Below are positions 1-33,872 of a DNA stretch of 33,872 nt, in pieces (position 1 is the stretch's first letter; each line of letters opens with the position of its first letter). Made by a program: the position numbers and the translations under genes. Origin of the DNA: a virus. The stretch is from the IMG/VR virus record IMGVR_UViG_3300030108_001180, positions 1 through 33,872 of that record; one strand, given 5' to 3'. The notes beneath the pieces are model-generated. The model saw nothing but the letters and a program-made list of their open reading frames with translations. It searched no databases and was not told the origin of the DNA.

Positions 1-1047
1 AGAAAACGATGGGGCAAATTACTTCAAAAGCGCAAAGCAACTGGCGAACCTTATATTTTATTTAAAGGAAATACAAACAAGCAAAACCCTTCAGCTTACA
101 AAGACAACGCGTTGAAGGTACATATGACAAACATATGTAGTGAAATAACACTACATACAGATGAAAATCATTCATTCGTTTGTTGTCTATCTAGCTTAAA
201 CCTAGCTAAGTACGATGAGTGGAAAAATACAAATATCATTTACGACTCAATATGGTTTCTTGATGGAGTACTTGAAGAGTTTATACAAAGAGCTAAATAT
301 AGAAAAGGCTTTGAAAACTCTGTAAGATCTGCTGAAAAAGGTAGAGCATTAGGTTTAGGTGTTCTCGGGTATCATACATACCTACAAGAAAAAGGTTTAC
401 CGTTTGAGGGTTTATTAGCACAATATGAAACTAGAAGAATCTTTAGCCAAATCAAAATCGAATCTGAGAGAGCTAGTATGGCTCTTGCTGATGTTTATGG
501 AGAACCTCTTTGGTGCGTCGGTACTGGCTTTCGCAATACCCATTTACGCGCTATTGCTCCCACTGTTAGTAATAGTAAACTTTCTGGAAACGTGTCTCCC
601 GGAATTGAACCGTGGGCAGCTAACGTTTTCACTGAACAAAGCGCAAAAGGAACGTTTATACGCAAAAATCCTACACTACAAAAGGTGTTGGACAAAAGAG
701 GATTAAATACAAAAGAAGTATGGGACAAAATATTAGCAGATGGTGGTTCGGTTCAGGATATAAAAGGATTAGACGAAGATACCAAAGAAGTATTTAAAAC
801 ATTTAAAGAAATAAATCAATTAGAATTAGTAAGACAAGCTGGTATACGCCAGCAGTATATAGATCAAAGTGTAAGTTTAAACCTTGCTTTTCCAGCTGAA
901 GCAAGTCCTAAATGGATTAACAGAGTACATTTAGACGCATGGAAAAAAGGTATTAAAACTTTATACTATATGAGAACAGAGTCTGTGCTTCGTGGAGACA
1001 TAGCTGCGAAAGCAATGGACGATGGTTGTTTAAGTTGTGATGGATAG
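1..1047 (+). CDS. nrdA: Ribonucleotide reductase class I large (alpha) subunit, 3' part
   Basis: Reduces ribonucleotides to deoxyribonucleotides for phage DNA synthesis. The reading frame is open from the first base, so the N-terminal part lies outside the window and a TTG at 112 is not the real start. Hallmarks of the alpha subunit are visible: the N-x-C-x-E active-site motif at 130-144, the partner redox cysteine in VCCLSSLNL (codon 181-183), the adjacent radical-transfer tyrosines YY at 964-969 and a C-terminal CLSC pair at 1027-1038 that would regenerate the active site. These match NrdA residues N437/C439/E441, C462, Y730/Y731 and C754/C759 of E. coli. Class I enzymes need a beta subunit (NrdB), which is not in this window. 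The gene runs opposite to all the others and ends at a shared terminator. Confidence 0.95.
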   Translation, partial: RKRWGKLLQKRKATGEPYILFKGNTNKQNPSAYKDNALKVHMTNICSEITLHTDENHSFVCCLSSLNLAKYDEWKNTNIIYDSIWFLDGVLEEFIQRAKYRKGFENSVRSAEKGRALGLGVLGYHTYLQEKGLPFEGLLAQYETRRIFSQIKIESERASMALADVYGEPLWCVGTGFRNTHLRAIAPTVSNSKLSGNVSPGIEPWAANVFTEQSAKGTFIRKNPTLQKVLDKRGLNTKEVWDKILADGGSVQDIKGLDEDTKEVFKTFKEINQLELVRQAGIRQQYIDQSVSLNLAFPAEASPKWINRVHLDAWKKGIKTLYYMRTESVLRGDIAAKAMDDGCLSCDG

Positions 1048-1055
1048 TAACTAAA

Positions 1056-1083
1056 AAAGGGGAGCTCGATTGAACTCCCCTTT
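1056..1083. terminator. Bidirectional rho-independent terminator between nrdA and the late operon
   Basis: A perfect 9-bp stem (AAAGGGGAG / CTCCCCTTT) with a 10-nt loop lies just past the nrdA stop. Read on the minus strand the stem is followed by an uninterrupted T run (six T counting the stem end), giving a strong terminator for the leftward late operon. On the plus strand the T run is only three bases, so termination of nrdA may be weaker. Confidence 0.85.
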
Positions 1084-1089
1084 GGTTAC

Positions 1090-1129
1090 AGGATCTTCGG
1101 GTATGGTACGCCCGTTATTTCTTGATCCT
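1090..1129. other. Second inverted repeat downstream of the last late gene
   Basis: AGGATC at 1090-1095 pairs with GATCCT at 1124-1129. Inside it CGGG (1098-1101) pairs with CCCG (1111-1114). The two-tier hairpin touches the stop codon of the last minus-strand gene and has no T run of its own. It could be an mRNA 3'-end stabiliser in front of the terminator, or chance pairing. Low confidence. Confidence 0.3.
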
Positions 1130-1488
1130 TAACAATTCCATCTACGTCTCGCTGCTTTACCTCTTTCTGATGTCCAGCTTTTAGATCTTGCACAAAACGA
1201 TTTTCTACGCTTAGCGTCTTTACTTCCTGGTTTAAGCTCTGATGGCTTTTTAGTTACAGCAGTTTTTAATTTACTACCAGGATTTTTTCTTTTATATTCA
1301 TTAACACCTTTCTGCGTCATACCTCCTCCAGCTGCACCACCTGTAGCGCTTTTATCTTTAGATACTTTATTAAAATTTTTACCTTTACCAATAGTACGTC
1401 TTGGCTCTGCTGCATTTAGCGGAGACATATAATTTCTTCTTCTACCACACGGCGTAACGGGAAACGGATTACCTTTTTGTTTAAACAT
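1129..1488 (-). CDS. Small very basic protein with NPF and SPLN motifs (DUF6321-like C-terminus)
   Basis: 119 aa, extremely rich in Lys and Arg. NPF lies at residues 7-9 and SPLN at 22-25, echoing the address-like motif of its neighbours. The C-terminal half (about 50-119) has the signature GGMTQKGVNEYKRKNPGS, then LKPGSKDAKRRKSFCAR, and ends RRRWNC. I recall this block from small proteins of many marine phages and some giant viruses (I believe DUF6321, function unknown). Here the segment between SFCAR and the WNC end is shorter than the form I remember. Two of the Cys (99 and 119) are in conserved positions. It is the last gene of the minus-strand operon and its start overlaps the preceding stop by one base. 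A virion or nucleic-acid-binding role is inference from charge and context only. Confidence 0.85.
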   Translation of the reverse strand: MFKQKGNPFPVTPCGRRRNYMSPLNAAEPRRTIGKGKNFNKVSKDKSATGGAAGGGMTQKGVNEYKRKNPGSKLKTAVTKKPSELKPGSKDAKRRKSFCARSKSWTSERGKAARRRWNC

Positions 1489-1763
1489 TATTCACCACAT
1501 TTTTTACTAGGGTCATCAACTCTTCTCCAGTCTTCTTTTTCAAACCAGTCTCTAAGTGTAGCTCCTTTTTTACGAGCACCCTTTACATTTGTTTTACTTG
1601 ATCTTTTATACTTACCACTAGCGCCAGCAGATTTTTTAGCACTTACTAATTCTTTTCTTTTCTCAGAAGATAAGCTTCTGATCTTTGCTGCGGGCAAGCA
1701 TGTCTTTGTTGTTCCGCCACCTTTTTGTTTTTTAAAAGGTGAATTAGTTAATTTAAACGCCAT
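1488..1763 (-). CDS. Small basic protein with N-terminal NSPF motif and C-terminal TLRDWF block
   Basis: 91 aa. The N-terminus carries N-S-P-F at residues 7-10, in the same register as two other genes in this cluster. The middle is basic (KRSS, KGARKKG). The C-terminal block GATLRDWFEKEDWRRV (67-82) is followed by DPSKKCGE, with cysteines at 22 and 89. I recall this C-terminal arrangement in small proteins of other marine phages, function unknown. The gene overlaps the upstream PAP2 gene by 11 bases and the downstream gene by one, so translation is probably coupled. No signal peptide or membrane segment. Possibly a virion or DNA-associated protein (inference). Confidence 0.85.
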   Translation of the reverse strand: MAFKLTNSPFKKQKGGGTTKTCLPAAKIRSLSSEKRKELVSAKKSAGASGKYKRSSKTNVKGARKKGATLRDWFEKEDWRRVDDPSKKCGE

Positions 1764-2307
1764 TTGTTTTCTTTTTTAAATGGTTATACATTGCATCGCC
1801 AAGTTCTACACCCATCTTAGAATCAGAAGGATAATGAACTCTACCTACTAATCTACTATTAGAAATATCATCAGCTGCTTTCATAAAATCGTTTTTATAT
1901 TTAGGGTACATTTTACTAAAAGCATTAGCAAATAATCTTGACTGAGCAGAATGTCCTGAAGGATATGATTTAGTTTTAGCTGTGTCCATGTTTACAACTT
2001 TTAAATCCATACCCATACTACCTGCTAAACCTTGAGGTCTAGTTCTACCATGATAGTCTTTTAATTTTCTAATTACTTCGTTACTTTCATTATTTAATTT
2101 AACAAATAAATCATTAGGAAAAGGTAAATTGTTTCTTTTAAAAACATCTTTAAAAACTTTTTCTTGATCATCATTATATTCAACAAACTTTTTATCAATA
2201 GGTATTCTATTAATATCATTTATTTCCTTAAACGTTTCCAATGAATTATCTTTTGGAGGTCGTTTAGCTTTAAACATATCTATATTAAAATCATCAAAGT
2301 ATTCCAT
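1753..2307 (-). CDS. PAP2-superfamily acid phosphatase
   Basis: 184 aa with all three catalytic motifs of the PAP2 / vanadium-haloperoxidase fold in order: K-x6-R-P (K83 to R90-P91), P-S-G-H at 116-119 and S-R-x5-H-x3-D (151-162; R152, H158, D162). These residues bind phosphate and form the phosphohistidine. Unlike PgpB-type lipid phosphatases there are no membrane helices and no signal peptide, so it looks like a soluble cytoplasmic or virion-carried enzyme. The substrate is unknown: a nucleotide, a phospholipid head or undecaprenyl pyrophosphate are options. The N-terminal ~75 residues match nothing I recognise. The gene starts by a TAATG overlap with the upstream gene and lies among NSPF-motif genes in the late operon. 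Confidence 0.85.
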   Translation of the reverse strand: MEYFDDFNIDMFKAKRPPKDNSLETFKEINDINRIPIDKKFVEYNDDQEKVFKDVFKRNNLPFPNDLFVKLNNESNEVIRKLKDYHGRTRPQGLAGSMGMDLKVVNMDTAKTKSYPSGHSAQSRLFANAFSKMYPKYKNDFMKAADDISNSRLVGRVHYPSDSKMGVELGDAMYNHLKKKTNGV

Positions 2308-2861
2308 TATCTATTTGTCTGCATGTTTATAAACCAATTAGCTAATTGTTTATCTCTATTAGTAGCATTTGGTCTTGCTTTTAGTTTTCTAGCTTTTTCT
2401 ACAGTTACATCACCACCATATAACTTATTTACTCTAGCTTTTAAAACACCTCTATACTCTTTTTTTAATGGCGATTTGCCATGTTGTTTTCTTATAGCTT
2501 CTTTACCTCTTTTAGCTATTGCTGCTTGTTCTGGTTTACCTGCTACTTTTGATCTTTGCTCTACTACAGTTAAGATCTGTATTTTACGAGCATAAGGTTT
2601 GTTTACATTTTTTACTTTAGCTACAGTTGCTCTTGCATCTGCTGGAGTAGCAAACTTTATACTAACAGTATCTTTAGGATTTTCATCAGTATATAATCTT
2701 CTGCTAGAACCTTTAGGTTTTTTACCTGTACCTTTTAATGGTTCTTTTCTTTTAGCAGGTGAAGATTTACGACAACTACCTTTTGCTCCGGGTCTTGTTC
2801 CGGGTACTCGCTCATAACCTTGCCAGCATTTAAACGGTGAGTTGTGTAATTTAAAAGCCAT
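2307..2861 (-). CDS. Basic protein with N-terminal NSPF motif and DUF5824-like core
   Basis: 184 aa, strongly basic. The N-terminal motif N-S-P-F lies at residues 7-10, followed by CWQGYERVPGTRPGAKGSC (12-30), a Cys-flanked block I recall from small marine-phage proteins. The core begins YTDENPKDTVSIKF (57-70) and continues through a helical region to about 127. I believe this is DUF5824, known from phages and giant viruses without a defined function. A second SPL motif (130-132) precedes a basic helical tail. It shares a one-base overlap with each neighbour, so it is part of a translationally coupled chain. No enzyme motif is seen. The two SP-type motifs framing the core suggest linkers, anchors or processing sites (inference). 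Confidence 0.85.
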   Translation of the reverse strand: MAFKLHNSPFKCWQGYERVPGTRPGAKGSCRKSSPAKRKEPLKGTGKKPKGSSRRLYTDENPKDTVSIKFATPADARATVAKVKNVNKPYARKIQILTVVEQRSKVAGKPEQAAIAKRGKEAIRKQHGKSPLKKEYRGVLKARVNKLYGGDVTVEKARKLKARPNATNRDKQLANWFINMQTNR

Positions 2862-3463
2862 TACTTTTTCTTACCGCCTCCGTATTTGCTTGGTCCACCA
2901 GCTTTAGTACATCTTACACCCCAACCAGAAGCATAAGCACTTGGCCAAACTTTAAACTTACGTTTAGCAGCGGCTTTACAAGGACCACTAATCTTATTTA
3001 ATGGACTGCTAATACCTAACATATTTAAAGCTGACTTCTTTTTTATAGTACCTAGATCAATACCAACTTGACCTTGATAGTCTTGTTGCTTGATAGCTTT
3101 ATCAGTTATTGATTGAGTAGCGTGCATACGTCTTTTTTCAGACTTACTCATTGGCTCTTGTTGTTTGTACAGTGTTACTTTACGTTTCTTAGGTTTATTA
3201 TCTATCTTCATAGATGGTGCTAATTGCCAGCTTTCTATACCTGATCTATCTTGTACTTCTCCGTCATCAGTAGGTATTAATCTTAACTTACCTCTTGTAG
3301 TATCATAGTAGAACTCATTTTTCTCCATGTTATACTCTTTTTCATTGTCTTCAGGAGTTTTATTAGTTCTATCCATGTAACCTTTTTTAAACTCTTTCCA
3401 AGCGTTAGCAGCGGCAATACTATCTGTTTTTTTATCGTGCCCTTCGTTTAGTGGTGATCTCAT
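2861..3463 (-). CDS. Basic protein with SPLN and LAPSMK motifs and a C-terminal WPSAYASGW block
   Basis: 200 aa. SPLN occurs right at the N-terminus (residues 3-6) and again at 153-156. LAPSMK at 81-86 also occurs in the gene at 4332. The C-terminal domain, from the second SPLN on, contains CKAAAKRKFKVWPSAYASGW (162-181) with a second Cys at 185 and ends in a Gly/Lys tail. I recall the KFxVxPSAYAxG signature in small proteins of marine phages and giant viruses, function unknown. The internal SPLN falls exactly before this block, as if two modules each preceded by the motif had been fused. It overlaps the upstream M15 peptidase gene by four bases and the downstream gene by one. Confidence 0.85.
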   Translation of the reverse strand: MRSPLNEGHDKKTDSIAAANAWKEFKKGYMDRTNKTPEDNEKEYNMEKNEFYYDTTRGKLRLIPTDDGEVQDRSGIESWQLAPSMKIDNKPKKRKVTLYKQQEPMSKSEKRRMHATQSITDKAIKQQDYQGQVGIDLGTIKKKSALNMLGISSPLNKISGPCKAAAKRKFKVWPSAYASGWGVRCTKAGGPSKYGGGKKK

Positions 3464-3921
3464 ATTACTTTATATTTAGTTTTACCGCGTTCATCTTTAT
3501 ATGCTTTTAAACAACGGTTTCTGTTATCTTCTTCTGATACGTATGATATATGTACCCAGTTAGGATTCATATCTGTTCCAAACTCCCATATCATTTGATC
3601 AAAATTTAAATTTTCTTTAACCCAATTATACATCTCAGCATTAGTCTTATGACCAAATACATCGTCTATATCAATTGCTTGGCCTTTGCAATGTTGACTG
3701 GTTTTACTTCCACCGATCGCTTTATTAAGTTCAGCTGATCTAAAAAACGAGTTAACTTTTATTGGTCCACCTACAAATTTACGTAGTGGTTCAAATATCT
3801 TTTCTGCAGTTAGCTTCATAACTTCTACTTGTTTAGCCGTAGGTGTATTATCTATACCTTTACGTTTAGCTGTTTGTGAGTGTATTGCTTCTGCGTACGT
3901 TATGTTATCACTTATCTTCAT
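3460..3921 (-). CDS. M15-family peptidase, probable endolysin
   Basis: 153 aa. It probably cuts peptide crosslinks of peptidoglycan for host lysis. Zinc-peptidase landmarks of the M15A type are present: FRSAELNKAIGGSKTSQH with R61 and zinc ligand H77, the G-x-A-x-D-I segment with D84, the catalytic-type E113 in IWEF and the second histidine H124 in WVHISY. The protein is about one domain long with no cell-wall-binding module and no signal peptide, so release would need a holin. The candidate is the one-TM protein at 5295. It overlaps the neighbouring NSPF gene by 14 bases. A virion-associated muralytic role cannot be excluded. Confidence 0.9.
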   Translation of the reverse strand: MKISDNITYAEAIHSQTAKRKGIDNTPTAKQVEVMKLTAEKIFEPLRKFVGGPIKVNSFFRSAELNKAIGGSKTSQHCKGQAIDIDDVFGHKTNAEMYNWVKENLNFDQMIWEFGTDMNPNWVHISYVSEEDNRNRCLKAYKDERGKTKYKVI

Positions 3922-4183
3922 TTTTTCCTAATCTTTTTCTTACAATGTTCATAGTTGTTTTCATTTTCTTAGCATAGCTAGGATTTTTTTGTCTATTAAA
4001 TACAACTTGTTGATTTAAACTACCTATGATCTTTTGTAAATTATTATTTCTAGTCTTCATTAACCAACTAGCTAAAGAACTGGGAGACAACTCCTTAAAT
4101 TTTCCTTTAGCATCTGGTGCGTCAGAGTGTTTAAACGCTCCCATTTTTTTATTAAATGGAGAATTATATTGTTTGTAAGCCAT
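3908..4183 (-). CDS. Small basic protein with N-terminal NSPF motif
   Basis: 91 aa, basic. It starts M-A-Y-K-Q-Y-N-S-P-F, in the same register as the proteins encoded at 1488 and 2307, although the codons differ (AAT TCT CCA TTT here, AAT TCA CCT TTT and AAC TCA CCG TTT there). The rest (about 30-91) is predicted helical: FKELSPSSLASWLMKTRNNN, then a basic stretch with QQVVFNRQKNPSYAKKM. I recall similar helical small proteins in marine phages but no function. Three bases separate its start from the end of the 49-codon gene upstream. A DNA-binding or virion role would be inference. Confidence 0.8.
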   Translation of the reverse strand: MAYKQYNSPFNKKMGAFKHSDAPDAKGKFKELSPSSLASWLMKTRNNNLQKIIGSLNQQVVFNRQKNPSYAKKMKTTMNIVRKRLGKNEDK

Positions 4184-4185
4184 AA

Positions 4186-4335
4186 TTATTCTGCTTCGCT
4201 AAATACAGCGTAGACTTGTATATTTCTTTTTCTGCCTTTGCGTATTGTAGCTATTAATTCTTTACGATCTTTAACTTCCTCTTCTTTTACAGGATAGTAT
4301 TTAGGATTCGTGCTATTTAATTTTCTTTTTTTCAT
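4186..4335 (-). CDS. Short basic protein, 49 aa
   Basis: An ATG at 4335-4333 overlaps the stop of the upstream gene as ATGA, and the frame runs to a TAA at 4188-4186, two bases before the next start. It encodes MKKRKLNSTNPKYYPVKEEE followed by a charged helix and ends QVYAVFSEAE. It fills what would otherwise be the only gap of this size in the segment, and the ATGA coupling plus tight spacing are typical of a real gene here. No signal peptide, membrane segment or recognised domain. Function unknown. Confidence 0.7.
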   Translation of the reverse strand: MKKRKLNSTNPKYYPVKEEEVKDRKELIATIRKGRKRNIQVYAVFSEAE

Positions 4336-4880
4336 CTACCACCTTTATATGATTTCATGCCTTTCATAGATCTGCCACCAGGAATTAAATCGTGTATTTT
4401 TCCTTTACCAGTTCTAGATTTACTAGTTCCTTTTATACCTTGAGGATTAGGCTTTGTTATAGTAATACCTGCTCTCGCGTCATTACCTAATGCTTTAGCT
4501 GCTCTTGCACCTGCTTTAGCACCAGCACCAGCAGCTCCACCTATAATACCAATAGCTCCAGCTCCACCTAACTTAGCCGCTTCTTTTATAGATTTAGGTA
4601 TAGGTTTTATAGAATCTTGTTTCATAGAAGGTGCAAGTTTACCATCTTTAATAGTATAATCATCATCAGAAAGATAACCACTACTCATTTTACCTGATTG
4701 TTTTCCTTTAACAAAAGGTCTAAAGTTTTTATTATTTGCTGGTCGAATAGTATCTTTACCATGCATTACATATTCTCCTTTTTTATCAGTCTTTATTTCT
4801 CCAGTATCTTGTCCTACTATTTTTTTATTTAATTTTCTGAAAGGACTTTTACTTACAAATTGTGATGCGAATTTTTTCAT
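4332..4880 (-). CDS. Basic protein with SPF and LAPSMK motifs and a Gly/Ala hydrophobic segment
   Basis: 182 aa. SPF lies at residues 12-14 and LAPSMK at 82-87; the latter is shared with the protein encoded at 2861. Residues about 104-131 form a Gly/Ala-rich hydrophobic stretch (LGGAGAIGIIGGAAGAGAKA) that could insert into or cross a membrane. The remainder is basic and low in complexity, with a Lys/Gly C-terminus. No family recognised. The stop overlaps the downstream 49-aa gene (ATGA). The SPF motif, the shared LAPSMK motif and a possible membrane segment make a minor virion or ejection component plausible, but this is inference. Confidence 0.8.
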   Translation of the reverse strand: MKKFASQFVSKSPFRKLNKKIVGQDTGEIKTDKKGEYVMHGKDTIRPANNKNFRPFVKGKQSGKMSSGYLSDDDYTIKDGKLAPSMKQDSIKPIPKSIKEAAKLGGAGAIGIIGGAAGAGAKAGARAAKALGNDARAGITITKPNPQGIKGTSKSRTGKGKIHDLIPGGRSMKGMKSYKGGR

Positions 4881-4884
4881 AATT

Positions 4885-5295
4885 TTAAAATTGTGAAGCT
4901 GTGTTAACTTCGTTTATTGCTTCTTGTATATCTTCTAAATCAGCTGGTAGCATCAAATCTAAACCAGCTTTAAAAACAGTTTCTTTTACACCGTCTTTAA
5001 ATATAATAATTGTTGGTGCCATACGCACTTTATATTTTTTCTTTGCATTAGGAGCTTTTGCTATATCAACTCTATAATATATAACATCTTCTAATTTATT
5101 CCACTCAGCAAAACAGTTTGCTTCATTAAACTTTGCCCAAAACTCTACAACTACGGGTTTTGTTTCATCATCACCAAAAGCTTCATTTGTATTAATAGCA
5201 CTTTCAAAATCATTGTCAGTAATCCAATATTCATCAGGAACATCTTGCTGACTAAATGATAAAAAAGGTATTAACAATAAAAATATATATTTCAT
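4885..5295 (-). CDS. Exported thioredoxin-fold protein with a single active-site-region Cys
   Basis: 136 aa. The first ~16 residues (MKYIFLLLIPFLSFSQ) form a signal peptide of the type common in Flavobacteriia, so the mature protein should be periplasmic or surface located. The body follows a thioredoxin layout: strand VVVEFWA (48-54), then NEANCFAEW where WCGPC normally lies, and the cis-proline strand RMAPTIIIFKDG (91-102). Only C61 remains, so it cannot work as a standard dithiol oxidoreductase. A monothiol, chaperone or binding role is possible. It overlaps the upstream TM protein gene by one base. Its job in a phage is unknown; changing host envelope disulfides or helping virion protein folding are guesses. 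Confidence 0.8.
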   Translation of the reverse strand: MKYIFLLLIPFLSFSQQDVPDEYWITDNDFESAINTNEAFGDDETKPVVVEFWAKFNEANCFAEWNKLEDVIYYRVDIAKAPNAKKKYKVRMAPTIIIFKDGVKETVFKAGLDLMLPADLEDIQEAINEVNTASQF

Positions 5296-5579
5296 TAGTT
5301 ATTCTTTTGTATTTCGTATAATCTCTCGTCTATCTTTTCAATAGTTTCTTTTATCTCTTCAACATCTTCTTGTGTGTCCATTATGGTCTGACGTATTAAC
5401 TCGTCTTTTAAATCATATTCAACTCTATCAATAACTGGCACAGGTAATTCTTTAGCTTGAGCAATATCTGCTTGTAGCGTAAACCACATACCAGCTATCA
5501 TAATTACAAAACCTACTATCATGCCTATTGTTTTAAGATCAAGCGTTACTTGTGTTTCTTCACCTATCTTCTTTGCCAT
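5295..5579 (-). CDS. One-TM, coiled-coil protein; holin or spanin candidate
   Basis: 94 aa. One membrane segment at about 16-36 (IGMIVGFVIMIAGMWFTLQA) is followed by an acidic region and a C-terminal coiled coil (about 60-90: TQEDVEEIKETIEKIDERL). Single-TM small proteins with a charged tail are common lysis components (class III-like holins, inner-membrane spanin subunits), and this one lies 1.4 kb from the M15 peptidase gene in the same operon. There is no lipoprotein partner, so an Rz/Rz1 pair is not supported. It overlaps the thioredoxin-fold gene by one base and follows the outer-membrane protein gene after one base. The lysis role is inference. Confidence 0.75.
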   Translation of the reverse strand: MAKKIGEETQVTLDLKTIGMIVGFVIMIAGMWFTLQADIAQAKELPVPVIDRVEYDLKDELIRQTIMDTQEDVEEIKETIEKIDERLYEIQKNN

Positions 5580-5580
5580 T

Positions 5581-6765
5581 TTATCTAAGTGTTATGTTCA
5601 GACCAACTGAACCGTTATAAATTTTACTATCCCAGAACTTAGTATATTCACCTTCAAAGAATACACCAATTGATTTGTTAAGCTTCCAGCCAAATACTAC
5701 ACCAGCTTGATAATCTTCCCATTGTTCTAGATCTGAGTCTTGACGTAATCCGCCTAATCCCCAATTATTTCTATTTAAATAACTAAAATCTTCATCGCCT
5801 TTTACGTACTTATGATATGGTAATAAATAAGAACCATAAGCATGAAGCCAGAAATTATTTTTATAATGATAGAAGTCAAAACCGACCACAGGCGATACAA
5901 CACCAAACGGATCTAATAAATCCCACTGCTCGTTATTATAACGATTAATCAGTGATTCAAATATAGTGTCACGGAACTGTAAATCAGTATAAGCTACTTC
6001 GTTTCCTTGTGGATCATACCAGTAATAATCGTAAACATCTTCACCATCAATATTAATAGTAACCCATTGATCAGTATATCCATAGTTATACCCTAATTGA
6101 TACCAGTAATTAACAGGCCAACCATTTTCGTCTGTTTCATTTAACCATATCTCAATTGGATTATATCCATAAGCTCTGTCATGTGTACGATATATAACAC
6201 CAGCATTAAATGAAAATTTATCACCCATAGGTATTTTACCTCTAACCTCAGCTGACTTATAATTAAAGTTTACTTTACCTTGTTTTCTACTTTCAACCTT
6301 CACCATATGGTATTTACCACTATGTTTTAGAAAATAACGGTGATTTTTAAATACTTCATCTCTTGATCTTTCTTTTTCAGTATGAAATACATATTCAAAA
6401 CCTTTAATCGGTGAGTTAGAAGCTGCTAAACCTACGTTAGATTCAGTCCCATCATAATAGTTTTTGCCTTTTATTTCATAATCGAACCTAGCGATCTTAC
6501 GAATACCAAAACCATAGCGATAATCAAAGTCATAATAGTCTGTACCATCGACTACAACTGGTGGTTCGTATATATTTCCACTAGGATTAGTTCTTACAAA
6601 ATAATCTTTTGGTTCTTCTTTTGGATTCTGTATATCACCAGCTACATAAATAGTACTATATTTAAATATGTCTTCGTATATACTTTTAAATAAGTTTTTC
6701 TTTTCTTGAGCGTTAGCAGATACCGCAAATACCGCCGCAAAGAGGACAAGGATTAATTTTTTCAT
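5581..6765 (-). CDS. Exported outer-membrane beta-barrel-like protein
   Basis: 394 aa. A signal peptide (residues 1-19, ending SANA before Q20) is followed by a Tyr- and Trp-rich body with many short alternating strands, for example NFNYKSAEVRG, FSFNAGVIYRTHDRAYGYN and WLHAYGSYLLP. The C-terminus (GVFFEGEYTKF ... SVGLNITLR) resembles the closing strand of a porin-like barrel. I recall related proteins in other marine Bacteroidetes phages, without a defined function. It is coupled to the upstream two-Cys exported protein by a TAATG overlap. Plausible roles are superinfection exclusion, receptor masking or late envelope permeabilisation (inference). No lipobox. Confidence 0.8.
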   Translation of the reverse strand: MKKLILVLFAAVFAVSANAQEKKNLFKSIYEDIFKYSTIYVAGDIQNPKEEPKDYFVRTNPSGNIYEPPVVVDGTDYYDFDYRYGFGIRKIARFDYEIKGKNYYDGTESNVGLAASNSPIKGFEYVFHTEKERSRDEVFKNHRYFLKHSGKYHMVKVESRKQGKVNFNYKSAEVRGKIPMGDKFSFNAGVIYRTHDRAYGYNPIEIWLNETDENGWPVNYWYQLGYNYGYTDQWVTINIDGEDVYDYYWYDPQGNEVAYTDLQFRDTIFESLINRYNNEQWDLLDPFGVVSPVVGFDFYHYKNNFWLHAYGSYLLPYHKYVKGDEDFSYLNRNNWGLGGLRQDSDLEQWEDYQAGVVFGWKLNKSIGVFFEGEYTKFWDSKIYNGSVGLNITLR

Positions 6766-6992
6766 TAGTCATTTTTTCTTTTTTTACGTTTTCTTTGTTT
6801 TTTATCCCACTCTTTTTTTAAGTAAGTTTTTATAGTAATAACAGGTGGATTAACACAGTTGTTCTTTTTAATTACTTTTATTTTGTGGGGTCCAATTTTT
6901 TCTGTTTTAACAACAGTACACTTCTTGATCTTTTGCTGAGCGTTGACCGTTACAGAAAAAGATAATAATAAGATTAAAATAATTTGTTTCAT
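6765..6992 (-). CDS. Small exported basic two-cysteine protein
   Basis: 75 aa. Signal peptide at 1-18 (MKQIILILLLSFSVTVNA before QQ). The mature ~57 residues are strongly basic, with cysteines at 25 and 46 that could form one disulfide in the periplasm, and a Lys/Arg-rich C-terminus. No family recognised. Its stop overlaps the start of the barrel-like protein gene by one base (TAATG), which suggests that the two are made and act together, for instance as an assembly partner or a plug. It could also bind lipopolysaccharide or act in lysis. The function is unknown. Confidence 0.75.
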   Translation of the reverse strand: MKQIILILLLSFSVTVNAQQKIKKCTVVKTEKIGPHKIKVIKKNNCVNPPVITIKTYLKKEWDKKQRKRKKRKND

Positions 6993-6993
6993 T

Positions 6994-7083
6994 TTATTTA
7001 TATTTTTTAAACATTAATTTATATAGTAAGCTATTCCAAGCTTGTTGAATTTTATCTATTAGTTTTATAATTTTATTTTTCAT
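6994..7083 (-). CDS. 29-aa amphipathic basic peptide (possible gene)
   Basis: The ATG lies one base after the stop of the 3001-aa gene and the TAA ends one base before the next ATG, so the frame exactly fills the space between two genes. The peptide is MKNKIIKLIDKIQQAWNSLL with a basic end (YKLMFKKYK). Hydrophobic and charged residues alternate as in an amphipathic helix, as in small membrane-active peptides. In such AT-rich DNA a 30-codon frame can arise by chance, so the exact spacing on both sides is the main support. Function unknown; a lysis-related peptide is possible. Confidence 0.45.
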   Translation of the reverse strand: MKNKIIKLIDKIQQAWNSLLYKLMFKKYK

Positions 7084-7084
7084 A

Positions 7085-10000
7085 TTATGGTTTTTTATAG
7101 TATTGTATAATTCCGTCGTATCTCTTTATTGCTACATAATCTACACCTTCTTTTAGTCCTTTTGGTATACCTTCACTCCAAGAGTTTTTACCTGTAAATG
7201 GTACTCGTTTAGTAAAGCCATCAGCTTTTGCTTTTGTAACACTAACTTTAAATTCTTCTTTTAATTTTTCTTCATTTGCAGCTTCTTGTTCTATTGTACT
7301 TTCTCTACCCCAATAAGGTAAACCAAAGTTCCAACCATTCCAACCTAACAATAAAGCTATTCTTTCAAACGTTCTTACATTTTCATCAGTTGCTTGTCTA
7401 ATATTATTTATTTTTCTAAATAATCTATCAATAGGTATGTTTGTTGCTCCAGATATAATTGAAGATATAGCTATGTAAGCTGGATTATCTAAGCTCCAAC
7501 CTCGTTTTTTTATTTCTGCCATATTCCAGCTAAACGTTCTAAGACCAGTTCTTATATTACGAACTTTTTGATCTATAACCGGTGATATATCAAATAAATT
7601 AAATAAAGCTTCTTCATATTCAGGTGTTTTCTTACCAGCTTGATAATCTAATTCTCTTATAACATTTTTAACTGTAGATATTATTGCTCCACCAAAACCA
7701 AGACCAAACAATATAGAATCAACCATACCATTTATAGTATCAGCTGTTTTGTTTCTATCTTTTTCTTCTTCATCTTCAAATGCTACAGCAAACAACGCTT
7801 GTTGTAAAGAATTAAATATTAAATTTTGCATACCAACATAATATATAACACCAGATAAGTTACTTAAATCACTTTCACGCTGTGTCATGCCTGGCCTTCT
7901 TCTTCTTTTAACTAAATCAAGTAACATTTTCTTAGCCTTTCTGTTATACTGCATTGTAACATTTTGATAAGAAAGTATTACACGACCAAATAAACTAGCT
8001 TGTTGAGAAGATATTTTACTAGGATTACTAGACTGTTGTGTTTCTTCTGCTATAGCATAGAAATCATCAAATGCTTGTTGCTCAGCTTCTGCTTTAGTAT
8101 ATTTTTTACCAGTCTTTTCGTTTATTCTATTTAATAAAGACTTCTGTCTATTCATATAGAAAGTAGCACCACCTGTAGCAATTGCTAAACTATCAAATAT
8201 TCTTGTAAGTACAAAACCTTTATCAAGTAGATATGCTAACATACCTTTAAACCCACCTTTTTGCGCAGCAGCAGCAAGTTCAGCTTCATTAACATTTATC
8301 TTTAATCCATCACGTCTATTTGTAAGATAATCAGAGTTCATTAACTTTAAAACTGTTGGCACGTAATCTTTGCTTAAAAACGCTTTAGCAGCTGCATATA
8401 TATTATTATCACCCCAATTTATAAAGTTTACATTAGATAACATCTGTAATGTACCAGATCTCATATTAAGGAACATCGCTACACCAACAGAACCGTTTAA
8501 CCAGTCCATCATTTCATTAACTTGACGTGATCCACTTCCTGTATATGTAGGTCTATTAGTACCTGTTCGCATACGTTTTAAAGAATCACGCAAAGCTTCT
8601 ACATATTTAGAACCAAAAGCAGCTTCAAGTTTGTTTAAATTCTTCTTAGAAAATATTATATCAACATTGTTTTGCCACTCAGTTAATAATTCTTTTCTAA
8701 ATCCTTTGTCTAAACTACTTAATATATCTGATTTAATATCACCAGCTAACCAATAAGCTCCGGGAGCAGGATATTCTCCTTCTTTTTGTATTTCTTGTAT
8801 TTTATCAGCGAACTGTTGTAGTTCAAAATCAGTACTAACAGCTTCTACTAACGCGTCAATATCTGTTTGAGACATACCAGGTATTTCCATACCTTGTTTA
8901 TTCCATAAATAAACTCTTACAGCTTGTGATTTATTATAAGGTCCAACACCTATATCTTGATTTAATGGGTTTGTAAACATACCCTTTAAACCTTTTTTAT
9001 TTTTTAAAGTAGGAAAAGCTTGTTTCAATGTGTTAAAATCTTTTGCTACATTAATTTTAGCAGATATTAAAGCTTGTTCTGCTTTATTATAAGGTACTAT
9101 TAAATTATCTCTAATCCATTTTTGTTGTCTTGTACCAGCTTCACCTTTACCAACTATATACTGTACTAATCCTAAAAAGTCATCAGCTGAAGCAGTAATA
9201 GTAAGCTGTCTCATTATACGTTTAAAAAACCCTTTATCTTTTTTCTTACCTTCAAGTTTGGCTCTAACGTCAGATATTTCTTCATCAGCTTTAATACCAG
9301 TTTTATCTTCTAATATATCGTTCATTTCTTGATCAAGCCTGGTAGCTTTATCTACTATAGCTTGTTGAACTCTAGATTTAACATCTAACTGATCTAATAT
9401 ATCTTTTACTTGCTGTACGTTTAAGGCTGAATCATCTGCAAAATAAAAATCATTATATCCTTCTGCTGCTTTACCTATAAACCAATCAGCTTTTGCTTGC
9501 GGTGATCCATCTTCTAATGTTATAATATTTTCAATAGGTATGTTTAAACCTATATTATCTAAAAATACTTTAATAGCTCCTTGCGCAGCGTTAGGTCTAG
9601 CTGTAACAACAAATATATCTTTTGGTCCATACTTACCTTGACGTCTTAAAGCTGTACCAGCTAAAGGACCTTTTGATGTAGATAAATCTACATTATCAAA
9701 GTTACTATAATCAAACTCTGCGCCTTGTTCTAATAAACTTTCATACTGTACAGCAAACTCACCTGCTGTTAATTCACCTTTTTTACCATCTGGTAATGTA
9801 TATAGTACTTTTTCTTTTGTCAATGCTAGTGTATCATCTAAATCAAAAGCACTTAAACCTTTACGATCTTTAAATGGATTTAATGCTTTTACCCTAGCTT
9901 TTAATGATTGTAGAAAAGTTTGTTTAACTTTTTTAGTACTATCTTTTTTGTTAATAATATCAGGAGCTAAATTAGCATTGTCTTCAGTAGTTTGTTTTTG

Positions 10001-13000
10001 TTCATTAACTAGAGCTTCAGGACCTCTTTCAACCATAACTAAATTTTTCTGATTGATCGCGCCGTCGTATCTACTAAGATTTTCACCTGTTGTTTTTCTA
10101 CCTAATCCACCTTTTTCTTTAGTAGTATTTAATTTTTCAGCTTCTTGTTTACCTATAATATCTACATAACTTTCATTTAGTATATCTCTAACTTGTTGCT
10201 TAATACTTTCAACATTTACATTAGATTTTAATACTCCTCTAATCTTATCACGTAATACAGATATAGGCGGAGTGTGCTCAAACTCTACAAATTTTTTACC
10301 GTCTAATGTTTTTACGTTATCTTGTATTGACCTTATTTTACCTGCCATACGTAGAGCAGAATCACTAGCATAACCCATTATATCTAATAATTGTACAGCT
10401 ACATCAACTTTACCTGCTTCAACTAAATCACCTATAGTATCTACTATAAAGTTTATTGCATCGTCAGAGTTTTGATCAGATTTAGCTATATTGTTTCTAA
10501 TATACTCTAACGCGCCTTTAAAACCTTTTTTAGTATAAACATTCCGTATATTAGTAGGAGCATTAGATGGTCTTAAAGGCCCAGCGTCTACAATTTTTTT
10601 ACCGTCTAACAAAATAGATCCTCCAGGAGCAGTAAATCCTAATTCACCTAAATCAACACCAAACTCTTTTTGCCAGTAATTAAATGCGTCTTTTGCTTTT
10701 TCGCCTTGCCATAGCTTATGTGTTTTAGAATTTTTTTGAAAAGAAGTATTTATAAATTGGAAAAAGTTTTTCAAAGCTTTTACTTTATTAGCTTTATTTT
10801 TTCCTTTTAATATCTTTTTTATATCTTCAATTTCGCTTTCATTTACATTTTTATATTTATCTAAAGCAACTTCTTCTAATGCAATGTCAACTCTTTGCTG
10901 TACTTTTTCATAGTTATCAAGATCTGCTTCTGTAAGAGAACCTATCTGATCGTCTATAATTTGTTTTTGTTTGTTAGTTACAGCAGTGTAATCTTTTATT
11001 TGTTTAACTACTCTTTTAAGAGCTTGAGCAAATTTTAAACCTTGTTGTAAGCCAGCTTTAATACCTCTCAAAATAAACGCCACAGCATTACCTCCACCTG
11101 GAATAAATTCCATACGCATTTGCCCTGGCTTAGCTTCAAATATTTTAATTCCTTTATCAAGAAGTTTTATTATTTGATCCATGGTTTTAGGAGGCACGGT
11201 TATATCTTTAGTTGTATCTTCTAGTGTTCGCTGATCAAGTCTACCTTCTATTTCATTTAAAAAGTCTAAAGCATTTTGTTTATCGCCTAAAGCTGTTTGC
11301 AGCTTTTGCATAAAATCTTTATCTTGTTTTAACTTATTAATTGAATTTAAAGCAAACTCTTGTGATAATCTTTTTAATAAACCTTCTCTACTTGTTGGAG
11401 TGCTTTTAAAATAGTCTCTTACTTGTTGAACTTGTTCGTCTGTAATATCAGATGGTATTGCAAATACACTTGGTCTTGAATATGTTTTCTTGCCGTCTTT
11501 ATCTGTTTTAACAACTTGAGTATCACCTATATTTTTTATACCTAATATCTTTTGTAGTGGTTTAGACTGTTTTAAAAACGCAGCAGGTAATGCAGCTATA
11601 AAATCTCTGTCAACTGTATTATCTACAAAGTCTTTAAATCCTTTATTAAGTGAGCCTACTTTATCACCTATAATCTTAAATAAACCTCTACCACCTCTAG
11701 CAGTGCTTTGTCCAAATGCTCTAGCTAACGCGCCTGCTATACCTTCAGGACTTTCGCCTTTATTAGCTTCTCTTAATATTTCTTGACTAGTTTGTCTATC
11801 TATTTCACCAGCAGCTTCTTCACCTACAGCTTCAGTAACTTTAGTATTATCAGTCATGTATTTCTTTTCACGCTTACCAACCTCTTGTAATTGATCAGCG
11901 TCAAAATCTGTTTGCTCTGTAGTGTCGCCTATTTGTTGCGTTTTAGGATCAGATATACTTACAGTGTCACCTTGTTGTCTAATATTTCTAGTAGCTACAG
12001 CATTAGCTCTTAAATTAAATAAGTTACTTGTTTGTTTACCAATACCTAAATTGTTAGGATCTTTAGCTTGATTATAACTATCAAATACTTTTACAAACTC
12101 ATTTTTTAATTCTTGTCTAAACTGCTGTGGTGTTGCTAAACTACTTTTTTGATATAATCTTTGAAAAGCATTTTCTATTATACCTGCACCAGCATCTGTA
12201 ATTTGATCAAAACCTTGTTGAGTGCTACTATCTAATTCACCTGCTTCTTGCTTAACTCTTAATCTTTGTAGTTTACTATAATCGTCTTTTTGTTTTTTAT
12301 CTAGTTGATAATCAGCGACTAACTCTTCAGCAGACATCTCATCTTGCTTTTTATTAAAAGCTGTAAAAGGATTTATAACTGGTATACCTGAAAATAAACG
12401 ACCTCTATTGTCTCTTTGTTTTCTTTCAGCTTCTATTCTTTTCGCTTTTTTCTGCGCGTTTCTGTCATTTATTATTATCTCTGTAGCTCTTTTTTGTAAT
12501 AATAATTTTTCTTGTTTTAAAGCATTTTGCAAAGGTACGTTATCACTAGCCATTTCGATTTCTTGATCTAATGAACCTATATCCATTTGCAAGTTCATTA
12601 AATCAAACTTATCTTGTTTAGTCATTGTTGTGCTAGCAACACCCGCTTTATCTCCAAATAAATTTAATGATTTAGCAGAATTAACAACATTAGATAAAGT
12701 CATCATTTGTTGTCTATGTTTATCTGCACTTATAGCGCCTGATGCCAATGCTTCATCAAGTTCTATTTTTGATTTTTTAAAATAATCATTAGCTATTTTA
12801 GCTTTTAACGAATACTTACTATTAGAAGCATAGTTTAAAGCTATTCTAGAAGCAGCTTCTCTAAGAGCAACTCTACTTTGAGTCATTATATCACCGCTAA
12901 AAGGTATAGCAAAACCAGATATAGCACCACCAATACCAGCTTGAAGCGCTTCATCATATTTTATATATTTAGCAGCTCCTTCGCCTGTTTGAATACCTGT

Positions 13001-16000
13001 AGACATCATGCCTAAAACTTCCTGCATATATTCTGTTCCAAACTCTTGTAAAGCGTTTCCACCACGATCTAAAGCATAAGCATATAATCCTCTACCTACA
13101 TCATCAAATGTTCTTTGCCATATGTTAGCCATAGTCATACCTCTCATTGGACTATTTTCAATAATTCTTTGTAGTCCTGATGCTTTTTGAAAGCTTCCTA
13201 CTAATTGTTCTGCACCAAATTTTTCTAATGCTGTTTGAGCAGCAGCTAAAGCAGCTGAGGTAGCTATATTAGCACCATCACCTGATATATAAGCTTCTAT
13301 CATTTTTTCTTTAAACTCATCTTCTACTAAATTAGTTACTTCAGATTCGTTTAATTCTGGATTTTCTTCTTGTATTCTAGCTCTTATACTGTTTTTTAAA
13401 TCTTGACCACCTATATATTCTTCTAATGCTGAGTTATAGTTATCACCATACATTTGTAATCCCATTGCAGCTGTACCTGCATATCCTAACACTGTTGCTA
13501 CTGGAGCTAAAGAAGTACCAGATGTAAAAGGAGCTAAAGCTGTACCTGCAGCAGCCATACCAATATGTGGCAGTGTTTGACCAACTGTTTGAAAAATATC
13601 TTTTAAACTAATACCATCACTGTAATCAGCTCCACCATAAGCTTCTAATCTTTTTGATGATCTAGCCATTTCAGCCATTTGTTTTTCAATTGAGTCTATC
13701 CAATATGTTTTTTTCTCTTTCATATTAGATAATTGCTTTGCAGCTGTTGTGTCACCAAAAAATGCTTCACCGCTAAAACCAAAACCTAAATCAAACTCAT
13801 CAGCTTCTATATTAGTGCTCCATTTTTGAGTTATTTCGTCCCAATATACTTTATCTTCTGGTTTAATATTACCAGATTTTATTTGTTCTTCAAGATCTTT
13901 TATTTTTTTATCTCTATTACGAACCATATATCCACTAAAACTAGCCACAGCTTGATCACCAATAGATGTTGATATACCTTCAACACCAGCTCCAACAGCA
14001 TTTACAGTTTCCATTAACCAATCATAAGGGTTATAATAATCAAAATTATCACCATCATACATCATGTCTACAAATTTAGTAAAACCACTCTGCTGTCTAG
14101 TAAATTTAGCATTGTATTTATTACCAATTTCACCAAAAGCCATACCTATCTCTGTAGCTCTCTTTTTATATTCAGGATCTTTAATTAAATTACCAATTAT
14201 TAATTCGTTTTGTTTGTTTTCTAATTCTAAATTTAATCTTACTATTTCATCTTGACTAGTAGCACTACCTATTAAACCTTGGTATTCTTTTTGTAAAGCA
14301 TCAAGTTCTGGCTTATGTTTTTTAACTAATTCGTCTTGTATAAATCTTATCATAGGATCTTGACCAAGAGCGTCAATATAACCTGAATCAATAATATTTT
14401 GTATTTCAGCTTCACTTTGCTTAACTTTTTCATCATCTGCAGCTATTTCTTCTTCAGTACCAGTAATAGTGCTAGCAGTTCTAACATCTTTAATTAAAGA
14501 ATCTAATTTACTTTGATGAGGTTTTAAATATTGTTCATATTGAGCAAGAGCAAGTGGATTAAAATCTACAGCTAATTTTTGACCTCCTACATATTGAACT
14601 TCTTCATCTGTTGGTTGATAACCTTGTTCATCAAATACAAGTTTTATATACTCATCGTCCATCCAACCATCTTTAATAAAACCTTTTTCTTCCATTGTTT
14701 TATCATAGTTTTCAGAGATTTTATTTTTAGCGTCTTGAAAAAGTTGACTAGTATCTGCATTCATGATACCAAACTCATCTTTTATTAATCCATTTAAAAA
14801 ATCTTCAGAATCAAATCCATATTTTTCACCAAGTAAATCTATTCTTTGCTGGTTTTCAGTAATTAATGCTTGAGCTATATCATCACGCTCAGTAGCGCCT
14901 CCTCTTAATCCTTTAGTTCTACTTTTGTATTGATTAACAATGTTATCTAATTCATGCATTTCTTTATTTATAGCATGTATTTCTTTGAACATATCTACAT
15001 CAGCTTGTGAAAATCTTTGTCTATCTCCACCGACACCTGTTACTAATAATTGTTCATCAGTAAAAATATCTTCAAAGTCTTTAAATGTTCCATCTTCGTT
15101 TAAAAGAACACTAGAATAACCACCAAACAAACCTCTACCTTCTCCATCATTACCTATTTGAAAGGTTGCACCAATTAAATTATCATATTGATCAAAAGCA
15201 TCTTCTATTTCTACTTGTTTAAAAACTTTAAATTCACTAGGTATTTCAGATTTAACTTGATTTATTTGTTCTTGTATTTGATTGTACTCTTCGCTGTTTT
15301 CTTCTAATAAAGCTTGCTGATTTTTTAATTTTTTTATTTCTATAAGACTTTCAGCTGTTAATTTATTTAACAAATTAGGATCATATTCTTCTACCGCTCT
15401 ATCTCTAGAAGCGTTTATCATAGAACTAGTTTTTCCAAGAATATAATTTTTATTAAGATCTGCAAACCTACCATTTGTAAGAAACATATCAGCTGCTTTT
15501 ACTAATCCTGATATTTCAGCGTTTAAAAAGTCTCCAAAACCAGGTCCTTTATCTTGTGTTCCACCTTTATACGTATAATCAAAATTATTTTCATCAAGAT
15601 ATTTTTTCATATCTTCTATAGAAACATTGTTTTGTTCTATATATTCTTCTCCAGCGGTTTTTATAGCTCCTTCTGTTTTATTATACCAAGGTGTATTTTC
15701 TTGTCCCTTATGTTTTATATAACCTTTCTTAATAGCATCTTCTCGTATTCTTTTTTCTTCTTCTTGCGCAGCAGCAATTTCTTTTTGTTGTTGCTCATAG
15801 TCTCTCTTCCTTCTTTTATAATCAGCAATTTTTTTCTCTATTTCTGCCTGAGTCATATAACCAGGATTTTCTTTTTTAAACTTGTCTATATCCTTGTCTC
15901 TAACTCTTATAGACTTGCCGTCTTTAAAAAATCTAGTAACTTTTTCACCTACTATTCGATTATCTGTATTAGCAGTGTTAACTTGATTAGCTTCTTGTTT

Positions 16001-16090
16001 TACTGCGTCTGGATATTCTTGTAAAAATTTTTCAAGTTTATCATCAGGAACACGAAATGCTTTACCATTTGGTAGAACGTATCTAGTCAT
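7085..16090 (-). CDS. Giant (3001 aa) internal/ejection-type virion protein with HAD phosphatase-like domain
   Basis: The N-terminus has two copies of a ~27-residue motif (about 2-28 and 45-75; T-R-x5-G-K-x2-R-V-x-D and K-F-x2-E-x-P). Long helical, Gln/Lys-rich regions follow. Hydrophobic Gly/Ala stretches occur near 830-880, near 1050 and at about 2740-2815. A HAD-like domain lies at about 2075-2250: AFDLDDTLA (D2083, D2085), VTARP with T2163 and FADDS with D2219/D2220. These match HAD motifs I, II and IV, so phosphatase activity is plausible. The last ~450 residues form another conserved-looking helical domain. Size, position after the tail genes and a multi-domain make-up fit an ejected core protein or the 'polyvalent' proteins delivered with phage DNA. 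I saw no N4-like virion RNA polymerase signature. The leader before the ATG is AT-rich with no Shine-Dalgarno. Confidence 0.9.
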   Translation of the reverse strand: MTRYVLPNGKAFRVPDDKLEKFLQEYPDAVKQEANQVNTANTDNRIVGEKVTRFFKDGKSIRVRDKDIDKFKKENPGYMTQAEIEKKIADYKRRKRDYEQQQKEIAAAQEEEKRIREDAIKKGYIKHKGQENTPWYNKTEGAIKTAGEEYIEQNNVSIEDMKKYLDENNFDYTYKGGTQDKGPGFGDFLNAEISGLVKAADMFLTNGRFADLNKNYILGKTSSMINASRDRAVEEYDPNLLNKLTAESLIEIKKLKNQQALLEENSEEYNQIQEQINQVKSEIPSEFKVFKQVEIEDAFDQYDNLIGATFQIGNDGEGRGLFGGYSSVLLNEDGTFKDFEDIFTDEQLLVTGVGGDRQRFSQADVDMFKEIHAINKEMHELDNIVNQYKSRTKGLRGGATERDDIAQALITENQQRIDLLGEKYGFDSEDFLNGLIKDEFGIMNADTSQLFQDAKNKISENYDKTMEEKGFIKDGWMDDEYIKLVFDEQGYQPTDEEVQYVGGQKLAVDFNPLALAQYEQYLKPHQSKLDSLIKDVRTASTITGTEEEIAADDEKVKQSEAEIQNIIDSGYIDALGQDPMIRFIQDELVKKHKPELDALQKEYQGLIGSATSQDEIVRLNLELENKQNELIIGNLIKDPEYKKRATEIGMAFGEIGNKYNAKFTRQQSGFTKFVDMMYDGDNFDYYNPYDWLMETVNAVGAGVEGISTSIGDQAVASFSGYMVRNRDKKIKDLEEQIKSGNIKPEDKVYWDEITQKWSTNIEADEFDLGFGFSGEAFFGDTTAAKQLSNMKEKKTYWIDSIEKQMAEMARSSKRLEAYGGADYSDGISLKDIFQTVGQTLPHIGMAAAGTALAPFTSGTSLAPVATVLGYAGTAAMGLQMYGDNYNSALEEYIGGQDLKNSIRARIQEENPELNESEVTNLVEDEFKEKMIEAYISGDGANIATSAALAAAQTALEKFGAEQLVGSFQKASGLQRIIENSPMRGMTMANIWQRTFDDVGRGLYAYALDRGGNALQEFGTEYMQEVLGMMSTGIQTGEGAAKYIKYDEALQAGIGGAISGFAIPFSGDIMTQSRVALREAASRIALNYASNSKYSLKAKIANDYFKKSKIELDEALASGAISADKHRQQMMTLSNVVNSAKSLNLFGDKAGVASTTMTKQDKFDLMNLQMDIGSLDQEIEMASDNVPLQNALKQEKLLLQKRATEIIINDRNAQKKAKRIEAERKQRDNRGRLFSGIPVINPFTAFNKKQDEMSAEELVADYQLDKKQKDDYSKLQRLRVKQEAGELDSSTQQGFDQITDAGAGIIENAFQRLYQKSSLATPQQFRQELKNEFVKVFDSYNQAKDPNNLGIGKQTSNLFNLRANAVATRNIRQQGDTVSISDPKTQQIGDTTEQTDFDADQLQEVGKREKKYMTDNTKVTEAVGEEAAGEIDRQTSQEILREANKGESPEGIAGALARAFGQSTARGGRGLFKIIGDKVGSLNKGFKDFVDNTVDRDFIAALPAAFLKQSKPLQKILGIKNIGDTQVVKTDKDGKKTYSRPSVFAIPSDITDEQVQQVRDYFKSTPTSREGLLKRLSQEFALNSINKLKQDKDFMQKLQTALGDKQNALDFLNEIEGRLDQRTLEDTTKDITVPPKTMDQIIKLLDKGIKIFEAKPGQMRMEFIPGGGNAVAFILRGIKAGLQQGLKFAQALKRVVKQIKDYTAVTNKQKQIIDDQIGSLTEADLDNYEKVQQRVDIALEEVALDKYKNVNESEIEDIKKILKGKNKANKVKALKNFFQFINTSFQKNSKTHKLWQGEKAKDAFNYWQKEFGVDLGELGFTAPGGSILLDGKKIVDAGPLRPSNAPTNIRNVYTKKGFKGALEYIRNNIAKSDQNSDDAINFIVDTIGDLVEAGKVDVAVQLLDIMGYASDSALRMAGKIRSIQDNVKTLDGKKFVEFEHTPPISVLRDKIRGVLKSNVNVESIKQQVRDILNESYVDIIGKQEAEKLNTTKEKGGLGRKTTGENLSRYDGAINQKNLVMVERGPEALVNEQKQTTEDNANLAPDIINKKDSTKKVKQTFLQSLKARVKALNPFKDRKGLSAFDLDDTLALTKEKVLYTLPDGKKGELTAGEFAVQYESLLEQGAEFDYSNFDNVDLSTSKGPLAGTALRRQGKYGPKDIFVVTARPNAAQGAIKVFLDNIGLNIPIENIITLEDGSPQAKADWFIGKAAEGYNDFYFADDSALNVQQVKDILDQLDVKSRVQQAIVDKATRLDQEMNDILEDKTGIKADEEISDVRAKLEGKKKDKGFFKRIMRQLTITASADDFLGLVQYIVGKGEAGTRQQKWIRDNLIVPYNKAEQALISAKINVAKDFNTLKQAFPTLKNKKGLKGMFTNPLNQDIGVGPYNKSQAVRVYLWNKQGMEIPGMSQTDIDALVEAVSTDFELQQFADKIQEIQKEGEYPAPGAYWLAGDIKSDILSSLDKGFRKELLTEWQNNVDIIFSKKNLNKLEAAFGSKYVEALRDSLKRMRTGTNRPTYTGSGSRQVNEMMDWLNGSVGVAMFLNMRSGTLQMLSNVNFINWGDNNIYAAAKAFLSKDYVPTVLKLMNSDYLTNRRDGLKINVNEAELAAAAQKGGFKGMLAYLLDKGFVLTRIFDSLAIATGGATFYMNRQKSLLNRINEKTGKKYTKAEAEQQAFDDFYAIAEETQQSSNPSKISSQQASLFGRVILSYQNVTMQYNRKAKKMLLDLVKRRRRPGMTQRESDLSNLSGVIYYVGMQNLIFNSLQQALFAVAFEDEEEKDRNKTADTINGMVDSILFGLGFGGAIISTVKNVIRELDYQAGKKTPEYEEALFNLFDISPVIDQKVRNIRTGLRTFSWNMAEIKKRGWSLDNPAYIAISSIISGATNIPIDRLFRKINNIRQATDENVRTFERIALLLGWNGWNFGLPYWGRESTIEQEAANEEKLKEEFKVSVTKAKADGFTKRVPFTGKNSWSEGIPKGLKEGVDYVAIKRYDGIIQYYKKP

Positions 16091-16106
16091 ATTAAATTGT
16101 TAATCG

Positions 16107-17474
16107 TTATTCTCCGGCGTCGTATATTGGATCATTGCCTTCTATAATAAAATCAGTATCTTGATTTGCAAAACCTAAATTACGTATATCAGAGGTACGT
16201 CTATGTTGTTGAAAACTAGATGAATTCATCAATTTAGCTGCATCGTCAACCATATATTGTTTATAATATTTTTTAAAAGCCTCTTGCATTTTAGGAGTTA
16301 TTTCGCCATAATCCCAAGCTGCTCTCATATCTTCAGGTGTTTCAAATCCCATTTCTTTAGCTATTTCATTTTCGTCCCAATCATAAGAGTGCCCAGATAA
16401 AGTCATATTCCATAAAGCAGTCATTTCACCGCTATTTTCTGGTTTTAAATATTCTTCAATTTTTCTTTTTATTTGTATATTAAAAGCTGCGTCATTTGCA
16501 ATTTTATCTTTATCTACTACACCTTCATAACTTAATATTTTTTTACCATTATCATCATAAATATAATATGGTTTAACTCCTTTTAAAAATCTAGACATAT
16601 CAAAATTACCACTATTAGGAACTAAATTGCCTTTATCATCAAATTTAATACCCCCAAAAAGCTGTGTATCAGCATAAACTTCATTTATATCACTAGTAAT
16701 TTCAGGTGTGTCAATAAATAAACTACCACCATTTCTAGTCTGTGATTCTAATCCTTCACTATTAATAGCAAACTCGTATTTACCGCCATCAAACTTCATA
16801 GCTTCTATTTGATCATTAATTTCTTCTTCTGACATAGGTGGTTGAGCATTTTTAAAACTTTCTCTAGCTTTAGCTTCATCAAATTTAAAAACCCACTCAG
16901 TACCACCTGTTTCTTCATTTTTTCTTAAACTATATGAATAACCTGATGCAGGATCAGTACCTGTAGCTCCTTTTAATATATTAGCAGCTAAAAAGTAATT
17001 ACCAGGTTGATTAGGATCAATATTTTTAATATCACTGTAATCTAACTGATCTAACATGTTTTCTGTTAATGTTTTAACTTGAGCTGGTAATTGTAATAGT
17101 TTAGCTAACTCTTCCATATCTGCATCACAAGTACCTTCATCTTGACAAACAGGACTAGGACCTTGTGTACGCATTGTAAGTTCACCTACCGTTTTACCAG
17201 TGCCTTTAAAATATTCACTTATAGCTCCTTTTTCAAATTCACTACCAGTAGAGTTTTGAATAACAGTATTTAAATATTTCTGTGTAGCACCTCTACCTAA
17301 AGCTAATCTTGATTCATTAATTTTTCTTTTTCTTTCGTCTTCAGCTCTTTTTAGTTTATCAGCAGTAGCTTGCTTGTCAGCAATAGTTTTACCAGCTTGA
17401 GTAGCATCTTGTCTTAACTGATCAAAGGCTGATTGTTTAGAAATGTATGTGTATCTTGGACTTGTATATGACAT
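16107..17474 (-). CDS. Probable internal virion / ejection protein, 455 aa
   Basis: 455 aa, mostly helical and acidic, with no signal peptide or membrane segment. The N-terminal third (about 13-75) is a charged coiled coil. A small Cys pair (CQDEGTC) lies near residue 110. The middle contains several Trp/Tyr-rich turns and the end (QHRRTSDIRNLGFANQDTDF) is polar. No family recognised. It lies 3 bases from the 252-aa protein gene and 16 bases from the giant gene, the same place that T7-like phages use for internal core proteins, so a role in the ejection apparatus is the best guess. It could also be a structural protein of the tail knob. Confidence 0.8.
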   Translation of the reverse strand: MSYTSPRYTYISKQSAFDQLRQDATQAGKTIADKQATADKLKRAEDERKRKINESRLALGRGATQKYLNTVIQNSTGSEFEKGAISEYFKGTGKTVGELTMRTQGPSPVCQDEGTCDADMEELAKLLQLPAQVKTLTENMLDQLDYSDIKNIDPNQPGNYFLAANILKGATGTDPASGYSYSLRKNEETGGTEWVFKFDEAKARESFKNAQPPMSEEEINDQIEAMKFDGGKYEFAINSEGLESQTRNGGSLFIDTPEITSDINEVYADTQLFGGIKFDDKGNLVPNSGNFDMSRFLKGVKPYYIYDDNGKKILSYEGVVDKDKIANDAAFNIQIKRKIEEYLKPENSGEMTALWNMTLSGHSYDWDENEIAKEMGFETPEDMRAAWDYGEITPKMQEAFKKYYKQYMVDDAAKLMNSSSFQQHRRTSDIRNLGFANQDTDFIIEGNDPIYDAGE

Positions 17475-17477
17475 AAT

Positions 17478-18236
17478 TTATGTAGATTTTGGAGTAAACG
17501 AGCTAGCTACTGAATTCATAATTCCACCTATAGCTCCTGTAAACGCTGATGTTTGATCTGCAGCTGCTTGTTGAGCCATCATTCTAGCATTATCAAGTTC
17601 AGCAGCTGTTCTATCAATTTTCTGTTGTTGTCTATTTTCTTTTTGCTGGAATACAAACTGTTTACCAGAGACTTCAGCTTGTTGTACTCGTTGAGCTTCA
17701 CTCATTTGTATACCTTCTATTCTAGCTTTTTCAGCAATACGTCTTTGTTCTAAGCTTTCTTCACCTTGTGCTCTTAGTTTTTCATTTGCAACTTCTTGTT
17801 GTTCAATACTAGCAGCAACTTCTTTTTTACTTTGTAAAGCAGCTTGTGCTAAAGCAGTGGCACCACCAGCACCGCTACCGGTTTGCATTAACGCGTCTAA
17901 TGTATTAGCTAATGCCATATCGCTTTGTTCTATTTTTAACTCAGCAGCTTGAGTTGCAACAGATAAATTATTATAAGCATTAGTCATTTCAGCAGATCTA
18001 TCTGTAATCATACCAGATAAATCAGTTATATCTTCGTAAGGATTAATAATAGCTTGACGATTATTTTCTAAAAACTCTAGTTTTCCTTTTAATCTTTGTG
18101 CTTCTCTTTGAGCTCTTCTCTTTGCTCGTTTTGCCGCTGCTCCACCTAATATACCTGAAAGAATACTTCCACCTACACCTATGGCTGCCGCGACGGGATT
18201 AAAGTTAAATGCTGATGCTGCTGATGTTCCTGACAT
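17478..18236 (-). CDS. Internal virion protein-like, Gly/Ala hydrophobic N-terminus plus coiled coil
   Basis: 252 aa. Residues about 12-35 are a Gly/Ala/Ile hydrophobic segment (VAAAIGVGGSILSGILGGAA). They are followed by a long Ala/Gln/Glu-rich coiled coil to about 220 and a second hydrophobic patch near the C-terminus (AFTGAIGGIMNSVASSF). Short-tailed phages use proteins of this build (compare T7 gp14) to form a membrane channel during DNA entry. It is the first of three successive candidate ejection proteins, and the following gene starts 3 bases after its stop. The specific assignment is inference from composition and position; no homologue was searched. Confidence 0.8.
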   Translation of the reverse strand: MSGTSAASAFNFNPVAAAIGVGGSILSGILGGAAAKRAKRRAQREAQRLKGKLEFLENNRQAIINPYEDITDLSGMITDRSAEMTNAYNNLSVATQAAELKIEQSDMALANTLDALMQTGSGAGGATALAQAALQSKKEVAASIEQQEVANEKLRAQGEESLEQRRIAEKARIEGIQMSEAQRVQQAEVSGKQFVFQQKENRQQQKIDRTAAELDNARMMAQQAAADQTSAFTGAIGGIMNSVASSFTPKST

Positions 18237-18238
18237 AA

Positions 18239-19774
18239 TTATTTCATTATAAATTCTGAGCTAACCGAAAATAAAGATTTTGGTCCGCCATTATTAGTTG
18301 TATTATCTGTTTTCATTGTTACTGTAGCAAAATGCCCTTTAATACCCATTGTTTGGTTACCAAATATAACCTCACCGTATATAGGTGATTGAGTATTATT
18401 AGGTACTACAGCGTAGTATTTATTTTGTTTTCTATAGAAACCTGCTCTATATAATATATTATCTTCTGTATAAGCTCCTTCATCATAACTATATATTCTA
18501 TTATAGCTTGTACCACTTGCCGCGCCTGTTTCTAGTCTAACATCACCTGTTGCTACATCAACACCATAGTTTGGAAAATTATCATTACTTAAATATTCAC
18601 CAGGAGGTGTTACAGATAAATCTTTACCTGTTGCGTCAGATTTAAAATCAGTAACTTCCCAACCATTACTACCTTCGTAATTAATAGTTTTAAATGTTTT
18701 TATAAAACTAGGTTGCGGATTAAATATAAACTGTATTGATGAAGGTGTTTTAGTACCATAAAAATTATTTCTATCTTCATTGCTATAGTGTTTATATAAA
18801 AATGAAGTAGTACCTGTAGCTTTAGTAGTATAAAAATCACCTCTTGTGCTAAACATTATATCTGGTTGATAGCTATAAAAACTAGTCCAACCAGCGTTTC
18901 TTTCGTCCCATGTTAATGTTTTATAAGTACCTTCAGCATATCTACCTTCTGGCTGTAATGATATTACATAGTTTTTATTATAAACATCGTAAGCTCCAAG
19001 TATAGCACCGTTTTCACCTATAGCTGATAGTTGATCTCTGAAAAAGTCAGTCATACCAGCTTGTGATATTTCTTGTATGTTAGTGCCGTCCATTTTTAAT
19101 ACGGCATTTTTCTCTTTATCTACAAAATATTTAGTATAACCATACGTAGCAAAAGATTCTGGATTAGTACTGATACCCCAGTTACCTGCAATAGGTGTTA
19201 TTGAACCTAATACTTGATTAACTGTAGTTAATGATCCACCACCTTCAGCACTGTATATCGCGTCTTTATCTATTAAAGCAACGTTACATTTTCTTTCTTG
19301 AAATACTGTTAAATTAGTATCTTCTGCATATAGTTTTTGTATAGAGCCGTTTGATGGATCTACACTTTTAGTAATTTCTTCTGCAACACTAAATTGATTA
19401 GTATTATTTACACCTGTTCTAGAATTATATAAACCAGAATATATCAATGTATTACTTCTTCTTTGCTGTACATCGTTATCTGAAGCTACATACGCTTTAA
19501 CACCAAAATCAACTGTAGTGTTATTATAACCACCTCGTATTCTAGACTCTTCAATCATCCAATCAAAAGTATTATTCTGCTTAATAGGTGTTTCCCAATC
19601 ATAAGCACCAGGAGTAGTCGGAGCGTAATTACTTGACGCGTTTACAGCAGCATTTTGCGGAGGATATGGTATTGGAAAGTCAACCGTTGTCGCGGGGTTA
19701 GTTTGACTACCACTTGCATATATTCTCTTTAAATAAAAGGTATTATGATAATTTACAGGTATACTTATAGCCAT
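18239..19774 (-). CDS. Tail hub / stabilisation-type structural protein, 511 aa
   Basis: 511 aa, beta-rich. The region 154-248 contains NLTVFQERKCNVALIDKDAI, then NWGISTNPESFATYGYTKYF, then AVLKMDG and a MTDFFRDQ end. I recall this run from the 'stabilisation' or tail-hub proteins of crAss-like and related marine phages, where it forms part of a propeller-like beta fold. The first ~110 residues contain FDWMIEESRIRGGYNN, also typical of these proteins. The C-terminal half is Tyr/Asn-rich. It follows the 1546-aa tail protein after a 32-base AT-rich spacer. It probably sits in the short tail below the connector. The family call is recall-based and moderate. Confidence 0.75.
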   Translation of the reverse strand: MAISIPVNYHNTFYLKRIYASGSQTNPATTVDFPIPYPPQNAAVNASSNYAPTTPGAYDWETPIKQNNTFDWMIEESRIRGGYNNTTVDFGVKAYVASDNDVQQRRSNTLIYSGLYNSRTGVNNTNQFSVAEEITKSVDPSNGSIQKLYAEDTNLTVFQERKCNVALIDKDAIYSAEGGGSLTTVNQVLGSITPIAGNWGISTNPESFATYGYTKYFVDKEKNAVLKMDGTNIQEISQAGMTDFFRDQLSAIGENGAILGAYDVYNKNYVISLQPEGRYAEGTYKTLTWDERNAGWTSFYSYQPDIMFSTRGDFYTTKATGTTSFLYKHYSNEDRNNFYGTKTPSSIQFIFNPQPSFIKTFKTINYEGSNGWEVTDFKSDATGKDLSVTPPGEYLSNDNFPNYGVDVATGDVRLETGAASGTSYNRIYSYDEGAYTEDNILYRAGFYRKQNKYYAVVPNNTQSPIYGEVIFGNQTMGIKGHFATVTMKTDNTTNNGGPKSLFSVSSEFIMK

Positions 19775-19806
19775 TTGTATATATAATTACACGATTTTTT
19801 AATTAA

Positions 19807-22800
19807 TTACGGAGTTGTTGGATTTGTTGGTCCTTGATTAATTCCAGTTGGATAGTCTCCATCAGTAAAATCAACATAAAACATAGCGTTATTACCACCA
19901 CTTCCGCTTAAAGCTGTAGTTACAACTCTATATTCACCGGGTTGATCAAAATAATATTTTTTACTTTGAATAACTGTACCAGCTCCAGCATTAGTTGAGC
20001 CTTGTAAAATAAAAGTACTAGCAGCTGCATTAGGATCATATGTATCATAAGATCCAGGTGGTAAATTAGTTGAGCTTGCTATCTCAACCCAGTTGTTACC
20101 TTGATAACTATTTGGATTAACTGTTCTATATTGTATTCTAATTGAAATAGTAGCATCACCTGCAAAAGCGCCATTATTAGCAACAGCTAGTTTAGGTTCT
20201 AATTGTATTGAACCTTGATATAACCAAGCAACTGCAGTTGCGTTTGCTCCATTATAACTGCTAGTATTACCATTATAAACAGCTTGAGCATTATATAAAA
20301 AATTAGGTTGAGGAAAACCAGCAGGTAACGCTGCGCCAGCAGCTGTTAAAGATAAATTACCTTCATTACCAAAGAAATATTGTCCTGAGTTACCAGCTGC
20401 ATTACCAGCGGCACCTAAAATTGATGCGTTACCACCGGTTCTTCCAGCTTTTATTACTTTTGGCGCGAAAGCAGCGCCAGCTGTAAAATTCAATGATGTT
20501 ATAAATTCTTTATGATCATTTGGAGCTGTGCCTGTTCCATTAGCATCTACTAATTTTACTGTTACACCATATGATCTTTTGTCAACTAAATTTTGACAAT
20601 TTAATAATCCTAAAGTTGATTGACTAAAACTAAAATCATTTGTTTGACTTGCAGGATTAACAGCTGTTACTGAAAATTGTAGTTGCTCTAATTGAGCCGC
20701 AGCTGTATTAGATACATTAGTTCCATTTATACCTGTTAACTGTATAATACTAGTATCACCAACAGCTGGTTGAGGTATACCTAATGTAGAAAAATTAGCA
20801 ATTGGCGTTGGTAAAGCTTGTAAAGAACCACCATAAGTTGCTTTTATTGTTGGAGCTACATTTTCTAGTGTTAAAGTTACAGCACTAGGCACAACAACAT
20901 CGTAATAATTAGGATCTGTTACAGCTAAACTACTTGTTACTCTTAAATCAAATATGTATATATCAGAACTAGGATTTGCACTACTTTGTTGTCTATAAAC
21001 AAAATAATTACTAGCTGTTTTAATAACATAGTTACCAGCACCACCACTTCCTGGAGCAGCAATAGTAAATAAACCAGTTTCACTAACTTGAGGTGTAGAC
21101 TGTCTAACTACTTTTTCTATAGATACAGAAGCTATATTAGTTGTTATATTTGTTCCATTACCGTCTACAAATTTAAATATATTACCTATTTCAGCGTTTA
21201 ATCCAACACCTTCTGTAAAAGTACCTGTAGAATTAGTTACTGAAGTAGGAGCAACAGAGCCTACACTAATAGAGCTATTTAATACTTCTAATTTACCACA
21301 CAAACTAGTTTCATAATATAAATCTAATGCAGACATAACAGGAGCAGTTTCAGCAACTGTTAATACTGGTTCCATAGCTTCAGTACTTGGATTAGCTGAA
21401 GTAGGACTAGCAACGTAATTAGTGTCAACCTCACCTGACACTATTGCTCCAACAGGATTATTAGGATTTGAAGAAGTACTAAATTGCATTATAAATGGAT
21501 TTTCTTCTGCTCCATAAAATGATTGCTTATCTGATGTTTGACCCCAAGGTAAAGATCCACTTGGTTCAGGGAAATTTCCTGATCCAAAAGCACCAGCTTG
21601 TGTTGAACTACCATATATACCTTTATCAGCATTAGGAGCAAAAGGTATAGCTGCTAATTCTGATTCTCTAGCTGTAGATATATTTAAAACATTTTGCAAA
21701 CTAACATTAGGATAATATTGTACATTTTTAGGACGTGGCACTTGTCCGCCATTAACTCGAGATGTTATAGTAACGTTAGGATTATTCACTCTAATATATA
21801 ATATTTCATCACTATTAAATTCTCTATCAGTAGGTCCAACTTCTCTTAAATTTCTAGGAACTTTATTTATATTATCTCCAATTAAAGTAGCAAAAGATAT
21901 TTTACCTCTTTGAGTTTCGTTGAAAACACCGGCACCAGGCGTTCCTGTTTGATTTTGCACTGGATAACCATTAACAAAACCAGGTAAGTATACATTGTAA
22001 TATTCTTGCTCTTGTTGTTTTACTACAACTTTATATGAATACCAACCTAATGGATTTGCATCACCAACGTTAACTGTAAAAGCACCAGCTCCACCACCAC
22101 CTAAAACAGTTAATTCATTACCTTGAGTATAACCTTTTCCGCTAGTCATTATTTTTATACCAGTAATAGCACCAGCGTTAACACTTGTAACTACAACAGT
22201 GCAACCAGTACCACTACCACCACTTGTTTTATATGTTTTACCCGCTACATAACCACTGTCATCATCGGTAATAGCTAATACACTAGCTACATGACCGACA
22301 TCTTTGTATATACCTGGAGCACCTATAGAAGCATTAGCAGTAGAAGCTATTTCTTCATCTATAGTTAATGTTAAATTTTCACCGATATAACCTAATACAC
22401 CTTTATTATTAGTATTACTTGCTTCAGTTTTATAAGGAACAAAAACACTTGATCCATCTAACTGAGTATTATTGTCGTATGTAGATAATATAACATCAGA
22501 CTGCCTACCATAATAATCTGCTAAAACAAAACCAACTTGATATGTTCTATTTGATTTTACAGAGTGATAAGGATATTGAGTATAATAATCAGATATAACT
22601 TTTCTACCAGAAAAACCTACACTATATTTTATTGATTCTGGCGGTGTCATTCGCTCTAATATATTACCATATATAACGCGATTTGAAGTTGTTTCTTGAG
22701 CTAAAGCTCTAATAGGAACTTTATCGTAAACTCTAGTTGTTTGGTTTTGAGGTAAAGTTTTATAAGGTTTAGTAGATTTATATCTATAATCTAAATATTT

Positions 22801-24447
22801 TTGACCAACAATACCATGAATAGGATCATCATACTCTATAGTAGACACTTGTGTGTTTTGAATATCATCTACAGATAAAGTATCAATAACTTTAACAGCT
22901 AAAGCATCAGACTCTTTATATAATATATCTATTTCTTTAACATCAAAATTTTGTCTTAAATTATCTTTTGTATCAGGTAAAGGTATTTTTAAATCAATAG
23001 TATCTACATTGTTTTCAAACCACTCAATAACTGTACTAGTGTAACTATCTTTTTCATCTTGATAATAATTTCTATTTCTAGTAAACTCATTTGCTTGTGT
23101 TCCTAAATCAGTAAGTCCATCAACTTGACCTAAATTAAACTGACCAAATTGTTTTGGAATAAACATTATTTGACTAAAAGGAGCCATTAATGAATATTCA
23201 TTATCATTAAATCTATATCTATAACTAAATCTTACAAACTTATCGTCTAAAAATTTAGGATCTCCAGGCGCACCAGCTTCAAAATCTGGATTATGAGCTA
23301 TTTGTATATTATCATCAGCAGACATACCATGTGCTTGGTCAAAAGTTATTTGCCATATACGCGCAACACTAGTTACCGCGTTAGTAGGTGTTGATTTGAT
23401 AAGAACAGCTGTTATTCTTAAACCTGCAGGTGTAGCACCTGGATTAGTTAAATTAGTAACTATATCACCAACTCTAGGTATACCACCAAAATTTACAGGG
23501 TAATTAGCTTGATCGTTAAATACACCAATTCTAACAACAGTAGATCCTACTCCTCCTATTACATCTTTTATTTTCTGTGTAGAGTGATTAGGTAATAAAG
23601 AATCATGAACATTTTTCATCGATGTTCTACTAAAATCTATTTTAAATCCAGCTGGTATAGGATTTGGTAAAGCTTCTGATACTGTAAAATTAGTTGTACT
23701 ATTTACTTTAGTAACAGTTATAACACCTTGTGTATTTGTTGGTCCTACAAATAATTCAGTTGCTCCTGGACCTTTATTGTTATCTGATAATATATCACCT
23801 ACTTTAACGTTTGGTTGAGCTTGTGTAACAACTAGCGTTGTTGTTCCTGCTCCAGAAGAATATGTTGCTGTAGATCTTTCAATAGGAACAATAACATTGT
23901 ATGGATAATATCTTGCTACAGATAATTGAGCTTCTTCAGTATAAGCAGGTCCTTGAGATGTAGCAGGTGCGTTTCTAGCTGTTGTTATATTTATTCTACG
24001 TGGTTGATTTAAATTATCAGTAAAAAATAATAATTCTTCTATTATATTTACACCATATATAGGAAACTTTTTATTAAAATTTAAAAAGTGACCACTAACA
24101 AGAGTTGTAGGACTACCTGGATTAGATAAATCAAACTCTATTATTAAACACGTACTTGTTGAAGGAGCTCTTACATCTGCACTATCATTAGAAAAATCAG
24201 TTGCAAATATATAAACTCTATTGTTAGTTTCATCTACACAACTACCAATAACATTAGCTTTTTTATTACTAGCTATAGTACCTACATTTGTATTACCTAA
24301 AATATTTTCAAACTCACCTACAGTACTACCTTCAGATCTACTGATTAATAAGTTAATAGCTTCTCTATATTCACCTTGTGGTAGAATACGAGAGTCAAGA
24401 TCTTGATTCATTCTCCCTTTGAGAAAATTATTTTTAATTTCTGGCAT
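19807..24447 (-). CDS. Large tail structural protein with stabilisation-type N-terminus and adhesin-like repeats, 1546 aa
   Basis: The first ~110 residues (KNNFLKGRMNQDLDSRILPQ; EYREAINLLISRSEG; IGSCVDETNNRVYIFATDF) match my memory of the N-terminus of phage tail stabilisation/hub proteins in marine and crAss-like phages. The middle is a beta-rich region of strands and turns. Residues about 720-790 hold a Gly-rich pair of repeats (GYVAGKTYKTSGGSGTGCTV and GKGYTQGNELTVLGGGGAGA), a pattern seen in tail fibre and adhesin modules. The last ~500 residues are Ala/Thr/Asn/Ser-rich, like extracellular beta repeats, and end in a Pro/Thr tail. It may combine a hub with receptor-binding or decoration parts. 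Four bases separate it from the upstream connector candidate. Confidence 0.85.
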   Translation of the reverse strand: MPEIKNNFLKGRMNQDLDSRILPQGEYREAINLLISRSEGSTVGEFENILGNTNVGTIASNKKANVIGSCVDETNNRVYIFATDFSNDSADVRAPSTSTCLIIEFDLSNPGSPTTLVSGHFLNFNKKFPIYGVNIIEELLFFTDNLNQPRRINITTARNAPATSQGPAYTEEAQLSVARYYPYNVIVPIERSTATYSSGAGTTTLVVTQAQPNVKVGDILSDNNKGPGATELFVGPTNTQGVITVTKVNSTTNFTVSEALPNPIPAGFKIDFSRTSMKNVHDSLLPNHSTQKIKDVIGGVGSTVVRIGVFNDQANYPVNFGGIPRVGDIVTNLTNPGATPAGLRITAVLIKSTPTNAVTSVARIWQITFDQAHGMSADDNIQIAHNPDFEAGAPGDPKFLDDKFVRFSYRYRFNDNEYSLMAPFSQIMFIPKQFGQFNLGQVDGLTDLGTQANEFTRNRNYYQDEKDSYTSTVIEWFENNVDTIDLKIPLPDTKDNLRQNFDVKEIDILYKESDALAVKVIDTLSVDDIQNTQVSTIEYDDPIHGIVGQKYLDYRYKSTKPYKTLPQNQTTRVYDKVPIRALAQETTSNRVIYGNILERMTPPESIKYSVGFSGRKVISDYYTQYPYHSVKSNRTYQVGFVLADYYGRQSDVILSTYDNNTQLDGSSVFVPYKTEASNTNNKGVLGYIGENLTLTIDEEIASTANASIGAPGIYKDVGHVASVLAITDDDSGYVAGKTYKTSGGSGTGCTVVVTSVNAGAITGIKIMTSGKGYTQGNELTVLGGGGAGAFTVNVGDANPLGWYSYKVVVKQQEQEYYNVYLPGFVNGYPVQNQTGTPGAGVFNETQRGKISFATLIGDNINKVPRNLREVGPTDREFNSDEILYIRVNNPNVTITSRVNGGQVPRPKNVQYYPNVSLQNVLNISTARESELAAIPFAPNADKGIYGSSTQAGAFGSGNFPEPSGSLPWGQTSDKQSFYGAEENPFIMQFSTSSNPNNPVGAIVSGEVDTNYVASPTSANPSTEAMEPVLTVAETAPVMSALDLYYETSLCGKLEVLNSSISVGSVAPTSVTNSTGTFTEGVGLNAEIGNIFKFVDGNGTNITTNIASVSIEKVVRQSTPQVSETGLFTIAAPGSGGAGNYVIKTASNYFVYRQQSSANPSSDIYIFDLRVTSSLAVTDPNYYDVVVPSAVTLTLENVAPTIKATYGGSLQALPTPIANFSTLGIPQPAVGDTSIIQLTGINGTNVSNTAAAQLEQLQFSVTAVNPASQTNDFSFSQSTLGLLNCQNLVDKRSYGVTVKLVDANGTGTAPNDHKEFITSLNFTAGAAFAPKVIKAGRTGGNASILGAAGNAAGNSGQYFFGNEGNLSLTAAGAALPAGFPQPNFLYNAQAVYNGNTSSYNGANATAVAWLYQGSIQLEPKLAVANNGAFAGDATISIRIQYRTVNPNSYQGNNWVEIASSTNLPPGSYDTYDPNAAASTFILQGSTNAGAGTVIQSKKYYFDQPGEYRVVTTALSGSGGNNAMFYVDFTDGDYPTGINQGPTNPTTP

Positions 24448-24450
24448 ACT

Positions 24451-25668
24451 TTAACGTTTAATCCATTTAGATTTATTACGCATTACTTGTACTATTTCAT
24501 CTAATTTAATATTAGATAATCTTATTTTTGCGTTACGCAATGCTGCGTATCTTTGTCTTTTATATTGAGGAGCTATAGCTGCTGTATCTCTTCTAGTTGA
24601 CATTATGCTATATAATAAATGTTGATACATAGCTTCTTCAGCTAGTTTAGGTATTTTACTGTCTAAATCATACGCGAGTCCATCAGATATATATTCTAAT
24701 ATTATTAACTTACCACTTAAATCACTAGAAAAATTAAATGTACCTCTTCTTTCATCTATATTAAACCAACCATTTATCTGCATATTTACAGGATCACCAC
24801 CGTATCTTTGCCCATAAAAACCAAAAGCACCACCGGGTTCACCCCACCAATCATACATAAACAACAGTGGGTTATCTGTATTTGTAGGATAAAAACCTGT
24901 TATATTATTAGGATTTGCAGCTTGCCATCTTTCGTTTGTTAATGATGTTCCTTCTACATTATCGCTAAAATTATCTTGTATTGGTTTACCACTTTTATCT
25001 TGTACTGGAGTATAATAAGGACTACTGGTTAATTGAGTTGGATATATAGTATGCTTTACACCATTACCGTCTACATAAGATAATTTAACATAATTAACAT
25101 AATCTTGAGGTATTACTAATGATAAGTTATCTGGAACTGTTAGTTCTTGAGACTTAATACTTTTTAATGTATCATAACTAAATTCTTGTAAACCACGTTT
25201 AGCATGAAATATAACGTCTGTTCTATTAACTCTAGGTATTAATTTATCTTGACCTACATAACCTACAATAAAGTTATTAACAATATCGTTTAATTTTATA
25301 TATTCATAACTACCATAATTATCTTCTACCGCACCTTCTTTTAATTGTACTTTTACATATGTTCCTGCTGGTTGTTGAGCAAGTGTTATTCTACTGGTAA
25401 CATTTGCACCATCTTGTATATATTCAAGTGTATAAGCTGTAATATATTCTGTATAGTTATTAATACCATTTGGACTAGTAAATATTTTAAAGTTATTCTG
25501 CGTATAATTAGGATCTGTAGGCGCATAGCTGTCTATGCTACCTAATACCAGTTTAGTATTAAAAGTAAAATTATATATAGCAGTTGGAGTTGCAGTGTAT
25601 ATAATCTGCGCGCCGGCGTAATATTGTAAATTATTTTCACGGATTAACCCGCCATCTGGTTTAGGCAT
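24451..25668 (-). CDS. Probable head-tail connector / tail ring protein, 405 aa
   Basis: 405 aa. An N-terminal beta domain (about 10-110, repeated aromatic strands) is followed by a helical region IVNNFIVGYVGQDKLIPRVN ... FHAKRGLQEFSYDTLKS, a beta insertion and a C-terminal helical block (KLAEEAMYQHLLYSIMSTRR ... RYAALRNAKIRLSN). The helix - beta insertion - helix design resembles podovirus adaptor/gatekeeper ring proteins (T7 gp11-like). The gene lies between the 231-aa protein and the large tail protein, with 3-base spacers on both sides, as expected for the neck. The fold call is inference; the place in the structural operon is clear. Confidence 0.7.
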   Translation of the reverse strand: MPKPDGGLIRENNLQYYAGAQIIYTATPTAIYNFTFNTKLVLGSIDSYAPTDPNYTQNNFKIFTSPNGINNYTEYITAYTLEYIQDGANVTSRITLAQQPAGTYVKVQLKEGAVEDNYGSYEYIKLNDIVNNFIVGYVGQDKLIPRVNRTDVIFHAKRGLQEFSYDTLKSIKSQELTVPDNLSLVIPQDYVNYVKLSYVDGNGVKHTIYPTQLTSSPYYTPVQDKSGKPIQDNFSDNVEGTSLTNERWQAANPNNITGFYPTNTDNPLLFMYDWWGEPGGAFGFYGQRYGGDPVNMQINGWFNIDERRGTFNFSSDLSGKLIILEYISDGLAYDLDSKIPKLAEEAMYQHLLYSIMSTRRDTAAIAPQYKRQRYAALRNAKIRLSNIKLDEIVQVMRNKSKWIKR

Positions 25669-25671
25669 ATC

Positions 25672-26367
25672 TTATTGTTTTGCGTTTTGTTGTTCTGCAG
25701 CTATTTCTTGTTGAGCTACTTGTACTATACTAGGATCGTTTATTATTACTCCAGCATAAGCTAATATTCTTATAATAGTATTGCTTTGTTCTGATGATGC
25801 TATTTCAAAATCTACAGAGTTACCAGCATCGTATTGAAACTGACCTAACGTACCTACACTATAAGCCCAATTAACATCAGCTGGTTTTTTAACATATGAA
25901 AAAGTTATGTCGGCTGGCGTTATTATACTCGTAGGATATATAAAAAATTTATCGTTCTCATATAAAAATATAGGAAAGTTTGTATTAGGTTGAGTTAACG
26001 GGGAAAGTAATAATTGTGTTATCTCGTTTCTCTGTGCATATTGAGTAAGTTGAACTCCTTTGTAAAAAACAGAACCAACTCTATATACATCTGTAGGTAC
26101 TAATGTAAATGGATTAGTTCCAGCTGTAGTACCTGTTCTTTGAAAATATTGTAGTTTCTGTTCTAAGTTTTCTACTCTATTAGAATACTCTGTATCATTT
26201 TGAGGCAATCGATACTGTTGATTTAAGTCTTCAAAATAACTTTCAAATATATTTAACTGCACCTGTGTTGCAACTTTGTTAAATTCATCAGGTGTCATAT
26301 ATCCTCTTTGTTGTTGATTAAGTATTAATAAGACTGTTTTATATACAGTGTTTACGTTTATTGCCAT
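25672..26367 (-). CDS. Probable neck / ring structural protein, 231 aa
   Basis: 231 aa. The N-terminal helical stretch (YMTPDEFNKVATQVQLNIFE, followed by SYFEDLNQQY) is one I recall from structural proteins of marine Bacteroidetes-type phages. It is followed by a beta region (PTDVYRVGSVFYKGVQLTQY ... FFIYPTSIITPADITFSYVK) and a C-terminal helical, Gln-rich end. Its place after the capsid genes and before the connector candidate suggests a head-completion or ring component. It is the first gene after a UUCG-loop terminator, so its transcription is probably at a lower level than that of the capsid protein. The exact role is unknown. Confidence 0.7.
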   Translation of the reverse strand: MAINVNTVYKTVLLILNQQQRGYMTPDEFNKVATQVQLNIFESYFEDLNQQYRLPQNDTEYSNRVENLEQKLQYFQRTGTTAGTNPFTLVPTDVYRVGSVFYKGVQLTQYAQRNEITQLLLSPLTQPNTNFPIFLYENDKFFIYPTSIITPADITFSYVKKPADVNWAYSVGTLGQFQYDAGNSVDFEIASSEQSNTIIRILAYAGVIINDPSIVQVAQQEIAAEQQNAKQ

Positions 26368-26380
26368 TATAATATTTTTA

Positions 26381-26404
26381 TAAAAAGGCGGGCGAACCCG
26401 CCTT
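26381..26404 (-). terminator. Rho-independent terminator with UUCG loop
   Basis: A perfect 8-bp stem (AAGGCGGG / CCCGCCTT) closes a 4-base loop that reads TTCG on the minus strand and is followed there by a T-rich run (TTTTT then ATAAAAA). It lies between the stop of the 256-aa gene and the start of the next gene, so it should stop most leftward transcription here, or at least reduce it. Confidence 0.85.
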
Positions 26405-26410
26405 AATTAT

Positions 26411-27181
26411 TTATTTTAACTTTTTAGCAATAGATTTATACATTTCTACTCCTTCATCTGTTTTAAACCAAGCAGCTAATGCTGAATATGGGTTTTCATC
26501 AAAAGGTACACTAAATAGTTTTCTATCATTTTTACCTATTGTAAAGCTTCTCTGATCTTGTGATAAATTTATAATACCAGCTTCAGTAGCTTTAACGCCA
26601 AAGTTTCTAAGCTCTACATTATCATCTTGTGCTAATTCTAAGAATAGATATGATTGATCTTTAGCAAATTTAAGTAAATCTCTTCTTAGTTCTTTAGAAC
26701 TTAATTCATTTACTTTAGAACCTATTTCAGTTCTCATAATAGCTTCTGCTTTATCAATATCCATATCTCTTGCTAACATCATAGCATCGATTTGATAATT
26801 AATAACTTGTACTTCATCTTCAGCTTCTTTTACAGGCAGTAGTTCTTTAAATCTTTTATTTCTATCAGGGTGATATAGTGAAAGTAATTTTTGTAAAGCC
26901 TGTTCTTCTTTTGGTACAAAAAGAGCTCCATCTTCAAAAACAATATGCCTTAATGTTACTTCTCCTTTTTGTTCATCAACAAATGGTGAAGCTTGATTAG
27001 TAGCATATCTTAACGCTCTTTGTGTATTGTTATCTGTATCAAAATATAACAGAGGGTATTTTTCTGTATGTCTTGATTTTATTGTAAATGTTAAAGGGTT
27101 TCTATCACCTCTAATAACATATCTTCTATCTTTTATTTCCCAACCTACTTCGGCTGAGTTTATCTTTTTTTCTTTTGACAT
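26411..27181 (-). CDS. Conserved-position protein downstream of the capsid gene, 256 aa
   Basis: 256 aa, no recognised domain. An N-terminal beta part (about 14-75: RRYVIRGDRNPLTFTIKSRH ... YPLLYFDTDNN) is followed by a helical middle (about 90-200, acidic) and a short C-terminal beta/helix part. There is no signal peptide or TM segment. It follows the major capsid gene after 62 bases that hold a UUCG-loop hairpin, and a second UUCG terminator lies just after it, so it is expressed as an almost separate unit. Candidates are a capsid cement or head-assembly protein; nothing in the sequence decides between them. Confidence 0.75.
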   Translation of the reverse strand: MSKEKKINSAEVGWEIKDRRYVIRGDRNPLTFTIKSRHTEKYPLLYFDTDNNTQRALRYATNQASPFVDEQKGEVTLRHIVFEDGALFVPKEEQALQKLLSLYHPDRNKRFKELLPVKEAEDEVQVINYQIDAMMLARDMDIDKAEAIMRTEIGSKVNELSSKELRRDLLKFAKDQSYLFLELAQDDNVELRNFGVKATEAGIINLSQDQRSFTIGKNDRKLFSVPFDENPYSALAAWFKTDEGVEMYKSIAKKLK

Positions 27182-27205
27182 AATATAATATAATTAAATA
27201 AGTTA

Positions 27206-27236
27206 AAGGTATTGGGCGCCGAAGCGCCCTTACCTT
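27206..27236 (-). terminator. UUCG-loop hairpin after the major capsid gene, probable partial terminator
   Basis: On the minus strand GGGCGC-TTCG-GCGCCC is an exact 6-bp stem closed by C(UUCG)G, the very stable tetraloop. An outer stem AAGGTA / TACCTT (27206-27211 with 27231-27236) extends it across a small internal loop. The following T run is short (CTTTAACTT), so it may act as a weak terminator, an attenuator or a 3'-end stabiliser of capsid mRNA. Confidence 0.65.
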
Positions 27237-27243
27237 ATAAAAA

Positions 27244-28710
27244 TTAAGCTACAAATAATACGAAATTATTTCTTGCTTGAGTACATAGACATCTTTCTGA
27301 TAAGAAGTTAACTTCCATAGCATCAAGAGTAGAAGTACTAGCACCGCCAACAGAACCTGTTAACCATGATTTCATTCTTCTATCATCAGCTTGAGAAGCT
27401 CTATATCTTACGTGTAAGAAAGGTCTTCTGATGTTTGTTCCTAGTAATTGATCGTATACTGTAGAAGTTCCAGCAGGTACTAATACACCATCGATGTTAT
27501 CACCATTAACAAAGTTTGAAGATCCACCTCTTAATGAAGCGTCGTTTAAGTATTTCCAAGAAGTTTTATAGAAGTCATATGAACCTCTTCTAAATCCAGA
27601 GAAACCTAAGTTAAGCGCCATGTCTTCAGAGTTTTCAAATACACCGTAAGATGTACCACCAGCTCCGTAAGAATTTTGCTGTGCTAACATATTATCAAAT
27701 AATAGTTCAGTTTTTCTGTCTAAGAATAACATATTTTCTTCAATTGCTCCTTGACTGTCTAATAATCTTAGTACAGAGTCGAAATCTTGAAGTGATCCAG
27801 CGTAACCAGAAAGTACATTACCACCATTGTTGATAGCAGCAAATAAACCTTCAGTACCTATTTGACCAGCAGTAGCTCCTGCAACACCAGCTTGTGCTCC
27901 AATAGTAGCAGCAATAGCGTTTGTAGCAGCTAATTCACCTTCAATCATTGACATCTCTAAGTAATCTTCGAATCTTAATCTAGTTTCACCTTCAGCTTTT
28001 AAGTACCATAGATAACCAGAGTTACCATCTTCAGTAGCAACCTCAACCCAACCGATTTGAGCTGTATCAGAACCAGATACTGCGTATCTATCTCTAATAA
28101 TTATTGGTTTGTTACTAAATACTGATAATTGTGGCTCAATAGACTGAGTAGCAGCTGGTCCATTAACACCTTTAGCAAATTCAGAACCGTAGACAAATAT
28201 CTTTAATCCAGTTCTGTTAGCACCACCAGCGTTAACGTTTGTTCTTGTATAAGGTTGTACAGTAAGAACTCCAGTTGCAGGGTTTGCAGTTGCACCAGAA
28301 GTTAATACCATTGCTTTACAAGTAAACGAAGGATCAGCAGGATCCATAATTACAATAGTTTGGTTAGGGAAAACAACGTTTACGATGCTTGCGCCTAAAC
28401 CTTGAATAGTTAAAGTGTTTGCAGTACCACCATTACCACAAGTTACATTATCATAAGAGATATGTAATCTGTTTTGCTCAGACCAAACAACTTGATCAGA
28501 CATCATTGGCATTTCTGCTCCCACCATTCTTAAGAAGCCTCCAATCGTTCTGTTTCCATAACGCTCTACCTCGGCTTCATAAATTTCAGGTAGATATTGT
28601 TGCGCGAAATCGTTTCCACCCCCATCAGCAAAATTTAAATAGTTTGTTGCTAATGTTTCTAACTTAGGAGTAGGTACTAGACTTCCGAACTGAGGACTTA
28701 ATACACTCAT
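27244..28710 (-). CDS. Major capsid protein (HK97-type, inferred)
   Basis: 488 aa, with no obvious signal or membrane segment. The N-terminus (QFGSLVPTPKLETLATNYLN; FADGGGNDFAQQYLPEIYEA; RTIGGFLRMVGAEMPMMSDQ) is very close to what I recall of major capsid proteins in marine Bacteroidetes and crAss-like phages. The middle alternates beta and Gly/Ala-rich segments and the end contains FLSERCLCTQARNNFVLFVA. Position supports the call: portal and scaffold-like genes upstream, connector and tail genes downstream. Its codon use is richer in G/C third positions than that of its accessory neighbours, as expected for the most highly expressed gene. No processing protease is recognisable. Only 11 AT-rich bases separate it from the upstream gene. 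Confidence 0.9.
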   Translation of the reverse strand: MSVLSPQFGSLVPTPKLETLATNYLNFADGGGNDFAQQYLPEIYEAEVERYGNRTIGGFLRMVGAEMPMMSDQVVWSEQNRLHISYDNVTCGNGGTANTLTIQGLGASIVNVVFPNQTIVIMDPADPSFTCKAMVLTSGATANPATGVLTVQPYTRTNVNAGGANRTGLKIFVYGSEFAKGVNGPAATQSIEPQLSVFSNKPIIIRDRYAVSGSDTAQIGWVEVATEDGNSGYLWYLKAEGETRLRFEDYLEMSMIEGELAATNAIAATIGAQAGVAGATAGQIGTEGLFAAINNGGNVLSGYAGSLQDFDSVLRLLDSQGAIEENMLFLDRKTELLFDNMLAQQNSYGAGGTSYGVFENSEDMALNLGFSGFRRGSYDFYKTSWKYLNDASLRGGSSNFVNGDNIDGVLVPAGTSTVYDQLLGTNIRRPFLHVRYRASQADDRRMKSWLTGSVGGASTSTLDAMEVNFLSERCLCTQARNNFVLFVA

Positions 28711-28721
28711 TTTAAATAGTT

Positions 28722-29945
28722 TTAATTGTTAAATTTACTTTTTTTAATTCTCAATTTTGAACTATCTACACCGTCTATAGCACGAACTTTAAATCCACCG
28801 ACAAAAATATCACCTTGAGTTTGACGAGCTTCATTAGAAATATTCTTTGAGCCGTCTACTACAGTTTTAATTCCATCAGATTTTCCTTGTTCGTAAAAAT
28901 GATTTACTATTTTATCTATATTCTGTGCAGCATATATAGCCTTATGATAACCTTTCGTATCTTTAACATTACCTTCATTGTCTAAGAACCTCTCGACGAA
29001 GTTGTTTAAATTTGATTGATTCTCTGCAACATCATTAGGATTTTTAACACCATATCTAAATTTTTTTTCACCAACTTCGAAATCAAAACCTTTGAAATCA
29101 TCAGAGAAATAATCTTTAGTGTTGTTAATAAACTTTTCGTGTTGTTGCGTTGCTATTTCTTGTTCTTTGTTGTAGCGATTAAAAAAGTCCATAGCCTTTT
29201 GTTGTTCTTGAGTTACTCCAGGTCTTAATTTGATCTCGTCATAATACCTTTTCTTCAAGTCTTCTAAATGACCACGTGCTTCTGCAACCGCTTCTTTTTT
29301 AGCGAGTTTCTTTTTTCTGATGTCTCGCTCTTCATCAACGTCCGCATCATACTTAAATTGATCTTCCATTACAAATGAAATTTCATCATGAGTAAGATGT
29401 GGCTTAGTATTTTTATAGTATTCTCTAAGTAAAGCTTCATCATCAACATTAGAATAATCATGATTTAACCTTACATAGTCTTGAACAGTGCCACCTGTTT
29501 CTTCCATAAAAGATACAAGTTTTTCAATGTTTTCAGGTAATTGTTTACCTAATACTTGTTCATCTCTTTTAGCTTCAGCTACTTTCTGTTCTACTTTTTT
29601 TACTTGTTCTTTTTCTTCTTTATTAAGTTCGACAATAGGCGATTCGGACTTTTGTACTTCATCTGTATTGCTGACCCGTACTTCTCCGTCCACTTTCTTG
29701 CTAGCTTCGGGTTTGTCGCCCACAGGTACCTCCTTTGTTTCTCCGATTTGAATGGCATTGTCTTCTTTTTTAATTTCTACTTTTACTGGTTCCTCAACTT
29801 TTACATTAGGGTCTTTTCTTAAATCAACCTTTACAGGTTCACTCTTTGCAGTAAATTTTTTAGGCTTTGATTTGATCTTCATATCACCGCCTTCTGATTT
29901 GACTTCTTGAGTCACCTCAGGCTTTTTTGTTTCTTTTTCTGACAT
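28722..29945 (-). CDS. Scaffold-like charged coiled-coil protein, 407 aa
   Basis: 407 aa. The first ~125 residues are low-complexity Lys/Glu/Val-Pro repeats (KVEEPVKVEIKKEDN and similar), probably disordered. Residues about 160-280 contain a long charged helical region with DYVRLNHDYSNVDDEALLRE and a KKKLAKKEAVAEARGHLEDL coiled coil. The C-terminal part (about 350-407) is a small ordered domain. The location between portal and major capsid genes, with high charge and coiled coil, is the usual place and composition of a phage scaffolding protein. The sequence family itself is not recognised. The N-terminal segment is locally richer in GC than its surroundings. Confidence 0.75.
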   Translation of the reverse strand: MSEKETKKPEVTQEVKSEGGDMKIKSKPKKFTAKSEPVKVDLRKDPNVKVEEPVKVEIKKEDNAIQIGETKEVPVGDKPEASKKVDGEVRVSNTDEVQKSESPIVELNKEEKEQVKKVEQKVAEAKRDEQVLGKQLPENIEKLVSFMEETGGTVQDYVRLNHDYSNVDDEALLREYYKNTKPHLTHDEISFVMEDQFKYDADVDEERDIRKKKLAKKEAVAEARGHLEDLKKRYYDEIKLRPGVTQEQQKAMDFFNRYNKEQEIATQQHEKFINNTKDYFSDDFKGFDFEVGEKKFRYGVKNPNDVAENQSNLNNFVERFLDNEGNVKDTKGYHKAIYAAQNIDKIVNHFYEQGKSDGIKTVVDGSKNISNEARQTQGDIFVGGFKVRAIDGVDSSKLRIKKSKFNN

Positions 29946-29966
29946 AATAAAATATTATAAAATTAG

Positions 29967-32357
29967 TTATACTGCCGGAGGCATTTGATCCGGACTTTCT
30001 TTTTCAAAATCTGTAGGCATAAGATTTAATTGTCTTTGCTCAATCATTTTACTTTGTTGAGTGCCTTCCATTTTTGTTCTTTTATCTTTACGATCTTCTA
30101 TATATTGCTCTTTTGTTCTTATAGAATTAACTTCCATACGTTTTAATTCTAAATCAAACTCATGCTGTAATTGCATTTCTCTTTGTCTTATTACAGACTC
30201 TTGTTCTATACGTTGTAAAGCCATTTGATTTTTAGCTTGTTCGTATTGAACATTTGAAGCTGTAAGAGCTTGTTGTTTTTGAAGTTCAGCTTGAGCAATA
30301 GCTTGAGCAGAAGCTGCTTTAGCTTGTTCTGCTGATGCAGCCATAGCTTGTTGTTGCTGATCTACACGTTTTTGTTTTTCTTTACGCTTTTGCTTTAATA
30401 CATCATTGGCTAGTTTAATATTTTTTATTCTTCTAATGTCAATAGCATCTTCTAAATCTATACCACCTTGCTGTATAGCCATTTGAATATTTTGTTCTAA
30501 CCTTTGTTTTTCTTCTTCTTCAGGTTCAAGTTCTAAGTATATACCAAAATCATGTAATGGTAAATTTTGTATCTCAGCTAATGTACCTACATTGTAAGTA
30601 GATATAGAACTTTTTAATGAATTTAATATTAATGGATTTTTTAAAGAATCTGCAATTTTTAATGATATATTTTCACAACTTCTTAGCGTAAGCCATAAAC
30701 TAGCTTGCATTACATGTCTAGTAGCTGTATTAGACGCGTTAACAGCCATTTTTTGTAAACCTACTAAAGTATCTTTTTCTGGCATACTACCATCTCTAGC
30801 TTCATTTAAACCTGTACAATCTCTAATTAATTGTAAATAATATTGATAGGTTTGAATTAAACTAGCTATTTTACCTTGACCACTAGATGTTTGTAATTCT
30901 TGAATAGGAACTTTACCTGGATTCATATCGCCTTCTTGCGTCATTGATCTACCTACAATACTACCAGTTTGAAAATACATGTTTAATGCTTCTGCTGGAT
31001 TATAATTTGTACCATTACCTAAATCAACTTCAGCAAGACCATCCATATCTAAGAATACACCATCTGGAACTGTACGAGCAATTACTTGTTGTAGTTTTAA
31101 ATGTGTTATTTGTATCATATCAGCAAAACCTGTACACTTGCTAACAATAGACTCTACTTTACCTTTATACATACGTGGAGCACACATAGCATAACTCATT
31201 TCAACTTTAGTATTATCAGCAAATGGTCTTGTCATGTTTTCAGATAAATCCCATTTAATTAACTCATTGTTACCTAAAACTTTTACACCTTCGTATAATA
31301 CTTCAATTTTTCTGGAAACTCTTTGAAAATTATCATTAGGTTCTGGATTAAAAGTATCAGGTTTTTCTAATGCTTTTTCTAAACCATTATCAGTTTGTTT
31401 TATTTTAAAAACTTGAGTATTATAAGTTTTATATTCAAAAAATAAAACAGATACAGTGTTAGGATCATAAGAATTATAACCATACATACTTACTCTGTCT
31501 TTGTTATAACCTTTTGTCTGCTCTATTTTTTTTAATTGTTCTTCGCTTAAGTACGGAAATTGTTTTGCTATTTCAGGAATAGTCAATTGCTTTACTTCAC
31601 CTACATAATATATGTCTTCAAAATGAGGATCTTCTGTATAAGAATATATTAAATTAACTGGATCAACATATTTTAAGTTAACGCCATTAGATGGGTTAAA
31701 AGCAGTTTTAACAGCTCCAATACCTAATGTAACTAAATCATAGTTAAATCTTTTCTTTATATTATCAAATCTATTTCGCTTTAACGTATTGTTTATTACT
31801 TCTTCTTCTGCTATTTCAATAGAATCTTTATAAGACAACTGCATGTGAATATCTAGTTCTTCTGGAGTGTCAGGTAGTTTTTCAGGATCTGTTTGAAATT
31901 CATTTATACCAAATTCTTTTTGTAAGTTTTGTAAATAAGGTTTAGCAGCCATGTCTTGCATTATAGCTGTTGCATAGTCAGTTTTTTTCTTTAAAGCAGT
32001 AGGATCTTGAGCAAAAGCTTTTATTTCATAAAGCTTGTTATTCATACCGTTACTAACTATATCTACAAATTTAGATAATACAGGTACTGGTTTCCAGTCT
32101 AAATTAAGATAAGATAAATCACCATTAATAGCTAATTCATCTTTATACTTTTGTACTGACTGTTCACCTCTTGCATACAACCTTAATGTATGGTATCTAT
32201 TATAAGATGTAGCAAATCTAGTACCATTACCGCCTTGTTGCCACCATTCACCTTCTATAGCCTGTGCAACTTGTCTTCCATATTCTTCTGAAGATTTTTC
32301 AGCATCAGAGACTGTTTGGCTAGGAAAAGCACTGTTTGGATTTGCGTATATATTCAT
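29967..32357 (-). CDS. Portal protein
   Basis: 796 aa. It forms the dodecameric channel at the capsid vertex, through which terminase packages DNA. The body contains typical portal segments: RFNYDLVTLGIGAVKTAFNP then VNLKYVDPVNLIYSYTEDPH, and a helix-rich stem region around IQTYQYYLQLIRDCTGLNEA. The C-terminal ~160 residues are a Gln/Ala/Glu-rich coiled coil (QQQQAMAASAEQAKAASAQA), as in portals with a long barrel. It directly follows the terminase gene (no spacer) and is followed by the scaffold-like gene, the classic packaging order. It resembles crAss-like and marine podovirus portals as I remember them. Confidence 0.9.
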   Translation of the reverse strand: MNIYANPNSAFPSQTVSDAEKSSEEYGRQVAQAIEGEWWQQGGNGTRFATSYNRYHTLRLYARGEQSVQKYKDELAINGDLSYLNLDWKPVPVLSKFVDIVSNGMNNKLYEIKAFAQDPTALKKKTDYATAIMQDMAAKPYLQNLQKEFGINEFQTDPEKLPDTPEELDIHMQLSYKDSIEIAEEEVINNTLKRNRFDNIKKRFNYDLVTLGIGAVKTAFNPSNGVNLKYVDPVNLIYSYTEDPHFEDIYYVGEVKQLTIPEIAKQFPYLSEEQLKKIEQTKGYNKDRVSMYGYNSYDPNTVSVLFFEYKTYNTQVFKIKQTDNGLEKALEKPDTFNPEPNDNFQRVSRKIEVLYEGVKVLGNNELIKWDLSENMTRPFADNTKVEMSYAMCAPRMYKGKVESIVSKCTGFADMIQITHLKLQQVIARTVPDGVFLDMDGLAEVDLGNGTNYNPAEALNMYFQTGSIVGRSMTQEGDMNPGKVPIQELQTSSGQGKIASLIQTYQYYLQLIRDCTGLNEARDGSMPEKDTLVGLQKMAVNASNTATRHVMQASLWLTLRSCENISLKIADSLKNPLILNSLKSSISTYNVGTLAEIQNLPLHDFGIYLELEPEEEEKQRLEQNIQMAIQQGGIDLEDAIDIRRIKNIKLANDVLKQKRKEKQKRVDQQQQAMAASAEQAKAASAQAIAQAELQKQQALTASNVQYEQAKNQMALQRIEQESVIRQREMQLQHEFDLELKRMEVNSIRTKEQYIEDRKDKRTKMEGTQQSKMIEQRQLNLMPTDFEKESPDQMPPAV

Positions 32358-33872
32358 TTACTTAATTATTTTTGATAACGAACCTCGATTATCATATTTT
32401 TTAATTCCTAAATCTACTGGTTCACGTTTTCTTCTACTAACTGGCGCATATCTATTTTTATTACACGCCATCAAAGCTAAACCTGAACTAATAGAGGCAT
32501 CATGTGTTGTTCTATTGTTTATATCAAAAGCTGCCCAGTCCTCTAGTGTTCGTTGAAAGTATGTAGTACCATAACTATCACCATTAAATCCTACAGCTGT
32601 TTCAATATAAGACTCTATAGCTGCAGCGTGAGCTTGTTTAATATCTTCACTTGAATTAGGTATACCACCTATTTCTTTTTCTGTTACTGATAATTTATTC
32701 CAAATTTTATCAGGTCTATTCATTGCAAAACCTCTATAACCTCTTCTTTTAAAATGATATAAAAGTCTAGGTTTATTGTTTTCTACAAGTATTGGCATAC
32801 CATAAAACACGCACGCCATTAATACATCTTCAAAAAATACCTCAGCAGTTTGTGGTCTTGCTATATATTCTAAAAAGAAATGATCAGCTGGTGCATTTTC
32901 CATACTAAACTTAGTCAGTCCATGCAACGAACCATTAGAACCTCTTTTATCTACAGTCCCTGATATATCATAAGGATCACAACCAAACGCGCCTATATGA
33001 TCATTACCAGGATATTTTATACCGTTTTTTTCTATATATCTATTTTGTAAGTTTTTATCTGGAATCCAAGTTATAAAAAATCTTCCTTGATTATTAGGTG
33101 CAAATATAACTCTGCTGTCTTTTATACCGTTTTCCCATAAAAAATTACCTTGAGTAACTAGTTTTTTATTATCTTCATCTTCATTAAAATCTATCTGTTG
33201 ATATATTTTTGTCAAATTAAACAATGAAGATTTTGATTCATCTCTAAACGCATGTTTTGTAGTTCTAGGAAATTGTCTATAAAACTCGTTTAAAGCATCC
33301 TGATTATCTTTTAATCCGTCAACTTCGTTTTCCCAGTACTCAATAACGCCAAGGTCGATAAACTCGCCTTGTGGTCCAAGTACTTCTTGGTCGGGAGTGT
33401 CGAAGACAGGTATGCCATAAGAATCAATGTAGCCTTCGTAGTTCCATTCCATAGGTATGAACAAAGAATATAATCCCGAACTAGTCTGTCCGTTGCGGTT
33501 TCTTTTGGTAACATCTGATTCATCATATAATTTTTTAAAGTTTCTACCACCTTTATCTAAAGCATTAGATGTTGAACCCATCATACACTTACCAATAATT
33601 TTACTACCTAATCTTAATGTCGTCTTGGTGACACGCCAGTTGTTGAGGATGTTGTTGGGCTTTTCCCACTTCCCCGATTCATCATGAACGAGGAGTTTGA
33701 GTTTCTCCCCATCGTAGGAGTTGTCACCGGTATTCTTCCAGTCGATGGTGGTGTCCAGTCCCTGTAAATCCTCAAGGGTTTCGTCGGGGGCGGCGGTGAG
33801 CTTACGTCTGGTATATTTGGTGGCGGGGACACGATAGGCAAGCTCGGTCTTTGGACGGTCCATTCCGTCCTG
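32358..33872 (-). CDS. terL: Terminase large subunit, 5' end beyond the window
   Basis: Packaging motor. The frame stays open to the right edge, so the ATG at 33863 is not shown to be the start, and no Walker A P-loop is present in the visible part, as expected if the ATPase N-terminus lies outside. Numbering from that Met: Walker B LLVHDE at 57-62, coupling motif MGSTSN at 95-100, and the RuvC-like nuclease acidic residues in GCDPYD (D296/D299), ILVENN (E361) and HDASISS (D455). The sequence resembles terminases of uncultured marine phages as I recall them. Codon use changes abruptly near 33620 (see the separate entry). It is adjacent to the portal gene. Confidence 0.95.
   Translation of the reverse strand, partial: QDGMDRPKTELAYRVPATKYTRRKLTAAPDETLEDLQGLDTTIDWKNTGDNSYDGEKLKLLVHDESGKWEKPNNILNNWRVTKTTLRLGSKIIGKCMMGSTSNALDKGGRNFKKLYDESDVTKRNRNGQTSSGLYSLFIPMEWNYEGYIDSYGIPVFDTPDQEVLGPQGEFIDLGVIEYWENEVDGLKDNQDALNEFYRQFPRTTKHAFRDESKSSLFNLTKIYQQIDFNEDEDNKKLVTQGNFLWENGIKDSRVIFAPNNQGRFFITWIPDKNLQNRYIEKNGIKYPGNDHIGAFGCDPYDISGTVDKRGSNGSLHGLTKFSMENAPADHFFLEYIARPQTAEVFFEDVLMACVFYGMPILVENNKPRLLYHFKRRGYRGFAMNRPDKIWNKLSVTEKEIGGIPNSSEDIKQAHAAAIESYIETAVGFNGDSYGTTYFQRTLEDWAAFDINNRTTHDASISSGLALMACNKNRYAPVSRRKREPVDLGIKKYDNRGSLSKIIK
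33311..33872. other. Compositional mosaic inside terL
   Basis: Hand counts give about 44% GC in 33311-33500, about 28% in 33501-33620 and about 54% in 33621-33872. The change at 33620 is sharp at the codon level: on the minus strand codons run GTC ACC AAG ACG and then ACA TTA AGA TTA GGT AGT. The protein remains continuous and terminase-like. This suggests allele-level recombination between related phages, or a chimeric assembly at the contig end. Confidence 0.7.

Follow-up and report, generated by a model that had tools for sequence, protein, structure and literature searches.

Gene neighbourhood of a 3001-aa protein

The window (the whole 33,872-nucleotide stretch of viral DNA analysed here) carries a cluster of genes dominated by one very large reading frame, which we described together with its neighbours as follows.

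7085..16090, minus strand: gene for a giant ejection-type (polyvalent-like) protein of 3001 aa, recognised as an ORF with an ATG start and by its relatives
16107..17474, minus strand: protein of 455 aa, assigned by position only to the central, gp15-like place in the ejection cluster
17478..18236, minus strand: 252-aa small internal virion protein in the gp14-like slot, placed by homology to phi40:1 gp99 and Gundel_1 gp72
18239..19774, minus strand: 511-aa protein with a crAss muzzle C-terminal domain (PF25729)

The 3001-aa frame proposed from the letters alone proved to be real, and 549 relatives of its product were detected in one scan, the full-length ones ranging from 2055 to 3353 aa. Searches of Pfam, PHROGs and NCBIfam with the whole window protein returned only noise, and neither full-length tblastn nor blastn of the middle 5 kb found a match among phage records. 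The 13 matches in genome_contigs were to MAG contigs shorter than 43 kb, probably misbinned phage, and an origin in a host genome was discarded. The phage, a marine podovirus, is related to both Crassvirales and flavobacterial phages, and its hosts are probably Bacteroidetes bacteria.

In phage T7, the small, mid-size and giant proteins gp14, gp15 and gp16 occupy a comparable slot and are expected to be ejected with the DNA. Judging from gene order and homology, the giant gene of the window occupies such a gp14-15-16-like slot, in the place of gp16. In the window, as in gp97-101 of Cellulophaga phage phi40:1, which are annotated as structural from MS/MS, the muzzle is followed by a small membrane-segment protein, a mid-size protein and the giant. 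The 252-aa protein, with one predicted membrane segment (residues 15-33), is homologous to phi40:1 gp99, structural by MS/MS, and to Tenacibaculum phage Gundel_1 gp72 (E 5e-8 and 1e-10), while the 455-aa protein matched no reference-phage protein. Giants in comparable clusters are Gundel_1 gp74 (which has an HExxH motif), phi40:1 gp101 (also annotated as structural from MS/MS) and Flavobacterium phage elemo gp18 (annotated with DUF3293), all three without the phosphatase domain described below. The identical slot after the muzzle is filled in crAss001 by gp45, gp46 and gp47, again small membrane-segment, mid-size and giant proteins, which are cargo proteins, likewise expected to leave with the DNA, detected in virions by mass spectrometry in a study that mentions no phosphatase among them (PMC10172136). 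However, gp47 has no sequence homology to the window giant protein, and the crAss001 PNK and phosphatase are separate genes (gp60 and gp61) outside the virion cluster.

The sequence-only reading had described an ejection-like protein with hydrophobic segments. Gene order and homology give good support to the prediction of an ejection-type virion protein, but the several segments came down to one strong stretch, residues 2789-2811. This single strong hydrophobic segment in the whole giant protein favours the view that it does not reach the cytoplasm by ejection, or is no part of the virion, and hence that there is no time-zero enzyme. We regard this as quite improbable, given the ejection-slot position of the gene, the MS/MS-verified homologue of its 252-aa neighbour, the presence of the crAss001 proteins of the same slot in virions, and a C-terminal homology to the Gundel_1 giant.

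Architecture of the giant protein and its HAD domain

Along the protein, from its N-terminus, we distinguished the following parts.

9941..16090, minus strand: N-terminal region, residues 1-2050, poorly conserved (conservation profile, HExxH scan)
10001..10513, minus strand: 'EH' module, about residues 1860-2030, with an invariant E-H pair (E1938-H1939) and an Arg
9305..9862, minus strand: predicted HAD phosphatase domain, T4-Pnkp-like, about residues 2077-2262 (motifs, conservation, predicted fold)
9830..9847, minus strand: HAD motif I FDLDDT, residues 2082-2087, with nucleophile D2083 and acid/base D2085
9593..9607, minus strand: HAD motif II VTARP, residues 2162-2166
9491..9493, minus strand: HAD motif III lysine K2200 (alignment)
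9431..9442, minus strand: HAD motif IV FADD, residues 2217-2220
7241..9304, minus strand: C-terminal block, residues 2263-2950, conserved and mostly helical (Gundel_1 gp74 homology, predicted fold), enclosing the hydrophobic stretch

Most relatives carry a zincin-like HExxH...E metallopeptidase domain in the N-terminal region. In the HExxH scan it was absent from the window protein and from the clade close to that protein, and a peptidase HMM did not match the window protein, in which the HAD is the sole recognised enzyme domain. The EH module was found in HAD-bearing and HAD-less relatives alike, and a PDB search with it gave no credible match. Profile matches of the N-terminal region to the elemo and phi40:1 giants were set aside for their very high composition bias. 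At the other end, the C-terminal block shares homology with the last part of Gundel_1 gp74 (E 2e-12), annotated as 'structural protein', and its predicted fold resembles large polyvalent and virion proteins, including predicted structures annotated LPD/PolyVal. LPD/PolyVal Pfam domains had no sequence match in the giant protein, and sequence comparison of the block with the giants of phi40:1, elemo and crAss001 detected no homology.

The motifs FDLDDT, VTARP and FADD lie where the sequence-only reading had placed them, and the motif III lysine missing from its list is K2200, in EDGSPQAKADW. The complete ordered set occurs once in the 3001-aa protein, and none of 5000 shuffles contained it. In an alignment of 81 sequences (the window protein and 80 metagenomic relatives), D2083, T2163, A2164, R2165, K2200, D2219 and D2220 were invariant, and D2085 and D2086 were missing in a single row (L036), apparently frameshifted. 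The HAD domain is under strong purifying selection, with dN/dS of 0.04-0.17, usually the lowest value within the giant protein, and in the conservation profile it forms, together with the C-terminal block, the best-conserved part.

The proposed HAD fold was supported by AlphaFold modelling, which returned the HAD order of strands and helices as well as HAD structural matches; motifs I-IV in order and a Rossmann-like predicted fold place the domain in the HAD superfamily. A first model of the HAD only was weaker, with poor Foldseek E-values (best 0.014), and the Pnkp matches were clearer from a larger model (residues 2050-3001) including the C-terminal block. For the latter, the three best PDB matches all lay on the HAD and were Pnkp1 (4xru, Z 10.8) and T4 PNK (1ltq, Z 10.5; 2ia5, Z 10.1), the next family reaching Z 9.0 (985 chains aligned). 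Moreover, phrog_415, 'polynucleotide kinase', matched 43 of 49 members (best E 1e-8). A sequence search of the PDB with the HAD gave no match, T4 PseT was not matched significantly over its full length, and hhalign of the two aligned only motif I (probability 35%). The link to T4 Pnkp comes from the predicted structure and the PHROG match. The domain is like T4 PseT and bacterial Pnkp1 in predicted fold and in the four HAD motifs, and, like T4 Pnkp, has an invariant Arg at the second position past the motif II Thr/Ser (SGR in T4, TAR here), but it differs from them in being embedded in a giant virion-type protein.

A nested kinase, and gain and loss of the HAD module

The spacing between motifs I and II in the window protein is 80, and a 5'-kinase domain is absent from it. 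In 9 relatives the HAD cap encloses a nested P-loop kinase, and the two together make a kinase-phosphatase like Pnkp; T4 PseT and Pnkp1 make the same pairing, but their kinase is N-terminal. The PF13671 assignment of the nested kinase was tested in two of the 9 records and in the L114 sequence. Its best PDB matches were the 'Metallophosphoesterase' set 4gp7, 4jst and 4mde (E 0.0015), which we take to be the Clostridium thermocellum Pnkp kinase domain, and it also matched phrog_505 polynucleotide kinase (1e-12) and, below that model's cut-off, TIGR04075 bacter_Pnkp (9e-4). A match to Zeta_toxin (3e-12) means that it could instead be a zeta-type small-molecule kinase.

This resemblance bears on what a virion-delivered HAD would act on. 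HAD enzymes are promiscuous, and the best Pfam family of the domain, DUF2608, has no assigned substrate, as would suit an enzyme of small phosphates (dNMP/NMP, defence nucleotide signals or sugar phosphates) rather than of polynucleotide ends. The idea of an RNA-ligase partner for the HAD was set aside, as PF09414 had no match in the HAD-bearing records, which are fragments, the two sub-cut-off matches both lying in HAD-less records; this too was counted for small phosphates, as was the prediction of nucleotide-targeting domains in polyvalent proteins by the paper defining them (Iyer, Burroughs et al. 2017, PMC5512222), in whose main text 'phosphatase' has 0 occurrences. Against small phosphates stand the three best structural matches, all T4-type Pnkp phosphatases, the PHROG polynucleotide kinase match, and the union of kinase and phosphatase in one polypeptide, as in Pnkp. 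We consider action on small phosphates rather unlikely. Among the substrates proposed by the sequence-only reading (nucleotides, sugar phosphates and polynucleotide ends), polynucleotide ends are favoured by the PHROG match, by a fold like that of T4 Pnkp and by the kinase nested in some relatives.

The window protein family resembles phage polyvalent proteins in its very large multidomain product adjoining virion genes, in the zincin-like HExxH...E peptidase of most relatives and in swappable enzyme modules. Of the at least two disparate activities of polyvalent proteins, most relatives would have HAD and HExxH and 9 have HAD and kinase, whereas the window protein has the HAD only. The literature covered, which took in few subscription journals, yielded no account of an ejection or polyvalent protein of a phage with a HAD domain. 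A search for further relatives of one standalone HAD (L181) found none, and phage records held at most one distant relative of free-standing HADs.

The HAD is missing precisely from about 10 relatives, and across relatives the module appears to have been repeatedly lost or gained. Since some relatives lack it, it would be dispensable for ejection. Internal virion proteins are made late, at assembly time, and the HAD adjoins the C-terminal block, the two together being better conserved than the rest of the protein; both points speak for a HAD that acts in the producing cell or in assembly (e.g. by removing nucleotides or phosphate ends as DNA is packaged), or that is a structural or folding module, ejection being incidental. 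This we find improbable, because all HAD catalytic residues are kept, making a purely structural role unlikely, and the repeated loss or gain indicates that the module is unnecessary for assembly.

A possible end-healing enzyme carried in by the virion

The explanation that we prefer, though tentatively and with somewhat less than even confidence, is a virion-packaged, ejected giant protein whose T4-Pnkp-type HAD heals nucleic-acid ends by 3'-phosphate removal. Its basis in sequence and modelling comprises gene position, homology, HAD fold, motifs, selection, module gain and loss, and the nested kinase; packaging in the window phage, delivery, activity and substrate are what we infer. The giant protein would be packaged in the virion of a short-tailed phage and leave it before or together with the DNA, with the HAD module, catalytically intact as judged by its motifs, sitting just ahead of the conserved helical C-terminal block. 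After entry, the HAD would most likely strip 3'-phosphates, or related terminal phosphates, from the ends of the incoming genome or of host RNA cut by defence nucleases, and the cleaned ends would become usable by polymerases or ligases.

Delivery of the enzyme at time zero is a plausible inference, and a role in counter-defence is possible. That an end-healing enzyme inside the ejection protein (a 3'-phosphatase, in some lineages a nested kinase-phosphatase) starts mending cleaved phage DNA or host tRNA ahead of phage gene expression, as a time-zero counter-defence, we consider doubtful, if worth entertaining. Free-standing HADs in a large-genome phage may follow a separate delivery route, with a capsid-targeting-like leader.

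A conserved HAD shaped like end-repair enzymes within an ejection-type protein suggests that the phage may carry in a repair tool. Uncultured marine phages in their hundreds appear to have an ejection protein with an intact phosphatase. Should this phosphatase heal nucleic-acid ends, a repair activity would be delivered ahead of phage transcription, and such early end repair, if true, could account for the survival of the infection when nucleases attack early.

Fold and family of the HAD domain

The giant ORF (7085-16090, minus strand, ATG start) encodes a protein of 3001 aa, in which the FDLDDT, VTARP and FADD motifs lie exactly where the sequence-only reading had placed them; the remaining HAD motif, K2200, was likewise found. 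The ordered motif set arose in 0 of 5,000 shuffled versions of the protein, and 549 of the 558 pattern matches on viral contigs encoded a relative. When the HADs of the window protein and 80 relatives were aligned, the Asp, Thr, Arg, Lys and Asp-Asp of the catalytic motifs were invariant, except in one apparently frameshifted row (locus L036) in which part of motif I was missing.

The proposed HAD fold was also borne out by AlphaFold, whose models matched Pnkp structures of HAD type. The pLDDT was 75 for the HAD alone and 74 for residues 2050-3001, with the HAD portion mostly around 80. The best VIA-align matches of the longer model were the Pnkp structures 4xru (Z 10.8), 1ltq (10.5) and 2ia5 (10.1), which superposed on about 120 residues of the HAD at 2.4-2.9 Å; a Nir2 domain ranked next (Z 9.0). 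The PHROG 'polynucleotide kinase' family matched 43 of 49 HAD members, Pfam returned DUF2608 and generic HAD families, and the direct alignment with T4 PseT covered motif I only. Taken together, these comparisons make the fold assignment firm and a Pnkp type likely.

Nine relatives (L114, L115, L117, L118, L126, L134, L151, L176 and L177) carry a P-loop kinase inserted in the HAD cap, which widens the motif I-II spacing to about 280 residues, versus 80 otherwise. This nested kinase scored well over the cut-off of PF13671 and also matched the phrog_505 polynucleotide kinase. Its top PDB matches (4gp7, 4jst and 4mde; E 0.0015) are titled 'Metallophosphoesterase' and represent the Clostridium thermocellum Pnkp kinase domain. 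The match to the bacterial Pnkp model TIGR04075 (9e-4) was far under that model's cut-off, and a zeta-toxin-like small-molecule kinase is a possible alternative. On the tree of the helical C-terminal block (residues 2263-2950, directly after the HAD), the kinase label required at least 3 changes.

Conservation, gain and loss of the HAD module

Among 65 full-length relatives (2055-3353 aa), conservation was weak over residues 1-2050 and strong over residues 2060-2950, that is, the HAD and the C-terminal block. The dN/dS was 0.04-0.17 for the HAD, 0.06-0.24 for the C-terminal block and 0.18-0.45 for the N-terminal part, the latter from the only pairs close enough for measurement there. This conservation and the low dN/dS argue that the HAD is retained for its chemistry and is no relic.

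With the C-terminal block as query, 80 loci were scanned for the HAD, which lay within the same ORF in 67 and in the neighbouring upstream ORF in 2; one locus was truncated, and the remaining 10 had no HAD in the locus. Whole-record inspection of six HAD-less cases revealed none anywhere. In HAD-less proteins, the start of the C-terminal block is directly abutted by the following module:

10001-10513 (residues about 1860-2030): 'EH' module, upstream of the HAD, with an invariant Glu-His pair and an Arg

Such a direct junction points to a clean insertion or deletion of the HAD, whose absence required 3 to 5 changes on the C-terminal-block tree. The 'EH' module is itself conserved in HAD-less relatives and gave neither a Pfam match nor a credible PDB match. 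L130 and L139 have a split giant gene, the break falling exactly between the HAD, which ends an ORF of 2070 or 2326 aa, and the C-terminal block, a separate ORF of 661 or 627 aa.

Predicted ejection-protein context

The window encodes, in order, a TerL-like ORF, portal, MCP, ring/tail proteins, a crAss-type muzzle (PF25729) and proteins of 252, 455 and 3001 aa. Portal and MCP were nearest to those of Manatee Spring, Maribacter Panino, Flavobacterium elemo and Cellulophaga phages, and the syntenic gp97-101 of Cellulophaga phi40:1 carry structural annotation from MS/MS. The 252-aa neighbour has one membrane segment and is homologous to phi40:1 gp99 (5e-8) and Tenacibaculum Gundel_1 gp72 (1e-10). 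Gundel_1 gp74 is a homologue of the C-terminal block (2e-12) and carries the label 'structural protein', for which the consulted text of the Gundel paper gives no basis. Among the BFVD matches of the block are proteins annotated LPD/PolyVal and a structural protein of elemo. Mass spectrometry has detected the crAss001 cargo proteins of this genomic slot in virions (PMC10172136). Gene order and homologues mark the giant protein of the window as a predicted ejection protein. In Panino (L084, 13229-18718), the slot holds a 1829-aa protein annotated 'tRNA methyltransferase', which Pfam did not confirm.

Listed here are two late-cluster genes, located downstream of the giant gene, and three small late proteins:

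1753-2307, minus strand: PAP2-type phosphatase (E 8.5e-8), late cluster
3460-3921, minus strand: peptidase M15 lysin (6e-18), late cluster
1488-1763, 2307-2861 and 3908-4183, minus strand: small late proteins, one at each position, that share the N-terminal peptide MA[FY]K[LQ]xNSPF

This peptide, possibly a targeting or assembly tag, begins three ORFs in the related locus L001 as well, and one or none in more distant relatives. Separately, L205 (1727-4552, from a 177-kb viral contig) and L179 (1563-3668) contain several genes side by side: two ART-like genes, one unknown and a free-standing HAD of this type. All begin with a near-identical 10-residue leader (MIKLKDLLKE-like, ending LxE). This leader recalls the capsid-targeting sequence of T4 with its cleavage site, which suggests that these HADs may be packaged too.

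Novelty and proposed working

Most of 66 aligned full-length proteins have an HExxH motif with a glutamate downstream in the alignment, resembling the zincin-like peptidases of polyvalent proteins (large, injected multi-enzyme phage proteins); this peptidase domain is missing from the window protein and from the relatives nearest to it. The main text of the defining paper describes many enzyme domains, with HAD phosphatase absent ('phosphatase', 0 occurrences; PMC5512222), and a jumbo-phage survey places RNA-repair HAD phosphatases in phages as standalone or kinase-fused proteins (PMC7824862). An HAD inside an ejection protein therefore appears to be a new arrangement, as judged from the main texts of the papers searched.

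No PF09414 RNA ligase was found in the HAD-bearing records, which are fragments. We infer that the giant protein would enter the cell with the DNA after ejection and that its HAD would probably strip terminal phosphates off nucleic-acid ends. Such an activity could make nicks and ends of the incoming DNA ready for host polymerase and ligase, or it could heal RNA cleaved by defence nucleases.
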